DNA of 64,000 nt. Source: Halorubrum sp. SD626R (lineage in GTDB: Archaea; Halobacteriota; Halobacteria; Halobacteriales; Haloferacaceae). How positions within the stretch are numbered: position 1 is the first letter of the stretch; each line of letters starts with the position of its first letter. The stretch is from positions 1 through 64,000 of the forward strand of contig NZ_CVRT01000157.1 of the NCBI RefSeq assembly GCF_001261915.1, in the 5' to 3' direction. Shown piece after piece: positions 1-64,000 of the stretch. The translations under genes and the position numbers were made by a program. The notes beneath the pieces were generated by a model, which searched no databases, had not been told where the DNA came from, and saw only the letters and a program-made list of their open reading frames with translations.

Positions 1-289
1 CGAGGGACGCGGCGACCGGAGGGAGCCGCGAGGCTGGGGAGGTGTGAGGTGCGGTTGCCGTGCGGTCGGGTGGGACTCAAATGGGCAGCCGCGAGGACGA
101 AGACGCGCGACGAAAGGACCGCAAGGAGCGAGTGAAACGAGCGACTGAGGACCGCGGCGAGCGCATCGAGTCCTCGCGGCTGGGGCTTTGGGAGTGTTCA
201 CCCCCAATCATCATTCAAATACGCATAGCCGAGCGGCTGGGGCTTTGGGAGTGTTCACCCCCCGATCCGCAGTCGGCCCCGAAATCGCT
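1..289 (+). repeat. Dispersed repeat, copy 1 (5' end cut by window)
   Basis: Non-coding stretch that matches two other places in the window (30833-31281 plus strand; 47589-47960 minus strand). Shared blocks, in order, are GAGGCTGGGGAGG (30-42), GGTGGGACTCAAA (69-81), a GGACCGCAAGGAGCGAG block (116-132) and finally GGCTGGGGCTTTGG. The last block occurs twice here, in two units of exactly 57 bp (176-232 and 233-289); the first ends in GCATAGCCGA, a TATA-like motif in the same phase as in the other copies. No open frame in it looks like a gene. I recognise no transposase or terminal repeats, so the nature of the element is unknown. Confidence 0.75.
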
Positions 290-295
290 CGCCGC

Positions 296-769
296 TCACA
301 CGTCGAACAGCCGATCAGCGTCCTCTGCCTGTCGGCGGTAGATACCTCGTCCCTTCAGCCGCGGCACCTCGTGTCGGTGGAGCGTCTCCGCCTCGGCGTC
401 GTACACGATGGGGAAGACGTTGGTCCGGCGGCGGGCGACCGTATAGGAGCGCGCCGCGTCGACGAGCGCCGGGTCGGGGTCGCTGACGGCGAAGACGACG
501 TAGCCGAGCGGCGTCGTGGACTCGTGGCGGTCGTCGACGCGGTCGACGAGCACGTCGCGGAACGAGTCGGCGGTCGCGACGAGGTCCTCCGGAGTGGGGT
601 CCGACTCGTCGTCGACGAGCGTCGCGAGGACGGCGACCGCCCCGATCGAGTCGTCGTCGTCGCGGCGCTCCCATATCGGGTCGAACCCGTTCGTGTGCTC
701 GTCGACCGGCTCGAAGCCGTGTTTCCGGCGGTTCTCGACGACGGCGTCGCGGTACTGCGTGCGGTCCAT
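296..769 (-). CDS. Conserved haloarchaeal hypothetical protein
   Basis: 157 residues, strongly acidic, no signal peptide or membrane segment, so probably cytoplasmic. It begins MDRTQYRDAVVENRRKHGF and contains an acidic patch (RRDDDDS) followed by alternating hydrophobic strands (GAVAVLATLV, LGYVVFAV), which suggests a small alpha/beta fold. I do not recognise the family and assign no function. It is transcribed towards repeat copy 1, whose last unit ends six bases from its stop codon. The start is the only Met near the 5' end; the next upstream gene on this strand is tRNA-Gln. Confidence 0.7.
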   Translation of the reverse strand: MDRTQYRDAVVENRRKHGFEPVDEHTNGFDPIWERRDDDDSIGAVAVLATLVDDESDPTPEDLVATADSFRDVLVDRVDDRHESTTPLGYVVFAVSDPDPALVDAARSYTVARRRTNVFPIVYDAEAETLHRHEVPRLKGRGIYRRQAEDADRLFDV

Positions 770-919
770 ACGCTACTGCAGGAACCGGGTGATAAAAAAT
801 GACACACATGTCGGCGACCGGCGCGGGTCTCGAACCACCTCCCTCGGCCGACCCGGTCAGCGCGGTCAGTCGACGCTTTCGCCGCGGCTTGTGACTTTGC
901 CGAACTACCCGTTCGAAAG

Positions 920-1070
920 TAGTCCCGGGCGGATTCGAACCGCCGTCAATGGCTAGCTTCGGGCGTCCGACAAGCGTCTCCGAGGAGACGGCCCGAGATT
1001 GCGGCTCGGTCGCAGACGCGGACGAACTCCCTCCAAAGGCCATTATGATTGGCCACTACACCACGGGACT
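920..1070 (-). tRNA. tRNA-Gln(UUG) with a 78-nt intron
   Basis: Reading the minus strand, the 5' acceptor half AGTCCCG (from 1070) pairs with CGGGACT ending at 921, with discriminator A at 920. The anticodon stem ATGGC/GCCAT encloses the loop CTTTGGA, giving anticodon UUG. The T arm is GGCGG-TTCGAAT-CCGCC. Exon 1 is 1070-1033, exon 2 is 954-920, and the intron 1032-955 lies after position 37, the canonical archaeal site removed by the splicing endonuclease. Haloarchaeal tRNA-Gln, tRNA-Trp and elongator tRNA-Met are known to carry introns. The CCA end is not encoded. The D stem is only three pairs (GUG/CAU). Confidence 0.93.
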
Positions 1071-1182
1071 CCAAACAATGGTTATCCACCCGCACTCAAG
1101 TAGGTTACTTTCCCTGACCGACCGCCGGACCCGCCCGCGCCGTTCGCGGAGCCCTCCGGCACGGAGACGACTCCGAGTGCGG

Positions 1183-1728
1183 CTACCACGGAACGGCGGC
1201 GCCCATCTGGAGCCCGGAGACAAGGACGCCCGCGTTGTGGATCGAAACGATCGCGAAACACACCGAGGGGACACCGTAGCCGACGAGCCGAACGACGGGG
1301 GCCAGGTGACCGTCTCGCCGCCGCACAGAGACGAGCACCGAACTGATCTCCACGACGAGGGTGACGCCCGCGATGATCGCGGCCGAGGCCACCGCGAGCC
1401 CGATAGTGACTCCCACCTCGCGGAAGAGTGACGCGACGACCGGGTTCGCCTCGTAGACGCCCGGGAGGTGTACCAGACCGATCCCGGTCGTCAGCGCGTC
1501 CGACAGTTTCGTGACCGTCAGGAGCGCCAATCCGGACACGGAAAGGGTACTCCGACCGTATCGGGCGGACGACGCGGCCGACCCGGACGACGCCGTCGGC
1601 GTCGATTGACGCCGTCGCTCGGACTGTCGCCCCGCCGCGGATCCGGTTTCGCCGAGGACGTATCGGTCTCGGCGTCGACAGTCGACCGGCTCCGCGTCGC
1701 CGTCCGAGTCGGCCCGCTGCGTCGACAT
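1183..1728 (-). CDS. Small multi-pass membrane protein, DUF5658-like
   Basis: 181 residues. A basic, charged N-terminal half (about residues 1-60) precedes three or four hydrophobic segments (about 65-85, 100-125, 135-160, 160-178). The motif LSDALTTGIGLVHLPGVYEANPVVASL closely resembles the C-terminal membrane part of the response regulator at 11808-12758 (GDVLSTLYATV...LIEANPVVGTL), which is the hallmark I associate with DUF5658 proteins. Function is unknown. A TATA-like TTTATG (1761-1766, minus strand) about 33 nt upstream supports the ATG at 1728. Confidence 0.75.
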   Translation of the reverse strand: MSTQRADSDGDAEPVDCRRRDRYVLGETGSAAGRQSERRRQSTPTASSGSAASSARYGRSTLSVSGLALLTVTKLSDALTTGIGLVHLPGVYEANPVVASLFREVGVTIGLAVASAAIIAGVTLVVEISSVLVSVRRRDGHLAPVVRLVGYGVPSVCFAIVSIHNAGVLVSGLQMGAAVPW

Positions 1729-1835
1729 CCTTTGTCGTGAGGAATAGTTTCAACCTACATAAATTTGTGTGCCAGTATCTGACAGTCAAGCGCTCAGAGC
1801 CGACAGCGATAAAGGACTTCGAAGGACCGGTGGTC

Positions 1836-2894
1836 TCACTCGGGAGGCGAAAACTCGGAGTCCGTCGGCGGGACGGGATCCGCCGACCGAGATCGGGTAC
1901 GAAGGGTCGGATCGGAGAACGGATTCCAGGAACTGCCCGCCGCCACGCCGGTGAAGGTCTCTTCGCAGGAGGGACAGGCGGGTTCGGTGAGCATCGACAG
2001 GTCGACGCGAACGTCGCAGCTCTCGCACCGTCCGCTGTCGACGTTCGACCGCTGGGCCTCCCGGCGGAGGTCGGCGAGGTCGGCGCGCGTCCGCTCGGCC
2101 TGTGCGACGGTCTCGACCGTCTCTTCGACCTCGCCGAGCTGCGCGTCGAGCCGTTGCGTCGTCTCGATGAGCCGGTCGAAGAGCCCCTCGATCTCGTCGA
2201 ATTCGTCGTCGATCCACGCCTCGAACTCGTCGTGCGTCGACTCGATTTCGGCGACGCTCCGCCGGAGGTCGGTGACGGTGTCGCGGAGTTCGCCGTCGGC
2301 CTCGTCCGTCCCGGCGTCGATGTTCTCGATCCGCCGGTGAAGCCGAGTGATGTCGTCGGAGAGCCGGTCGGTAAACTCCTCCTGACGGGAGCGCTGCTGC
2401 TCGACGTCGAGCGACAGGTCCGCGACCTGTCGACGGAGCTCCGTCACCGTCCGAAGGGGGTCCATTTCGGTCCGTAGCGACTGTCGCAGCTCGTCGATCT
2501 CCTCCCCGATGTCCGTCTCACTGGCGGAGTCAGCGTCGGAGAACGGTTCGGCCGCGGCGGCCTTGGGGTCCGACCGGTCGTCGGGGTTCGGGTCGGCGTC
2601 GGAGTTCGGGTTGGTATTGAGATTCCGGTCCGAGCGGGCGTCAGACGGCGTCTGGTCTCCCCGATCGGCGGTGCGTGACCGGTCGGCCCACGCGTCGTCG
2701 ATGTTCGGAGACACGCCCTCGTCGGCGTTCGCGGCGACGTCGCTCATCTCGTCGAGGACCCAGAAGGCGGATACCAGCTGGTTCAACAGCTCGTGTTCGT
2801 CGACGCCGCGGGAGTTGGCGGTGTGCGAGACCCACTGCTGGAAGGTCTCGGCGTCGACGGACAGGTCGCTGTCTGGGTCAAACGGGTCCGACAC
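1836..2894 (-). CDS. Coiled-coil protein with C-terminal zinc ribbon
   Basis: 352 residues, GTG start. Residues about 10-60 form a short alpha-helical domain (FQQWVSHTANSRGVDEHELLNQLV), then an Asp/Asn/Pro-rich linker (about 65-130), then a long coiled coil (about 130-275: EIDELRQSLRTEMDPL, VADLSLDVEQQRSR, RLDAQLGEVEETVETV). A CxxC...CxxC zinc ribbon (CESC at about 290, CPSC about 18 residues later) follows, then a disordered acidic tail. No signal peptide. It is divergent from the DUF7504-like gene at 3172, with a shared 277-bp promoter region. A structural or scaffold role is plausible but not shown. Confidence 0.8.
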   Translation of the reverse strand: MSDPFDPDSDLSVDAETFQQWVSHTANSRGVDEHELLNQLVSAFWVLDEMSDVAANADEGVSPNIDDAWADRSRTADRGDQTPSDARSDRNLNTNPNSDADPNPDDRSDPKAAAAEPFSDADSASETDIGEEIDELRQSLRTEMDPLRTVTELRRQVADLSLDVEQQRSRQEEFTDRLSDDITRLHRRIENIDAGTDEADGELRDTVTDLRRSVAEIESTHDEFEAWIDDEFDEIEGLFDRLIETTQRLDAQLGEVEETVETVAQAERTRADLADLRREAQRSNVDSGRCESCDVRVDLSMLTEPACPSCEETFTGVAAGSSWNPFSDPTLRTRSRSADPVPPTDSEFSPPE

Positions 2895-3171
2895 GGGTAG
2901 AATGTTAGTGGGTAGCTCAGTTAACTTTTGTGTGCACGTCCGTCTGACACTCCGTGCGACAGTTTTATACTCTGAAATGACGAGATGTGAGGAAAGTACA
3001 GCCGCGAAAACGCTTCAAGAGTGGATTATCGTAACACCAACCTCGGCGCGTCCGAAATAAACGGCGGTCGACGAGTCGCGCCCGTACGAACCGGCGTGGA
3101 CGACCGAGATCGACGAGCGAAGCCGGCGATACCGCGCGACCGATCGGGCGTCGCCGCGCCCCGAGCAACGC
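2895..3171. promoter_or_regulatory. Divergent promoter region
   Basis: 277 bp without a gene between two divergently transcribed genes. Towards the minus gene there is AAAAGTTAAC (2923-2932 read on the minus strand), a TATA-like element about 30 nt before its GTG. Towards the plus gene the most AT-rich element is AGTTTTATACT (2961-2971), about 200 nt before the ATG at 3172, so that transcript would have a long leader. No palindromic operator was seen. Confidence 0.45.
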
Positions 3172-4437
3172 ATGAGTGACAGAGAGGTAGACGAGACGAA
3201 CGCGGACGAGCGATCGGACGCTCGACGACCGTCGAGGTTCCGAGAGCTGGCGTCCCGGCTCGACGACGAAGCGAGAAAACGAGAGAGCGCCGCCGAGAGC
3301 GGCGCTGAAACGGGCGTCGACGACCGCATCGGCGCAGCGGGGGACGCGAGCGACGAACGAGTCGGCGCAACGGGAGATGCGAGCGACGGCCGCGATCCGA
3401 CGCTAGCGGACGTCGAGCCCGAACTCTCGCGACGGACCGATGGGGACAGGGCCGACGCCGAGGACGAGACGCAGCCGAGCGACTCGTGGGAGTGGGTCGA
3501 CACCGGAGACGGCGAGGCGGCGGGAGAGACGAAGGGAAGCACGGAACCGGACGCGACGGAGTCCGAGCCGACCGCGACCAATGGAACAGGGACGACGAGA
3601 GACGAGGCGAGAAGGGAGTCTCCGGAGGCGTCCGCGGTCGGCTCGACGGCTGCCGCCGAAACGGACGACACGGAGTCCGCGTCCGACCGGTCCGAACAGG
3701 AGGCGAGCGGCCGACGCGAACGGAAGGAACGGATCTGGGACTCGGGGGCGTCCCCGACCGAAACGCCGGCCGACTCGTCGTCCGACGGCGGACCGGCAGG
3801 CGGTGTCGACGCCGCTTCGTCGACCGGGCGAGGGATCGCCGACGCGTCGACGGAGCCCGTCGCGGACGAACCGGATCACGGCGTCGATCCGTCGCCCGGA
3901 ACGGCGATACTCGTCGAGTCGGGGTCGCGCGACGACCGGACGAGAACGACCTGTCAGCGCCTCCTGTGCGACGACCTCGACCGCTCGGAGCCGTCCGTGC
4001 TCCTCGTGCGATACCAGCGGATGGACCCGGAGGAGCTCCGTCGGATCGCGACAGAGGCCGCGCGGACGAAGCTGGTCACCGTCGGGTACGCACAGGACGT
4101 GCCGGCGTCGCTGGACGGGGTCGAGACCGTCAAAATCAACAATCCGAACGACATCACGCGACTCGGTATCGTCGTGTCCGGGACGATCAACGAGTGGTCC
4201 GACGCCGACGGGGCGATCAGCTTCTGTTACGACTCGATCAACGTGCTGTTGAATTACAGAGACGTGAAGCGCACGTTCCGGTTCCTGCACGTGCTGCTCA
4301 GAACGCTTCGTCGCGGCGACGCGGTGGCGCACTTCCACGTCGACCCGCTGGCCGGCGACCAGCAGGAGATCAACACGCTCAAACCCCTCTTCGACGAGGT
4401 CGTCTCGATCGACTCCACGGGGATGACCGTCGAGTGA
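3172..4437 (+). CDS. DUF7504-like protein with long acidic N-terminus
   Basis: 421 residues. Residues 1-235 are low-complexity and acidic (Asp, Glu, Ser, Thr, Arg), probably disordered. The folded part, about 238-421, starts GTAILVESGSRDDRTRTTC and contains strand-helix repeats (SVLLVRYQRMDPEELRRIA, KLVTVGYAQDV, TRLGIVVSGTINEW) ending in DEVVSID. This resembles RecA/KaiC-fold haloarchaeal DUF7504 proteins that have lost a usable P-loop; I see no intact Walker A motif. The protein at 26265-26870 has the same general layout. It lies 16 bp before the DUF5305-like gene, so the two are probably one operon. Function unknown. Confidence 0.75.
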   Translation: MSDREVDETNADERSDARRPSRFRELASRLDDEARKRESAAESGAETGVDDRIGAAGDASDERVGATGDASDGRDPTLADVEPELSRRTDGDRADAEDETQPSDSWEWVDTGDGEAAGETKGSTEPDATESEPTATNGTGTTRDEARRESPEASAVGSTAAAETDDTESASDRSEQEASGRRERKERIWDSGASPTETPADSSSDGGPAGGVDAASSTGRGIADASTEPVADEPDHGVDPSPGTAILVESGSRDDRTRTTCQRLLCDDLDRSEPSVLLVRYQRMDPEELRRIATEAARTKLVTVGYAQDVPASLDGVETVKINNPNDITRLGIVVSGTINEWSDADGAISFCYDSINVLLNYRDVKRTFRFLHVLLRTLRRGDAVAHFHVDPLAGDQQEINTLKPLFDEVVSIDSTGMTVE

Positions 4438-4453
4438 TTCCGGAGCGCGAACC

Positions 4454-5572
4454 GTGAGCGAACTCGACCGATCGATCCGGATTCGCGCGCTGCTCGACGA
4501 GTGGTTCGCGGTGTTCGTGCTCGCCGTCGTTATCCTGGCGGCGGTCGGCGGGTGGTGGAGCTACCAAGTGCACGCCTCCCCGGACGTCGAGCGGAACGAG
4601 GTCGTCGTCGAGCAGTGGTCCGAGTCGACGGCGTACGACCACAGCGCGCTGATCACGAACGAGTCGCTCGTGTTCGACGAGGGCGAGCGGGTCCGGAACC
4701 GACCGGTGTACTACGTGAGCCTCTCGCGGGAGTTGGACGTCTCGTACAGGTACGAGCACACCGCAGAGGAGGGGCGCGTGAACGTGACGACGGACATGCG
4801 GCTCCAGTACCGCGGGACCGAGGGCGACACGGTGCTGTGGGAGTACTCCGAGCCGCTCGCCAGCGAGAGCGAGCGCGGAGTCACCGCCGAGGATCCGCAC
4901 ACGGTCAACGCGACGATCGAGATCGACTCGGTGTTCGAGACGATCAACACCGTCGAACAGGAGCTGGGGACCGCGGGCAGCATCGAGATCCGAATTATCT
5001 CGACCTCGAACGTCGAGGGAACGTTAGGCGGGCAACCCGTGGAGAACACCTACGAGAGCACGATGCCGATCACGGTGAACCCGCAGACGTTCCGCGTGCT
5101 CGAGATACAGACCGTCGACGAACCGGGCGAGCGGACGGAGACGGTCGAGCGGACGGCGGAGCCGAGCGCGGTCGAGGCGGTCGGCTCCCTCGCGGTCCTG
5201 CTGCTCGGCGTCGGCGGGGTGGGGGGACTCCTCGCCGCTCGGCGGACCGGATACATCCGGCTGTCACGGCGGGACCGCGAGCTCCTAGAGACCTACCAAC
5301 AGGAACAGGAGTTCTCCGAGTGGATCACGCGCGGGACGTTCCCCTCCGAGCGCGACTACGAGGCGACGATCCTCGTCGACGACCTGGAGGGGCTCGTCGA
5401 CGTCGCCATCGACACGAACAAGCGCGTGATCAAAGACGAGCAGCTCGGCGTGAGCACGGTCCTCGACGGCGACTACGTCTACGTGTACGTGCGGCCGGAC
5501 TCGCCCGCCGAGGACTGGCTCATCAGTTCCGCGGACATGACGATGGACGAGTTCGGTCAGTTCGACGCCTGA
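4454..5572 (+). CDS. DUF5305-like membrane protein
   Basis: 372 residues, GTG start. One N-terminal membrane helix (about residues 17-38, FAVFVLAVVILAAVGGWWSY), an extracellular beta-rich domain (about 40-225, with several N-x-S/T sites), a second helix (about 240-262, VGSLAVLLLGVGGVGGLLA), then a cytoplasmic alpha/beta domain of about 110 residues (DRELLETYQQEQEFSEWITRG). This layout fits the DUF5305 family, which I recall near SipW-type signal peptidases in haloarchaea; one lies about 7 kb downstream here. It probably forms an operon with the preceding gene. Its biochemical role is not known. Confidence 0.8.
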   Translation: MSELDRSIRIRALLDEWFAVFVLAVVILAAVGGWWSYQVHASPDVERNEVVVEQWSESTAYDHSALITNESLVFDEGERVRNRPVYYVSLSRELDVSYRYEHTAEEGRVNVTTDMRLQYRGTEGDTVLWEYSEPLASESERGVTAEDPHTVNATIEIDSVFETINTVEQELGTAGSIEIRIISTSNVEGTLGGQPVENTYESTMPITVNPQTFRVLEIQTVDEPGERTETVERTAEPSAVEAVGSLAVLLLGVGGVGGLLAARRTGYIRLSRRDRELLETYQQEQEFSEWITRGTFPSERDYEATILVDDLEGLVDVAIDTNKRVIKDEQLGVSTVLDGDYVYVYVRPDSPAEDWLISSADMTMDEFGQFDA

Positions 5573-5654
5573 CCGGTTTCGGGCCGAAAGTCACGGGAGG
5601 CCAGGCCAGCGAGCCGCGACGAGCGGCCTGAGTGCGACAGCACGTATTCGCTAA

Positions 5655-6575
5655 TCAGTCGTCATCGCCATCATCGCCGTCATCATCGTCGTCGCCGCCA
5701 TCGCCATCATCACCGTCATCGCCGTTTTGAGCCCCTGAGCCGTTCCCGATGTCGTCGTCATCGTGGCCGGGAACCTCGACGGTACCCTCGATCGCATTCC
5801 CTTCGAGTTCGATATCGATGTCAGCGCCCCCCTCCCCGCGGACATCGACGATGAGGTCACCGCGAATGGTGGTATTCTCGATATCGATTTCGATCTCTGA
5901 GTTCCCGGCACCGCGGACCTCGACCCGTACGCTGCCCGTGACGGTTACGTTCGACAGATCGATCGACACATTCGTCTTGCGGCCCCGAACGCCGATATCG
6001 ATACAGGGGATCGTTTCGTCTTCTCGCTCGATGTCGGTCCCGGTGAGGCATGCCCCACCGCTCGTCTCACAGGTGGCGGTCGTCGACCGGGTTAGCTCGA
6101 TGGATTCACTTGGACTCGACGCGCTGATTTCGACCGTGACCCCGTCGGTGACCGCCGACCCACAGGACAGCGTCGCCTCGATATCGGCCTGTTCGCCCGG
6201 GTCGAGGGTCTGTTCACCCGAGTCGAAGGCCTGGCTCGACACGGTGATGTCGCCGCGGCCGATCCCCAGTCCCCCTGACGAGACGACCGACACGCGATCG
6301 AGCGTGAGCGGTCCGTCGAAGCGATTCGTCAGAGTGAACAGGGACACCGACTCGCCGTCGTCACCCGTGGCCTCGCGCGGCTGTACGCCGAGCAGCGCGT
6401 CGGCGTCCTCGGCCGTCTGGACGCTGAACTGTCGGTCTCCGGTCACCGACGAGAAGGCGCCGGTCTCTTGAATTCCGGCGGCGCCAGCGCCGCCGGCAAG
6501 GAGGATGCCGAGGAGGGCGCGGCGGCTCACGCCGCCGCTTGACCGACCGCGGTCTCGGCTTCGTTTCCGTCCCAT
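5655..6575 (-). CDS. Secreted TasA/camelysin-like protein with acidic tail
   Basis: 306 residues. A twin-arginine/hydrophobic N-terminus (SRRALLGILLAGGAGAAGI) is followed by ETGAFSSVTGDRQFSVQTA, the same GAF(S/T)SVxxxRxxSVQTA signature as in the genes at 10091 and 10717. I read this as the SipW-type signal and first strand of an exported beta-sandwich. Residues about 190-275 form repeating short strands (VTGSVRVEVRG, IRGDLIVDVRG), a beta-solenoid-like pattern, and the last 35 residues are almost all Asp and Gly. Two cysteine pairs (CGSAV, CETSGGACLTG) are unusual for the group. A promoter-like AATACTAAA lies 53 bp upstream on this strand. Confidence 0.75.
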   Translation of the reverse strand: MGRKRSRDRGRSSGGVSRRALLGILLAGGAGAAGIQETGAFSSVTGDRQFSVQTAEDADALLGVQPREATGDDGESVSLFTLTNRFDGPLTLDRVSVVSSGGLGIGRGDITVSSQAFDSGEQTLDPGEQADIEATLSCGSAVTDGVTVEISASSPSESIELTRSTTATCETSGGACLTGTDIEREDETIPCIDIGVRGRKTNVSIDLSNVTVTGSVRVEVRGAGNSEIEIDIENTTIRGDLIVDVRGEGGADIDIELEGNAIEGTVEVPGHDDDDIGNGSGAQNGDDGDDGDGGDDDDDGDDGDDD

Positions 6576-6754
6576 GAGCAGTGTGTTGCGGTTCGTCCGC
6601 GTCTGTCAGAAGTTGACGCTCCGGCGGTTTAGTATTTCTCCGCCTGACCGCGGGATGGGGATGCTTGAACGTCCGTTTGAATGGAGGAAGCGCTCCCTGC
6701 GGCCACGTTTCGCCTGCGCGTTCGACGTTCGGTCTATGTCGATGTTCGGTCGTC

Positions 6755-7300
6755 TCACGGCGGCTCGTCGATGTCGCCGAGCCGGTACCGGCGGTTCTGG
6801 ATCACCTGCGCGACCGAGGAGACGAGGAACGCCGCGAGGACGATCGCCGCCCAGCCGAGTTCCGGGATCGGTTCCGTGGGAACGAACCCGATCCAGACGC
6901 CGCCGAGGACGACGACGGACAACAGCGAGAGCCCCAGGTAGTAGACCCCCCACGGGATCGACCCCTCCGGGACGACGTCGAGGTAAACGTCGAGCGTCGC
7001 GGCCTCCTCGGTGAGCTCGACCTCGTCGCCGTCGTACTCGATCATCCCGGCGTCGGCCAGCCGGTCGAGGTGGGTCTGCTGGAGCGAGGTGTACACGCGC
7101 TTGCGCTCGGCGGAGGTGAGTTCGGGGACGGACTTGTCCTGCTCGCGGGCGGCCACCCGCTCGGCGAGGTCGGAGAGCGTGAGCGGTTCGTCGGCCTGCT
7201 TGCAGAAGTGGATCACGTACCGCCGACGGTGGTTGCTCAACAGGTCGTAGAGTTCGTCTTTCTCCGGAGACGTGTACTCGCGCTGGTCGGTGAGCGACAT
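6755..7300 (-). CDS. HTH membrane regulator (DUF7344-like)
   Basis: 181 residues from the ATG at 7300 (MSLTDQREYTSPEKDELYD). An upstream in-frame Met would add 69 low-complexity residues and is less likely. Residues about 12-100 are a winged-helix domain typical of ArsR-like haloarchaeal regulators (LLSNHRRRYVIHFCKQ, LTLSDLAERVA, KRVYTSLQQTHLDRLADAGMI). Two membrane helices follow (about 118-140 and 145-165). A DNA-binding domain fixed to the membrane suggests a one-component regulator sensing the envelope. It sits within the surface-protein island and could control it; that is inference from position. Confidence 0.75.
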   Translation of the reverse strand: MSLTDQREYTSPEKDELYDLLSNHRRRYVIHFCKQADEPLTLSDLAERVAAREQDKSVPELTSAERKRVYTSLQQTHLDRLADAGMIEYDGDEVELTEEAATLDVYLDVVPEGSIPWGVYYLGLSLLSVVVLGGVWIGFVPTEPIPELGWAAIVLAAFLVSSVAQVIQNRRYRLGDIDEPP

Positions 7301-7565
7301 CGTCACGCCACCCCCGAAAATCGTCGCCGTCGCCCCGAGTCGAGCGTCGCGGTCGCGCCGGTCGTCAGTCGAGAGATCCCCGTCGGCGTCGTCCGAACCG
7401 TCGCTGCCCGAGCCGCCGCCATCACCCCCCTCATGGCGCATCGAGCGGCAGAGAGCCGCCCGGAGACGCGTCGTCTCCGCGTCCCGGGGGTCGCTGTCTG
7501 CTCCCACACATACGACAACATGAATTAATTTGCGTCAGTATAATTATTCGGGTCTCCGGTCGGAC

Positions 7566-8123
7566 TCAGTCGAGTCCGAGCGCGCTCGCGACCGCGTCGG
7601 CGTCCGCGACGGTAATTGCTTCGGCGTCCTCGCGAAACGACCGAAACGTCTCGATGTGCCCGTTGATCGTTTCGGCGTCGGCGTCGTTCCTGGCGGCCCG
7701 CGCGGCCGAGAGCGCGGCGCTCGTCGCGTCGGCCTGGATCGCGGTCTCGTCGACGGCGGTCTCGCAGATGTCGGCCGCCGATTCCTCGTCGATTTCGGCC
7801 GCGAGGCCGGCGGCCTCCGCAAATCCGTCTTCGGCGTCTTCGTAACCGGAGAGGGCAGTTTCGAGGGGATCGATCGCCTCGGTGTAGTTCCGGTCGTTGA
7901 ACGCGGTGACCCCTTCGTCTCGGGTCGTCGTCGCGTCGTTGCGAGCCACGAGTGCTTCGTCATACGTCGTGACGACTTCTCGTCGCCGGGCCGTCTCACT
8001 CGATCCGCTCTTGCCGGAGCCTACCGGAATATCGGAGAGACAGCCAGCGAGGGTTATCGGGACAACAGATCCGGTGGACACGACGATCGATCGCCGATTC
8101 GGCAGCGGTCCCGGATCCGTCAT
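7566..8123 (-). CDS. Putative Tat lipoprotein, helical
   Basis: 185 residues. The N-terminus PNRRSIVVSTGSVVPITLAGC has a twin arginine and a lipobox (LAGC, Cys at about 28), so the mature protein should be lipid-anchored on the outer face. The rest is helical and rich in Ala, Asp and Glu (TRDEGVTAFNDRNYTEAIDPLETALSGYEDAED), resembling a TPR-like helical repeat. It ends 12 bp downstream of the next minus-strand gene (8136-9077) and is probably cotranscribed with it. Function unknown; a chaperone-like or adaptor role for the secreted proteins would be a guess. Confidence 0.7.
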   Translation of the reverse strand: MTDPGPLPNRRSIVVSTGSVVPITLAGCLSDIPVGSGKSGSSETARRREVVTTYDEALVARNDATTTRDEGVTAFNDRNYTEAIDPLETALSGYEDAEDGFAEAAGLAAEIDEESAADICETAVDETAIQADATSAALSAARAARNDADAETINGHIETFRSFREDAEAITVADADAVASALGLD

Positions 8124-8135
8124 TGGCGAGCAGAG

Positions 8136-9077
8136 TTATTCGTTGCCGGACGAACTGCCCGCGTCATCGGTCAGCGTCCCGACCGTGATCCCGTCTAAGA
8201 GATCGACAGTGTCGCGCGTCGTTCCGAATCCGTCGAACTCGATGTCCGCCTGCTCTCGAATGGCGTCTCGGACAGCGGTGTCGTAGTCGAGATCAACGTT
8301 AAGATCGATCGTCACGCTCGCTCCCGGAGAGAGGGTGATCGCGTCGGCCGGTCGGTCCTGCGGTGCCGAGATAGTAGTGTCATCACCGACGAAGATTGCG
8401 TTGCTATTACTGGATTCGCTACCAGGGCTACCATCAGCCGGGAGAGTGCCATTTTCCGCTGGTGAGATAACGTTGCTGAGTTGGTTATCAGCATAGAAGT
8501 CTTCGTCGTCTATCCCGCTGTTGTCTTCGAAGCTGTTCACGCTGAACTGATACGAACCGCGGGGGATGGCCGGGGTGAGGCCGGAGTTCTCGTTCACGCC
8601 GATATCGTCCCCGTACTGTCCCGCCGCGGCGCTGTCCGTGTCGAAGTTGCTGTCCCCGCGGTCGTACGCGATGCCGACGTTAACGGTCTCCGTCGAGTTG
8701 TTTTCGAGGATAAACAGCTCTTCGAAGGTTGCGACATCACCGAGCCCGGCGACGGCGGACAGTTCGAGGTCCTCGTTCGCCTCGCCGTTCGTCGCGGCGA
8801 GCGGCGGGTCGTTGTCGGCGAACGCCCCCTCCTCGCTGTCGTCGAGGTCGTTTCCGTCGAAGAACCCACCGTCGTCACCCAAGTCGTCGGGTCCGAGTAC
8901 GTTATCGTTGTTTTCCGCTGCGTCTGGATTCGGTCGGAAGTTGAGCGATTCTTCGACGACCACCCGCAGGTCCGCACTCGATGCCGCGGAGTTCGCGAAT
9001 GCCGCCGAAGAGAACATCGCACCGCTCCCCGTTGCCAACGCCCCGAGACCAATTACCATACTGCGTCGTTTGACCAT
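8136..9077 (-). CDS. Secreted TasA/camelysin-like protein, long form
   Basis: 313 residues. N-terminus MVKRRSMVIGLGALATGSG is an RR-type/hydrophobic export signal, followed by SSAAFANSAASSADLRVVVEESLNF, close to the DLRIVVTSELTL of the neighbouring 9320-9883 protein. The body is beta-rich, very acidic and Asn-rich (ENNDNVLGPDDLGDDGG) with a typical ATFEELFILENNSTETVNVGI strand pair. Codon use and base composition are more AT-rich than in the flanking core genes. A strong SD (aggagg, 9085-9090 minus strand) precedes the ATG, and CAATACTAAG lies 38-47 bp upstream. The TasA/DUF1102 relationship is my reading of the layout, not a proven match. Confidence 0.75.
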   Translation of the reverse strand: MVKRRSMVIGLGALATGSGAMFSSAAFANSAASSADLRVVVEESLNFRPNPDAAENNDNVLGPDDLGDDGGFFDGNDLDDSEEGAFADNDPPLAATNGEANEDLELSAVAGLGDVATFEELFILENNSTETVNVGIAYDRGDSNFDTDSAAAGQYGDDIGVNENSGLTPAIPRGSYQFSVNSFEDNSGIDDEDFYADNQLSNVISPAENGTLPADGSPGSESSNSNAIFVGDDTTISAPQDRPADAITLSPGASVTIDLNVDLDYDTAVRDAIREQADIEFDGFGTTRDTVDLLDGITVGTLTDDAGSSSGNE

Positions 9078-9129
9078 CTGAATTCCTCCTATTCGCTCCT
9101 TGTAGAGATATCCACTTAGTATTGTGTTA

Positions 9130-9187
9130 CCTGAAACGTTCGAAGGGGCAGCCTGAACCGTAGGGGCACTCCGAAATTCGTTTCAGG
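9130..9187. other. Intergenic inverted repeat
   Basis: CCTGAAACG (9130-9138) and CGTTTCAGG (9179-9187) are perfect inverted 9-mers separated by 40 nt, in the 242-bp gap between two genes read in the minus direction. It could be an operator pair or the base of a long hairpin upstream of the 8136-9077 gene. Nothing else is recognised in the gap. Confidence 0.4.
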
Positions 9188-9319
9188 CTGAGCTTGACCG
9201 TGCGAGAGGAAGTCTCGAAATTAGCAGACCGAGGCCAGAAACTCTCTTGAGCCGATCGGTTACGGTACGTGTTCTCACAGTTCAGTCGACAGGTTCGTCG
9301 GCAACTCTTCGGCCGCCGA

Positions 9320-9883
9320 TCACTCCTCGTGGGTTTCGGCGGCGATGTCCAACCTGACGCTCGGCGGGTCGGAGAGTTCTTCGAGGTCGTCAGACGAATC
9401 GTCGGCGATCAGGTCGATCACGATGCCGAACGTGACCGCGTCGCCGGCGTCGAACGTCTCGTCGTCTGCGAGGAGCGTCGTCCGTCCCTGATCCGTCTCC
9501 GTCGACACGTCGTCGCCGGAGACCACGCGGAGCGTCTCCGCGACCGCGGCGCTTGCGGGGTCAGGGTCGTCGCCGGTCGCCGAGAACGAGAATTCGAGCC
9601 TGTCGTACGGCACGTCGCCGTTGTTCGTCACCCTGACAAGTTCATCGAATCGCGAGATCGACCGCTGGTTCAGTTCTTTTATTACGATCTCGAGTTTACC
9701 GTTGTCGCCGGTCTGCACGTACTTCTCGCCCGCGGGACCGGGCGTGAGCGTCAGTTCCGAGGTGACCACGATCCGAAGATCCGCGGCCGCGGCCGTGTCG
9801 GAGAGGAACGAGGCCGAGCTAACGACGGCGCTGCCGAGCGCCATCGAACCGAGAGCGAACGCGGTCTGTCGTCGTGTGGGCAT
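9320..9883 (-). CDS. Secreted TasA/camelysin-like protein
   Basis: 187 residues. MPTRRQTAFALGSMALGSA is a twin-arginine/hydrophobic signal, then AAAADLRIVVTSELTL starts the mature beta-rich domain. A strand pair FDELVRVTNNGDVPYDRLEFSF is shared in form with 10091-10666 (FDELVQITNNGTQPVGTLEFEI), and both end in a GDAVTFGIVIDL or GDTATFGLQVDL motif. This places them in one family of small exported beta-sandwich proteins. It is divergent from the 10091 gene, and both have TCAATACAAAG upstream, 53 bp from this start codon. Confidence 0.8.
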   Translation of the reverse strand: MPTRRQTAFALGSMALGSAVVSSASFLSDTAAAADLRIVVTSELTLTPGPAGEKYVQTGDNGKLEIVIKELNQRSISRFDELVRVTNNGDVPYDRLEFSFSATGDDPDPASAAVAETLRVVSGDDVSTETDQGRTTLLADDETFDAGDAVTFGIVIDLIADDSSDDLEELSDPPSVRLDIAAETHEE

Positions 9884-10090
9884 CGTCGTTCGAGGCGCGG
9901 ATCGCGCTTCGTACCACCCCTTCGTCGCTCGACGGCTTTGTATTGACGGGCTTTCGCGGTACGACGGGCGTCCCTGGCCGGCCGCCAGTCCGAGTGAAGG
10001 GTTTCAAGCTCGCCGATACTCTCGTTCAGGCGGTGCGTGTAGCCGTTCAAGCGACTCAATACAAAGTGGGTGGGAACGTATGTGGGGTAT
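9884..10090. promoter_or_regulatory. Divergent promoter with inverted TCAATACAAAG motifs
   Basis: The 11-mer TCAATACAAAG occurs on the plus strand at 10056-10066 (24 nt before the ATG at 10091) and on the minus strand at 9936-9946 (53 nt before the ATG at 9883). Close relatives occur upstream of two other genes of the same family: CAATACTAAG (minus strand 9115-9124) and AATACTAAA (minus strand, about 6628-6636). On the plus side the spacing suits a TATA box for a leaderless transcript. Whether it is only a variant TATA box or a family-specific site cannot be told by eye. Confidence 0.5.
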
Positions 10091-10666
10091 ATGGCAAACA
10101 GACGCAACGTCCTGATCGGACTGGGCAGCTTGGTTGCAGGCGGCGGCGCGCTCCTCGGTACGGGCGCGTTCACTTCGGTGGAGGCAAATCGGACAGTGTC
10201 CGTCCAGACCGCTGGCGACGCAGATGCGTTGTTAGCGTTCGAAGCGGCTAACGACAACCCGTACGTTAGCATTCCCACCGACGGTCAAATCGAGATTAAT
10301 CTCGACAATACAAGCGGCAATAGTAATGCGACCGGGCTCAATCAGAATGCGATTACGACCTTCGACGAGCTAGTGCAGATAACCAATAACGGGACACAGC
10401 CTGTGGGAACGTTGGAGTTCGAGATTGTGGATAACAACGGTGATGATCAAGACGTGCTCAGTGTTGTGTATAAGGGGAATGTCCAAACGGATACTACTAG
10501 TGGTAATAGCGAATACAGCAGCGGCGACGTGCTGAGCTCCAATATCGGCATCGGAGACACTGCGACGTTCGGTTTACAAGTCGATCTTCTCAATAGTGGT
10601 ACAACCGAACTCGATTCAGGGGACGATTTCACGCTAACGATCAGAGCTGAAGCGGCAAGCAGCTAG
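10091..10666 (+). CDS. Secreted TasA/camelysin-like protein
   Basis: 191 residues from the ATG at 10091; an upstream in-frame Met (10070) would put seven extra residues ahead of the signal. MANRRNVLIGLGSLVAGGG is a classic short RR/hydrophobic signal, followed by LGTGAFTSVEANRTVSVQTA, the clearest example of the family signature. The mature part is a beta-sandwich rich in Asn, Thr and Asp with FDELVQITNNGTQPVGTLEF and GDTATFGLQVDLL. The DNA is AT-richer than neighbours (for example 10300-10600), which hints at recent acquisition or relaxed codon use. It is probably followed in one transcript by the 10717 gene 50 bp later. Confidence 0.82.
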   Translation: MANRRNVLIGLGSLVAGGGALLGTGAFTSVEANRTVSVQTAGDADALLAFEAANDNPYVSIPTDGQIEINLDNTSGNSNATGLNQNAITTFDELVQITNNGTQPVGTLEFEIVDNNGDDQDVLSVVYKGNVQTDTTSGNSEYSSGDVLSSNIGIGDTATFGLQVDLLNSGTTELDSGDDFTLTIRAEAASS

Positions 10667-10716
10667 ACTGACAAGCCGCAAATAAATCTGCTACCGACCG
10701 TTACCAAACTGCTTCA

Positions 10717-11718
10717 ATGCCAACCAGGCGCGCAACCGTCATTACGCTCGGCACGCTTCTCGCCGGCAGCGGCGCGGTTCTTGGAACGGGCGCGTTCGAC
10801 ACGGTCGAGGCCGAGCGGTCGATCTCGTTGAAGACCGCTCCGGACTCCGACGCCCTCCTCGGATTCGAAATTCTTGACGAAGACCACGTCAGACAGACCG
10901 ACGGAACGATCGATTTCGACCTCGTTGCTAGGTCCAAGACGACGTTTGCGGAGCTTGTCAACGTCCGGAACAACGGGACGCAGACCGTCACCAGGCTTCG
11001 CTTCGAATTTGATGTCACGGTCGACGACCAATCGAGCGAAGATATCGAAGACGCCCTGCATATCGTCTCCGGTGATGCGACGATTGATGCGAACCGCGAT
11101 ACGAACCTCCTTGGGGAGAGCAGCGCGGGCGGGGCAGACAACAATGAGCTCTCCCCCGGCGAGGCGATCCCGTTCGGGATCAAAGTCGACCTGACCGACA
11201 ACATACACGAAATTACCGGTGACCCGGAGATTACGCTGACGATCATCGCCGATACGGGCGGGGTCGGCGACGGTGACGGTGGTGACGGCGGCGACGGTGG
11301 TGACGGCGGAGCCGGATCGCCGCCTTTCGACTATGCTGAGGGGCCGAACCGAAAACCACCGAGCACGCCACCCAAGAGCTTGACCTTCACGATTGAAAAC
11401 ACGGGCAGTAAGAAGACAGTCAGTGGCTTCAACATTGACATTGATACCCTCGACTCGGTGACGTTCGAGGGGTTCGAGATCAATCCGTCCGGCGAACCGA
11501 CCGTGAGTGGAAACGACACTGGTAATCTAAAAGTCCGTTCGGATGTCACGCACGAGAACTATGAGCTCACGTCCGGCTCGACCGCAGCGTACACGATCGA
11601 GACATTCAAAAACGATCCGTCGCAGGACGGTGAACTCGATCTCACGATCCTCACGACGGACGGAGAGTTTTCCCTCCCACAGACCGGCTTCGAGTCGCCA
11701 GGAAACGGAAACGGGTAG
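10717..11718 (+). CDS. Secreted TasA/camelysin-like protein with C-terminal extra domain
   Basis: 333 residues. MPTRRATVITLGTLLAGSG signal, then LGTGAFDTVEAERSISLKTA. Residues about 30-180 repeat the family fold (FAELVNVRNNGTQTVTRLRFEF; GEAIPFGIKVDL). A Gly-Asp spacer (about 187-206, GDGDGGDGGDGGDGG) leads to a second domain of about 120 residues (SLTFTIENTGSKKTVSGFNIDID) that looks like another Ig-like/beta-sandwich and ends in GNGNG. No membrane anchor. It may be a two-domain fibre or cap component, as an inference from the fusion. Confidence 0.8.
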   Translation: MPTRRATVITLGTLLAGSGAVLGTGAFDTVEAERSISLKTAPDSDALLGFEILDEDHVRQTDGTIDFDLVARSKTTFAELVNVRNNGTQTVTRLRFEFDVTVDDQSSEDIEDALHIVSGDATIDANRDTNLLGESSAGGADNNELSPGEAIPFGIKVDLTDNIHEITGDPEITLTIIADTGGVGDGDGGDGGDGGDGGAGSPPFDYAEGPNRKPPSTPPKSLTFTIENTGSKKTVSGFNIDIDTLDSVTFEGFEINPSGEPTVSGNDTGNLKVRSDVTHENYELTSGSTAAYTIETFKNDPSQDGELDLTILTTDGEFSLPQTGFESPGNGNG

Positions 11719-11807
11719 CGGCGTCGGCTGTCAGTGGGCCAACCGCTCGTTGACCGGTTCCCTCGTCCTTTTCACCTCGACGACAGAAGAGCGGGACACG
11801 GCTTTCG

Positions 11808-12758
11808 ATGCCCCGCGACACCGACGCGACGATTCTGATAGTCGAAGACGACGGCGAGCAGGCCGCGGAGTACGCCGACTGGCTGGAGGGGTACGCGGTT
11901 CGAACCGCTGCCGACGGCGAGCGCGCGCTCGACGCGCTCGACGGTGAGGTCGACGTGGTGCTCCTCGATGGCGACCTCGCCGACCCGTCGGCCGAGGAGC
12001 TGCTCGGGCGAATCCGCGCCCGTCGACCGGACTGTCAGATCGGGCTTCTCTCTGGCGTGAGCGTCAGCGACGGTGTCCATCGGCTCGATATCGACGAGTA
12101 CGTCCCGCGGCCGCTCACCCGCGACGAGCTCCGCGAGAGCGTCACGCGGCTCGTCGACCACGGCGCGGTGGAGCGCACTGTCGAGACGTACCTCTCTCTG
12201 GTGGCTCGACGCCGACGGATCGAGGAGCGACGGGACGAGGCCGACTTGGCGGACGACGAGCGCTACCGGGAACTGACCGGCGAGATCGCCGCCCGACGCC
12301 GACAGATCGACACGCTGCTCGCGGAGATCGACGACCCGGTCGCGGGGGCCGAAGGCGACGCGGTCGACGCGGACGCGGCGTCCGGCGTCGACGACGCCTC
12401 GACAGCGGGCGTCCCCGCGGGGCCGCCGCTGTACCGGACCCGCTCGACGGAGTTCTACGCGCTCTGGCTCGCGGCCGCGCTGACGTACGGCGTCGGCGAC
12501 GTGCTCTCGACGCTGTACGCCACGGTTGCGGTCCCCGGACTCATCGAGGCGAACCCGGTCGTCGGGACGCTGCTCTCGTCCGCGGGTCTCCCGGGCTTCC
12601 TGCTGTTGAAGCTGATCGTGTTACTCGTGTTGGTCTCGGTCAGCGTGCAGGGGGCCCGGCAGCGAGAGCCGTTCTCGTACTACTGGCCGCCGGTCGTCGC
12701 GACCGGAATCGGACTGCTGCTCACCGGGTGGAACGTCCGACTCATCGTGGGGGCGTGA
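11808..12758 (+). CDS. HalX-type response regulator fused to a membrane domain
   Basis: 316 residues. Residues 1-120 are a receiver domain: acidic pocket EDD (13-15), phospho-acceptor Asp54 (VVLLDGD), Ser in GLLSG, but Arg replaces the usual Lys in YVPRPLTRDEL. A HalX-like helical region follows (about 125-180, YLSLVARRRRIEERRDEADL). After a linker, residues about 215-316 form three or four membrane helices with EANPVV, matching the DUF5658-like protein at 1183-1728. A receiver joined to a membrane segment is unusual. No partner kinase is adjacent; it lies between the secreted-protein genes and the signal peptidase. Confidence 0.85.
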   Translation: MPRDTDATILIVEDDGEQAAEYADWLEGYAVRTAADGERALDALDGEVDVVLLDGDLADPSAEELLGRIRARRPDCQIGLLSGVSVSDGVHRLDIDEYVPRPLTRDELRESVTRLVDHGAVERTVETYLSLVARRRRIEERRDEADLADDERYRELTGEIAARRRQIDTLLAEIDDPVAGAEGDAVDADAASGVDDASTAGVPAGPPLYRTRSTEFYALWLAAALTYGVGDVLSTLYATVAVPGLIEANPVVGTLLSSAGLPGFLLLKLIVLLVLVSVSVQGARQREPFSYYWPPVVATGIGLLLTGWNVRLIVGA

Positions 12759-12785
12759 ACGACCGGATACCCTCTAAGTCCCGAC

Positions 12786-13970
12786 TCACCACCATTTGCG
12801 GATCGTCCGCCGGACCCGCTGGGACAGCGACAGCTCCCGACCGCGGTCGCGGAACCGGAACGGTTCGAGCCCGACCGCGAGCACGTACACCGCCGTGACG
12901 AAGACGATTATCACGGCGTTTATCGCCGCGACGGCGACGAACGGGTGAATCGCGTGCAGCGAGAGGATGACCGGCGCCGGGAGGAACTGCACGTACTGCC
13001 ACTCCGAGACGGACCTGACGTACGCGCCGGTCTCCTCGGGAGCGTGAAGCGTGACGGTCGTCGACGCCGTCTCGCCGCGGGGCGCGGCGAGCGAGCTCTG
13101 AGCGACGTCGACGCCCGTGCTGGCCGCGTCGACGGTCGCGATCCGGGGGATGAACCCGTCGTTGGTGAAGTTGTACGTGTACTCCACCGACCCGCCGCGC
13201 TCGATGACGGTCGGGTTCGAGCTCGCCGTCTGCGAACTCACGATCGTGATGTCGTTCGTCCCCGAGGGGATCACCATGCTCGCCGTCGCCGGGACGGTGA
13301 TGAGAAGCAGGATTGCGAGGAGCACGAGGACCGCGCTCGTCTTGCCGCCGCGGTCCCTGGAGCGGTCGTCTCGCCCCGAGCGGCGGTTCGACCCGCCGAC
13401 GGCCTCGGCGACGAGGCTGTAGCCCAAGAGCAACAGCCCGACGAGGACCATCGACGAGCCGACGTTGCCCTCGGCGATCCCCCCGAGTCCCGGGATCGCG
13501 GAGAGGAACGTCGCCGCGAACCCGAACGCGTCCTGCATCGCGAGGACGGCGAGACCGATGTTGGGGATGACGACCGTGTCACCGCCGAGCTGGAGCGCCA
13601 CGGCTTTGATCTGCGACTCTTGAACCGGGGGCTCGGGCCCGTCTTGGTCGGTGAAGGGGTTGGCGTCGCCGCGCGTGACGTACCCTTGATCGGTCTCCTC
13701 GACGACCCGATGCGTCGTCAGCCCGCCGCCCTGGAGCTCCTGGGCGTCGAACGTCACGACGTCGCCTTCCTCGACGTCGCCGGCGATCGCCGGCGGGACG
13801 GCGACGAACCCGTCGCCGGGCGCCATGTTCGCCGGCTCGGCGTTCATGCTCCCCGTCAGGACGAACCCGAGAACGATCGGCTGGCCGAGCTGCTGGCCGA
13901 CCAGCATGGCGACCACGAGGACGACGAGAATCGCCGTGACGCCGGATCCGGCCAGCGATCGCAGGTCCAT
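12786..13970 (-). CDS. Signal peptidase I, ER/SipW type (Ser-His)
   Basis: 394 residues from the ATG at 13970 (MDLRSLAGSGVTAILVV); a more upstream start would add 39 residues that do not look like part of the family. A first membrane helix is followed by the catalytic Ser41 (LTGSMNAEP) and His87 (LTTHRVVEE) in place of the bacterial Lys, then a conserved TRGDANPFTD box. This is the archaeal Sec11/SipW class. The C-terminal half adds membrane helices, an Ig-like extracellular domain (NPTVIERGGSVEYTYNFTN) and a last helix with a basic tail. In Bacillus, SipW cleaves TasA; five TasA-like genes lie within 8.5 kb, which suggests dedicated processing. Confidence 0.9.
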   Translation of the reverse strand: MDLRSLAGSGVTAILVVLVVAMLVGQQLGQPIVLGFVLTGSMNAEPANMAPGDGFVAVPPAIAGDVEEGDVVTFDAQELQGGGLTTHRVVEETDQGYVTRGDANPFTDQDGPEPPVQESQIKAVALQLGGDTVVIPNIGLAVLAMQDAFGFAATFLSAIPGLGGIAEGNVGSSMVLVGLLLLGYSLVAEAVGGSNRRSGRDDRSRDRGGKTSAVLVLLAILLLITVPATASMVIPSGTNDITIVSSQTASSNPTVIERGGSVEYTYNFTNDGFIPRIATVDAASTGVDVAQSSLAAPRGETASTTVTLHAPEETGAYVRSVSEWQYVQFLPAPVILSLHAIHPFVAVAAINAVIIVFVTAVYVLAVGLEPFRFRDRGRELSLSQRVRRTIRKWW

Positions 13971-14109
13971 CGTTGAATTCCCTCTTCCGGCCTCGTGCCG
14001 GTCACGGCTCGCTACGTGCGTCGAACGTATAGCTCGTTCGCCGGGAGACCGGCCGCTCACGGTGACCGGGGACGACGGCGCGGCCATCGAGGGGGACAGA
14101 CGGGCCGTC

Positions 14110-14946
14110 TCAGTCGACGAACAGCGAGATGTAGACGACGAGGAACCCGAGCGCGTAGCCCAGGAAGTGGATGTAGACGTTCACCCGGATCCCGGTCGGG
14201 CTCACGGCCGGGAAGCCGACGAGCGGGTAGCCGACGAGCACGACCGTCGCGACCGCGACGAGCTCGCCGTACCTGGGCGTGGCCAGGATCCGAGCGACGA
14301 CGCGACGCGCCTCGCGGAGCGACCCGCGGCGGACGTGGCGACCGTACGGAAGCGCGACGGCGACGCTCGCCGCGGCGAAGCCGAGCGACGCGGCGCCCGC
14401 CGGCAGCGCGATGAGCGCGATGTATCCCGCGGAGAGGAAGAACACGGGCGGGAGGTATCGGTCGCGCGCGAGGCCGACCCGCTCGCCCACCGCGATCGGG
14501 AGCGCGACCGCGACGTAGCCGAGAAACGCCATGTTGATCCCCGAGAAGCCGTAGCCGATCGCGTCGCGGGGGATCGCGAGGTTCAGTCCCGAGAGGGCGA
14601 CCGGGAAGGCGAACAGGAACGTGAGCGTCGAGACGACGAACAGGCGGCGTCGACCGCTCGCGACGCTGAGCCCGTAGGCGGTCCCCGCGAGGAGCGCGAA
14701 CCCGAGGACGTTCCCGACGAGGTGCGGGACCGTCAGGTGGACGTAGTGCGCCGTGACCGCCGTCGCGAGCGTCGGGTCCGCGTAGGAGAAGGCCGCAGCC
14801 CGTTTGGTCGCCTCGGGGAGCAGGAACACCGCGACGAGGAGCGCCGGCACGGCGAGGAGCGCGAGCGCCTCGACGAGGACGCGCGACCGACCCACACTCG
14901 TGTTCCGCGTCGCGTCGCGCTCGCTCTTCGACGCGTCGGGTGCCAT
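14110..14946 (-). CDS. Rhomboid-family intramembrane serine protease
   Basis: 278 residues from the ATG at 14946 (MAPDASKSERDATRNTSVG); an upstream Met at 15012 is possible. Six or seven membrane segments. The first membrane pair carries HLVGNVLGFALLAGTAYGLS, the rhomboid HxxxN motif region, the presumed nucleophile is Ser in YGFSGINMAF, and the presumed catalytic His is in HFLGYALGF near the C-terminus, so the dyad is intact. Rhomboids cut single-pass membrane proteins near the outer leaflet. It adjoins genes for anchored surface proteins (15114, 16753), which would be natural substrates; this link is inference. Confidence 0.8.
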   Translation of the reverse strand: MAPDASKSERDATRNTSVGRSRVLVEALALLAVPALLVAVFLLPEATKRAAAFSYADPTLATAVTAHYVHLTVPHLVGNVLGFALLAGTAYGLSVASGRRRLFVVSTLTFLFAFPVALSGLNLAIPRDAIGYGFSGINMAFLGYVAVALPIAVGERVGLARDRYLPPVFFLSAGYIALIALPAGAASLGFAAASVAVALPYGRHVRRGSLREARRVVARILATPRYGELVAVATVVLVGYPLVGFPAVSPTGIRVNVYIHFLGYALGFLVVYISLFVD

Positions 14947-15113
14947 CCCGTCGACGTTCGTTCCCACCACGAACGGATGTAGTCGAAGCCCGGGTATAGG
15001 CGTTCGCCGCAAATTATCAACAGGAGAAACTCAGAGGGCAAAACGGAGAGAATCACCGGATCGCGAAACCGACAGTGGGAGCGAGCGATATCGATCGCGG
15101 ATCGACCGGTCCG

Positions 15114-16655
15114 TTACCGGAGCGGGTCGGTATCGTCGGAACCGCGGCGACGAACCGCGACCGCGGCCGCGACGACGACCACCAGAGCTACCAATCCGCC
15201 GATCGCGGGGAGACCGAGCCCGGCCGGCTCCTCGTCCGTGTCGTCCGCGCCGTCGGCCGTCCCGTCACCGCCGTCCGCACCGTCGCCGGTGGCGGTCGAA
15301 TCGACGGTGAGGGTCGCGGTCGCGGTGTCGGTCTCGCCCGCGTCGTTCGTCACCGTCAGCTCGACCACGTGCTCACCTGCCTCGTCGAGCGTCGCGCTCG
15401 CCGTCTCACCGGTGAGCGTCTGATCGGCGACCGACCATTCGTAGGAGACGATATCGCCGTGCTCGGTCGTCGATTCGGACCCGTCGAGCGTCACCGATTC
15501 GCCGGCCGGCACCGTCGTCGGTTCCACCGCCGCCGTCGCCTCGGGTTCGCTCACCGCGTTGACCGCGAAGTACGAGAACCCGGGCGTCCGTGCTTCGAGG
15601 ACGACGCCGTCGCCCGACTCGTCGACGACGCTCGTGTCGAGGGACTGCCACTCGCCGTCGGCGAAGCGCGTAACCTGAAGTTGCTCGGCCGTCGCGTCGA
15701 CCGCGCTGAGCCGGTCGGCAGAGACCGTCATGCGGATCGTCGCGGACGCGTCGGCGGCCGAGTCCGGAACGGTGATATCGGCGACCTGCACGGCGGTTCC
15801 GGGTGACGGGTCGGCGTCCGCCGGCGTCGACTCCTGGGTCGTCACGTCGACGGAGCCGTCGACGTCTGCGCTCTCGAAGGCGATCGACTCGACCGGCGCT
15901 CCCGACTCGAACGTCGCGGTCGCGCCCTCACCCTCGGCAGCGGGTTCGATCGCCGCCTCGGCGCTCTGGACGATCGCATCGTCGGCCGCTCCGTCGTCGG
16001 TGTCGCCGACGGGAGCCGCACCGCCGCCGCCTCCGCCGCCCCCACCGCCCCCGCCGGCACCACCGTCACTGCCATCGCTTCCGTCACCACCGTCACTGCC
16101 ATCGCTTCCGTCACTCCCGTCACTCCCGTCACTGCCATCGCTTCCGCCGCCTTCGGCGGGATTCTCGACACCGCTGAACGAGAGGCTCAGTTCGCGCACG
16201 TCACCGGCTTCCCACGTCGCGGTCGTGTCGGCGGTGACGTCGCCGACGCGGAAGGTGACGGTGTCTCCCGACGAGGGCTCCTCGACGACGAGCTTCTCCT
16301 CGAAGGGCCCGGAGCCGCCGAACGAGCCCGCCTCCTCGACGGTGATCGTGTCGTACACCGTGCCGTCGACGACGGCCTCGATCTCGGTGCCTTCCGGTGC
16401 GTCGTCGCCGTTCACCGTGACGCTCCCGTAGTAGGAGGCTGGGACCGCCTCCTGACCGACGGCGACGCCAGGGATCGCCGCCGTCGTCACGAGCAGCGCG
16501 ACGAGGACGGTCGCGACGGCGAGGAGTCGTCGGTCCGTTATCCGAATCCGATCCCGGAGCGTACGGGCGATCCCGGCGACTCGCCCGTCTCTGTCGGTCG
16601 ATTTCGTCGGTTCGTTTGAGGGCGTGGAACCCGTCATCGGTAGCTGAGTGGACAT
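15114..16655 (-). CDS. Membrane-anchored surface protein, PKD and PGF-pre-PGF modules
   Basis: 513 residues. A cytoplasmic N-tail with a late signal/anchor helix (about 46-68, LLAVATVLVALLVTTAAIPG), an Ig-like domain starting VPASYYGSVTVNGD (about 75-155), a Gly/Ser/Asp low-complexity spacer (GSDGSDGSDG followed by a Gly run, about 165-210), a PGF-pre-PGF-type domain ending TPGFSYFAVNA (about 270-370), a PKD domain (VTLDGSESTTEHGDIVSYEW, about 380-460) and a C-terminal helix with a RRRG tail. N- and C-terminal modules are very close to those of the 1920-aa protein encoded just upstream on this strand (16753), so this is a short version of it. No PGF-CTERM tripeptide is seen. Confidence 0.85.
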   Translation of the reverse strand: MSTQLPMTGSTPSNEPTKSTDRDGRVAGIARTLRDRIRITDRRLLAVATVLVALLVTTAAIPGVAVGQEAVPASYYGSVTVNGDDAPEGTEIEAVVDGTVYDTITVEEAGSFGGSGPFEEKLVVEEPSSGDTVTFRVGDVTADTTATWEAGDVRELSLSFSGVENPAEGGGSDGSDGSDGSDGSDGSDGGDGSDGSDGGAGGGGGGGGGGGGAAPVGDTDDGAADDAIVQSAEAAIEPAAEGEGATATFESGAPVESIAFESADVDGSVDVTTQESTPADADPSPGTAVQVADITVPDSAADASATIRMTVSADRLSAVDATAEQLQVTRFADGEWQSLDTSVVDESGDGVVLEARTPGFSYFAVNAVSEPEATAAVEPTTVPAGESVTLDGSESTTEHGDIVSYEWSVADQTLTGETASATLDEAGEHVVELTVTNDAGETDTATATLTVDSTATGDGADGGDGTADGADDTDEEPAGLGLPAIGGLVALVVVVAAAVAVRRRGSDDTDPLR

Positions 16656-16741
16656 ATTCGTTCTCTTAGATTAAATCGTACGGTTGTTATCGCTTCCCGC
16701 GCGGGCGAACAGAGGTGTCCGGCCGGGCCGAACGATGGGCG

Positions 16742-16766
16742 GCCGAGAGGGGTTACTCCTCTCGGC
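16742..16766 (-). terminator. Hairpin spanning the stop codon of the 16753 gene
   Basis: GCCGAGAGG (16742-16750) and CCTCTCGGC (16758-16766) form a perfect 9-bp stem with a 7-nt loop. The TAA stop of the large surface-protein gene lies in the loop. It may stabilise the mRNA 3' end or mark a processing site; it lacks a following U tract on the minus strand, so a terminator role is uncertain. Confidence 0.4.
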
Positions 16767-19700
16767 GGGCTAAGACCACGGCCGCGGCCGCGAGTATCGC
16801 GACCGCGACGAGCAGGACGACCACGGTGACTCCGAGACCGGCCGGCTCCTCGTCGGGGGCGTCGTCGGCCCCGTCGGCACCGTCCGCACCGTCCGCGGTC
16901 GCGTCGTCCGCGGCTTCGACGGTGAGCGTCGCGGTCGCGGTGTCGGTCTCGCCCGCGTCGTTCGTCACCGTCAACTCGACCGCGTACTCGCCGGCCTCGT
17001 CGAGCGTCGCGCTCGCCGTCTCGCCGGTGAGCGTCTGATCGGCGACAGACCACTCGTAAGAAGCGATCTCGCCGTACTCCGTGGTCGACCCGCTGCCGTC
17101 CAGCGTCACCGACTCGCCGGCGGTCGCGGTGCCGGGATCGACCGCGGCGGTCGCGTCGGGCTGGCCCACGGCGTTCACCGCGAACACCGAGAAGCCCGGC
17201 GTCTGCGCTTCGAGCGTGACCGCCTCGTCGGTCTCCTCGGCGACGCTCGTCTCCAGCGTCTCCCAGCCGTCGTCGGTCAGGCGGACGGCCGAGAGATCCT
17301 CGGCCGGCGCACCGACCGCGTCGAGGCGCTCGGCCGAGACGCGGAAGCGGATCGTCGCCGACTGATCGGTCGCGTCGTCGGGCACGGCGATCTCTTGGAG
17401 CGTGACCGTTCCTCCCGGCGGATCGACATCGGTGGTCTCCGGATCGACGTCGGTAACGGTGACCTCGCCGATCTGGTCCGTCGTGTCGAAGGCGATCGAC
17501 TCGACGTTCTCGACCGACTCCGTCGTGGCGACGCGCTGATCCGTTTCGAGGTCGAGCGACGGCGTCACCGTCTCGGTCGCCGTCGCGTCGAGTTCGAGCG
17601 ACCCCGGCTGTTGGTCGTCGACGAAGCCGCCGCCCCCGCCGCCACCACCGCCGGGGTCGACGGGGTCGTCATCCACAGGATCATCGTCTTCCGGGTCCTC
17701 CGGGCCTTCCTCTGGAGGCTCGGGCTCTTCGACGGCTTCGACGGTCACAGTTGCGGTGTCAGTGACGGCCGTGCCGTCACGCTCGTATGTGGCCGTGATT
17801 TCGGCCGTTCCCGGCGACGAACCCGTAATCGTTCCGTCGGAAGCGACGGTGGCGACCCCCGGGTCGTTCGATTCGAAGTCTGTCTGTTCGGTGACATCGA
17901 CCGCCGTTCCGTCGCTGAACGTCTCGTCGACTGAGATCTGCGTGGTAGCCGATTCATCGATCGTCAGGGCGGTATCCGACACCTCGATCCCCTCGAAGGA
18001 GATCACGTCGACGGTCTCGGTTCCGCTACTGTCATCGAGCGACGATGCAGTCAGATCGATCGAGTCGTCGAACTGCCGATTCACGTCAAGTGTGAATTCG
18101 AGCGACTGACTGCTCCCGCCGGCAACGTTAGCGTCCTGCGTTGACGGAGCCGGTCCGCCCGTAACGTCGAGGTCGATCTCCTGCGTGTCGCCCTTAACGT
18201 CAGTGTTGTCGATCGTCACCGGCACGTCGTACGACTCGCCGCGAACGAGGCTGTCGTTTGTGAGGTCGCTCGGCGTTCCGATCGAGACCTCGAACTGCGA
18301 GTCGGTCCGACTGTTGAGCGGATCGCCCCTCTGAACGGTACTCCGGGCGAGCGTGTCGCCGGGCTCGGCGCCGCCCGCCTGTCCCCACCAGTTGTCCGTC
18401 GCGTCGACGGCCGAGTTGTCGGCGAGGACTGATAGCTCGTTGGACTCGAGGTTGCTGTTGTTGACCGTGACCGTCAGGTCGTCTTCCGGCACGTTGAGTG
18501 CGCGGAACCCGAGCGTGCTTTCGCGGATCGTCGTGCGGCGGACTTCGAGCGGCTCGCTAGTGACGCCGACGACATCGACGCCGGTCTGTGCACCGGCGAT
18601 CGTGGAGTCGCGTAATAAAGCGTCCGGTGCCTGAGCTAGTACGCCCGTATCGCTCGCGCGGACGGTCGTCAAGGCGATTTCGGACGAGTCGTCGCTGTCC
18701 AACACGATCCCGTCGTCGACGTTCTCGACGAGCGCACTGGAGACGGTCAGCGAACCGACCGTCGATTCGACGCCCGTCGTCCAGCCGTCAACTTCGACCG
18801 ACTCGACTGTGGTCGTCCCGCCGGCGACGACGGCGGTCTCGTTGCCGTTACCGGAGAGGACGAGCCGTTCGAGCGCGGCCTCGTCGGCCGACACTCGGAC
18901 CGCCGTCTCGTCGCTCTGGGGCGCGATAGTCGGCCGCGTGTCGCCGACGCCGCGGAGCGTAACGTTTTGGGTATCGACGACGACGGTGTCCGACTCTTCG
19001 TACGTCTCCGGAGCAATGCGGACGACATCGCCGGAGTCGGCCTCCGCAACGCCGCTTCGAACGCTCCCGTAATCGACCGTTTCGGTGAACGTCTGCGTAG
19101 CGTCGGTGCCGCCGGGCGCGACCGAGACCTCGAACCGCCGATCGAACGCACCGGCGCGGGGTTCGTCCGGAACCGTGACGCCGACCTCGACCCCCTTCGT
19201 CTCGCTAGCGTTCACGTCGACTTCGGACTCGGTCGAAGCCGATGTCTCGACCATGTCGAGCGCGACCGTTCCGTTTTCGAGGTCGCGGTCGCCGACGTTC
19301 TCGACGGTGACGTTGGCCGTCAGCGTATCGCCGGCACTGACGGGCTCCGCGTCAGCGACGTCGACGATCGCGAGTTCAGCCGGAGCGGCCTCGGTTACGG
19401 TGACGGCGTCGGTCACCGTTCGGTTCTCGCTTCGCAGTTCCACGTCGAGGTCACCGACCGGCGTCTCGTCGTCGACCGTGAGGTTGAGTGAGACATCTCG
19501 GGTCTCGCCGCCGTCGAGTTCGATGTCGTCGGTGTTGTTCTCGACGTTGTCGTCGACCACCAGTTCGATCGATTGAGTGTCGCTCTGATCGCCGACGTTC
19601 TCGACGGTCGTATTGACCGTCACGGTCGTGTTCTCGCCCGTCGGCGGTTCGAGGACCTCGCCGTCAGCCGGATCGGTCTCGATGGCCGAGAGGGCGAACG

Positions 19701-22515
19701 TCGCCTCCTCGGGCGGTTCGATGATCGAGACGGTTTGCGTGGCCGTCGCGTCGTCCGCGCTCTGCGCTCGCACGTCGACGGTCGTCCCGGCGTCGGGCAC
19801 GGTGGCGTCTGAGAGTTCGACGCGGCGGGTCTCGCCGCCGGGCACCGTCACCTCGGCGGAGGCGTCGAGCCCGCTGGCGTCGAGCGCGATCGTCTGCGTC
19901 GTCTCGCCGTCGCCGACGTTCTCGACGAGGACCGTCGCGTCGAACGATTCCTCGCTCGTGATCTCGTTCGAGACAGAAGCGAACGACACGGCGAGTTCCC
20001 CTGGAGCCCCGACGGACACCGTGGCCGTGTCGAGCGCGTCCGTCGTCGCGGCGGCGACATCGCGCTCGCCGACCTGATCCGTCGTCGGCTCGAACGTCAC
20101 GGATTCGACCGTGCTGTTCTCGGCGTCGAGCTCGACGGAGCGGGACGTCTGGTTCCCGTTCAGGAAGACCGAGAGGTCCGCCGTCCCGTTCGCCTCACCC
20201 GTGTTGGTGACGCGAACGTCGACGCCGAGCTCCTCGCCGGCGATGACCCGATCGTCGACGGCGACGATCTCGGCGTCGAACGCAGCGGGTTCGAGGACGT
20301 CGAGTTCGGCCGTGTTGTCGTCGTTGTCCGTGTTCGCGGTCACGTCGATCCCGTCACCGATGTCGCTGGAACGGGTGTCGTACGTCGCCTCGACAATCTC
20401 GGTGTCGCCGCCGCCGTTCAACGTGATCGTCTCGGCCGCGATCGTCTGCCCGCCGAAGGCGAGGACGACGGTTTGGTTCCCGGTTTCCCCGCCGATGTTT
20501 TGGATTTCCGCGTCGATCTCGACCGATTCACCGGCAACGACCTCATCCCCCTTAACGTCGCCAGCGAGGCCGAGCGAGTTCACGACGAAGTTCGCCGGCT
20601 CGTTCTCGGAGACGAACACGCGCGCCGTGCTGAAGTCGTCGACTTCGTCGGTCTCGGCGTTCGTCACGTTCGCCTCCACCTGCGTCGCGTTCCCGTCTTC
20701 GACGCCGACGTCGCTGGCGTTGAGCGTGACGACGTTGTCAAGGGTCACGCTCTCACCGGGCGACACGGAGTCGTCGGTTCCGACGGTGCCGATCGAGGTC
20801 GCGTTGAAGAACACCCCGACGGACGCGTTCGCGGGCTGTCCGCCGACGTTCTCGATCGTCACGTTCGGTTCGAACTCGTCGGTGTCGTTGACGCGGCCGG
20901 GGGCGTTGACATCAGTGACCGCGAACCGCGGGAGCGCGTCCACTTCGACGCTCTCGGTGGCCGTCCCGTTCTCGCTCGCGACCGTCACGTCGACGGACGG
21001 AGCGTCGCCACGTCTGATCGGTACCTCTACGTTGAGATCGGTGTCGCTGCTCCGATCGAGAGAGACTCCATTTTCGGTCGCTCGGGTCTCGCCGTCGACG
21101 CGGAAGTCGATGTCCTGCGTTCCGTTCTGTTGACCGACGTTCTCCACGTTGACATCAACGGTGATGTTCACGTTGTCGACGGGCTCGTCGACGCTACCGG
21201 GAGCGTCGGTGATGTCGACCTCGAACGTCGGAGCGGTCCCTTCTTTTAAATCGACGACGAACTGATCGCTGGTATCACCGGTATCGACGCCGATCGTCAG
21301 GGGGCCGGTTCCGAACGTCGAGGTGTCGAGTTCTCGCTCGATGAACCGGGTCTCGCCGGCGTCAACGTCCACCGCATCGATGGTCTGCTCGTCGGTTCCG
21401 TTCGCCGAGATAGTGACCGACTGCGTTCCGTCCTCCTCGCCGGTGTTAGTGATCTCGGCAGCGACCGTGATGTTCTGTCCGGGCACGGCCTCCGTCTCGG
21501 AGTCGAACTCGATCACGTCGACCGCGAAGAAAGCGGGCGAGTCGAGGTCGACGGACGCGACCGCGCGGTCGTCGTCGGTCTCTGCGACGACGGTACGCGT
21601 ACCGGCCTCGCCGGGTTCGGTGTCGACTTCGACGTTGATCGTCTCGCTATCGCCACCCGCGAGCGTCTCCGCTCGATCGTAGACGACCTCACCGTCGTAG
21701 GTGACGGTGACGTTCTGCGTGTCCTCGCGGTCACCGTCGTTCTCGACATCGACGGTCACGTTGAAGGACTCGCCCGCGCTCCGGACGTTACTCGTCTGTA
21801 GGTCGGTAATATTGAACGACGCGGGCGCGTCGACCGTGACGGTCTCCGACGCGCTGTCGTCGATCGACTCGACGCCGGCGCTGACCTCGCCGAGGTTGTC
21901 CGCGTCGGTGCTCAAGACGTCGGTGAACGTCGTCGACTCGTTCGGACCGATCTCCAGCTCGCGCTGGTCGACGGTCTCGCCGTCGAGCGTGACGTTGACC
22001 GTCTGCGTGTCGGTGGCCTCGGCGACGTTCGTGACGTTCGCTTCGAGGCTGATCGTTCCGCCGGCGACGACAGTGTTGTCGACATCGACGATCTCCGTCT
22101 CGAACAGGCCGTCGGCGTTGAGCGCGAGGTCGACGCGCCGGACATCTTCGGGTTGCCACTCAACCGTGGCGGGCTCAGTCCGGGTGACGGCCGTCCCGTT
22201 CACGCGGAACTCGATCGGTGTCCCGCTCGTCGCGTTGTCGGCGGTAACGACGAGGTTCTCGTCCGAAAGGCCGGGTGAACCGTATTCCCCGGCATCGGTA
22301 ACCGTGAGGGTGTCGACGACCGTCCCGTTGACGACGGCCGAGACGGTCGTTCCAGCGGGTGCCGGGTCACCGTCGACGGTGACGTTGCCGTAGTAGGCCG
22401 CAGGCACCGGCTCCGGATCCGAGTCCGACTGGGCAGCCACAGACCCCGGAACGGCCACCATAGAGGTGACCATCAGGACCGCGGCGAGCACCGCTGCGAT
22501 ACGGTTCCGGTCCAT
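16753..22515 (-). CDS. Giant surface adhesin with CARDB repeats and beta-helix
   Basis: 1920 residues from the ATG at 22515, which begins a proper signal (MDRNRIAAVLAAVLMVTSM); a start 96 bp upstream would bury that signal and overlap the previous gene. After the signal comes an Ig-like domain (VPAAYYGNVTVDGD), then about twelve CARDB-type beta-sandwich repeats (pattern ITVDVNVENVGQQNGTQ) through about residue 1180, a right-handed beta-helix (about 1200-1440, with NWWGQAGGAEPGD), a BIG2-like domain (about 1520-1600), a PGF-pre-PGF domain ending TPGFSVFAVNA, a PKD domain and a C-terminal helix with RREE. Many N-x-S/T sites suggest glycosylation. It starts 4 bp after the 1077-aa beta-helix gene, so the two are translationally linked. 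Confidence 0.9.
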   Translation of the reverse strand: MDRNRIAAVLAAVLMVTSMVAVPGSVAAQSDSDPEPVPAAYYGNVTVDGDPAPAGTTVSAVVNGTVVDTLTVTDAGEYGSPGLSDENLVVTADNATSGTPIEFRVNGTAVTRTEPATVEWQPEDVRRVDLALNADGLFETEIVDVDNTVVAGGTISLEANVTNVAEATDTQTVNVTLDGETVDQRELEIGPNESTTFTDVLSTDADNLGEVSAGVESIDDSASETVTVDAPASFNITDLQTSNVRSAGESFNVTVDVENDGDREDTQNVTVTYDGEVVYDRAETLAGGDSETINVEVDTEPGEAGTRTVVAETDDDRAVASVDLDSPAFFAVDVIEFDSETEAVPGQNITVAAEITNTGEEDGTQSVTISANGTDEQTIDAVDVDAGETRFIERELDTSTFGTGPLTIGVDTGDTSDQFVVDLKEGTAPTFEVDITDAPGSVDEPVDNVNITVDVNVENVGQQNGTQDIDFRVDGETRATENGVSLDRSSDTDLNVEVPIRRGDAPSVDVTVASENGTATESVEVDALPRFAVTDVNAPGRVNDTDEFEPNVTIENVGGQPANASVGVFFNATSIGTVGTDDSVSPGESVTLDNVVTLNASDVGVEDGNATQVEANVTNAETDEVDDFSTARVFVSENEPANFVVNSLGLAGDVKGDEVVAGESVEIDAEIQNIGGETGNQTVVLAFGGQTIAAETITLNGGGDTEIVEATYDTRSSDIGDGIDVTANTDNDDNTAELDVLEPAAFDAEIVAVDDRVIAGEELGVDVRVTNTGEANGTADLSVFLNGNQTSRSVELDAENSTVESVTFEPTTDQVGERDVAAATTDALDTATVSVGAPGELAVSFASVSNEITSEESFDATVLVENVGDGETTQTIALDASGLDASAEVTVPGGETRRVELSDATVPDAGTTVDVRAQSADDATATQTVSIIEPPEEATFALSAIETDPADGEVLEPPTGENTTVTVNTTVENVGDQSDTQSIELVVDDNVENNTDDIELDGGETRDVSLNLTVDDETPVGDLDVELRSENRTVTDAVTVTEAAPAELAIVDVADAEPVSAGDTLTANVTVENVGDRDLENGTVALDMVETSASTESEVDVNASETKGVEVGVTVPDEPRAGAFDRRFEVSVAPGGTDATQTFTETVDYGSVRSGVAEADSGDVVRIAPETYEESDTVVVDTQNVTLRGVGDTRPTIAPQSDETAVRVSADEAALERLVLSGNGNETAVVAGGTTTVESVEVDGWTTGVESTVGSLTVSSALVENVDDGIVLDSDDSSEIALTTVRASDTGVLAQAPDALLRDSTIAGAQTGVDVVGVTSEPLEVRRTTIRESTLGFRALNVPEDDLTVTVNNSNLESNELSVLADNSAVDATDNWWGQAGGAEPGDTLARSTVQRGDPLNSRTDSQFEVSIGTPSDLTNDSLVRGESYDVPVTIDNTDVKGDTQEIDLDVTGGPAPSTQDANVAGGSSQSLEFTLDVNRQFDDSIDLTASSLDDSSGTETVDVISFEGIEVSDTALTIDESATTQISVDETFSDGTAVDVTEQTDFESNDPGVATVASDGTITGSSPGTAEITATYERDGTAVTDTATVTVEAVEEPEPPEEGPEDPEDDDPVDDDPVDPGGGGGGGGGFVDDQQPGSLELDATATETVTPSLDLETDQRVATTESVENVESIAFDTTDQIGEVTVTDVDPETTDVDPPGGTVTLQEIAVPDDATDQSATIRFRVSAERLDAVGAPAEDLSAVRLTDDGWETLETSVAEETDEAVTLEAQTPGFSVFAVNAVGQPDATAAVDPGTATAGESVTLDGSGSTTEYGEIASYEWSVADQTLTGETASATLDEAGEYAVELTVTNDAGETDTATATLTVEAADDATADGADGADGADDAPDEEPAGLGVTVVVLLVAVAILAAAAVVLARREE

Positions 22516-22519
22516 CGGT

Positions 22520-25500
22520 CTACTCGAGTTTCTCCTCTTCGTCGGTGATCTGGAACTCTTGGTGAGGGTCGCCCGAGTTCTCAACTGCCAGAACTTCTTC
22601 AACGTACTCACTGGCAGTCTGCCCCGTTTCGTATCCGGTCAGGAGCCCGACATCGGCACCGTTGAAGTCGCGCTCGACGAAAACCCACGTGGCCTCGTAT
22701 GCACCGTATTCGGCGCGAGGTACACCGGGTTGGGTGGGCTGCGCCTGGAGCTGGTCAGCCTCAAGGATCGCACCTTCTCTAACGGTCAGGCTATCGATAT
22801 CGTTTGTCGCGCCGGTCGGGACGAGGTTCCAACCACCGTTGAGGTCGACTTCGGTCTCCGAATCGGTATCCGTTTCCGCGACATCGACCGGAACAACGAT
22901 TTCCTCGTCGATGACGCTGTCAGTCGCGATGACGACGACTTGGCCCGCATCAGGGGTGAAATCGCCATCGACCGGTTCGAAGCCGGAGTCGATGTCGTAG
23001 CGGTACGCCTGAGCGCCGTTGTCGAACTCGACATCACTCAGGAGTCCGCTGATCGATTCGTTCGAGGGTGCGGTGAATCCGATTGCAAGCGAAGTGGATC
23101 CGTCGCTCTGGAGATCGAGGACAGAGCCGTACTGGCGGATTCCTTCAGGCGATTCGGCCTCAATATTCTCGAAGGATGTCGTCAAGACTGGATCATAGAT
23201 GATGCTGCCACCATTCTGTGAGGGACTAACGAACCCATCTGTTAGGAATTCGACACCACCGATATCTTCCCAGTAATTCTGTCGTAAATCGAGGGTTCCG
23301 GAACCCGACTTATGTTCGATCGAATCTACGTTAACGAAATCATTATACCGAACTGTTTGACTGTCAGCGGGAGCTCCTTCAACTCCGAATCCAACACCGT
23401 TGTAAGCTTCCGCCTTGCCAGTCGCGCTCAGTTCATTGAATCCGACATCAGCTGCGGTCCCATCATCACGTGCAACAGCCGCGAAGCTATACCCATCGCT
23501 GACGGCAGAGATGTCATTCTCAACGACTCCGGCAGAACCACCCTCGCTAACGCTTACACCGACAGCGCCAGCCTGCTCGTTACTGTCGATAACGCTGACA
23601 TTGATCGTGCTACCGGACACAGTGACGTTATCGGCACTAGCGATCTCGACACCAATCGGTTCTGGGAATACGCCGGCAGCAACATCAGTCAGGTTCGCTT
23701 CGACGTTGACAGTGACATCCTCGACCGACGCACCGTCTGCACTCTCACCGATATTGATCGCGTTATTCGCACTTGCTGGGTTGGGGAAGACATCGCTCTC
23801 AACGGTAGTGTTGAGCTGAAGGTCCACAAGTGAGGTCCCCGGTGCACTCAGCGCGATAGATCCGTTGATAATCGTATCGTCACCAGTTCCTTGAACCGTG
23901 ACATTTGGCGTGTCAATGGTGAGGTCCGCGTTGTACTCGCCAGCCGTCACATCGATAGTTTCATTCTGCTCAGCCGCCTCAGCCGCAGACTCAAGATTGG
24001 AGAATTCCTCGTCGCCAACGGTAGCCGCGACAGCTATTCCACTACTTTCCTCATCAGCGGGTCCGTCTAACCACGGATCTACTGTGACATCACCTGTGAT
24101 ATCGCCCTCAGCAGGACCAGAAGTAGTTCCCCACCAGTTTTCGGCAGCATCAACATCAGCGGCCTCGGAGCTGATCAAAAGCGCTTGTCCGTTGTCAACG
24201 ATGTTATTCTGGGAGACGCTAATATTTCCACCACTCAGAACAAGAATTCCAAGATTGTTCGATCGAATATCGTTACTGGTAACATTGAAACTTGGATTTT
24301 CAGACCCATCGTGATTGAATGCGATGGCAAAGTCAGTCTGTCCGACAAAGTCGTTATCAGTTATTTTCAAGCTCTGAGCAGACTGTGCAGCGCCGATATT
24401 AACACCAATTGAGTTATTAATAAAGTCGTTATTGACGATCTCGTGGTCGGCGGGACCAGAGACGACGACACCGTTACCGTACTCATCTTGTGTACTGGTA
24501 TTGACACCGACAAAATCATTATTTCGGACTTCATTTCCGCTCGTCAGACCCTCAAGCCGGATAGCGTAACCATTGCTTTCGGTTCCTTCTGCAAGCGTGA
24601 AGTAATTATTAATGTAACTATTATTATTACCACGATCATATATCGCCTGTCCCTTGAACACGAAAGAGAGTCCATGAATCGTAACGTTAGAGCTGTCAAT
24701 GTTGATCCGCTGATCAGTCAGTTGAATCGTCGTATTATTCGTGTCACCAGTAGCAGTTACGGTGAGGTTTGAGACATCCACATCGAACTGGCCATAGGTT
24801 CCTTCTTCAATAGTAATCGTGTCACCGTTGCTGGAGGCATTCTCAGCATCTTGGATCGTTGAGTATGCCGTATCTCCGATAGTAATTGAGCCGTCATATA
24901 TCCCGCTTTCACCAACAAATTGAACCGACGACGCACCAGTACTTTCAAGAATTGTGTTAGCAACGGAGACCTCCTCGCCGGAGTCATCATTGTTGATCGT
25001 CGGGATGCCGTCGTTGTAGATCCGGATATCAGTGATCCCTTCCCCCGTTTGATACGTATTTGCTTCGAAGACATGATTTGTCCCGAGAACGCCAACACCT
25101 TCTGCTGAGAACCCACCTGCATCAGCGAGATCCTCAATGGTGTTCCCCGAAATGGTCGCTCCATCTGCCTGAAGACTAATACCAACGACAGCTCCAGAGA
25201 TGTCGTTACCCTGAATAGTAGCACTAGTAGTAGTGCTCGTTTGAATTCCGGTCAAAACATCTCGAATTTCGACATCAGAAACAGTAATATTGTTTGACCC
25301 ATCTGTGATTCCGAGATGAATGCCGGTACCGGTGCCGCGTCCCGGACCTTCGATATCGATATCCGAGAATTCAACGTTAGATCCACCAATATCGAGAATT
25401 CTTCCATTGTCCGGGATGTCGTCTTCCTGAACAGTAATCGTCGGATCCGTGTTTGGAGCAGCAGTTATCGTCAATCCGTCAATTTGAGTTCTGCTAAACC

Positions 25501-25753
25501 GGTCATACTCACCATCTTGAACTACAATTAGATCGTTTGATGATGCGTTGGATACCGCAGATTGTATGGTTCTTTTTTGTGTTTCATTTACTTCTTGGCT
25601 ACTGAAATCATCGTCAACTATAAAATCAGCAGTATCACTTTGACCCGCCGCGCTCCCCGCAAACCCGCCAACACCAGCAGCGACCATCGACACCACCATG
25701 ATCGCCGCGAACAGCATCGCCTGTACTCGCTTTCGCGTCGATTCCCCGCTCAT
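22520..25753 (-). CDS. Secreted beta-helix surface protein
   Basis: 1077 residues. The N-terminus STRKRVQAMLFAAIMVVSM is the long S-layer-glycoprotein type of haloarchaeal signal peptide (cleavage near SAAGQSD). Two right-handed beta-helix regions follow (about 80-560 and 600-880), rich in N-N-D turns and with NWWGTTSGPAEGD near residue 565; the partner protein at 16753 has the same NWWG motif. A C-terminal domain includes NGGWNLVPTG. No membrane anchor or PGF-CTERM is present, so it is either released or held by the partner protein. The DNA is clearly more AT-rich than its surroundings, strongest at 23.2-25.6 kb, suggesting horizontal transfer. Confidence 0.88.
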   Translation of the reverse strand: MSGESTRKRVQAMLFAAIMVVSMVAAGVGGFAGSAAGQSDTADFIVDDDFSSQEVNETQKRTIQSAVSNASSNDLIVVQDGEYDRFSRTQIDGLTITAAPNTDPTITVQEDDIPDNGRILDIGGSNVEFSDIDIEGPGRGTGTGIHLGITDGSNNITVSDVEIRDVLTGIQTSTTTSATIQGNDISGAVVGISLQADGATISGNTIEDLADAGGFSAEGVGVLGTNHVFEANTYQTGEGITDIRIYNDGIPTINNDDSGEEVSVANTILESTGASSVQFVGESGIYDGSITIGDTAYSTIQDAENASSNGDTITIEEGTYGQFDVDVSNLTVTATGDTNNTTIQLTDQRINIDSSNVTIHGLSFVFKGQAIYDRGNNNSYINNYFTLAEGTESNGYAIRLEGLTSGNEVRNNDFVGVNTSTQDEYGNGVVVSGPADHEIVNNDFINNSIGVNIGAAQSAQSLKITDNDFVGQTDFAIAFNHDGSENPSFNVTSNDIRSNNLGILVLSGGNISVSQNNIVDNGQALLISSEAADVDAAENWWGTTSGPAEGDITGDVTVDPWLDGPADEESSGIAVAATVGDEEFSNLESAAEAAEQNETIDVTAGEYNADLTIDTPNVTVQGTGDDTIINGSIALSAPGTSLVDLQLNTTVESDVFPNPASANNAINIGESADGASVEDVTVNVEANLTDVAAGVFPEPIGVEIASADNVTVSGSTINVSVIDSNEQAGAVGVSVSEGGSAGVVENDISAVSDGYSFAAVARDDGTAADVGFNELSATGKAEAYNGVGFGVEGAPADSQTVRYNDFVNVDSIEHKSGSGTLDLRQNYWEDIGGVEFLTDGFVSPSQNGGSIIYDPVLTTSFENIEAESPEGIRQYGSVLDLQSDGSTSLAIGFTAPSNESISGLLSDVEFDNGAQAYRYDIDSGFEPVDGDFTPDAGQVVVIATDSVIDEEIVVPVDVAETDTDSETEVDLNGGWNLVPTGATNDIDSLTVREGAILEADQLQAQPTQPGVPRAEYGAYEATWVFVERDFNGADVGLLTGYETGQTASEYVEEVLAVENSGDPHQEFQITDEEEKLE

Positions 25754-26264
25754 TGGTAATCACTCCCGTTCCGTCCGGGACGCCGTACCCCTGCCTCGTA
25801 CCGCGTGTCGTTCGCGTTCATTGTCGGACGTGGTTTCCGCTGGCGACGACGACCGATCCGGACGGGCAGTCCCCTCACCGCCGGCCAGTAATCGGTAACC
25901 CCGTCGCCGTTAAGTGACAATTAGTATGTTACTGTTTTATGAAACTACCGGTGCCAACAACTGGGAATCCCGGGAAGGCGGCCGGTTTCGTGCAGTGGTA
26001 TCACGGGTTGATCCCCCACGTCAGACACTCTCAGGCCGTTTTACATTATTGGATTAGTGAAATTAATGTGTCAGTTGGACACAATTATGGCCGCCCGAGT
26101 TCGCGCGTCACGAGGGCGGTTCGACATCGGCAGTCCGAGGCATCCGGACCGTCACGGAGTACTCTCGGCTCTCGTTCCCGGGACGGCCTCACACCCATCG
26201 GTACTCGGTTGCCGGGCTGGATACCGCGTGAGCTGACCTCGCGCGCAGACGCCGCGCTCCAATA
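25754..26264. other. Gene-poor 511-bp interval
   Basis: Upstream region of the surface-protein operon. The minus-strand sequence CATACTAATT (25921-25930) is the best TATA-like element and would give that operon a leader of about 150 nt. Further out, 26040-26090 is AT-rich. Open frames crossing 25939-26264 run on into the antisense of the next gene and are not convincing. No repeat, tRNA or transposase fragment was recognised. Confidence 0.4.
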
Positions 26265-26870
26265 TCAGACCACTTCGATCTCCCGCCACTCGCTCCGCTC
26301 CGGTCGCTGCACCCGAAACTCTCGCGTGTCGTCGTCGCGGCGCCGCGTCTCGACCACGCCGTCGAACAGCGGGACGAACTGCTCGACCGTCGTCTCGTTG
26401 TGCGCGCCGGGGTCGATCGTCGCCGCCACGGGCCAGTCCTCCCCGGTCGCCCGCTGGGCGAGGACGTACAGGAACTGGAACACCTCCGAGGCGGACGCGT
26501 ACATCAGCAGCGGCGAGACGGTCGTCACGCCGACCGCGAGCCCGTCCTCGTCGCGATCCTCGGCCAGGTCGACGAACGTCGTCCCGATGGACGTGAGGTT
26601 CCCCGGATCCTGCGCGTATCCCGTCGCCTCGCCCCCGTCGCCCGCTCGGCCGACGGCGTTCGCCACGCAGTCGACCACGACCGGCTCCGCCGGGTCGCCG
26701 TCGACGGTCCGCCGGTGAGCGTCTCGCACGCGGGAGGCGGGCTGCCGGGTCGACACCAGGACCGGCCTGCCCGGTCGCGCCGCCAACAGCCGGTGGAACA
26801 GCCGTCGGCGACCGGAGAACGCCGGACCGACGATCAGTACGTCGTCAAGGTCGCGACCGGGGAGGGACAT
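26265..26870 (-). CDS. DUF7504-like protein
   Basis: 201 residues from the ATG at 26870 (MSLPGRDLDDVLIVGPAFSG); a start 87 bp upstream is possible but adds an unrelated basic segment. The fold looks RecA-like: strand DVLIVGPAFSGRRRLF has the shape of a P-loop but with Arg where Lys is expected, strand VLVSTRQPASRVRDA, and strand VVDCVANAVGR as a Walker B analogue. LTSIGTTFVDLAEDRDEDGLAVGV and SEVFQFLYVLAQRA correspond to segments in the 3172-4437 protein, so they are probably paralogues. Not an obvious ATPase; function unknown. Confidence 0.75.
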   Translation of the reverse strand: MSLPGRDLDDVLIVGPAFSGRRRLFHRLLAARPGRPVLVSTRQPASRVRDAHRRTVDGDPAEPVVVDCVANAVGRAGDGGEATGYAQDPGNLTSIGTTFVDLAEDRDEDGLAVGVTTVSPLLMYASASEVFQFLYVLAQRATGEDWPVAATIDPGAHNETTVEQFVPLFDGVVETRRRDDDTREFRVQRPERSEWREIEVV

Positions 26871-26965
26871 CAACGGAAACGAATTAAGTATCAGACAATT
26901 AAGCCTTCCGGCGGCCGTCGCGCCGGTCAGACGCGCTTTTATATCTCGGGTCGCCACGGATGGGT

Positions 26966-27115
26966 ATGGACGACCACTCTCACGACCCCGACCCGGACGA
27001 GCGCGTGACCGCTCCCATGCAGTCGTTCGGCAGCCGCGAGGTCGGTATCGGCGCCGCCGTCACCCTCGTCGGCCTGCTGATCGCGTACGTCATTCCCTTC
27101 CTGTTCAGCTTCTGA
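26966..27115 (+). CDS. Small membrane protein, 49 aa
   Basis: MDDHSHDPDPDERVTAPMQ followed by SFGSREVGIGAAVTLVGLL and one hydrophobic segment ending in FLFSF. A His/Asp-rich N-terminus, a TAPMQ motif and a single helix. I recall similar one-helix haloarchaeal proteins of unknown function. TTTTATATC (26936-26944) lies about 25 nt before the ATG at 26966, an ideal leaderless promoter, which supports this being a real gene. Confidence 0.75.
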   Translation: MDDHSHDPDPDERVTAPMQSFGSREVGIGAAVTLVGLLIAYVIPFLFSF

Positions 27116-27177
27116 GCGGCGACACGGGTCGCTCCCGAGTTTAAAATACACACGACGAACCGCCGCCAGCGACGCGC

Positions 27178-28311
27178 CTAGCGCGGGTACCAGGCCAGCG
27201 GGTGGTCGGCGGTGAGCTCCAGCGTGACCGGCTCGTCGAGGTCGAACTCCTCGACGTGGTTGTGGAGGCAGTGGACGGCGCCGCCCGACTCCAGTTCGAC
27301 CCGGTAGACGAACGACGGGCCGACGTACTGCCGGGAGACGATGACGCCGTCCGCCAGCTCGGGGCTCGCGGGCGTCGCCCGGAGGTCGTCCGGACGCACG
27401 AGCACGTCGACGGGCGCCCCGTCGTAGACCGTGTCGTACCCCTCCAGCGTGACGGCGTCGAACCGGCCGATCCCGGTCTCGACTTTCCCGTCGCGGAGCT
27501 CGCCTTCGAGGAACGACGCCCGTCCGAGGAAGGAGGCGACGAACTTCGACTCGGGGCGCTCGAAGACCTGCTCCGGGCGCCCCACCTGCTCGATTTTCCC
27601 GTCGTTCATCACGGCGACACGGTCCGAGATGGAGAGCGCCTCCTCCTGGTCGTGAGTGACGGAGACGGCGGTGACGCCGGCCTCCTTCAGAATCTGACGC
27701 ACCTCCTCGCGCATCTCGACGCGGAGCCGGACGTCGAGGTTCGAGAACGGCTCGTCCAGCAGCAGCACCGCCGGTTCGGGGGCGAGCGAGCGGGCGAGCG
27801 CGACGCGCTGCTTCTGCCCGCCGGAGAGCTGGTCGGGCGTCTTCCCGCCGTGCTCGGGCATGTCGACCAGGTCGAGCAGCTCGTCGACGCGCGCCGCGGT
27901 CGCGGCCTCGCCGGCGTCGGAGAGCCCGAAGGCGATGTTCTCCCGGACGGTGAGGTGCGGGAACAGCGCGAAGTTCTGGAAGACGATGCCGACGTCGCGC
28001 CCCTCCGGCGGGACGAGCGCGCCGTCGCCGCCGGCGACGACCTCGTCGCCGAGGCGAATCTCCCCCTCGGTCGGCTCCTCCAGCCCGGCGATGGTGCGGA
28101 GCGTCGTCGTCTTCCCGCAGCCGGAGGGGCCGAGGAAGGTGAGGAGCTCGCCCGGCTCGACGTCGAGCGAGACGCCGTCGACGGCCGTCTCGGGCCCGAA
28201 CTCCTTGGTCACGTTCGACAGCGACAACACCGGGTCGGGCGACGGGTCCGCAGGCGACCCGCTCTCCGTGTCGCTCGACCGCCTCGTTCCGGCAGATTGT
28301 GTCTGAGCCAT
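27178..28311 (-). CDS. ABC transporter ATPase, probably iron(III) uptake (FbpC-like)
   Basis: 377 residues. Walker A FLGPSGCGKTTT (about 60), Q-loop FQNFALFPHLTV, signature LSGGQKQRVALA, Walker B VLLLDEPFSNLD, H-loop SVTHDQEE, then a C-terminal regulatory TOBE domain (about 290-377). This is the MalK/PotA/FbpC subfamily. No permease or binding protein is adjacent, so partners must be elsewhere. The promoter carries a perfect DtxR/Idr-type palindrome, which favours iron as substrate over thiamine or sulfate. The ATG start is 50 bp from that site. Confidence 0.85.
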   Translation of the reverse strand: MAQTQSAGTRRSSDTESGSPADPSPDPVLSLSNVTKEFGPETAVDGVSLDVEPGELLTFLGPSGCGKTTTLRTIAGLEEPTEGEIRLGDEVVAGGDGALVPPEGRDVGIVFQNFALFPHLTVRENIAFGLSDAGEAATAARVDELLDLVDMPEHGGKTPDQLSGGQKQRVALARSLAPEPAVLLLDEPFSNLDVRLRVEMREEVRQILKEAGVTAVSVTHDQEEALSISDRVAVMNDGKIEQVGRPEQVFERPESKFVASFLGRASFLEGELRDGKVETGIGRFDAVTLEGYDTVYDGAPVDVLVRPDDLRATPASPELADGVIVSRQYVGPSFVYRVELESGGAVHCLHNHVEEFDLDEPVTLELTADHPLAWYPR

Positions 28312-28360
28312 CGTGAATCGGGCGCCGGAGCGACCGGCGTTCCGTGATTGCTCCCACGTA

Positions 28361-28378
28361 TTTTAGGAATGCCTAAAA
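28361..28378. promoter_or_regulatory. DtxR/Idr-type iron-repressor operator
   Basis: TTTTAGGAATGCCTAAAA is a perfect 7-4-7 palindrome matching the TTAGG-N4-CCTAA core of DtxR-family sites (Idr1/Idr2 in Halobacterium). It lies 50 bp upstream of the ABC ATPase start codon on the minus strand, in the promoter region. Iron-loaded repressor bound here would shut the gene off. Confidence 0.7.
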
Positions 28379-28435
28379 GCGTGTCGCTCGGTTCGGCGCG
28401 GCGGGACCGAGGGGAACGCGGTTCGCGGTGCCGCG

Positions 28436-30709
28436 TCAGGCCAGTTCGCGCTCGATCACGCCGCGGAGCTCCCGGATCGCGTCGGCGTCGAGCGCGGTCG
28501 ACTCGTCGCCGACGGACAGCGAGAGCGTGCCATCGGTCGTCACGTCGCCGAGCCTGAGCACCGGGAGGTCGCCGGCGGCCTCGGCGACCGCCTCGGGGTC
28601 CGTCGTCTGGACGACGAGGCGGCCGGGCGTCTCGTCGAACGCCGCGACGCGGTCGGGGAGCGTGACGTCGGCGCCGGCCGCGTCGGTCACCAGCTCGGCG
28701 AGCGCGACCGCGAGCCCGCCGTCGCTCACGTCGTGGGTCGCGAGCGTTGACTCGTGACGCGCGACCGCCGCGAGCGACGCGGCGATGTCGGAGAGGCCGA
28801 TGTCATCGGCGTCCGGGAGCTCGGGGAACCGATCGCTTCCGCCCGCCTGCGCGAGGTACTCGGAGCCGCCGAGCGCGTCGCCGCTGGCGCCGATCAAGAG
28901 GAGTTCGGAGTCGCCGGCGCGGTCGGCGTCGAGCGCGGCCGGCGGCGCGTCGTACCCGCGCTTCGTCCCGATCAGCGCCAGCGTCGGCGTCGGGGGGATC
29001 GGCCCCTCGACGCTGTCGTTGTACAGCGAGACGTTGCCGCCGACGACGGGCGCTCCGAGCGCGGCGCACGCGTCGGCGAGCCCGTCGACGATCCCCTTGA
29101 AGCCGCCGTACACGTCCGGCTTCTCAGGGTTGCCGCCGTTGAGGCAGTCGACCGCGGCGAGCGGGACCGCGCCCTTCGCGGCGAGGTTGGTCGCGTTCTC
29201 TACGGCGACGGCGCGGGCCCCCTCGTACGGGGCGGTCTCGGTCCAGTTCGGGTTCGCGCCCGAGGAGAGCGCGAGGCCGACTCCCGCTCCGTCCGAGTCG
29301 GCGACATCGGCCGCGGCGTCGTCCCCCTCGGCGGGCGCCTCGCCGCCGCCGGCCGCCTCCCGAATGGCCATGATCGCCGCGTCGTCGCCGGGCTTCAGGG
29401 CGGTCCGAGCGCCGACCTCGTGGTCGTACTGGCGGTATACCCAGCGCTTGCTCGCGGTCGACGGCGCCGAGACGACCGCCTCGACTGCGTCGCCGAGCGC
29501 GGGTTCTGGATCGGGAAGGTCGCGTTCCGGCGGGCTCGGCGCCTCGCTCGGGAGGTCGTTCATCGGCGCGCCGTCGGCGAGGTACTCGGCGTCGACGTCG
29601 ACGACGGTCTCGGGTTCGGCGTCGGCGTCGCCCGCGAACTCGCAGACGTAGTTCCCGTCGGTCACCTCGCCAATGACGGAGCAGCCGAGGTCGAACCGGT
29701 CTGCGAGCGCCGCGACGCGCTCGACGTCCTCGGGCGCGACCTCGTAACACATCCGCTCCTGGCTCTCGGCGAGCAGGATCTCGGTCGCGTTCATGTTCGG
29801 CTCGCGCTGGTGGACCGCGTCGAGGTCGATGCGGGCGCCGAGCCCGCCCTTCGCGACGAGCTCGGAGGAGGCGCCGCCGAGCCCCGCCGCGCCGAGGTCG
29901 CGGGCCGACAGCACGAGGTTCTCGTCGACCAGGGCCTCGTTACACTCGATCAGCCGCTTCTCGGCGTAGGGGTCGCCGACCTGCACCGCGGGCCGGTCCT
30001 CCGTCTCGGCGTCCTCCGCGAGGTCCTCCGAGGCGAACGACGCGCCGCCGAGCCCGTCCCGGCCGGTGCCGTTGCCGACGAGGACGAGCTTGTTTCCGGG
30101 TGCCTTCGCCGTCGCTGTCACGAGCCGGTCCGCGTCCGTGAGGCCGACGCAGGCGACGTTGACCAGGGGATTCCCCTCGTAGCCGCCGTGGAAGGCGACG
30201 CTGCCGCCGACCGTGGGGACGCCGATGCAGTTGCCGTAGTGGGAGATCCCCTCGACGACGCCCTCGAAGAGGTACCGCGAGCGCTCGCGGTCGAAGCCAC
30301 CGAAGTATAAGGAGTCGAGGAGGGCGATCGGGTACGCCCCCATCGACATGGTGTCGCGGACGATGCCGCCGACCCCCGTCGCCGCCCCGTCGAACGGGTC
30401 GACGAAGGAGGGGTGGTTGTGGCTTTCGACGCCGAAGGTGACGTACTGGTCCCCGTAGTCGTCGGTGTCGCGCTCCGACGCGGGGACATCGGCGGCGTCC
30501 GGCTCGGGCAGCGCGAGGACCGCCGCGTCGTCGCCCGGCCCGACGACGACCTGATCGCCCTCGCTCTCGAAGGCCGACAGCAGCGGCCGCGAGGAGCGGT
30601 ACGCGCAGTGCTCGCTCCAGAGGTTCTCGAACAGCGCGGCCTCGGCCGTCGTCGGCTCCCGACCGAGCTCGGCGACCACGAGCTCGCGGTCCGGTTCGGA
30701 CAGACTCAT
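28436..30709 (-). CDS. purL: Phosphoribosylformylglycinamidine synthase subunit PurL
   Basis: 757 residues, the length expected for archaeal PurL. It makes FGAM from FGAR, ATP and glutamine-derived ammonia in purine synthesis, with PurS and PurQ encoded elsewhere. Visible signatures: [14 protein letters not shown] near residue 31, [21 protein letters not shown] around 92, [20 protein letters not shown], and [10 protein letters not shown] in the second half of the internal duplication. An acidic, Ala/Asp-rich insert near 455-485 ([17 protein letters not shown]) is a haloarchaeal feature. ATG start directly upstream of an intergenic region with a repeat element. Confidence 0.97.
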
Positions 30710-30832
30710 TCACTTACGTGGTTACCGAGCCCGTTCTAATGCTTTTCTATGTGCACGTTCGTGCGGTCTAGTTGGGCTTCGAGGACGGCACGGCTCGCGG
30801 TGCTTTGTGCGGTGGCGCGTGCCTCCGAGGCC

Positions 30833-31281
30833 GCCTCGCGGCCGAGGGGCACGCGCGAGGGAGTCGCGAGCGCAGCGGGTGACCGAAGGGAACCCCGAGC
30901 GAGCGACGAGGCTGGGGAGGCGTGAGGTGCCGTGCGGGGCGGTGCGGGGTGGGACTCAAAGGGGCAGGCGCGAGGACGGCGCAGGCGACGCAAGCAGCGT
31001 GGCGCTACGCGCCACGGGCAGCCGGCGGCAAAGCCGCCGGCGACACCGCAACGAAGGAGCGAACGAAGTGAGCGACCGAGTGAGGAGCGCAGCGAGCCTC
31101 CGCCCTCCTCGCGGCTGGGGCTTTGGGGTTGTTCTCTACATCACCGACAGCAACGATGTATAACCGAGCGCCTGGGGCTTTGGAGGCGTTTTCCGTCGAT
31201 CCATCAACGGACAGTTATAAGCGAGTGATTAGGACTTTGGAGGCGTTCACCACGCCAGCGACTATTTATAGCCCGACGACC
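30833..31281 (+). repeat. Dispersed repeat, copy 2, with three 57-bp units
   Basis: Contains the same blocks as copy 1: GAGGCTGGGGAGG (30910-30922), GGTGGGACTCAAA (30948-30960) and a terminal run of 57-bp units at 31111-31167, 31168-31224 and 31225-31281. Units begin with (G)GCTGGGGCTTTGG or a degraded form; the first two end with GTATAACCGA and TTATAAGCGA. It has two perfect hairpins not seen in the other copies: GTGGCGC/GCGCCAC (30999-31015) and GCCGGCGGC/GCCGCCGGC (31021-31041). The last unit overlaps the 3' end of the next gene. Confidence 0.78.
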
Positions 31282-31643
31282 GCGACGCCGTAAATCACAA
31301 CCGCCCCGACGACGCCGACGGCCACCGACTTCGCGTTCAGCCGGACCGCGCGCTTCCGGTCGGCCGCCAGCGCCGCCTCGTCGAGGACTTGGTTCGTCCC
31401 GTCGCCGACGTCGAAGACGCCGATACCGGCGAAGCCGACGCAGAACCGCTCGCGGTACTGGAGGTAGCCCATCACGGCGCCGTACAGCGGGAAGACAGAG
31501 AGCAGCAGCGCCCAGCGCGGCCAGCCGACCGCGACGACGGCGGCGACGAGGCCGACCGCGAGGAGGAGCGAGGCGATCCCGAGGAGGAGCCGCCGCCGCT
31601 GTTGGGCCGGTCCGATGTTGCAGACGCCCGGTTGGTACTCCAT
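31266..31643 (-). CDS. Small membrane protein with two conserved cysteines
   Basis: 125 residues. An N-terminal VCNIGPAQQRRRL motif, then two helices (about 20-42 and 45-60), a loop YLQYRERFCVGFAGIG, an amphipathic stretch, and a last helix (about 105-124). The CNIG and RFCVGFA elements recur in small archaeal and bacterial membrane proteins I have seen annotated only as hypothetical. The two cysteines could form a metal or redox site, as a guess. Its stop codon lies inside the last unit of repeat copy 2. Confidence 0.75.
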   Translation of the reverse strand: MEYQPGVCNIGPAQQRRRLLLGIASLLLAVGLVAAVVAVGWPRWALLLSVFPLYGAVMGYLQYRERFCVGFAGIGVFDVGDGTNQVLDEAALAADRKRAVRLNAKSVAVGVVGAVVIYGVAVVGL

Positions 31644-31811
31644 GCCCTCTCGTGGGGGTGGGGCGACGAAAACGCACCGGATTCGCTCCGGAGCCGACCC
31701 TGTCCGGCGGGCCGGCCGGGACGAGGCCGAACGGGGGGAGCGTCGAGAGCACGGACGGCTCCGACGACCTATTTATCACGGAACGGCCGGAACACACGGA
31801 CGAGAAGAGCC

Positions 31812-32885
31812 ATGACGGACGAGTCACCCCGGGACAGGGAGATACGGCGGTACGAGACGGTCCTCGACTCGCTCGACGACGCGGTCTACGCCGTGCGTCC
31901 CGACGGGACCATCGCGTACGTCAACGACCGGTACGCGGAGATGAAGGGCGCGAGCCGCGAGGAGCTGATCGGCACGGACGTCTACGACTGGGTGACCGAG
32001 GAGGCCGTCGAGAAGGCGAAGCGCGCGCGCCGCGAGGCGGAGGCCGACGGGCGCGAGGCGGGCGCGGTCGAGTACGAGTTCCTCACGGCGGGCGGCGAGC
32101 GGTTCCCGGTGGAGATGCGGTTCAACCGACTCGCCGGCGAGGGCGGCGGCGGAGCGGCCGAGGGAGACGGGGACGAAACGGTCGAGGACGGCGCGGACGC
32201 GCTCGACCGCGTCGGCGTCATCCGAGACGTCAGCGAGCGGAAGCGCCGTGAGGAGACGCTCCGCCGCAAGAACGAGCGGCTGGAGGAGTTCGCCAGCATC
32301 GTCTCGCACGACCTCCGGAACCCGCTCAGCGCGGCGCGGGGGCGGCTCGACCTCGCCCGCGAGGAGTGCGACTCCGAGCACCTCGACGCCGTCGCCGACG
32401 CCCACGACCGGATGGGGACGCTCATCGACGACCTCCTCGCGCTCGCTCGCGACGGCGACGGGGTCGAGGAGACGGAGCGCGTCCCGCTCCGCGAGCTCGT
32501 CGAGAGCTGCTGGGAGGGCGTCGAAACCGCGGGCGCGACGCTGCGGGTCGAGACCGACCGCGCCGTCCGCGCCGACCGGAGCCGGCTCAGACAGGTGTTC
32601 GAGAACCTCGTGCGGAACGCCGTAGAGCACGCGGGCGAGGGCGTCACGGTGACGGTCGGCGACCTCGACGGCGGCTTCTACGTCGCCGACGACGGCCCGG
32701 GGATCACCGAGGCGGACCGCGAGGCGGTGTTCGAGTCCGGGTACACCACGAACGACGAGGGGACCGGCTTCGGCCTGGAGATCGTCGAGGCCGTCGCGAC
32801 GGCTCACGGCTGGGACGTGCGGATTGCCGAGAGCGAGTCCGGCGGGGCGCGGTTCGAGTTCGCCGGCGTCGACGTGCTCGACTGA
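31812..32885 (+). CDS. PAS-domain sensor histidine kinase
   Basis: 357 residues from the ATG at 31812. One PAS domain (about 10-135, DSLDDAVYAVRPDGTIAYVN) with an acidic insert, then HisKA with the phospho-acceptor His in FASIVSHDLRNPLSAA (about 163), then HATPase: N-box FENLVRNAVEHA, G1 VADDGPGI, G2 GTGFGLEIVEAV. No membrane segment, so a soluble sensor. CTATTTATCAC at 31769-31779 is a likely TATA box. No response regulator is adjacent, as is common in haloarchaea. Confidence 0.93.
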   Translation: MTDESPRDREIRRYETVLDSLDDAVYAVRPDGTIAYVNDRYAEMKGASREELIGTDVYDWVTEEAVEKAKRARREAEADGREAGAVEYEFLTAGGERFPVEMRFNRLAGEGGGGAAEGDGDETVEDGADALDRVGVIRDVSERKRREETLRRKNERLEEFASIVSHDLRNPLSAARGRLDLAREECDSEHLDAVADAHDRMGTLIDDLLALARDGDGVEETERVPLRELVESCWEGVETAGATLRVETDRAVRADRSRLRQVFENLVRNAVEHAGEGVTVTVGDLDGGFYVADDGPGITEADREAVFESGYTTNDEGTGFGLEIVEAVATAHGWDVRIAESESGGARFEFAGVDVLD

Positions 32886-32982
32886 GCGGGCGCTCGCTCC
32901 GCGGCGGCGCCCGCCGACGTGCTCGACCGAGCGCGAGTGCCGCGGAGGCAACCCTCAAATGCGAGCCCGACGACGTGAGGGT

Positions 32983-34059
32983 GTGAAGCGGATCCAGCTC
33001 GGCAACACCGTGTTCGAGGGCGCGAACGACGTCTACCTGCTCGACGGCGAGACGACCGCGCTGGTCGACACCGGCGTCGCGCTCCCGGACGTCCGTGCCG
33101 ACCTCGCGGCGGGCCTCGCCGAGCACGGCGTCGAGTTCGCCGACGTCGACGCGGTCGCCCTGACGCACTGGCACCCCGACCACGCGGGGTTGGCCGGCGA
33201 GATCCAGGCCGAGAGCGGCGCCGACGTGTTCGTCCACGAGGCGGACGCCCCCCTCGTCGACGGGACGGAGACGCCGCTCTTCCTCGACGGCGACCTCCAG
33301 CGTGAGACGTTCGAGCGGTGGGGGCTCCCCGACGAGGACCGGGAGCGCCTCCGCGAGTTCTTCGACGCGGTGAGCGCCGACCTCAGCGGTCGTCCCGCCG
33401 AGGTGACGACGATCGCCGACGGCGACGTCGTCGAGGCCGGCGGCGTCGCGCTGGAGGCCGTCCACCTGCCGGGCCACACCGCCGGGCTCACCGGCTTCGC
33501 GTTCGACCCGCGCGAGGTCCCGGACCACGAGCCGGTGGGGCGGGCGGGTCGAGACGCCGAGAGAGGGGCGACCCCTCCCGCGGAGCTGTTCGCCGGCGAC
33601 GCCCTCCTCCCGCGGTACACCCCGAACGTCGGGGGCGCCGACGTCCGCGTCGACGCGCCGCTCGCGGCGTACGCCCGGAGCCTCGCCCGGATCGTCGAGC
33701 GCGACTTCGACGCCGCGCACCCGGGTCACCGCGAGCGGATCGACGACCCGGGTCGGCGGGCCGCGACGATCCTCGACCACCACCGCCACCGGACGCGGCG
33801 CGTGCTCGCCGTCCTCGCCGACCGCGGCCCCGCGACGGCGTGGGAGGTGTCGGCCGAACTGTTCGGCGACTTAGTCGACATCCACGTGCTCCACGGGCCG
33901 GGCGAGGCGTTCGCGCACCTCGACCACCTCGCCGACGCGGGGGTCGTCGAGCGCGACGGGACCGACTATCGGCTCGTCGACCCGGACCCCGACGTCGACG
34001 CGCTGTTCCCGACGACGCCCCTCGACGACGCCGTCGACGGGAGTGAGACGGCGGAGTGA
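32983..34059 (+). CDS. MBL-fold metallo-hydrolase with C-terminal winged helix
   Basis: 358 residues from the GTG at 32983 (VKRIQLGNTVFEGAND); an ATG 24 bp upstream is in frame, but CAAATGC lies about 25 nt before the GTG, fitting a leaderless start. The metal motif is intact: LTHWHPDHAGL (HxHxDH), later LPGHTAGLTGF, FAGDALLPR and HPGHRERI. A C-terminal domain (ATAWEVSAELFGDL; AFAHLDHLADAGVV) is winged-helix-like, as in lactamase-B enzymes that hydrolyse thioesters or related bonds (LACTB2-like). Substrate unknown. Confidence 0.9.
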   Translation: MKRIQLGNTVFEGANDVYLLDGETTALVDTGVALPDVRADLAAGLAEHGVEFADVDAVALTHWHPDHAGLAGEIQAESGADVFVHEADAPLVDGTETPLFLDGDLQRETFERWGLPDEDRERLREFFDAVSADLSGRPAEVTTIADGDVVEAGGVALEAVHLPGHTAGLTGFAFDPREVPDHEPVGRAGRDAERGATPPAELFAGDALLPRYTPNVGGADVRVDAPLAAYARSLARIVERDFDAAHPGHRERIDDPGRRAATILDHHRHRTRRVLAVLADRGPATAWEVSAELFGDLVDIHVLHGPGEAFAHLDHLADAGVVERDGTDYRLVDPDPDVDALFPTTPLDDAVDGSETAE

Positions 34060-34140
34060 CCTCTCCCGTCGTCGGGAGCGAAACAGCGGAGCGACCGCCA
34101 CCGTCGAAAGCTATTCGTTCGACACGGCGTATCCACGGAC

Positions 34141-35094
34141 GTGAAGCGGGACACCCTCGCTGCGGTCCTCCTCGCCCTCCTCGCGGTCGTCGCGCTCGGC
34201 GTCGCCGCGGCAACCCTCGACTCCGCCGTGAGCCTCGGCGGCGGCGGGCTCGGCGGAGGTGGTGACGCCGGCGGACCAGACGGACAGAGCGCCGACCTCG
34301 GCGCGTCGCCGTCTCCGAGCGGCGGCGGTCTCTCGATCCCGCCCGCGTGCTACGAGTTCCTCCGGGAGCCGCCGGCGCTGCTGGCGTTCGCCGCGGTCCT
34401 CCTCGGGCTCGCCGCGTTCGTCTACCGGGACACCGGATCGGGGCTCGCCGCGAGCGCCGCCGTCGGGTCGCTGGGGGTTCCGGCCGCCGCGCTGGGGTGG
34501 CTGCTCTCGGCCTGTCGTCCGGTCGACGGGGAGGTCGAATTCGCGCTCGGCGCCGCGGCCGGCGAGGGGGGATTCCTCCCCGAAGGCGGCGGGCTCGGCG
34601 GGAGCGGACTCGGCGGCGGCGGCGGGGGGACCGCCTCGGCGCCGGAGTTCCTCTTCGCGCTCGTCGTGGTCGCCGCCCTCGTCGCGAGCGTCGCCGTCCT
34701 CCTCGGCGCCGCCGGCGACGACGAGCCGGCCGACGGCGGGGGCGCGGCCGAGGGCGACAAGGACGATGGGCCCGGCGACCCGGACCTCCGCGAGGTCGGG
34801 CGGGCCGCGGGGGCGGCGGCCGACCGGATCGACCGGTCCGACGCCGACAACGGGGTGTACCGCGCGTGGCGCGACATGACCGAGGCCCTCGACGTGGACC
34901 GCCCCGCGTCCGCGACGCCCGCCGAGTTCGCGGCCGCGGCCGTCGACGCCGGCGTCGACGAGGAGCCGGTCGCGGAGCTCACCGCCGTCTTCGAGCGGGT
35001 GCGGTACGGGGGCGAGAACGCGACCGCGGAGCGCGAGCGCCGGGCAGCCGAGGCCCTCCGCCGGATCGAGGAGCGCCACGGGGGTGCGGCGTAG
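34141..35094 (+). CDS. DUF4129 domain membrane protein
   Basis: 317 residues, GTG start. N-terminal helix, a Gly-rich loop, helices at about 80-100 and 105-122, another Gly-rich loop and a helix at about 175-196, then a cytoplasmic domain about 225-317 with GVYRAWRDMTEALDVDRP and a helical tail, the DUF4129 signature. First gene of a four-gene set (DUF4129, DUF7269-like, DUF58, DUF7519-like) with overlaps of 4-8 bp or gaps of 2 bp. With MoxR ATPases these sets are thought to assemble or modify envelope proteins. Confidence 0.85.
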   Translation: MKRDTLAAVLLALLAVVALGVAAATLDSAVSLGGGGLGGGGDAGGPDGQSADLGASPSPSGGGLSIPPACYEFLREPPALLAFAAVLLGLAAFVYRDTGSGLAASAAVGSLGVPAAALGWLLSACRPVDGEVEFALGAAAGEGGFLPEGGGLGGSGLGGGGGGTASAPEFLFALVVVAALVASVAVLLGAAGDDEPADGGGAAEGDKDDGPGDPDLREVGRAAGAAADRIDRSDADNGVYRAWRDMTEALDVDRPASATPAEFAAAAVDAGVDEEPVAELTAVFERVRYGGENATAERERRAAEALRRIEERHGGAA

Positions 35095-35096
35095 CC

Positions 35097-35699
35097 GTGC
35101 GGCCCCTCGTCGCCGTCGGCGTGGCGGCCGTCGCCGTCGGCTTCGTCGCCGCCGTCGACCGCGGGGTCGCGAGCGCGCTGGACCCCTCGACGACCGTCGT
35201 CACCCTGATCGGCGCGCTCGGCGTGGTCCAGGGCGTCAGGTACGCGAACGCCCGCCGCGACCGAGAGCGCAGGGCGGCCGACCCCGGAGACCCGGAGCGC
35301 CGGGCGCCGGCGACGGTCCCCGGCGCCGCCCTCGACGAGCGCGTCGGGCGGGCGACCGGCTCCGCGCTCCGCGGGCACCGGGCGCGGCGAGAGCTCCGCG
35401 ACCGGACCCGAGAGCTGGCGGTCGCCGCGGTCGCCCGCGACCGGAACGTCCCGGCCGAGGCGGCCGCGGACCTCGTCGAGGACGGCGAGTGGACCGACGA
35501 CGCGACCGCGGCCGCGTTCCTCTCGCGGGGGTCGGCATATCCGGTCCGGGTTCGGCTTCGGGCGGTGGTCTCCGGGTCATCGCGCTACGGGTTCGGCCTC
35601 CGAGCGACCGTCGACGCAATCGGCCGGCTGGAAGGGGACGGCGAGAGAGGAGACGGCGAGGGAGGGAACGACGGGGGGTCCGGAGCGAGCGATGAGTGA
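35097..35699 (+). CDS. DUF7269-like membrane protein
   Basis: 200 residues, GTG start two bases after the DUF4129 stop. Two N-terminal helices (RPLVAVGVAAVAVGFVAA and TVVTLIGALGVVQGV), then a cytoplasmic helical domain (RRELRDRTRELAVAAVAR; ATAAAFLSRGSAYPVRVR) and an acidic Gly-rich tail. Assigned by position in the DUF4129-DUF58 operon and by its two-helix plus helical-domain layout. It overlaps the DUF58 gene by 8 bp. Confidence 0.8.
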   Translation: MRPLVAVGVAAVAVGFVAAVDRGVASALDPSTTVVTLIGALGVVQGVRYANARRDRERRAADPGDPERRAPATVPGAALDERVGRATGSALRGHRARRELRDRTRELAVAAVARDRNVPAEAAADLVEDGEWTDDATAAAFLSRGSAYPVRVRLRAVVSGSSRYGFGLRATVDAIGRLEGDGERGDGEGGNDGGSGASDE

Positions 35700-37059
35700 G
35701 GACGACGGGGCCGCGACGACTGACGAGTCCGCGACGACCGAAGGGGTCTCGACGACCGACGAACCCGCGACGACCGAGCGCAGGGCCCTCCGCGAGGCCG
35801 AGACGGGGCGCTGGGACGGGGTCCGCGGGGCGGCGCTCGCCCTGGTCGGCGTCGGGGTCGTGACGCGGCGGCCCGGCCTCGTACTCCTCGGCGCGGTGGG
35901 GGTCGGCTACGCCCTTTACGCCGGCGTCGGCGAGGCGCCGGCCGCGACCCTCGACGTGACCCGGACGGTGAGCGACGTAACCCCCGAACCGGGCGACGAG
36001 GTGACGGTCGCGGTCCGGGCGCGCAACGCGGGGGACGCCCCGCTCGCCGACCTCCGGCTCGTCGACGGGGTCCCGCCGGGGCTGGCGGTCGTCGACGGCC
36101 CGGCGCGGGTCGCGACCGCGCTCCGCCCGGGCGCGTCGGTCGCGTTCGAGTACGTCGTGCGGGCGAGCCGGGGCGAGCACGAGTGGGAGGCGCTCACGGC
36201 GGTCACGCGGACCCCCTCGGGGTCTCGCGAGCGGACGACCGAAATCGACCCGGCCGAGCCCGCGCGGGTCGTCTGCACCCCGGAGCTGGCCGCCGGCGGC
36301 GACCTACCCCTCCGGGGGTTGACGACGCGGTACCACGGGCGGATGCCGACCGACGTCGGCGGGGCCGGCGTGGAGTTCCACGCGACCCGCGAGTACCGCC
36401 GCGGCGACCCCCTCAAGCGCGTCGACTGGAACCGCCGGGCGCGGACGGGCGAGCTGGCGACCGTGGAGCTCCGCAAGGAGCGCGCCGCGACCGTCGTCCT
36501 CCTGATCGACGCGCGGGAGTCGGCGTACGCCGCCGCCGAGCCCGAGGGGCGGACCGCGGTCGAGGCGGGCGTCGGCGCCGCCGGGCAGGCGTTCCGCGCG
36601 CTCCTCGACGGCGGCGACCGCGTCGGGATCGCGGCGCTCGGTCCCGTAGACTGCTGGCTCGCGCCGGGCGCCGGGACGGCCCACGCCGCCGAGGGGCGCG
36701 AGACGCTCGCGACCGACCCCGCGGTGGCGCCGACGCCGAGCGGGGACCGCTTCTACCGGTCGCGGTGGCTCCGCCGGTTCCGGCGGCGGCTCCCGGCCGA
36801 CGCGCAGGTGCTCTTCTTCACCCCGCTCGTCGACGACTCGGCCGCGTCGCTCGCGCGCCGGATCGACGCGCACGGCCACCTCGTCACCGTCCTCTCGCCC
36901 GACGTGACCGCGAGCGGGACGACCGGCGAGCGGCTCGCCGCGTTCGAGCGCCGCGAGCGGCTCCGGGAGCTCCGGTCGGCGGGGATCCGCGCGGTCGAGT
37001 GGGACGGGGAGTCGTTCCCCGTCGCGGTCGCGCGGGCGACCGCCAGGTGGTCGCCGTGA
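35692..37059 (+). CDS. DUF58 domain-containing protein
   Basis: 455 residues. Two membrane segments (about 43-80), a CARDB-like extracellular domain (about 85-185, VSDVTPEPGDEVTVAVRARN), then the DUF58 domain with EFHATREYRRGDPLKRVDWN (about 225-245) and a vWA-like fold (VVLLIDARESAY, VLFFTPLVDDSAA). DUF58 proteins usually work with MoxR AAA+ ATPases; here the MoxR gene is about 6 kb away on the other strand (42921-43883). Confidence 0.92.
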   Translation: MSEDDGAATTDESATTEGVSTTDEPATTERRALREAETGRWDGVRGAALALVGVGVVTRRPGLVLLGAVGVGYALYAGVGEAPAATLDVTRTVSDVTPEPGDEVTVAVRARNAGDAPLADLRLVDGVPPGLAVVDGPARVATALRPGASVAFEYVVRASRGEHEWEALTAVTRTPSGSRERTTEIDPAEPARVVCTPELAAGGDLPLRGLTTRYHGRMPTDVGGAGVEFHATREYRRGDPLKRVDWNRRARTGELATVELRKERAATVVLLIDARESAYAAAEPEGRTAVEAGVGAAGQAFRALLDGGDRVGIAALGPVDCWLAPGAGTAHAAEGRETLATDPAVAPTPSGDRFYRSRWLRRFRRRLPADAQVLFFTPLVDDSAASLARRIDAHGHLVTVLSPDVTASGTTGERLAAFERRERLRELRSAGIRAVEWDGESFPVAVARATARWSP

Positions 37060-37634
37060 GTTCCGAAGCGCCGCCCGCCGACGGCGACGAGGCGAGGGGA
37101 GAGGGGCCCGTCGGCGACGCGTCGACCGACCCGGTCGACCGACCCGAGCGCGACGCCCGCCCCCCGGCGCTCGCCGTCGTCCTCAGCCTCGTCGCGGCCG
37201 GGGTCGCGAGCCTCGCGGCCCTCCTCGCCGCGCCGCTCGGGGGCGTCCTCCTCGGGGGCGCGACGGTGGCCCTCGCCGCCGGGTCGCTCCGGCGGTCGCA
37301 CCGCCTCCTCTCGTGGGCGGCCGGGATCGGAGTCGTCGGGCTCGCGGTCGCGGGGTATCGGGGCGGAGGCGTCGAGGCGCTGCTGGTCGGCGGGGTCGCG
37401 CTCGCGCTCGCCTGGGACGTCGCGGACCACGGGCTCTCGGTCGGCGAGCAGGTCGGCCGCGGCGCCCGGACCCGGCGGAACGTCGCCGTCCACGCGGGGG
37501 CGACCCTCCTCGCGGGCGCGCTCTCGGTCGGCGTCGTCTACGGCGTCTACCGCGCCGCGGCCGGGTCGCGGCCGGTCGCGGCGCTCGCGCTGCTGCTGTT
37601 CGGGGCGGTGGTGCTGGCGTCGGCGCTCCGGTGA
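37056..37634 (+). CDS. DUF7519-like membrane protein
   Basis: 192 residues, GTG start overlapping the DUF58 stop (GTGA). After an acidic N-tail of about 45 residues come six or so short helices (ALAVVLSLVAAGVASLAALL, HRLLSWAAGIGVVGLAVAG, VAALALLLFGAVVLA). Very Ala/Gly/Val-rich. It is the last gene of the DUF4129/DUF58 operon. Function unknown. Confidence 0.8.
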   Translation: MSSEAPPADGDEARGEGPVGDASTDPVDRPERDARPPALAVVLSLVAAGVASLAALLAAPLGGVLLGGATVALAAGSLRRSHRLLSWAAGIGVVGLAVAGYRGGGVEALLVGGVALALAWDVADHGLSVGEQVGRGARTRRNVAVHAGATLLAGALSVGVVYGVYRAAAGSRPVAALALLLFGAVVLASALR

Positions 37635-37778
37635 GGGGGGCCGGGACCGGGCCGGGGCGAAATCGATCGCCTGCCCTTTTGTACCGTCCCGCCGACGGAC
37701 CGGTATGGACATCGCAGCGACCCCGGCGACCGCGGCGACCGCGTTCCCTCCGGAGGCCGATCCCGCGAGGTGGTCGGC

Positions 37779-38735
37779 GTGACGGACCTCGTGACGTTCG
37801 GCGAGACGATGCTCCGGCTCTCCCCGCCGCGCGGGGAGCGCCTGGAGACGACCCGGTCCCTCGACGTGCAGGCGGGCGGCGCGGAGAGCAACGTCGCGGT
37901 CGGCGCGTCGCGGCTCGGCGCCGACGCCCTCTGGCTCTCCAAGCTCCCGGAGTCGCCGCTCGGTCGGCGGCTCGTGAGCGAGCTGCGGAGCCACGGCGTC
38001 CGGACCGGCGTCGCGTGGGCCGACCCCGAGTCGAGCCGCGTCGGGACGTACTACCTCGAACACGGCGGCGAGCCGCGCGGGACGAGCGTGATCTACGACC
38101 GCGCCGACGCCGCGATCACGACCGTCGAGCCCGGGGAGCTGCCGACGGCCGCGCTGGAGGTGGCCGAGCGCTTCCACACGACCGGGATCACGCCGGCGCT
38201 CTCCGACCGGGCGGCGGAGACGACGACCGCGCTGCTCCGGGCCGCCGGCGAGGCCGGGGCGACGCGCTCGTTCGACCTGAACTACCGGGCGAAGCTCTGG
38301 GACCCCGAGACGGCGCGGGCGGCGTACGAGGAGCTGTTCGCGCACGTCGACACGCTGTTCGTCCCGCGGCGCGACGCCCGCGAGGTGCTGGGCCGCGAGG
38401 GCGACGCCGTCGAGATCGCCCACGGCCTCGCCTCCGAATTCGGTCTCGACGCCGTCGTCGTCACGCGGGGCACGGAGGGCGCGGTGGCCCTGCGGGACGG
38501 GTCGGTGTACGAGCAGGGCGTCTTCGAGTCAGAGACGTTCGACGCGATCGGCACCGGCGACGCGTTCGTCGCAGGGTACCTCGCGCGGCGGCTCGACGGC
38601 GGGGGCGTCGCCGACGCGCTGGAGTGGGCCGCGGCGGCCGCCGCCCTGAAGCGCACCGTCGACGGCGACCTCGCCGTGATAACCCCCGAGGACGTCGCCG
38701 ACGTCGTCGGCGGCGCGGCCGGTATCGACCGGTAG
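37779..38735 (+). CDS. kdgK: 2-keto-3-deoxygluconate kinase (PfkB family)
   Basis: 318 residues from the GTG at 37779 ([17 protein letters not shown]); an in-frame GTG lies 9 bp upstream. PfkB signatures: [20 protein letters not shown] near residue 33 and the catalytic loop [18 protein letters not shown] near 252. In haloarchaea KDG kinase phosphorylates 2-keto-3-deoxygluconate in the semi-phosphorylative Entner-Doudoroff pathway; a related sugar kinase cannot be excluded by sequence reading. It stands alone, 145 bp after the membrane operon. Confidence 0.85.
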
Positions 38736-39001
38736 GGCGAGTCGACCGTTTCCGTCGGACCGGCCGTTTCCGTCGGACCGGCCGTTCGACCGCGCGCCGC
38801 CGAGGGTGAAGGCGACGGACGGCGGCGCTCGGGTCGAAAATATCGGAATCGGGAAACTCGGGGGAACGGTTATCAGCCTCGTTCCGGAACGTACCTCCAT
38901 GAGTGGATCGCCCGATCGCGACCGTCGATCCGAGGCGTCGGCGACCCCCGCCCTCCGAGACGGTGAGTGCGGCGCGGTCAGAGACCGCACCCGCCGAGGA
39001 G

Positions 39002-42000
39002 ATGAGCGCTGACCGACCGACCCTCCACGTCGGCGCCCGCGGCGACCTCCCGGACGAGCCGTGGACGAGCCTCCCGGACGGAACCGCGCTGACCGGCCCG
39101 GACGGCGCCGCCGAGAGCGACGCCGACGCGACCGGACCGGTCGTGGTCGTCCGGCTCGGAGCGAGCGGCGGCGACGCGGGCGAGCGGCTGCGCCGGGTGC
39201 GAGAGCGGTTCCCCGACGCGCCGATTCTCGCGTACACCGCGGACGACGACGCCGACGCCGCGATCGACGCGAGCCGACTCGGGGTCGAGTACGTCTCCGG
39301 CCGGCGGCTGGCGGCCGACGGCGAGACGCTCGCGGAGCGGGTCGCCGATCTGGCGGGGTCGACCGGAGGCGACGTCACGGAGGCGGCGAGCGGGGACGGC
39401 GAGGACCCGTTCCTCGAACGCTTCGTCCGGATCGCCTCCGACCGGACCGCGGAGCTGGAGGAGAAGCTGGACGCGCTGCTCGACCTCGGCCGCGAGCGAC
39501 TCGGCCTGTCGATCGGCTACGCGTCGCGCACGACCGACGACCGGTTCACCGTCCGCCGGCAGCGGGGCGGGGACGAGCTGCTCGAATCGCTGATCGAGCG
39601 CGGCGTGATCGACGAGGACGGCTCCATGCCCCTAGAGAACACGTACTGCCGGCGGACGGTCGGCGGCGGGGGGACCGGCAGAGGCGAGGTCGACGGGGCC
39701 CCCGAGAGCGAGGCGGCCGGCGGCGACGGCGGCGTCGTGGCGTTCACCGACCCCGCCGAGGCGGGGTGGGAGGGCGACCCGGCCCACGAGCTGTTCGGGC
39801 TCGGGAGCTACATCGGCGGGCGGATCGTCGCCGACGGGGAGGTCGTCGGCACCCTCTGTTTCATCGACGAGTCGAGCCGGAGCCGCCCGTTCTCCCCCCG
39901 AGAGCGGCTGTTCGTCGAGCTGCTCGCCGACTGGCTCGGCCGCGCGTTCGAGCGGCGCGCGGCCCGCGAGGAGCGCGAGGCGGCCGTCGACCGGTTGGAG
40001 GACACCCTCGAACGGATCGACGACGCGTTCTTCGCGCTGGACGACGAGTGGCGGTTCACCTACGTCAACGGGAAGGCGGCGGCGCTGCTCGACAGGCCGG
40101 CCGAGGAACTCGTCGGCGCGAACGTCTGGGAGGAGTTCCCGGACGCGATCGGCGAGACGTACGAGACGAGCTACCGGCGGGCGATGGAGACCCAGGAGTC
40201 GATGTCGTTCGTGGAGCGCTACGAGCCCCTCGACCTGTGGACCGAGGTGACGGCGTACCCCTCGTCGGACGGGCTGTCGGTGTTCTTCTCCGACGTCACC
40301 GACCGGAAGCGCCGAGAGCGGATCCTCGAACGCCTCCTCGGCACCGTCGAGGGGATCCAGCGGGCCGACGACAGGGAGGCGGTCGCTCACCGGTTAGTCG
40401 AGGCCGCCGACGAGATCCTCGGACACGAGATCAGCGGCGTGCGGCTGTACGACCCCGACGTCGACCGGCTCCGACTGGTCGCCACGAGCGACGGGCTCGG
40501 CGAGGCGTTCGCCGACCGCGGGCCGCGGCCGCCCGGCGAGGGGGTCACCGGCGAGGTGTACGCGAGCGGCGAGCCGTGGGTGTGCGACGACGTCGCCGCG
40601 CTTGGCGACGATCGGGAGTACCACGGGATGCGCTCGTTCGCGGCCGTCCCCCTCGGCGAGCACGGCGTGTTCGTGGTCGGCGCCGCCGAGACGAGCTCGT
40701 TCGACGACGACGACGTGTCGGTGCTGGAGCTGCTGGCGACGAACGCCGTCGCCGCGATGGACGCCCACGACCGCCGCCGCCGGCTCCGCACCTACGAGGA
40801 CGCGCTCAAGAACGTCGACGACATGGTCTGCGTGCTCGACGCCGACGGCGACGTGACCTACGCCACCGAGCCGTTCGCCGAGTGGCTGGGCTCGTCGCCG
40901 GCGGCGCTCGTCGGGCGGCGGCTCCGCGACGCGCTTCCGGAGGCGGACGGCGACCGTGTCGCCGACGCGGTGAACGCGGTCGGCGGGGCCGACACGGGAC
41001 CGGACGGGAGCGGCGGGGGGAGAGAGCGGGTGCGTCGCGCGGAGATCACCGTCGAGGGCGACGGGGGGCGGCGACACGGCGAGCTCCGCCTCTCGCCGCT
41101 GTCCGCGGGGTCGAGCGGGGCCGTCGCGTCGCTGACGGACACCACCGACCTCCGGCGGACGCGGACGGAGCTCTCGCACGAGCGGGACCGCTTCGACCGG
41201 CTGTTCGAGCGCCTCCCGGACCCCGTGATGGAGGTCGCGCTCGAACCGGACGAGACGGTCATCGTCGGGGTCAACCCGGCGTTCGAGTCGCAGTTCGGCT
41301 ACGACGCGGCCGCGCTCCGCGGGCGGCCCATCGACGCGCTCGACATCCGCGACGACCGGCTCGCGGGCCTGGGCAACGAGGCGGGATCCGAGGGCGACGG
41401 TACCGACCCGGCGGACGGGAGCGACGGGGCGGGCGACCGCTCCATCGACGAGCGGGTCCGCGACGAGGGGTTCGTCACGACGGAGGTCCGCCGGCGGACC
41501 GTCGACGGCCCGCGCGAGTTCCTCTTCCGGGGGTTCGCCTACGAGACCACGGACGGGCGCCGCGCGTTCGGCATCTACACCGACATCACCGACCGCCGGC
41601 GCCGCGAGCGGTACTTCCGGGTCGTCAACCGCATCCTCCGGCACAACCTCCGGAACGAGCTGAACGTCGTGTTCGGCTTCGCGAGCGAGATCGCGAACGA
41701 CGCCGCGGACGAGCAGACCGCCGACTACGCCCGCCGGATCGAGACGACGGGGAAGCGCCTCGCCGACCTCGCGGAGGGGGCGGCCGAGATGAGGCGCGTC
41801 GTCGAGGAGGGGATCGTGAGCGACCCCGATCCCGTGTCGGTGGGACGGGTCGCCGAAGCGGTCCGCGAGGAGTACGCGGAGCGGTACCCCGACGCCCGGA
41901 TCGACGTCGCAGTACCGGAAGACGCCGCCGTCCGCGGCGACGAGCGGCTGGCGGAGGCGATCGGCCACCTCGTCGAGAACGCCGTGGTCCACTCGCGGAG

Positions 42001-42271
42001 CGACGCGCCCAGGGTCGAGATCGGCGCCGAGCGCCACCCGGAGACCGGGACCGTCAGCGTGCGCGTCGCCGACGACGGGCCGGGAGTCCCCGAGGGGGTC
42101 CGGGGGGTCGTCACGGGGGAGACGGAGGTGACCCAGCTCAACCACAACACCGGCATCGGGCTGTGGATCGTCGCCTGGATCGTCGAGGCGTACGGCGGCG
42201 AGGTCGCCTTCGGGCCGGGGATCGACGGCGAGGGGACGACCGTCACGCTGCGGCTCCCGGCGCCGGAGTGA
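39002..42271 (+). CDS. Multi-sensor histidine kinase, 1089 aa
   Basis: Start [17 protein letters not shown] at 39002; an in-frame Met 99 bp upstream adds low-complexity sequence. Domains in order: degenerate receiver-like region (about 1-115, lacking the phospho-Asp pocket), GAF (about 135-320, ending LADWLGRAF), PAS (about 335-440), GAF (about 450-595), PAS (about 600-720), PAS (about 730-860), HisKA with [17 protein letters not shown] (about 880), and HATPase with [18 protein letters not shown] and [16 protein letters not shown]. No membrane helix. No response regulator next to it. The many inputs suggest integration of several cytoplasmic or redox signals; none can be named. Confidence 0.92.
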
Positions 42272-42323
42272 GCGCGACGAGGGGGCTGATCGAGAGGGAG
42301 GGCCCCGCCCGCGTTCCGACCCG

Positions 42324-42331
42324 TTTATTAT
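42324..42331 (+). promoter_or_regulatory. TATA box of pyrE
   Basis: TTTATTAT centred about 26 nt before the ATG at 42354, the spacing of a leaderless haloarchaeal promoter. Confidence 0.65.
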
Positions 42332-42353
42332 CGCCGCCCCGCCCCGTGAGGGT

Positions 42354-42902
42354 ATGACCGACGACGAGCGACGACGCGAGCTGATCGCCGCGCTCCGCGC
42401 GGCCGACGCCGTCAAATTCGGCGAGTTCGAGCTCTCGCACGGCGGCACCAGCGACTACTACGTCGACAAGTACCTGTTCGAGACCGACCCGGAGGCGCTG
42501 CGGCTCGTGAGCGAGGCGTTCGCGGCCCGGCTCGCCGACACCGACGCGAAGCTCGCGGGCGTCGCGCTCGGCGCCGTCCCGCTCGTGGCCGTGACGGCCG
42601 CCGAGACGGGTCGCCCGTACGTCATCGCGCGCAAGCAGGCGAAGGAGTACGGCACCGGCAACCGCATCGAGGGGCGGCTCGACGAGGGCGAAGCGGTCGT
42701 CGTCTTGGAGGACATCGCCACGACCGGGCAGTCGGCCGTCGACGCCGTCGAGGCGCTGCGGGAGGCCGGCGCGACGGTGGACCGCGTGCTCGTCGTCGTC
42801 GACCGCGAGGAGGGGGCCGCGGAGCTGCTCGCCGAGCACGGCGTCGAGCTGGAGTCGCTGCTGACGGCGACGGAGCTGTTGGCGGAGCGGGACGAGGGGT
42901 AG
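42354..42902 (+). CDS. pyrE: Orotate phosphoribosyltransferase
   Basis: 182 residues. Converts orotate and PRPP to OMP in pyrimidine synthesis. [20 protein letters not shown] near the N-terminus, the catalytic-loop region [16 protein letters not shown], and the PRPP-binding motif [15 protein letters not shown] (about 121) are all present; length is right for archaeal PyrE. Single gene with its own promoter, convergent with moxR, leaving an 18-bp gap. Confidence 0.95.
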
Positions 42903-42920
42903 CGAGGCCGCCGACCGGAC

Positions 42921-43883
42921 TTACGGCTCTGGCGCCCCGACCGTCGGCACCGCGACGCGGTCGAGGACGTCGGCGGTCACGTCGCGCTCGTCGGCGTCGT
43001 TGACGGCGGCGTCAGGAGTCAAGACGAGCCGGTGGGCGAGCGTCGGCTCCGCGACGCGCTTCACGTCGTCCGGGGTGACGAACTCGCGGCCGGCGAGGAC
43101 CGCGGCGGCGCGGGCCGTCTCGAAGAGGCGCTGGGTGCCGCGGGGCGAGACGCCGGCGTCGACGCGGCGGTCCTCGCGGGTTTCGCGGGCGAGCGCGGCC
43201 ACGTACTCCAGGAGGTCGTCGTCGACGCGGACCGTCTCGGGCACCTCGCGGAGCGCCGCGACGGCGTCGGGGTCCAGCACGCGCTCGACCGTCGGGGCCT
43301 GTTCGGCCCGGCCGGCGCGCCGCCGGAGCAGCTCGACCTCGCCCTCGCCGTCGGGGTAGCCGATCGAGGTCTTAATCGCGAACCGGTCGAGCTGCGCCTC
43401 GGGCAGCGGGAAGGCGCCCTCGCTCTCGACCGGGTTCTGGGTCGCGATGACGTAGAAGGGGTCCGGGAGCTCGTGGGTCTCGCCGTCGACGGTCACCTGC
43501 CCCTCCTCCATCGCCTCCAGCAGCGCCGCCTGCGTCTTCGGCGGCGCGCGGTTGATCTCGTCGGCGAGCACGACGTTCGCGAAGACCGGGCCCGGCGAGA
43601 ACGCGAAAGAGCCGTCGCGCTCGTCGAAGACGTTCGTGCCGGTGACGTCGCTCGGGAGGAGGTCGGGCGTGAACTGTATCCGAGAGAATTCCAAGCCGAG
43701 CGCGGTCGCGAACGAGCGCGCCGAGAGGGTCTTGCCGGTGCCGGGCACGTCCTCCAAGAGGACGTGGCCGCGGGCGAGGACGCCGAGGGTGACGCGGTCG
43801 AGGAACTCGCGGTCGGCGACGACCGCGCCGCCGACCTCGTCGACGACGCGCGAGCAGGCCGCCGCGGCTTCGGGGACGTCCAT
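42921..43883 (-). CDS. MoxR-family AAA+ ATPase
   Basis: 320 residues from the ATG at 43883 (MDVPEAAAACSRVVDEVGG). Walker A LLEDVPGTGKTLSARS (about 45), Walker B VLADEINRAPPKTQAAL, the MoxR signature ATQNPVESEGAFPLPEAQLDRF, and a C-terminal lid with VSPRGTQRLFETARAAA. MoxR ATPases act with DUF58/vWA proteins as chaperones for envelope or metal enzymes. In many haloarchaea it leads the DUF58/DUF4129 operon; here it is separated from it by kdgK, a kinase and pyrE, and points the other way. Confidence 0.93.
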   Translation of the reverse strand: MDVPEAAAACSRVVDEVGGAVVADREFLDRVTLGVLARGHVLLEDVPGTGKTLSARSFATALGLEFSRIQFTPDLLPSDVTGTNVFDERDGSFAFSPGPVFANVVLADEINRAPPKTQAALLEAMEEGQVTVDGETHELPDPFYVIATQNPVESEGAFPLPEAQLDRFAIKTSIGYPDGEGEVELLRRRAGRAEQAPTVERVLDPDAVAALREVPETVRVDDDLLEYVAALARETREDRRVDAGVSPRGTQRLFETARAAAVLAGREFVTPDDVKRVAEPTLAHRLVLTPDAAVNDADERDVTADVLDRVAVPTVGAPEP

Positions 43884-44026
43884 ACCCGTTGCACGGGAGC
43901 CGCCCCGAAAAGCGTTGTCGGCGGGGGTCCCAGGGCGGTCGCGCCGCGGCGACGAGGGGGCGCCGACAAGCGGGCGCCGCCGGCGATCGAAACGCATAAC
44001 AGCGGAACCGGCCAACCCCGAAGTGA

Positions 44027-44111
44027 GCCGAGGTAGCCTAGCCTGGCCAAGGCGGTAGATTCGAAATCTACTGTCCATTCGGACACCGGAGTTCAAATCT
44101 CCGCCTCGGCG
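44027..44111 (+). tRNA. tRNA-Ser(CGA)
   Basis: 85 nt. Acceptor GCCGAGG pairs with CCTCGGC (44104-44110), discriminator G at 44111. Anticodon stem GTAGA/TCTAC with loop TTCGAAA gives CGA. A long variable arm (GTCCATTCGGAC region) is typical of class II tRNA-Ser. T loop GTTCAAATC. No intron and no encoded CCA. Confidence 0.96.
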
Positions 44112-44229
44112 CTTCTCCGGAGTTCCGCGCGTCAAGCCGCAGCGCCGGCGTTTTATAAACGACTCCACGCGCGATCGGCCGGCGACGCGCCGGGGAAAGA
44201 GACATACGTCGCGCCCGTGACCGAATCGT

Positions 44230-44592
44230 ATGTCCGACGCGACGCTGTACGACCGCCTCGGCGGCGAGCCGGCCGTCGGCGCGGTCGTCAACGAGTTCTA
44301 CGACCGGGTGCTGGCCGACGAGCGGGTGGCACACCACTTCGACGACGTCGACATGGCCGACCAGCGGTCCCACCAGACGAAGTTCCTGAGCGCGGTCACC
44401 GGCGGGCCGATGACGTACGAGGGCGACGACATGGAGACGGCCCACGAGGGCCTGGGGGTCACCGACGACGAGTTCGACGCGATCGCGGCGCACCTCGACG
44501 CGGCGCTCCGCGAGTTCGACGTCGACGACGCGGACCGGGAGGCGGTGATGGAGACGGTGGAGGGGTACCGCGACGACATCGTCGAGGCGTGA
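44230..44592 (+). CDS. Truncated hemoglobin, group 1
   Basis: 120 residues, the group I (N) length. TLYDRLGGEPAVGAVVNEFYDRVLAD starts the fold; FDDVDMADQRSHQTKFLSAVTGGP contains the E/F region, with the proximal His expected in AHEGLGV (about 76). Such proteins bind O2 or NO at a heme; candidates are NO detoxification or oxygen sensing. TTTTATAAA (44151-44159) is a strong TATA box about 70 nt before the ATG. Confidence 0.92.
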   Translation: MSDATLYDRLGGEPAVGAVVNEFYDRVLADERVAHHFDDVDMADQRSHQTKFLSAVTGGPMTYEGDDMETAHEGLGVTDDEFDAIAAHLDAALREFDVDDADREAVMETVEGYRDDIVEA

Positions 44593-44640
44593 CCGGGAGG
44601 CGCGAGATCGCGTGAGAGCGACCGGGAGCGAGAGCGATCC

Positions 44641-44952
44641 CTACGGCTCCCCGCCCAGTGACTCCTGTTCGGGTCCGGCGTCGCCCCGCAGCCGGCGCCG
44701 GCGCTTGTCGTACGCCGCCTCCAGCTTCGCGTTCGTGGCCCGCGAGACGAGGTAGCAGTCGACGTCGTCGCCGTCGCGGGGATGCGCGCTCGCGACCCAG
44801 ACGTGGCCGTCGCCCGTCGAGAGGTCGGCCGCCCACCGCTCGGCGGCCGCGCGGCTCTCGAACGCGTGGCGGGGGCCGTCCTCGAAGACGAGCCGCCCCA
44901 CCTTCGCGTTGCGCTTGCGCGCCGAGGGCTTCACCGCGACGACGACGCTCAC
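44641..44952 (-). CDS. Small conserved hypothetical protein
   Basis: 103 residues, GTG start at 44952. Basic and mixed alpha/beta: VSVVVAVKPSARKRNAKVGRL, then FESRAAAERWAADLS, VWVASAHPRDGDDVDCYLV and a basic helix KLEAAYDKRRRRLRG. A TTTTTAAGCG element sits about 26 nt before the GTG, fitting a leaderless transcript and this start. Family not recognised; the basic C-terminus could bind nucleic acid. Confidence 0.7.
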   Translation of the reverse strand: MSVVVAVKPSARKRNAKVGRLVFEDGPRHAFESRAAAERWAADLSTGDGHVWVASAHPRDGDDVDCYLVSRATNAKLEAAYDKRRRRLRGDAGPEQESLGGEP

Positions 44953-45020
44953 GGGCTTAGTTCGGGCGGGCTCGCTTAAAAACCTCGTCAGACGCGGTCG
45001 CCCCCGACGGGGGCGGTCGT

Positions 45021-46595
45021 TCAGTCGTCGGCGAGCGAGGCGGCCCCCGAGACCGACCCGTCCTCGGCGGCGGCCGAGAGCAGGCGGTCGAGCCCGTCGA
45101 CCATCGCGACGACGCTGGCGCGGGTGATGTCGGCGTCCGTCGAGGAGACCGAGACGGAGCGGTCGCCGCGCGAGAGGTCGACCTCGACGGTGACCACCGC
45201 GTCGGTGCCGCCAGTGATCGCGTCGACGTGGTAGGAGTCGAGGTCGAAGGAGACCCCGCCGGGACCGTCGGTCTCGTCGGCGTCGGCGGCGCCGTCGTCC
45301 GCCAGCGCGGCCCGCACGGCTTCGAGGCCCGCGTCGACGGGGCCGGCGCCCGTGCCGGAGGCGACGCGCTCCTCGTCGCCGACGCGGAGCCGGACCGAGG
45401 CCGTCGGGAGGTTGCCGCCGGAGGTGGCCGACAGGTCGACGAGCTCGACGCGGCGGTCGCGCTCGCGGCCCTGCACGTCCTCGGTGATCGCGAGCAGGTC
45501 GGCGTCCGTGACGCGTTTCCCGCGGTCGCCGAGCTCCTTCACGCGGCTCACGACCGCGCTCAGCTCGTCGGCGTCGACCGCGACGTCGTGCTCGGCGAGC
45601 GCCGCCTTGACGCCCGCGCGGCCGGCGTGTTTGCCGAGGACGAGCCGGCGCTCTCGGCCCACCGTCTCCGGCGGGTACGGCTCGTACATCGTCCCGTCCT
45701 TGAGCGTCCCGTCGGTGTGGATCCCGGACTCGTGGGCGAAGGCGTTGGCGCCGCAGACCGCCTTGTTCGGCGGGAGCGCGACGCCGGTCGCCTCCGAGAC
45801 GGTCCGGCAGAGCCGGTAGAGCCGCTCCAGCTCGACCGTGTCGACGTCGTACGACCGATCGAGCGCGACCGCGACCTCTTCGAGGGCGACGTTGCCCGCG
45901 CGCTCGCCGACGCCCATCACGGTGCCGTGGACGGTGTCGGCGCCCGCCTTCAGCCCGGCGTGGACGTTCGCCACGCCGAACCCGAGGTCGTCGTGGGTGT
46001 GCAGGCTCGTCGGACCGAGCTCGGCGAGCCGGGAGACGACCGCCGCGGTGCGCTCCGGGTCGGCCGCGCCGACGGTGTCGCAGTAGCAGATCCGGTCGGC
46101 GCCCGCGTCGAGGCCCGCGCCGAGCAGGCGTTCGAGGTAGTCGAGGTCGGCCCGCGAGCCGTCCTCGCCGAGCACCTCGACCCAGAGGCCGTGGTCTTTC
46201 GCGTACTCGACGAGCTCGACCGTCGTCTCGACCACCTCGTCGCGGGTCGATCCGACCTTCGTCTCGACGTGTTTGTCCGAGGCGGGGACGACGAGGTTGA
46301 TCCCGTCGACGCCGCAGTCGAGCGCGTGGTCGACGTCGCTCTTCACGCCGCGGGCGAAGCTCGTCACGGTCGCGTCCAGTCCCTCGCCGGCGACCCGACG
46401 GATGGCCTCGCGCTCGCCCGCCGAGGTGCACGCCGAGCCGGCCTCGACCAGGTGCATCCCCGCCGCGTCGAGCTCGCGGGCGACGTCGACCTTCTCGGCC
46501 GGCGCCAGCGAGACGCCGGGCATCTGCTCGCCGTCGCGCAGGGTGGTGTCTAACAGCTGTACCTCGTCGAGGTCGGTGAGTGGTGTTCGGGTCAA
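45021..46595 (-). CDS. cimA: (R)-citramalate synthase / 2-isopropylmalate synthase family
   Basis: 524 residues. N-terminal HMGL-like TIM barrel with LLDTTLRDGEQMPGVSL, the metal-binding HTHDDLGFGVAN and NAFAHESGIHTDG; the C-terminal LeuA regulatory domain follows (about 385-510). VEAGSACTSAGERE closely follows methanococcal CimA, so I favour citramalate synthase (pyruvate plus acetyl-CoA, first step of the isoleucine route) over LeuA; LeuA usually lies with ilv/leu genes, absent here. The start is a TTG; no better ATG or GTG precedes the conserved VQLLDTTLRDG, so the exact start is uncertain. Confidence 0.85.
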   Translation of the reverse strand: MTRTPLTDLDEVQLLDTTLRDGEQMPGVSLAPAEKVDVARELDAAGMHLVEAGSACTSAGEREAIRRVAGEGLDATVTSFARGVKSDVDHALDCGVDGINLVVPASDKHVETKVGSTRDEVVETTVELVEYAKDHGLWVEVLGEDGSRADLDYLERLLGAGLDAGADRICYCDTVGAADPERTAAVVSRLAELGPTSLHTHDDLGFGVANVHAGLKAGADTVHGTVMGVGERAGNVALEEVAVALDRSYDVDTVELERLYRLCRTVSEATGVALPPNKAVCGANAFAHESGIHTDGTLKDGTMYEPYPPETVGRERRLVLGKHAGRAGVKAALAEHDVAVDADELSAVVSRVKELGDRGKRVTDADLLAITEDVQGRERDRRVELVDLSATSGGNLPTASVRLRVGDEERVASGTGAGPVDAGLEAVRAALADDGAADADETDGPGGVSFDLDSYHVDAITGGTDAVVTVEVDLSRGDRSVSVSSTDADITRASVVAMVDGLDRLLSAAAEDGSVSGAASLADD

Positions 46596-46772
46596 AAGGT
46601 GGTCCGTCGGCTCTGCGGTGGGTTCGGGGTCGGTGCCGCCGCGGGGCGGTCGTGCCCCGGGGTCGTTATCGTCGGAGAATTTCGCGGCCAGCCGCCGCGA
46701 GGCGACTTCCTCTATCCTCCGAACGACCGCGATTATCGCGTGTCATTCGTATCCGTGCCGACGCGTCACACG

Positions 46773-46780
46773 TATATAAA
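46773..46780 (+). promoter_or_regulatory. Strong TATA box of the 46800 microprotein
   Basis: TATATAAA, 27 nt upstream of an ATG, on the plus strand. Both sequence and spacing are near the haloarchaeal ideal for a leaderless transcript. Confidence 0.65.
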
Positions 46781-46799
46781 CGGACGGGTCGGGACAGGT

Positions 46800-46904
46800 A
46801 TGGCCGACGGATCGTCGGCGATCGCGTGGGTTTGGCGAGGATTCGTCAACAAAGGCTCGGTAGCGTGGAGGACGGCGCGTCGCGCTCCCCCGCCAGGCCG
46901 CTAG
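46800..46904 (+). CDS. Candidate 34-aa leaderless microprotein
   Basis: Short frame starting MADGSSAIAWVWRGFVNKG and ending RRAPPPGR. Too short for default gene finders. The TATA box is ideally placed, and the start codon lies at the predicted transcript 5' end. Its TAG overlaps the TAG of the Cas4-like gene on the other strand through the shared CTAG at 46901-46904. Amphipathic with Trp residues and a basic C-terminus. If not translated, the same promoter would make a small RNA antisense to the 3' end of the Cas4-like mRNA. Confidence 0.55.
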   Translation: MADGSSAIAWVWRGFVNKGSVAWRTARRAPPPGR

Positions 46905-47569
46905 CCGAGGAGCGACCGGAACGACCGGCGCCCGACGCCGCACTCCTCGCGGTAGTCGCAGGCGGTACACCGGTCGTCGTCGACCCGGGACGGCGGACCG
47001 TCGATCGCGCGGGCGGCCCGCAGCGCCCGGCGGTAGGCGGCCTTCCGGCGGGTCGTGAGTCGGACATCGCGCACGGCGCCGACGCTCGGGTACTCGACCA
47101 GCGCGCGCGGCACCTCGCGCTCGCGCTCCCACGCGACCGCCTTCGCGGCGGCGACGGCCCTGACCGACTGCGGCTCCCAGACGCCGTTTTCGGGCGGTTC
47201 GCCCGGCGAGACGATCGTGGGGACAGGGGGGCCGTCGTCGGTGGGTGCGGTCGGGGAGAGCACCTTGTGAACCGTTCCGTGACAGTCCTTTCCGGAGACG
47301 AACGCGCGCTTGCGAGTGGGGTCGGCGAGCCGGTCGTAGTCGTCGCGCTCGCGGAGGCGGTCGAGGTTCCGGCGGTAGGCCGCGGGGGAACGGCGGATCG
47401 GAAGCCGCCGGAGCGTCGCGTCCGGCGCGTCGGCGAGCGCGGGGTAGCGATAGGCGAGGTCGATCCGGGCGCGGGCGTCCGCCGGAACCGCCCGGTCGTC
47501 CTCGCGGCGGGCGTAGTAGAGCTGTCGGGGGCAGTACGCCGCGCGGGCCACGTCGCTGAAGGGAGTCAC
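46901..47569 (-). CDS. Cas4-like PD-(D/E)XK nuclease, stand-alone
   Basis: 222 residues, GTG start. SDVARAAYCPRQLYYARRE at the N-terminus supplies the first cluster Cys; CTACDYREECG near residue 203 supplies the other three, the Cas4/Dna2 Fe-S pattern. VSGKDCHGTVHK and LVEYPSVGAVRDVRLTTRRKAAYRRA cover the expected nuclease core, but the catalytic Asp and Glu-x-Lys are hard to place and may be degenerate. Catatac (47591-47597 on the minus strand) forms a TATA box 26 nt before the GTG and lies at the end of the 57-bp unit of repeat copy 3. No cas genes or CRISPR in the window. Confidence 0.75.
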   Translation of the reverse strand: MTPFSDVARAAYCPRQLYYARREDDRAVPADARARIDLAYRYPALADAPDATLRRLPIRRSPAAYRRNLDRLRERDDYDRLADPTRKRAFVSGKDCHGTVHKVLSPTAPTDDGPPVPTIVSPGEPPENGVWEPQSVRAVAAAKAVAWEREREVPRALVEYPSVGAVRDVRLTTRRKAAYRRALRAARAIDGPPSRVDDDRCTACDYREECGVGRRSFRSLLG

Positions 47570-47588
47570 GGATCGGTTGGGCGCGGTT

Positions 47589-47960
47589 TCGTATATGAAC
47601 GATTGCTAACGGATCGAAAATAACCACCTCCAAAGCCCCAGCCGCGACGGCTCGCGCGGCTTGCTGCGGTCCTCGGTCGCTCACTGCGCTCGCTCCCTGT
47701 GGTCCTTGCTGCGCCGTGCTTCGCCCTTCGGGAAGACTTCGTCTCCCGTCTTTCCGCTCGCTTCGCTCGCGGAAATCGCGACTGCCCCTTTGAGCCCCAC
47801 CCGGCACCGGAACTGCGGCCTCACCCCTCCACAGCCTCGGCGGACGGCCCGGCGCGGGCAGGACCGCGCCGGACCGCCGCCTCCCTCGCGGGCGGGTCGC
47901 GCCCGGCGGGCGCGACCCGGCGCGCCGCTTCGTTGTCGGGGCTCGTGAGCGTGCAGTGGT
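47589..47960 (-). repeat. Dispersed repeat, copy 3
   Basis: On the minus strand it carries, in order, GAGGCTGTGGAGGGGTGAGG, GGTGGGGCTCAAAGGGGCAG, a GGACCACAGGGAGCGAG block, GAGGACCGC and GCGGCTGGGGCTTTGGAGG. The last block opens one 57-bp unit (47645-47589) that ends in CATATACGA in the same phase as in copies 1 and 2. Here that end supplies the TATA box for the Cas4-like gene. The interval up to 48017 beyond the repeat is GC-rich and holds nothing I recognise. Confidence 0.72.
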
Positions 47961-48017
47961 AGTCGGACGAGAGCGGGGAGGCGGCGGGCCGCGATACCGC
48001 CCCGATCGGGGGGCGAT

Positions 48018-48686
48018 CTACAAGGAGACGTCCGTCTCGATGTCCTCGGTCGCCTCTTTCAGCCCGTCGTCGCGGGCGGTCTCGGCGTGGTTGCCCTCGA
48101 TATCGGCGTCGGTGAGGAGGTCGCGGAACTCGTCGCGGAACCGGTCGTTCGCCCGCGTGGAGGTCAGGTCGACGCGAGCGACGCGGGCGTACTTCGCGAC
48201 GGCGTCGGGCTCCGCGCCGAGCGCCTCGGCGCAGTCGACGATGGAGCGCCCCTCGGCGGTGAGCGACTTCAGGTCGGCGTAGTCGAACTCGGCGTCGTCG
48301 ACCTCGCGGTCGGCGTCGCGCACGAGATGGAGGTCGAAGCGGGCGTCTCGGACGGTTTCGGGGTCAATATCGACCGATTCGGGGCCGTCGCCCTCGTCGG
48401 GCGCGCGGACCGCGTCGTCGCCCGCGGCGAGCACGGCGGCGAGGGACGCGTCGTCGTCCAGCTCGAAGCGCCCGCGGGCGATCCGGGCGTAGGTCGCGTC
48501 GTCGAGGTCGGTCGAGAAGTCGTAGCGCTCGCGCATCGCGGCGACCAGCTCGCGGACGCGCTCGGCGACGGCGGCCTCGTCCCGGTCGGTGAGGGTGCCG
48601 GGGGACTCCGCCTGCCGCTCGGTGACCGTGTCGGACCCGGTGGTCTCGACGAAGATGTCGCGGAGCTCGGCGGTCTTCTCGTCCAT
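48018..48686 (-). CDS. Cmi4-like conserved haloarchaeal protein
   Basis: 222 residues, very acidic and helical. MDEKTAELRDIFVETTGSDTVTE and the middle DDATYARIARGRFELDDDASLAAVLA match my memory of the haloarchaeal conditioned-medium-induced protein 4. A helix-turn-helix-like segment (EGRSIVDCAEALGAEPDAVAKYARV, about 148-172) is visible. No membrane segment. If the name is right it rises in dense cultures; biochemical role unknown. Confidence 0.75.
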   Translation of the reverse strand: MDEKTAELRDIFVETTGSDTVTERQAESPGTLTDRDEAAVAERVRELVAAMRERYDFSTDLDDATYARIARGRFELDDDASLAAVLAAGDDAVRAPDEGDGPESVDIDPETVRDARFDLHLVRDADREVDDAEFDYADLKSLTAEGRSIVDCAEALGAEPDAVAKYARVARVDLTSTRANDRFRDEFRDLLTDADIEGNHAETARDDGLKEATEDIETDVSL

Positions 48687-48814
48687 GGGATCGTGCCTAC
48701 GCGCTCCCGATTCAAAAGCCTCGCGTCCGATTTCGGCCGGCTCGGAGGCGATCGCTCCGGATCGCCGGCAAGAAGCGCGGCGGCCGAGCGACGCCGTCGG
48801 ACCGTGGCATCGTC

Positions 48815-48842
48815 GTCAACCAGTATCTTCAAGTTGGTTTAC
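48815..48842 (+). promoter_or_regulatory. BirA-type biotin operator upstream of bioY
   Basis: GTCAACC-N14-GGTTTAC at 48815-48842. The known BirA consensus is GTAAACC-N14/15-GGTTTAC; the right half is perfect, the left has one mismatch, and the spacing is exactly 14. The bioY ATG is 15 bp downstream, so BirA-biotinyl-AMP would block the promoter or transcript start when biotin is plentiful. Confidence 0.7.
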
Positions 48843-48857
48843 GAGCCTGTCGTGGAC

Positions 48858-49439
48858 ATGGCAACCAACACGGAGTCGGTGGATCTCGTCGGCGACGAGG
48901 CCGCGACGAACCTCGCCCGCGCGGCGCTGTTCGCCGCGCTCGTCGGCGCGTTCGCGTACGTTTCCTTCCCGTTCCCGGTGTCGCCCGCGCCGGTCACGCT
49001 ACAGGTCCTCGGCGTCTTCCTCGCCGGGATCTTCCTCGGTCCCGTCTGGGGCGGCGCGGCGCTCGTCCTGTACCTGACGGCCGGCGCGCTCGGCGCGCCG
49101 GTGTTCGCGGGCGGCACCGCGGGCTTCGGAGAGCTCGTGGGCGGGACCGCCGGCTACCTCTGGTCGTACCCGATCGCGGCCGCGCTCGTCGGTGCGATCG
49201 TTCACCGCGGCGGCGACCTCCGCGGCCTCGACGCCGTCTCCGTCCCGGTCCTCGTGGGCGCGATGGCCGTCGGTACGGTCGTCGTCTACGCGATGGGCGT
49301 CGCCGGCCTCTACCTGGTGTTGGAGCTCACTCCCGCCGAGGCGTTCGTCCAAGGCGCGGCCGTGTTCCTCCCCGCGGAGGCCGCGAAGATCGCCGCCGCG
49401 GTCGGGATCGTGCGCTCGGATGCGATCGCGGCCGCGTGA
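48858..49439 (+). CDS. bioY: Biotin ECF transporter S component BioY
   Basis: 193 residues, six membrane helices. VSFPFPVSPAPVTLQVLGVFLAGIFLGPVWG and LYLTAGALGAPVFAGGTAGFGELVGGTAGYLWSYPIAA carry the BioY biotin-binding motifs. It captures biotin and works with the ATPase and transmembrane T component encoded downstream. Preceded by a BirA-type operator, followed by a repetitive spacer that may couple translation to bioM. Confidence 0.95.
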   Translation: MATNTESVDLVGDEAATNLARAALFAALVGAFAYVSFPFPVSPAPVTLQVLGVFLAGIFLGPVWGGAALVLYLTAGALGAPVFAGGTAGFGELVGGTAGYLWSYPIAAALVGAIVHRGGDLRGLDAVSVPVLVGAMAVGTVVVYAMGVAGLYLVLELTPAEAFVQGAAVFLPAEAAKIAAAVGIVRSDAIAAA

Positions 49440-49448
49440 GGTGACCGC

Positions 49449-49747
49449 GTGAGCCTTCCCGAGGTGACAGCGTGAGCCTTCCCGAGGTGACAGCGTGAGC
49501 CTTCCCGAGGTGACAGCGTGAGCCTTCCCGAGGTGACGCCGTGACCGACCCGGAGGCGACGCCGTGAGCCTTCCCGAGGTGACAGCGTGAGCCTTCCCGA
49601 GGTGACAGCGTGAGCCTGCGTGAGGTGACCGCGTGAGCCTTCCCGAGGTGACAGCGTGAGCCTTCCCGAGGTGACAGCGTGAGCCTTCCCGAGGTGACAG
49701 CGTGAGCCTTCCCGAGGTGACGCCGTGACCGACCCGGAGGCGACGCC
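49449..49747 (+). repeat. Thirteen 23-bp units: overlapping mini-ORF ladder
   Basis: Exactly 13 x 23 bp = 299 bp between bioY and bioM, ending one base before the bioM GTG. Each unit begins with GTG and, read in frame, encodes eight codons and a TGA that overlaps the next unit's GTG (GTGA). Type A (units 1-3, 6, 7, 9-11) encodes MSLPEVTA; B (4, 12) MSLPEVTP; C (5, 13) MTDPEATP; D (8) MSLREVTA. Each of types A, B and D contains GAGGTGA, a strong Shine-Dalgarno core, ahead of the next GTG. Order is AAABC AAD AAABC, and the 15 bp before unit 1 recur before unit 9, giving a 184-bp higher-order repeat. Confidence 0.95.
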
Positions 49748-50527
49748 GTGATCGACGTCGACGGCGTCACCTGTCGGTACGGCGGGACGCGAGCCGGCGA
49801 ACGCGACGGCGACGGGGTGGTCGCCGTCGACGACGTCTCCCTCTCGATCCCCGACGGCGAGTCCCTGGTCGTCGCGGGTGCGAACGGCTCCGGGAAGACG
49901 ACGCTGGTCCGGACGTTCAACGGGCTCGTGACGCCGGACTCGGGAACCGTCGCGGTCAACGGGACGCCCGTCGAGGACGACCTCGTCGCCGCCCGGACCG
50001 CCGTCGGCATGGTGTTCCAGGACCCCCGCGACCAGATCGTCGCGGCAACCGTCGGCGCCGACGTCGCGTTCGGCCCGGAGAACCTCGGGCTCTCGCACGC
50101 CGAGATCGACCGTCGGGTCGCGGCCGCGCTCGACGCCGTGAACATGACCGGGCGCGAGGAGGAGCGGATCGCGTCGCTGTCGGGCGGCGAGCGCGAGCGC
50201 GTCGCGATCGCCGGCGCGCTGGCGATGGAGCCGGACCACCTCGTCCTCGACGAGCCGTTCACCGGGCTCGACGAGCCCGCCCGCCGCTCGGTCGTGGACA
50301 GCCTGCGAGAGCGCCACCGCGCGGGGACGAGCGTCGTCGTCGTCACCCACGACCTCCGCGACGTGCTCGGGCTCGCCGACCGGGTCCTGGGGCTGTCCGA
50401 CGGTCGAATCGCGGTCGACGCCGCTCCGGAGGCGGCGGTCGCCGACCTCCCGGGACTCGACGTGCGGGTCCCCGAGGGCGCGCTCGTCGACCGCCGCGGC
50501 GACCGCGCCTCGTCCTCCGACCCGTGA
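49748..50527 (+). CDS. bioM: Biotin ECF transporter ATPase BioM
   Basis: 259 residues, GTG start that overlaps the last mini-ORF stop. Walker A VVAGANGSGKTTLVRTF (about 42), Q-loop MVFQDPRDQIVAATVGADVAFGPENLG (the ECF-specific Q-helix region), signature LSGGERERVAIAGAL, Walker B HLVLDEPFTGLD and H-loop VVVVTHDL. Energises BioY-BioN. An acidic insert near residue 14-24 (GTRAGERDGDG) is haloarchaeal. Its last bases overlap bioN by 4 bp (GTGA). Confidence 0.94.
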   Translation: MIDVDGVTCRYGGTRAGERDGDGVVAVDDVSLSIPDGESLVVAGANGSGKTTLVRTFNGLVTPDSGTVAVNGTPVEDDLVAARTAVGMVFQDPRDQIVAATVGADVAFGPENLGLSHAEIDRRVAAALDAVNMTGREEERIASLSGGERERVAIAGALAMEPDHLVLDEPFTGLDEPARRSVVDSLRERHRAGTSVVVVTHDLRDVLGLADRVLGLSDGRIAVDAAPEAAVADLPGLDVRVPEGALVDRRGDRASSSDP

Positions 50528-51237
50528 CGCTCTCGTACGCCCCCGGCGACTCGCTCGCCCACCGCCTCGACCCGCGGTCGAAGCTCCTCGTGCAGGTGGG
50601 GTTCGCGGCCGCGGCCTTCGCGCACACGACGCCCCGCGGGCTCGCGGCGCTGACGGTCCTCGCCGCGGGCTGCCTGCGGCTGTCGGGCGGCGGCCCCCGC
50701 GACCTGTGGGCGTACCGGGTCGCGCTCCCGTTCCTCCTCGTCGCCCCGGTCGTGGCGGGCGCGACGCTCGGCGACCCCTGGTTCCGCGTCGACCGCGCGG
50801 CCGACACGGCGCTGGCGAGCTACCGGGTCCTCCTGGTGCTCGTCGTCGCCGCCGCCTACGTGCGGTCGACGCCGGTCCGCGATTCCCGGGCGGCGATCCA
50901 GCACGCGGTGCCCGGCAGGCCCGGGCAGCTGCTCGCGGCCGGCGTCGCGCTCGTGTTCCGCTTCCTCCCGCTGCTGAAGCGCGACCTGCTGACCGCGCGC
51001 GACGCCATGCGGGCGCGCCTGGGCGACGAGCTACCGGTGCGGGACCGGATGCGGATCGTCGCCGTCGCGGGGATCGACCGCGCGTTCGGCCGCGCCGACC
51101 GGCTCGGGACCGCCCTCTCGGCCCGGTGTTTCGCGTGGAACCCGACGCTCCCGCGGCTGGCGTTCGGCCGGGCGGACGCCGTCGCGCTGGCGGTCGGGGT
51201 CGGCCTGCTCGCGGCCGCGGTCGCCGGCGCGCTCTGA
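50524..51237 (+). CDS. bioN: Biotin ECF transporter T component BioN
   Basis: 237 residues, GTG start. HRLDPRSKLLVQVGFAAAAFAHT is the N-terminal EcfT motif; cytoplasmic coupling helices end in AARG-like motifs, here LTARDAMRARLGDEL and RADRLGTALSARCFAW, which contact the ATPase. Four or five membrane segments. Last gene of the bioYMN set. Confidence 0.9.
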   Translation: MTLSYAPGDSLAHRLDPRSKLLVQVGFAAAAFAHTTPRGLAALTVLAAGCLRLSGGGPRDLWAYRVALPFLLVAPVVAGATLGDPWFRVDRAADTALASYRVLLVLVVAAAYVRSTPVRDSRAAIQHAVPGRPGQLLAAGVALVFRFLPLLKRDLLTARDAMRARLGDELPVRDRMRIVAVAGIDRAFGRADRLGTALSARCFAWNPTLPRLAFGRADAVALAVGVGLLAAAVAGAL

Positions 51238-51242
51238 GGGCG

Positions 51243-51294
51243 GACCGGCCCGAGAGACCGGACCCCGAGACCGGCCCGAGAGACCGGACCCCGA
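51243..51294 (+). repeat. 26-bp tandem duplication
   Basis: Two perfect 26-bp copies (51243-51268, 51269-51294) and a partial third, built from GACCGG and CGAGAGACCGGACC elements, between bioN and the next gene. Possibly a replication-slippage product. It lies just before the TATA box AGTTTTAACC (51321-51330). Confidence 0.75.
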
Positions 51295-51353
51295 GACCGG
51301 ACCGGCCCCGCGTCGTGGCAAGTTTTAACCGGACCGTATCCGGCGGATCTACC

Positions 51354-53546
51354 ATGACTCCCCTGCAGGCGGCCACCCGGGAGACGTTCTGGACGATCGG
51401 TCCGGTCGGGAAGGCCGCGTTCTACTGGCTCGCCGCGGTCGCGATCCTCGTGTTCCTGTACGGCGTGTACGCCCGGTTCGCGGCGTACGCCCGCGGGAGC
51501 GCGGACCCCCGCGACCGGCTGTCGGACCTCCCCGCCCGAACGGTCGCGGCGACGAAGACGGTGCTCTCGAACGAGAACCAGTTCGACGGCGACGCCTACA
51601 CGGGCGTAATGCACGCGTTCGTCCTCTGGGGGTTCCTCACGCTACTCGTCGCGACGACGATCCTCGGCTTCGACATCGACGTCTACCGCCCGATCGCGGG
51701 CGAGTCGTTCTGGGTGGGCGACTTCTACCTGGCCTACCAGTTCACGGTCGACGCGTTCGGCCTGCTGTTCGTCGTCGGCGTCGGGATGGCCATGGCCCGC
51801 CGCTACCGCGAGCGCGACGGGCGGCTGTGGGGGAAACACACCTCGTTCGAGGACGACGCGTTCGTCTGGACCCTCTTCCTGCTCGGCGTCGGCGGCTTCG
51901 TCGTGCAGGCGCTCGGCATCGTCGGCCAGCCCGCGCGCGCCGACGAGACGGTGAGCTTCGTCGGGATGGCGATGGCCGCGGGGTTCGAGGCCGCGGGCCT
52001 GACCCCCGCGGGCGCCGAGGCGATCTACGGCGTCGTCTGGTGGAGCCACTCGCTGCTGGCGTTCGCGTTCATCGCGTGGATCCCATACGCGAAGCCGTTC
52101 CACATGATCTCCTCGTTCGCGAACGTCGTCGCCCGCGACGAGAAGGCCGGCGCGCGGCTCCCGAACGTTCCCGCCGACCTCGACCACACCAACGCCGAGT
52201 CGATCGAGGACTTCACGTGGAAGGAGCTGATGGACGGCGACGCCTGCACGAAGTGCGGGCGGTGCACCGACGCCTGCCCGGCCGACGCGGTCGGCCGGAA
52301 CCTCGACCCGCGGAACGTGATCCTCGACCTGAAGGCGTACCGCGAGTCCGTGACCGACGATCCGGTGGCGGGGGCGGGCGGCGGCGCGGTCGCCACCGAC
52401 GGCGGCGTGGCCGGCTCCGCCGCCGTCAACGACGGAGGAACCGTCCCCATCGTCGCCGACGAGGGCGGCGTGATCGACGCCGAGTCCATGGAATCGTGTA
52501 TGTCCTGTATGGCGTGTATGGACGCCTGTCCGGTCGACATCGAACACCTCACCTCCTTCACCAAGATGAACCGCCAGCTCGTCGACGAGGGCGCCGTGGA
52601 CTCGAACCTCCAAGGCGTGTTCCAAGACGTGATGCAGAAGGGGAACACCTTCGGCGAGTCGCAAGCGAACCGCGGCGACTGGACCGACGAGCTGGACGAG
52701 GTCGAGGTCCCGGACGCCCGCGAGCGGGAGGTGGAGTACCTCTGGTACGTCGGCGACTACCCGAGCTTCGACGACCGAAACAAGAAGGTCGCGCGGGCGC
52801 TCGCCCGCCTGTTCGACGAGGCCGACGTGTCGTTCGGCATCCTCTTCGACGACGAGAAGACGGACGGGAACGACATTCGCCGGATCGGCGAGGAGTTCCT
52901 CTACCTCGAACTCGCCGGCCACCACGTCGAGACGTTCGCCGACTGCGAGTTCGAGAACATCGTCTGTACCGACCCGCACTCCTACAACACCATCGAGAAC
53001 GAGTACCCCGAGGTCGGCTTCGCGGAGTTCGCCGACGACCCGATGATGCCGTTCGACCGCGGCGAGCCGTGGAACCCGGACGGAGCGGTCGACGTGTTCC
53101 ACTGGACGCAGGTGATCGAGGAGCTAGTGGCCGACGGCCGACTCGACCTGTCGGGCGACGAGCTCGACTACACCGTCACCTACCACGACCCGTGTCACCT
53201 CGGGCGGTACAACGACGAGTACGAGGCGCCCCGCGAGCTTATCCGCGCGACCGGCGCCGATCTCCACGAGATGCCGCGCTCGCGGGACGACTCCTTCTGC
53301 TGCGGCGGCGGCGGCGGCGGGCTCTGGACCGAGCACGACGAGGACGTCAAGCCGAGCGAGGAGCGCCTCCGCGAGGCGGTGGAGGACACCGACGCTGGCG
53401 GCGCGATCGAGAAGTTCGTCGTCGCCTGCCCGATGTGCACGACGATGTTCGAGGACGGCCGGAAGACGGGCGACTTCGAGGACGACGTGGAGATCGTCGA
53501 CGTCGCGGAGCTCCTGATCGAGGCGGTGGAGGCCGGAGGCGAGTGA
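51354..53546 (+). CDS. Membrane Fe-S oxidoreductase, EMO/HdrD-like
   Basis: 730 residues. N-terminal NarI-like part with six membrane helices (1-260), with histidines suited to heme b (GVMHAFVLWGF, WWSHSLLAF, KPFHMISSF). Two 4Fe-4S motifs follow: CTKCGRCTDACP (about 299) and CMSCMACMDACPVD (about 383), separated by an acidic Gly/Ala loop. Two CCG domains end the protein (DPCHLGRY, FCCGGGGGGLW, ACPMCTTMF). This is the DUF224 family related to HdrD and to ETF:menaquinone oxidoreductase; the likely role is passing electrons from ETF (fatty-acid and amino-acid oxidation) to menaquinone. Strong own TATA box. Confidence 0.88.
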   Translation: MTPLQAATRETFWTIGPVGKAAFYWLAAVAILVFLYGVYARFAAYARGSADPRDRLSDLPARTVAATKTVLSNENQFDGDAYTGVMHAFVLWGFLTLLVATTILGFDIDVYRPIAGESFWVGDFYLAYQFTVDAFGLLFVVGVGMAMARRYRERDGRLWGKHTSFEDDAFVWTLFLLGVGGFVVQALGIVGQPARADETVSFVGMAMAAGFEAAGLTPAGAEAIYGVVWWSHSLLAFAFIAWIPYAKPFHMISSFANVVARDEKAGARLPNVPADLDHTNAESIEDFTWKELMDGDACTKCGRCTDACPADAVGRNLDPRNVILDLKAYRESVTDDPVAGAGGGAVATDGGVAGSAAVNDGGTVPIVADEGGVIDAESMESCMSCMACMDACPVDIEHLTSFTKMNRQLVDEGAVDSNLQGVFQDVMQKGNTFGESQANRGDWTDELDEVEVPDAREREVEYLWYVGDYPSFDDRNKKVARALARLFDEADVSFGILFDDEKTDGNDIRRIGEEFLYLELAGHHVETFADCEFENIVCTDPHSYNTIENEYPEVGFAEFADDPMMPFDRGEPWNPDGAVDVFHWTQVIEELVADGRLDLSGDELDYTVTYHDPCHLGRYNDEYEAPRELIRATGADLHEMPRSRDDSFCCGGGGGGLWTEHDEDVKPSEERLREAVEDTDAGGAIEKFVVACPMCTTMFEDGRKTGDFEDDVEIVDVAELLIEAVEAGGE

Positions 53547-53618
53547 CCTGAGGCGCGTCAAGCGTCTCGGTCCGCGCTCGGCTCCCGACGGGCACTCACG
53601 GGGAGTTCGCCGAGCGAT

Positions 53619-53635
53619 CTATATAGCGTATATAG
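53619..53635. promoter_or_regulatory. Palindrome upstream of pstS
   Basis: CTATATAGCGTATATAG, a perfect 7-3-7 inverted repeat 76 bp before the pstS ATG. It could be an operator or paired TATA elements. Phosphate-dependent promoters with special upstream sites are known for haloarchaeal pst operons; the regulator is not identified here. Confidence 0.5.
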
Positions 53636-53710
53636 TGCACCCGAACGGTACCCCTCGGACTGTACCCATCATAGCATACTACTTAACGGGAACTCGCCGA
53701 TCGACTGGTA

Positions 53711-54739
53711 ATGGCATCCAGCCACGACACGGACGCGACGGGGATCACGCGGCGGCAATCGCTCGCGGCGCTCGGCGGGGCGGGCGCGCTGGCGCTCGCC
53801 GGGTGTACGCAGAGCGGCGGCGACGGGGGCTCCGGAGACGGCTCCGACGGGGGCTCCGGAGACGGCTCCGACGGCGAGCTCTCCGGCCCGATCAACATCG
53901 CGGGGTCGAGCACGGTGTTCCCGCTGATGAGCGCGGTCATGGAGGACTTCGCCGAGATGCACCCGGGCGTCGACCCCGACATCAGCTCGACGGGGTCAGG
54001 CGGCGGCTTCTCGAACTTCTTCTGTACGGGCGACACCGACTTCAACAACGCGAGCCGCCCGATCCAGCCGGAGGAGGAGGAGCTGTGCGCGGAGAACGGG
54101 GTCGAGTACGTGGAGCTGATCGCGGCGACGGACGCGGTCACCGTCGTCGTCAACCCCGAGGCCGACTTCGTCGACTCGCTCACGACCGAGGAGCTCGCGC
54201 AGATCTGGCGGTCCGACCCCGCCCAGACCTGGGACGAGGTCCGCGACGAGTTCCCGAACGAGGAGATCGAGCGGTTCGGCGCCGCCGACACCTCCGGCAC
54301 GTACGACTACTTCATCGAGGCGATCCTCGGCGAGGAGGGCCACACCAGCGACTACCAGGCGACCGAGCAGGACAACACGATCGCGCAGGGCGTCGCCGGC
54401 AGCGAGTACGCGATCGGCTACTTCGGCTTCGCGTACTACTTCCAGAACCCCGACCAGCTGAAGGCGCTCGGGATCGACTCCGGCGACGGTCCGGTCGAGC
54501 CGAGCCTCGAAACGGCCTCCTCGGGTGAGTACACGCCGCTCTCCCGGCCGCTGTTCACCTACCCGTCGATCTCCTCGCTCGCCGAGGAGCACGTCGCGGA
54601 GTTCGCCCGGTACTTCGTCGAGCAGACGACCAACGAGGACCTCGTCGCCGGCGACGTCGGCTACGTGCCCGCCACCGAGGAGACGCAGGAGGAGCAGATG
54701 GCGACCCTCGAAGACGCGATCGAGCAGGCGCAGGGGTAG
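53711..54739 (+). CDS. pstS: Phosphate ABC transporter substrate-binding lipoprotein PstS
   Basis: 342 residues. Tat signal TRRQSLAALGG with lipobox LAGC (Cys32), so a lipid-anchored binding protein. A duplicated Gly/Ser/Asp spacer follows (about 35-56, from a 24-bp tandem repeat in the DNA), then INIAGSSTVFPLMSAVMEDF and ISSTGSGGGFSNFFCTGDTDF with the phosphate-binding Ser/Thr/Gly loops, and FGAADTSGTYDYF. First gene of pstSCAB. Confidence 0.95.
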   Translation: MASSHDTDATGITRRQSLAALGGAGALALAGCTQSGGDGGSGDGSDGGSGDGSDGELSGPINIAGSSTVFPLMSAVMEDFAEMHPGVDPDISSTGSGGGFSNFFCTGDTDFNNASRPIQPEEEELCAENGVEYVELIAATDAVTVVVNPEADFVDSLTTEELAQIWRSDPAQTWDEVRDEFPNEEIERFGAADTSGTYDYFIEAILGEEGHTSDYQATEQDNTIAQGVAGSEYAIGYFGFAYYFQNPDQLKALGIDSGDGPVEPSLETASSGEYTPLSRPLFTYPSISSLAEEHVAEFARYFVEQTTNEDLVAGDVGYVPATEETQEEQMATLEDAIEQAQG

Positions 54740-54796
54740 CTCCCCCGCGATGAACCGGTGTATTGATTTACGACAGCGTTCGATACCCCACCGTTC

Positions 54797-55771
54797 GTGA
54801 CTGACAGCACAGAGAGTCCCGACCTGACCCGGCGGGGCGGGCTCACACGACTGAAGGAGGGAACCTACGGGGGGCTGTTCGCGGCGTGCGCGGCGATCAC
54901 CCTGCTCACGACGGCCGCGATCTTCGTCACGCTCCTGTCGGACGCGGTGGTGTTCTTCCGGTCGATCTCGATCGTCGAGTTCCTCGCCGGCACCAACTGG
55001 AGCCCGAACCCGGCCGGCGGCGGGCAGGCGTTCGGCATCATTCCGCTGTTGATCGGGACGATCACCGTGACGATCACCGCGGCGTTCATCTCGATCCCGG
55101 TTGGGACGCTCACCGCGATCTACCTCAGCGAGTACGCGACCCCGAACGCCCGGTCGATCCTGAAACCCCTACTGGAGATCCTGGCCGGCATCCCGACCGT
55201 CGTCTACGGCTACTTCGCGCTGGTGTACGTCACCCCGGCGCTGAAGGCGACGCTGTTCCCCGAGATGAGCACGTTCAACGCGCTCGCCGCGTCGATCATG
55301 GTCGGGATCATGACGATCCCGATGGTGTCGTCGATCTCCGAGGACGCCATGAGCGCGGTGCCGGACCAGCTCCGACAGGCCGGCTACGGGCTCGGCGCGA
55401 CCAAGTTCGAGGTGTCGACGGGCATCGTCGTCCCGGCGTCGATCTCCGGGATCGCCTCCTCGTACATCCTCGCCGTCTCGCGCGCCATCGGCGAGACGAT
55501 GATCGTCGTCGTGGCGATGGGCGCGCAGGCCCGGATGCCCGAGGTCCGACAGGCCCTCTTCGGGATCCCGTTCGTCAACCCCGCCGACGTGCTCTTCGAG
55601 TCGGGGATGACCATCACCGTCGCGATGGTGCAGATCACCGGCGGCGACCTCACCGGCGGCACGCTCCCGTACAATTCCATGTTCGCGCTCGGCCTCGCGC
55701 TGTTCGCGGTAACGCTCGTCATGAACGTCATAAGCGACATCATCGCGCAACGCTACCGGGAGGAGTACTGA
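54797..55771 (+). CDS. pstC: Phosphate ABC transporter permease PstC
   Basis: 324 residues, GTG start. Six membrane helices; the coupling (EAA) loop is MSAVPDQLRQAGYGLGATKFEV...PASISG near residue 190. IPTVVYGYFALVY is the typical PstC/PstA helix. Its TGA overlaps the pstA ATG by one base (TGATG). Confidence 0.94.
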   Translation: MTDSTESPDLTRRGGLTRLKEGTYGGLFAACAAITLLTTAAIFVTLLSDAVVFFRSISIVEFLAGTNWSPNPAGGGQAFGIIPLLIGTITVTITAAFISIPVGTLTAIYLSEYATPNARSILKPLLEILAGIPTVVYGYFALVYVTPALKATLFPEMSTFNALAASIMVGIMTIPMVSSISEDAMSAVPDQLRQAGYGLGATKFEVSTGIVVPASISGIASSYILAVSRAIGETMIVVVAMGAQARMPEVRQALFGIPFVNPADVLFESGMTITVAMVQITGGDLTGGTLPYNSMFALGLALFAVTLVMNVISDIIAQRYREEY

Positions 55772-57537
55772 TGGCGACGGACAACGCGGCCGCGGACGGC
55801 TTCGGCGAAGTCAGCCGAGTCAGGGGGATCGTCTTCGAGTACCTCTCGTTCGGTGCGAGCGTCTTCGGCCTCGTCGCGCTCGGCGTCCTCCTAGTGTACG
55901 TCGCCGTCGACGCCTTCGACCTGGCGAACGCCAGCCCCGAGTGGCTGTTGACGTACTTCCTCACGCTCGTCGTCCCCTTCCTCGGCTTCTGTCTGTACAG
56001 CGCGGACGACCCCGACGTGACCCGACGCGCGGTCGTCGCGCTCGGCGGGGGCCTCGTCGCCGTCGCCGCGCTGTTCACCGCGGTCGAGGCGCTCGTCGCG
56101 CCGATCCCGCGGCTCAACTGGCAGCTCGCGTACCTCTTCGTCGTCGCCGCCCCCGTCACGGCGTACCTCGCCTACGTCGGGAGCCGCGGTCGCGTCGGCG
56201 GGGTCGGCTTCGGGCTCCTCGGACGGCTGATCGGGGGCGTCGCGATCGGGCTCGCGGTCGGCACGCTGTTCCTGGTGCTCGACCCGCTGGTGTGGTTCCT
56301 CGCGTACACGCTCGGGATCCTGCCGGCCGTCGGGCTGTACGCGCTCGGACGGGGTCGGTCGTCGTCGCGCGCGCAGACCGCCGCGGCGCCGATCGGCCTC
56401 CTCGGGCTGGTCGCCGCGGTGTTCCTCCGCGACGTGGTCCCGGTGTTCCCGTCGGACCTCATCATCTACCTCTGGACGATCGCGGTCCCGGTCGCGGCCG
56501 CCGGAGCCGTCCTCGTCGCCGGCCGGAGCGGGCGGACCGCCGCGGCGGTCGTCGGCGGCGTCCCGCTCGCCGTCGCGACCGCCGGGGGGTTCCTGGCCGC
56601 GGGCGCCGGGCTGCCGGCCCCCACCGTCCTCCTCGTGCTCGTCCTGACCGGGGTGCCGACCGGGGTCTACGTCTCCCGCGTGGTCGACGTCGGCGAGGGC
56701 CTCGTCGGGCTCGGGCTCCCGCTGCTCCTCGCCGCGGGCGTGGTCGCCGGAGCGCTGATCGTCGAGGCGTGGGGCGTCCCGGCGCCCGACCCGTGGCTCG
56801 ACCCGTCGTACCTCACGGAGGCGCCCTCTCGAACGCCGACGGAGGCGGGGCTCTACCCTGCCATCGTCGGCTCCGTCATCATCATCGCGATGGTCGCGGT
56901 GCTGTCGTTCGCGCTCGGCGTCGGCACCTCCGTCTTCTTGGAGGAGTACACGCCGGAGAGCGGGCCGCTCGGGACGCTGACGCGGATCCTCCAGGTCAAC
57001 GTCGCGAACCTCGCGGCGGTGCCGTCGGTCGTCTACGGCCTCCTCGGGCTGGGGCTGTTCGCGAACCTCCTCGGGCTCGGAATCGGGACGGCGGTGACCG
57101 CGGCGCTGACGCTGTCGCTGCTCATCCTGCCGATCACGATCATCTCGGCGCAGGAGGCGATCCGGTCGGTGCCGGACGACCTCCGGCGGGGCTCGGACGC
57201 CATGGGCGCGACGCGCTGGCAGACGACGAAGAACGTCGTCCTGCCCGAGGCGATGCCGGGGATCCTTACCGGGACGATCCTCGCGCTCGGTCGGGCCATC
57301 GGCGAGACCGCGCCGCTCATCATGATCGGCGCGGCGACGACGGTGTTCAGGGCGCCGGACAGCCTGTTCAGCCGGTTCAGCGCCATGCCGATGCAGATCT
57401 ACACGTGGGCCGGCTTCCCGCAGGCCGACTTCCGGTACGGCGTCGTCGCCGCGGGCGTTATCACGCTGCTGATCATCCTCGTCGGCATGAACGGGACGGC
57501 GATACTGCTGCGGAACCGCGCGGAACGGGGGAGCTAA
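55771..57537 (+). CDS. pstA: Phosphate ABC transporter permease PstA, long form
   Basis: 588 residues against about 300 in bacteria. The permease domain is only the last 230 or so (from [19 protein letters not shown]), with the coupling loop [22 protein letters not shown] and [13 protein letters not shown]. The first 350 residues carry about eight to ten further membrane segments in an Ala/Val/Gly-rich context, probably inserted after the first helix. Long PstA forms occur in other haloarchaea. The role of the extra segment is unknown. Confidence 0.92.
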
Positions 57538-57538
57538 C

Positions 57539-58375
<837 letters not shown>

Positions 58376-58474
58376 CGCCCCGCGACCCCGGCCGGGAGCG
58401 GTTCGACGCGCGAGGGGCCGAACCGGAGCGCCCGCTTCCGGAACCACTAATCGGTTCCGCGCGCATCCTCCGAC

Positions 58475-59527
58475 GTGACGTTACTCGGGGAGCTCATCGG
58501 CGATCAGTCGCTGTTCGTCTGGATCCCGATCGGGATCGTCGGGTTCCTCCTGACTTGGAAGGGCGCGAACGTCGTCGAGTCGACGACCTCGAAGATCAGC
58601 GACCACTACGGCGTCTCGCAGGCGATCCAGGGCGGCCTCATCGTCGCGGCCGCGACGTCGTTCCCCGAGCTCGCGATCATCGTGATCTCCGTGCTGATCC
58701 TCGGCGAGTTCGGCGTCGGCGCCGGCGCGCTCATCGGGACGGCGGTGTTCAACATCTTAGTCATCCCGGCGGCCGTCGCGATCACGAGCGGCGACACGAC
58801 GACGACGCAGGGGATCGTCTACCGCGACGCCATCTTCTACATGGTCGCGGTGCTCGCGCTCTTCGGCGTGATCGCCTTGGGCGTCCTCGGTACCGACGGG
58901 CGGGAGCTCGCGCGGATCACCCCCCAGATGGGGGTCGGCCTGCTGGTGTTGTACGGCGTGTACGTCATCCTGCTCGTCGGCGGCAAGAGCGGCGCGATGG
59001 ACCGGAAGCGTGCGGAGTCGACGAACGTCCCGAAGCAGCTCGGGCTGTTCGCGGCCGGGCTGGCCGTCGTGCTCGTCGGCGTCGAGTCGATGATCGGCAT
59101 GACGCTCGAAGTCTCCGACGCGCTCGGCGCGCCCCCGTTCCTGATGTCCGTCACCGTGCTGTCGGTGATGAGTTCGTTCCCCGACCTCCTCGTCGGCGTG
59201 AAGATGGGGAAGGCCGGGGACAAGCGGGCCGCGGTCGCCAACGTCTTCGGGACGAACACGTTCAACCTCGTCGCGGCGCTGCCGATCGGCGTCATCCTCG
59301 CCGGCGGCGTCTCGATCGGCTTCCTCACCTCGGTCCCCCTCATGCTGTTCCTGTTTTACACCACCCTCGTCGTCGTGGTGATGGCCGCGACCGACTTCGA
59401 GATCACCACCGAGGAGGGGTACGTCTTCCTCGCGATGTACCTCGCCTTCCTCGGCTGGATGACGACCGAGGCGCTCGGGATCACCACCTTCCTGACCGAG
59501 TCGACGCTCCGGACGATCGTCGGGTGA
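58475..59527 (+). CDS. CaCA family sodium/calcium exchanger
   Basis: 350 residues, GTG start, ten or so membrane helices. The two inverted alpha repeats are clear: GGLIVAAATSFPELAIIVISV with GTAVFNILVIPA in the first half, and SVTVLSVMSSFPDLLVGVKMG with GTNTFNLVAALP in the second. The exchanger extrudes Ca2+ (or another cation) against Na+. It follows pstB by about 100 bp but has its own promoter space, so a shared operon is not assured. Confidence 0.9.
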   Translation: MTLLGELIGDQSLFVWIPIGIVGFLLTWKGANVVESTTSKISDHYGVSQAIQGGLIVAAATSFPELAIIVISVLILGEFGVGAGALIGTAVFNILVIPAAVAITSGDTTTTQGIVYRDAIFYMVAVLALFGVIALGVLGTDGRELARITPQMGVGLLVLYGVYVILLVGGKSGAMDRKRAESTNVPKQLGLFAAGLAVVLVGVESMIGMTLEVSDALGAPPFLMSVTVLSVMSSFPDLLVGVKMGKAGDKRAAVANVFGTNTFNLVAALPIGVILAGGVSIGFLTSVPLMLFLFYTTLVVVVMAATDFEITTEEGYVFLAMYLAFLGWMTTEALGITTFLTESTLRTIVG

Positions 59528-59575
59528 CCGGTCCCCGTCGGCGGGGCGATCCGCGACCGAACCGATCGGGGTCGG

Positions 59576-60502
59576 CTACTCCGCCCGGATCCGGACCTCG
59601 ATCCCGTCGGCGTCGGTGACGGCGAGCCCGTTCGCTCGCTCGGCGACCGCGACGTCGACATCGTCGTCGGCCGCGACCGCCTCCAGCCGAGTCCGGACCG
59701 CGTCGAGCGCGGCGGCGTCGGGAACGACGACCTCGAACCACGCGAGCCCGCGCCCCGTCGCGGGCGTCGTCCGCCCCCGCCACGTGTTCGCGGCGAGGTG
59801 GTGGTGGTAGCCGCCGGCCGCAACGAACCGGACGTCCGGGCCGGCTTCGCCGACCTCGAAGCCGATCCCGTCGACGTAGACGGCCTCGAACGCCGACAGC
59901 GACGCGGTTTCGAGGTGGACGTGGCCGACGTCGGTGACGAACGGGACGCGGTCGGCGGGCGAGGAGTCGGCGGGGGCGTCGCCCGCGTCGGCCGCCTCCG
60001 CGGCCGCCGCGACGCCCTCGATATCGAGCGGCTCGGTCGCCATCCGGGGCGTTCCGTCGTCGTCGGCCGGCCACTCCCCGCGGGGGCGGTCGCGGTATAT
60101 CTCCACCCCGTTCCCCTCGGGGTCGTCGAGGTACAGCGCCTCGCTGACGAGGTGGTCGGACGCGCCGTCGAGCCGCCAGCGCTCGCGCACCCGCCCCAGC
60201 GCCGCGCCGAGCGCGGCGCGGGATGGGACCCGGAACGCGGCGTGGAAGAGCCCGGCGTCGGTTGTGCCGCGCTCGGGGCGGTCCGGGTCGCGGCGCAGGA
60301 CGAGGAGGGGGACGGGATCGCGGTCTGCGGCCTCCGCACCGCCGACGCCGAGGACGGCCGCGTCGCCGTCGCGGTCGAGGACCGCGAGGCCGACGACGTC
60401 GCGGTAGAAGGCGGTCGTCTCGTCGAGGTCAGCGACGCGGAGCGCGACGCGGCCGATCCGCGCGTCGGGGGAGAGGCGGTCGGCGCGAGAGTCGTCGGGC
60501 AT
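59576..60502 (-). CDS. VOC-family dioxygenase (CatE/YfiE-like)
   Basis: 308 residues, two glyoxalase/VOC halves. First half: IGRVALRVADLDETTAFYRDVVGL, LFHAAFRVPSR, LYLDDPEGNGVEIYRDRP. Second half: VGHVHLETASLSAFEAVYVDGIGF, GGYHHHLAANTW, NGLAVTDADGIEVRI. The metal ligands (His, His, Glu) are all visible in the second half. Related enzymes open catechols or act as glyoxalases; the true substrate is unknown. Divergent from the mutase small-subunit gene. Confidence 0.85.
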   Translation of the reverse strand: MPDDSRADRLSPDARIGRVALRVADLDETTAFYRDVVGLAVLDRDGDAAVLGVGGAEAADRDPVPLLVLRRDPDRPERGTTDAGLFHAAFRVPSRAALGAALGRVRERWRLDGASDHLVSEALYLDDPEGNGVEIYRDRPRGEWPADDDGTPRMATEPLDIEGVAAAAEAADAGDAPADSSPADRVPFVTDVGHVHLETASLSAFEAVYVDGIGFEVGEAGPDVRFVAAGGYHHHLAANTWRGRTTPATGRGLAWFEVVVPDAAALDAVRTRLEAVAADDDVDVAVAERANGLAVTDADGIEVRIRAE

Positions 60503-60592
60503 ACCCTCGTCGAGGGACGCCCGCGCGTTCAACGCGTCGATCTCACCCGAATGTCCGTTAGAGTCAAACGGCGGGGCGACGCAGTACCCGGC

Positions 60593-61012
60593 ATGAGCGT
60601 CGAACAGGAGGAGCGGGCCATCCGGTGTCTGGTGGCGAAGGTCGGCCTCGACGGCCACGACCGGGGCGCACACGTGATCGCGCGGGCGTTCCGCGACGCC
60701 GGCTTCGAGGTCGTCTACTCCGGGCTCCACCGCGCGCCCGATGACATCGTGCAGGCGGCGGTCCAGGAGGACGTCGACGTGCTCGGCATCTCGATCCTCT
60801 CGGGCGCCCACAACACCCTCGTGCCGAAGGTGATCGAGGGGCTCAAGGAGTACGACGCGTTCGAGGACACCCTCATCCTGGTGGGCGGGATCATCCCCGA
60901 CGACGACGAGGACGAGCTCAAGAGGCTCGGCGTCGCCGAGGTGTTCGGCCCCGGCACGCCGATGGAGGAGACGATCGAGTTCATCCGGGACAACGTGCCG
61001 GAGCGGGCGTAG
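60593..61012 (+). CDS. Methylmalonyl-CoA mutase, B12-binding small subunit
   Basis: 139 residues from the ATG at 60593 (MSVEQEERAIRCLVAKVGLDG); an ATG 42 bp upstream is possible. The B12 motif DGHDRGAHVIARAF supplies the Co-coordinating His of D-x-H-x-x-G; then LGISILSGAHNTLVPKV and LVGGIIPDDDEDELK complete the Rossmann fold. The catalytic large subunit is not in the window. It abuts meaB. Confidence 0.95.
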   Translation: MSVEQEERAIRCLVAKVGLDGHDRGAHVIARAFRDAGFEVVYSGLHRAPDDIVQAAVQEDVDVLGISILSGAHNTLVPKVIEGLKEYDAFEDTLILVGGIIPDDDEDELKRLGVAEVFGPGTPMEETIEFIRDNVPERA

Positions 61013-62143
61013 ATGGGCGGGCCGAACCCCGACGAGGAGGCGACGCCGCGGGCCCCGGAACTGAGCGACCGCGACGCCGAGCTCGTCGAGGAGCTGCTCG
61101 CCGGGAGCCACCGGGCGCTCGCTCGCGTCATCACGCGGATCGAGGACCGCGCGGCGGGCCACCGGGCGATCGTCTCCGCGCTCCACGGGCACACCGGCGG
61201 CGCCGACGTGATCGGGATCACGGGCTCGCCCGGCGCCGGGAAGTCGACGCTCGTCGACAAGCTGGCGGCCGCCTACCGCGAGCGCGGGGACACGGTCGGC
61301 GTCGTCGCGGTCGACCCCTCCTCGCCGTACACCGGCGGCGCCGTGCTCGGCGACCGGATCCGGATGGGGTCGAACGTCGGCGACATGGACGTGTTCTTCC
61401 GGTCGATGAGCGCGCGCGGGCAGCTCGGCGGGCTCTCGATGGCGACCGCGGACGCCGTGAAGGCGCTCGACGCCTTCGGGAAGGACGCCGTGATCATCGA
61501 GACGGTCGGCGCGGGGCAGAACGAGGTCGACGTGGTGCGTACCGCCGACACCGTCGCGGTGCTCGTCCAGCCCGGCTCCGGCGACGACGTGCAGACCCTG
61601 AAGGCCGGCATCCTGGAGATCGGCGACGTGTTCGTCGTCAACAAGGCCGACATGGACGGCGCGGAGCGCACCCTCGCCGAGTTGGAGGAGATGGTCCACC
61701 GGCGCGAGGGACCGACGAAGGGGCTGGAGACGGGTCATCACGGGTTCGACGCGCCGGAGCACCCGGACGACCCCGAGCACTCGGACGCGAGCGACGCGGG
61801 GGACGAGAGCGCGTCGGACGACCCGGAGTGGACCCCCGAGGTGCTCCGGACCGTCGCGAACACGGGCGAGGGCGTCGACGAGCTGATCGCGGCGTTCGAC
61901 GCCCACGCGGCGCACCTCCGGGAGTCGGGCGAGATCGAGGCGACGAAGCGCCGGCGCTACGCCGAGGAGATCCGGACGCTCGTGCGCTCGGACGTGGGCG
62001 CGCTCGCGGCCGGCGAGATCGAGCGCCGCGGCGGGATCGACCGGCTCGCCGAGGCGGTCCGGCGGCGCGAGACCGACCCGTACAGCGTCGCCGCCGAGGT
62101 CGTCGCCCCCATCGTCGACTGCGTCGAGACGGACCGGGAGTGA
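61013..62143 (+). CDS. meaB: Methylmalonyl-CoA mutase-associated GTPase MeaB
   Basis: 376 residues, starting at the base after the mutase subunit stop. P-loop ITGSPGAGKSTLVDKL (about 66), DPSSPYTGGAVLGDRIRM, IIETVGAGQNEVDV, and VVNKADMDGAERTL as the GTPase NKxD. After it comes a roughly 40-residue acidic insert (GHHGFDAPEHPDDPEH and DASDAGDESASDDPE) absent from bacterial MeaB. MeaB loads cobalamin into and protects the mutase used for propionate and odd-chain metabolism. Confidence 0.95.
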   Translation: MGGPNPDEEATPRAPELSDRDAELVEELLAGSHRALARVITRIEDRAAGHRAIVSALHGHTGGADVIGITGSPGAGKSTLVDKLAAAYRERGDTVGVVAVDPSSPYTGGAVLGDRIRMGSNVGDMDVFFRSMSARGQLGGLSMATADAVKALDAFGKDAVIIETVGAGQNEVDVVRTADTVAVLVQPGSGDDVQTLKAGILEIGDVFVVNKADMDGAERTLAELEEMVHRREGPTKGLETGHHGFDAPEHPDDPEHSDASDAGDESASDDPEWTPEVLRTVANTGEGVDELIAAFDAHAAHLRESGEIEATKRRRYAEEIRTLVRSDVGALAAGEIERRGGIDRLAEAVRRRETDPYSVAAEVVAPIVDCVETDRE

Positions 62144-62211
62144 CCGCCTCGGGCGGGGTGAGCGCCCCGCCGGCCACGAGGTATAAGTCGCCAGCGGTCC
62201 AACAGGTTTCC

Positions 62212-63168
62212 ATGAAGCTCAGGAACCTCGCCGGGACCGCCCTCCTCGGCGTCGGTGCGCTCGCCGCGGTCAACACCGGACTCCGCTACGAGGGGGAACT
62301 GGAGGCCCCGCTCGACGGCGACGACGGCGTCTTCCGCTGGCGCGGGATGGACGTGGCGTTCACCGAGGCGGGCGACCCGGACGACCCGGACCTCGCGCTG
62401 CTTCACGGGATCAACGCCGCCGGCTCCTCGGGCGAGTGGCGCGCGGTGTTCGACGACCTGGCGGCCGACTACCACGTGATCGCGCCCGACTTCCCGGGGT
62501 ACGGCCGCTCCGACCGGCCCCCGCTCCGGTACTCCGCGGCGCTGTACGAGGACTTCGTCCGCGACTTCCTCGCGGACCTCCACGAGCCGGCCGTCGTCGC
62601 CTCGTCGCTGTCGGCCGCGTACGCCGCCGGCGCGGCGACCGGGGACGACTCGGGGAGCGACGCGGTCGACGTGCGCGGCTTCGTCGGCGTCTGTCCGACG
62701 AGCACCGCGGGACCGAGCCCGCCGAAGTCGTGGCTCCGCGAGCTGATCCGGTCGCCGCTGGTCGGCGACGCGCTGTTCAACGTCGTCGCGTCGAAGCCGT
62801 CGATCCGCTACTTCAACGCCGACCACGGCTACGACGACCCGACGAATCCGGGCGAGGAGTGGACCGACTACGAGTGGCGGACGACGCACGTCGAGAACGC
62901 CCGGTTCGCGCCGGCCTCCTTCGTCTCCGGCTACCTCAACAGCGACCTGGACCTCGCGGCGGCGCTCGCCGACCTCGACGTGCCGCCGACGGTCGTCTGG
63001 GGGCGCGAGGCCGAGGTGAGCCCCCTCTCCGAGGGCCGCGAGCTGGCCGACGAGTCCGACGCGCGCCTCGTCGTCTTCGACCGCGCGCGGCTCCTCCCGC
63101 ACGTCGAACACCCGGACCGGTTCGTCGAGACCGTCCGGGAGAGCCTCGTCGCGGGTGCGACCGCCTGA
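62212..63168 (+). CDS. Alpha/beta hydrolase
   Basis: 318 residues. N-terminal hydrophobic segment (LAGTALLGVGALAAVN) suggests membrane association. Oxyanion-side motif LLHGINAAGSSGEW, then PDFPGYGRSDRP; the nucleophile elbow is SSLSAAYAA, so the normal GxSxG reads SxSxA; a catalytic His is expected near LLPHVEHPDRF. GTATAAGTC (62181-62189) is a TATA box 31 nt before the ATG. Substrate unknown. Confidence 0.85.
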   Translation: MKLRNLAGTALLGVGALAAVNTGLRYEGELEAPLDGDDGVFRWRGMDVAFTEAGDPDDPDLALLHGINAAGSSGEWRAVFDDLAADYHVIAPDFPGYGRSDRPPLRYSAALYEDFVRDFLADLHEPAVVASSLSAAYAAGAATGDDSGSDAVDVRGFVGVCPTSTAGPSPPKSWLRELIRSPLVGDALFNVVASKPSIRYFNADHGYDDPTNPGEEWTDYEWRTTHVENARFAPASFVSGYLNSDLDLAAALADLDVPPTVVWGREAEVSPLSEGRELADESDARLVVFDRARLLPHVEHPDRFVETVRESLVAGATA

Positions 63169-63264
63169 GGCGGGTATTCCGTAGGGTCCGGCTTCCAGCG
63201 CGAGAGTATCAGCGCTGAACATCGGGGGGTAACCGGTTTATTCCGGAACCGGCGATGTCGGGAC

Positions 63265-64000
63265 ATGACCGACTCACCGCTCCGAGTGCTCTGCGTCGAC
63301 GACGAGCCGGGGCTGGCGGCCCTCGTCGCCGCGTACCTCGAACGCGACGACGGGATCGACTGCGAGGCCGTCGCCGAGACGGACCCGGAAGCGGCGCTGG
63401 ACCGCATCGAGCGCGAGGCGTTCGACTGCGTCGTGAGCGACTACGACATGCCCGGTCGCACCGGGGTCGAACTCCTCTCGGCGGCGAGAGAGACCGAGCC
63501 CGACCTCCCCTTCCTCCTCTTCTCCGCGACCGAACCGGACGCCATCGCGGCCGAGATGGTCCGCGCCGGCGTCAGCGACTACGTCGCCAAGCGCGGCGGC
63601 GTCGACGGGTACACCGCGCTCCTGCGCCGCGTCGGACACGCGATCGACGGCGACGGCGGGAGCTTCGGGGCGGGCGACGAGGGCGAGTCGGCCGCGGCCG
63701 TCGGCCCCGCCGCCGACGTCGCGCTCGACGGGGTCTGCACGGTCGCGCCCGACGGGACCTTCGAGTTCGTCGGCGAGGAGTACGGGCGGCTGTACGGCTA
63801 CGAGCCGGACGAGCTCGTCGGCGAGCGCTGGCAGCGCCTCCACCCGGACGAGGAGGTCGAGCACATCCGGACGCACGTCATCCCCGCGGTGATGGAGGGC
63901 GAGCGGTGGACCGGGACGAGCGAGGGGCTTCGCGCCGACGGGACGACGTTCACCGAGTCGAAGCTGGTGAGCGCGGCGGGCGACGGCCGGCTCGTCATCT
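63265..64000 (+). CDS. Response regulator with PAS domain (3' end beyond window)
   Basis: Partial; at least 245 residues. Receiver domain (about 1-120): LRVLCVDDEPGLAALVAAYL, phospho-Asp in CVVSDYDMPGRTG, LLFSAT and YVAKRGG with the conserved Lys. A PAS domain follows (about 150-245, VCTVAPDGTFEFVGEEYGRLYG, WTGTSEGLRADG). Probably continues into a HisKA/HATPase as in other haloarchaeal hybrid sensors. TATA box GTTTATTCC at 63236-63244. Confidence 0.9.
   Translation, partial: MTDSPLRVLCVDDEPGLAALVAAYLERDDGIDCEAVAETDPEAALDRIEREAFDCVVSDYDMPGRTGVELLSAARETEPDLPFLLFSATEPDAIAAEMVRAGVSDYVAKRGGVDGYTALLRRVGHAIDGDGGSFGAGDEGESAAAVGPAADVALDGVCTVAPDGTFEFVGEEYGRLYGYEPDELVGERWQRLHPDEEVEHIRTHVIPAVMEGERWTGTSEGLRADGTTFTESKLVSAAGDGRLVI

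Follow-up and report, generated by a model that had tools for sequence, protein, structure and literature searches.

Background

Mycobacterial interspersed repeats (MIRUs) occur at gene starts, where a small ORF is coupled to the downstream gene, and they have been proposed to allow insertion of DNA with little effect on gene expression (reviewed in PMC12548453). Coupling has also been described for overlapping gene pairs, and in Haloferax volcanii the help that a Shine-Dalgarno (SD) sequence gives to reinitiation is variable and non-essential (PMC6728339). Reinitiation in that organism is steeply distance-dependent: it decreases by 40-60% when the untranslated spacer measures 13-14 nt and is near zero at 22-23 nt (PMC10666635). 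For E. coli, 15 nt of upstream ORF are enough for reinitiation. Here we describe a junction in a haloarchaeal transporter operon at which the spacer is far longer than these limits and consists of minute overlapping reading frames.

Organization of the biotin transporter operon

The window, by which we mean the whole 64,000-nt stretch of Halorubrum sp. SD626R DNA that was analysed, encodes a haloarchaeal biotin ECF transporter as a bioY-bioM-bioN operon, with the S, A and T components adjacent to one another (Pfam BioY, ABC_tran and CbiQ, respectively):

48813-48844, strand not given: inverted repeat TCGTCAACC-N14-GGTTTACGA directly upstream of bioY (sequence reading)
48858-49439, + strand: bioY, substrate-binding (S) component of the ECF biotin transporter, 193 aa (Pfam BioY, E=1e-33)
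49748-50527, + strand: bioM, ECF ATPase (A) component, 259 aa, with a GTG start at 49748 (Pfam ABC_tran)
50524-51237, + strand: bioN, transmembrane (T) component, 237 aa (Pfam CbiQ, E=1.6e-13)

ECF ATPase models rank best among the NCBIfam matches of bioM yet score under the curated cut-off; the gene adjoins bioY in 180+ haloarchaea. The start of bioN and the stop of bioM share the sequence GTGA, and a start/stop overlap at this junction is likewise found in most relatives. The inverted repeat occurs in the form TCGTAAACC-N14-GGTTTACGA upstream of bioY in most of the 15 haloarchaeal loci inspected. We take it to resemble the operator of BirA, the bacterial biotin repressor, and it is likely to be a biotin repressor site. 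Just past bioN lies a separate tandem array (51243-51304) with a 13-nt unit, GACCGGACCGAGA, in 4.8 copies.

Structure and origin of the 23-nt array

The bioY stop codon (TGA, 49437-49439) is followed by 9 nt, by thirteen units of 23 nt (299 nt) and then by the GTG of bioM at 49748, so that the spacer totals 308 nt. It contains the following features:

49436-49452, + strand: first links of the chain, GTG AGG TGA (49436-49444) and GTG ACC GCG TGA (49441-49452) (sequence, chain path)
49449-49747, + strand: thirteen tandem 23-nt units, each an 8-codon GTG...TGA minicistron (sequence, Tandem Repeats Finder, unit listing)
49725-49751, + strand: last minicistron, unit 13, type C, MTDPEATP (unit listing, comparison with relatives)
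49434-49567, + strand: segment with an exact copy 184 bp (8 units) downstream, at 49618-49751 (134 of 134 bases identical)

Every unit consists of GTG, seven further codons and TGA (27 nt), with GTGA common to neighbouring units, and the TGA of unit 13 overlaps the bioM GTG in the same manner, at a spacing of -4. The ladder of thirteen such frames leading to the bioM start, as given in a preliminary description of this DNA, matched base for base: the sequence itself, a unit-by-unit listing and the output of Tandem Repeats Finder (49438-49728, period 23, 12.7 copies, score 468) all agree with it, and that program scored no other array in the window nearly as high. Because the genome is a draft of 159 contigs, the exact count of 13 units could be an assembly estimate. 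The units are of four types, A (GTGAGCCTTCCCGAGGTGACAGC), B (identical to A but ending in GACGCC), C (GTGACCGACCCGGAGGCGACGCC) and D (GTGAGCCTGCGTGAGGTGACCGC), arranged in the order AAABC AAD AAABC; their peptide, MSLPEVTA, is present thirteen times if variants are included. Types A, B and D carry GAGGTGA ahead of the next start, as previously noted, and type C carries GGAGGCGA in that position. Judged by the haloarchaeal anti-SD, both motifs are Shine-Dalgarno-like, and one or the other lies ahead of every start. The exit from bioY by way of two very short frames (MR and MTA) was likewise borne out: GTG AGG TGA overlaps the bioY stop by GTGA, GTG ACC GCG TGA ends on the GTGA of unit 1, and the start of unit 1 is itself preceded by GAGGTGA. 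All links of the chain from bioY to bioM have a gap of 0. Given the distance limit reported for H. volcanii (PMC10666635), a spacer of 308 nt could be coupled in this way only if it were itself translated.

The segment that is repeated 184 bp downstream begins within the last codons of bioY and takes in the bioY stop region. Its identity over 134 of 134 bases indicates that the array grew via in-register duplication; unit D is the scar of this 8-unit duplication, with its second half corresponding to the end of bioY (GCGTGAGGTGACCGC). No copy of the A unit with up to 3 mismatches was found elsewhere in the same genome or in 51 congeners, which restricts the unit to the bioY-bioM locus and led us to reject a mobile repeat. 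The array thus arose locally, through duplications that kept the register. The closest relative, L002, has one unit (GTGAGTAACCCGGAGGCGGCGCC), to which unit 13, the C unit beside bioM, is the nearest match and of which it looks like the counterpart.

A promoter inside the spacer was also considered and rejected, as the array has a GC content of 69% and its longest A/T run is 2 nt, which leaves no room for a TATA promoter. Similarly, a structured RNA was rejected, since folding of the spacer gave a z-score of -2.3 with an empty centroid. An Rfam search returned no match in the spacer, its sole hit being a sub-threshold Guanidine-II match inside bioM.

Unit number and phase among Halorubrum species

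We compared the junction in 51 Halorubrum genomes, one per species. The spacers begin with a 6-10 nt leader, whose phase is free, and continue with n x 23 nt. Three genomes have no unit (L014, L016 and L041, with TGA, 9 nt and GTG), about 15 have a single unit, two have two (L003 and L004, H. yunnanense) and one has three (L007, Halorubrum sp. Hd13), so that unit numbers of 0, 1, 2, 3 and 13 are seen across species, each species being represented by one genome. The short arrays of one, two or three units in these relatives are free of the draft-assembly doubt that attaches to the unit count. In two species (L015 and L023) bioY overlaps bioM directly.

Comparison of the spacer across the genus for unit number and phase had been proposed in the preliminary description, with units that are not a multiple of 23 bp as evidence against the idea. 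A few relatives do have other lengths, the distance from the mini-start to bioM being 32 nt in L022, 35 nt in L010, 56 nt in L044 and 62 nt in L047 (H. vacuolatum). All four lengths are 2 mod 3 and therefore close on the GTGA of bioM; that lengths other than 23 are always in phase favours the hand-over mechanism. The leader is free in phase and the ORF is fixed, a combination that serves as an internal control.

An RTG is found at position -23 in 18 of the 24 long Halorubrum spacers and at none of the other offsets from -14 to -29 in the same set. For the units that start there (18), the information content is 1.7-2.0 bits in the GTGA columns, about the level of most SD columns, as against 0.05-1.24 bits in codons 2-4. 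The unit peptide is conserved only in the residues imposed by the SD and GTGA.

bioY-bioM junctions across the haloarchaea

Order-wide searches, with start sites called by homology, yielded 183 distinct junctions, of which 180 were scored; L135, L157 and L184 were dropped because their bioM starts are uncertain. The genes overlap at 50 junctions and are separated by 0-12 nt at 69 (119 in total at 12 nt or less) and by at least 18 nt at 61, and spacers of 13-17 nt are entirely absent from the 180. Defining a bridge as a chain of ATG or GTG ORFs that connects bioY with bioM and in which no start lies more than 10 nt from the preceding stop, we found that 49 of the 61 long spacers are bridged, most of them with a gap of 0. 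Excluding the window, 48 of 60 spacers are bridged, as against 24.9+-2.4 after shuffling and 28.7+-2.2 when the last 12 nt were held fixed. When each sequence cluster is represented by a single spacer, a step that lowers the non-independence of related species without removing it, bridges are present in 33 of 42, versus 18.1+-2.0 in shuffles (reached by 0 of 1000) and 19.7+-1.7 in shuffles that keep the SD stretch. Outside Halorubrum the corresponding figures are 22 of 31 and 12.2+-1.5, again reached by 0 of 1000 shuffles. In silico deletion of a single base leaves 31% of bridges intact and deletion of three bases 90%. Seventeen long spacers outside Halorubrum follow a bioY that terminates in RTGA, and 14 of them have a length of 1 mod 3, as bridging requires (p=5e-5).

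Bridges are also formed by unrelated spacers without repeats (e.g., L044, L047, L117, L120, L124, L160, L161 and L169). A Halobellus junction (L125, the same as that of H. inordinatus, L241) has its own short ladder with a period of 17, and a member of another genus (L106) has a 29-nt duplication, both 2 mod 3. The comparison shows the thirteen-unit array to be the extreme of this wider bridging pattern. The proposal that ribosomes are handed from bioY to bioM by termination and reinitiation is supported by these comparisons, with phase kept in the relatives and bridging far above chance, although twelve long spacers remain unbridged at the 10-nt limit (e.g., L121, L152, L179, L181, L183 and L187), so that coupling appears to be dispensable.

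In one clade (L179, L181, L183, L186 and L187; f17, g37) bioY ends in TAG and is followed by spacers of 18-28 nt without a bridging ORF, an apparent loss of coupling.

Ladders at other gene junctions

Other junctions were searched for four RTGA at a fixed spacing, with period 23 in the genus and other periods in the family. Ladders of period 23 lead from an aminotransferase gene to that of a 110-aa protein (L061) and from a DUF3311 gene to a sodium:solute symporter gene (L073, which lies outside the catch of the filter described below). Ladders of period 20 connect the genes for a MobA-like protein and a solute-binding protein (L296), an M20 peptidase and a class V aminotransferase (L297), and an SDR protein and ETF (L303), and further gene-to-gene RTGA ladders were found at L306, L356 and L364. 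The gene pairs at these eight loci, which belong to Halorubrum and to other genera of its family, are unrelated and co-directional, and the periods are 20, 23 or 26. Under a uniform filter, gene-to-gene ladders account for 9 of 89 arrays at period 20, 23 or 26 versus 0 of 54 at period 22 or 25; the contrast rests on a small comparison and a modest test (one-sided Fisher 0.012; 0.03 once the bioY arrays are left out).

Four candidates of period 22 (L335, L336, L342 and L343) were dismissed after the likely gene starts had been read. ATGA arrays of period 20 in many Halorubrum and Halobellus genomes (L304, L305, L308-L312, L315 and L320) were also rejected as ladders, as they consist instead of TCGAAATGAA boxes with CCCCT. 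Boxes of the forms TCGAAATGAA and CCCCTCCGTCGAAATGA are conserved at 20-nt spacing in several genomes at these loci; our guess is that they are replication-origin boxes, unrelated to the ladder.

A probable minicistron relay and its alternatives

From the sequence comparisons, we consider it probable (about 0.7) that the minicistrons couple bioM to bioY via termination-reinitiation and that the array is such a relay multiplied by slippage. On reaching the bioY stop, a TGA overlapping or directly next to a GTG that has an SD just upstream, a ribosome would terminate, restart at that GTG, translate eight codons, stop at the next GTGA and repeat these steps until it reaches bioM. The selected trait would be unbroken translation, which ties bioM to bioY, the two encoding subunits of one transporter, and the minicistron peptides would be by-products. 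The ancestral junction may have been a direct overlap or a short gap, in which lengthening insertions or tandem duplications were retained if the start-to-start phase stayed at 2 mod 3. Slippage and unequal exchange could then have raised the unit number to about thirteen in this genome, an expansion that would do no harm, since the addition of whole units preserves the phase.

The units are, after all, close copies produced by duplication, and any period of 2 mod 3 closes automatically. They might therefore represent a neutral minisatellite in a slippage-prone bioM start region (SD plus GTGA), in which the last SD and GTG start bioM afresh and the intermediate ORFs are idle. Retention of a strong SD in the last unit is in line with this, as are the dozen relatives with long unbridged spacers. 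We nevertheless regard it as unlikely, because the mini-start is conserved while the adjoining codons diverge, unrelated spacers without repeats are bridged far above shuffles, periods of 1 mod 3 are absent from gene junctions and spacers of 13-17 nt are missing. Another possibility is that the array offers thirteen SD-GTG sites at which 30S subunits load irrespective of bioY, raising the local supply of ribosomes for bioM. Each unit does have GAGGTGA or GGAGGCGA at start-site spacing; such landing sites would, however, require neither the in-phase closure of the units nor the open bridges seen in relatives that lack repeated SDs (e.g., L120, L160 and L161), and the SD is variable and non-essential for reinitiation in H. 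volcanii (PMC6728339), which makes independent landing improbable.

Minicistron translation might also serve another end than coupling as such. The difference in copy number among species (0, 1, 2, 3 and 13) and the expectation that each hand-over is less than 100% efficient would suit a BioY:BioM ratio that is set by copy number, as the preliminary description suggested, with slippage as the tuning device and some ribosomes shed at each step, but with one or zero units in most relatives this too seems unlikely. Continuous open frames would be needed as well if ribosomes were simply kept on the mRNA and so prevented termination of transcription between bioY and bioM, archaeal polarity being ascribed to FttA (PMC12548453). 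Spacers of 25-40 nt are, however, often bridged already, although polarity should matter little over so short a distance, and the starts are placed precisely on start/stop overlaps, so that protection of this kind is distinctly improbable. Finally, the thirteenfold presence of MSLPEVTA and its variants could be taken for a regulatory leader peptide that senses a signal such as biotin, through the peptide or its codons, and gates bioM. We find this scarcely credible, because conservation of the peptide stops at the residues that SD and GTGA dictate, Rfam matches nothing in the spacer and folding is just mildly stronger than in shuffles.

The relay reading carries a cost of its own. By arithmetic rather than data, fifteen hand-overs at 80-90% each would bring about 3-20% of bioY ribosomes to bioM; if reinitiation is lossy, the ladder could weaken bioM expression rather than preserve it, unless fresh SD-driven initiation tops it up. 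Tentatively, and at less than even odds, we extend the relay to a general statement: that slippage ladders of minicistrons are a recurrent, evolvable device for setting coupling strength, that haloarchaea generally repair or tolerate longer junctions by phase-selected bridges, and that at least ten serial reinitiations are possible.

How often and how efficiently prokaryotic ribosomes can terminate and restart in series becomes directly testable on a natural ruler whose step length is known. The 180 junctions provide comparative evidence that suggests selected coupling at a transporter operon, and the absence of 13-17 nt spacers, with longer ones mostly bridged, suggests that genome evolution is shaped by the distance limit on reinitiation found in H. 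volcanii. Since gene finders ordinarily skip ORFs of eight codons, they would overlook bridges of this kind.

Comparison with known systems

Beyond MIRUs, we found no report of serial minicistron ladders, of tandem repeats with coupling or of haloarchaeal bridging in the literature searched, most of it outside subscription journals. The preliminary statement that no haloarchaeal example has been described thus holds within that literature, whereas the principle does have a mycobacterial precedent (PMC12548453).

Throughout the chain, the gap between each stop and the next start is 0, inside the limit of about 10 nt that applies to a termination-reinitiation pair. The -4 overlaps of H. volcanii and E. 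coli are similar in their RTGA, in an SD inside the upstream frame, in joining subunits of one complex and in a steep distance limit. They link ordinary gene pairs, however, and the available portions of the two reports (PMC6728339, PMC10666635) describe no long spacer bridged by a minicistron, whether single or serial. Bicistronic design (BCD) cassettes also deliver ribosomes through a short leader cistron ahead of the target, but are synthetic and have one leader cistron with no serial ladder (PMC5995908). In Salmonella, mgtQ, a natural small ORF in the mgtC-mgtB intergenic region, favours translation of the transporter gene that follows; it does so through ribosome-destabilising acidic codons and alternative stem-loops rather than an overlap relay (PMC8092293).

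In MIRUs, the small ORF is joined to the next gene by a -4 nt start/stop overlap, just as unit 13 is joined to bioM (PMC12548453). MIRUs are apparently mobile and are present in many mycobacteria, in contrast to the bioY-bioM unit, which occurs at a single locus, arose by local duplication of the junction, is 23 nt long, forms thirteen serial links and is archaeal. Because it is neither interspersed, with no copy elsewhere in its genome or the 51 congeners, nor apparently mobile, we do not class it as a MIRU, although it is MIRU-like in principle. BCD cassettes and mgtQ are looser analogies, and the MIRU is the nearest precedent.
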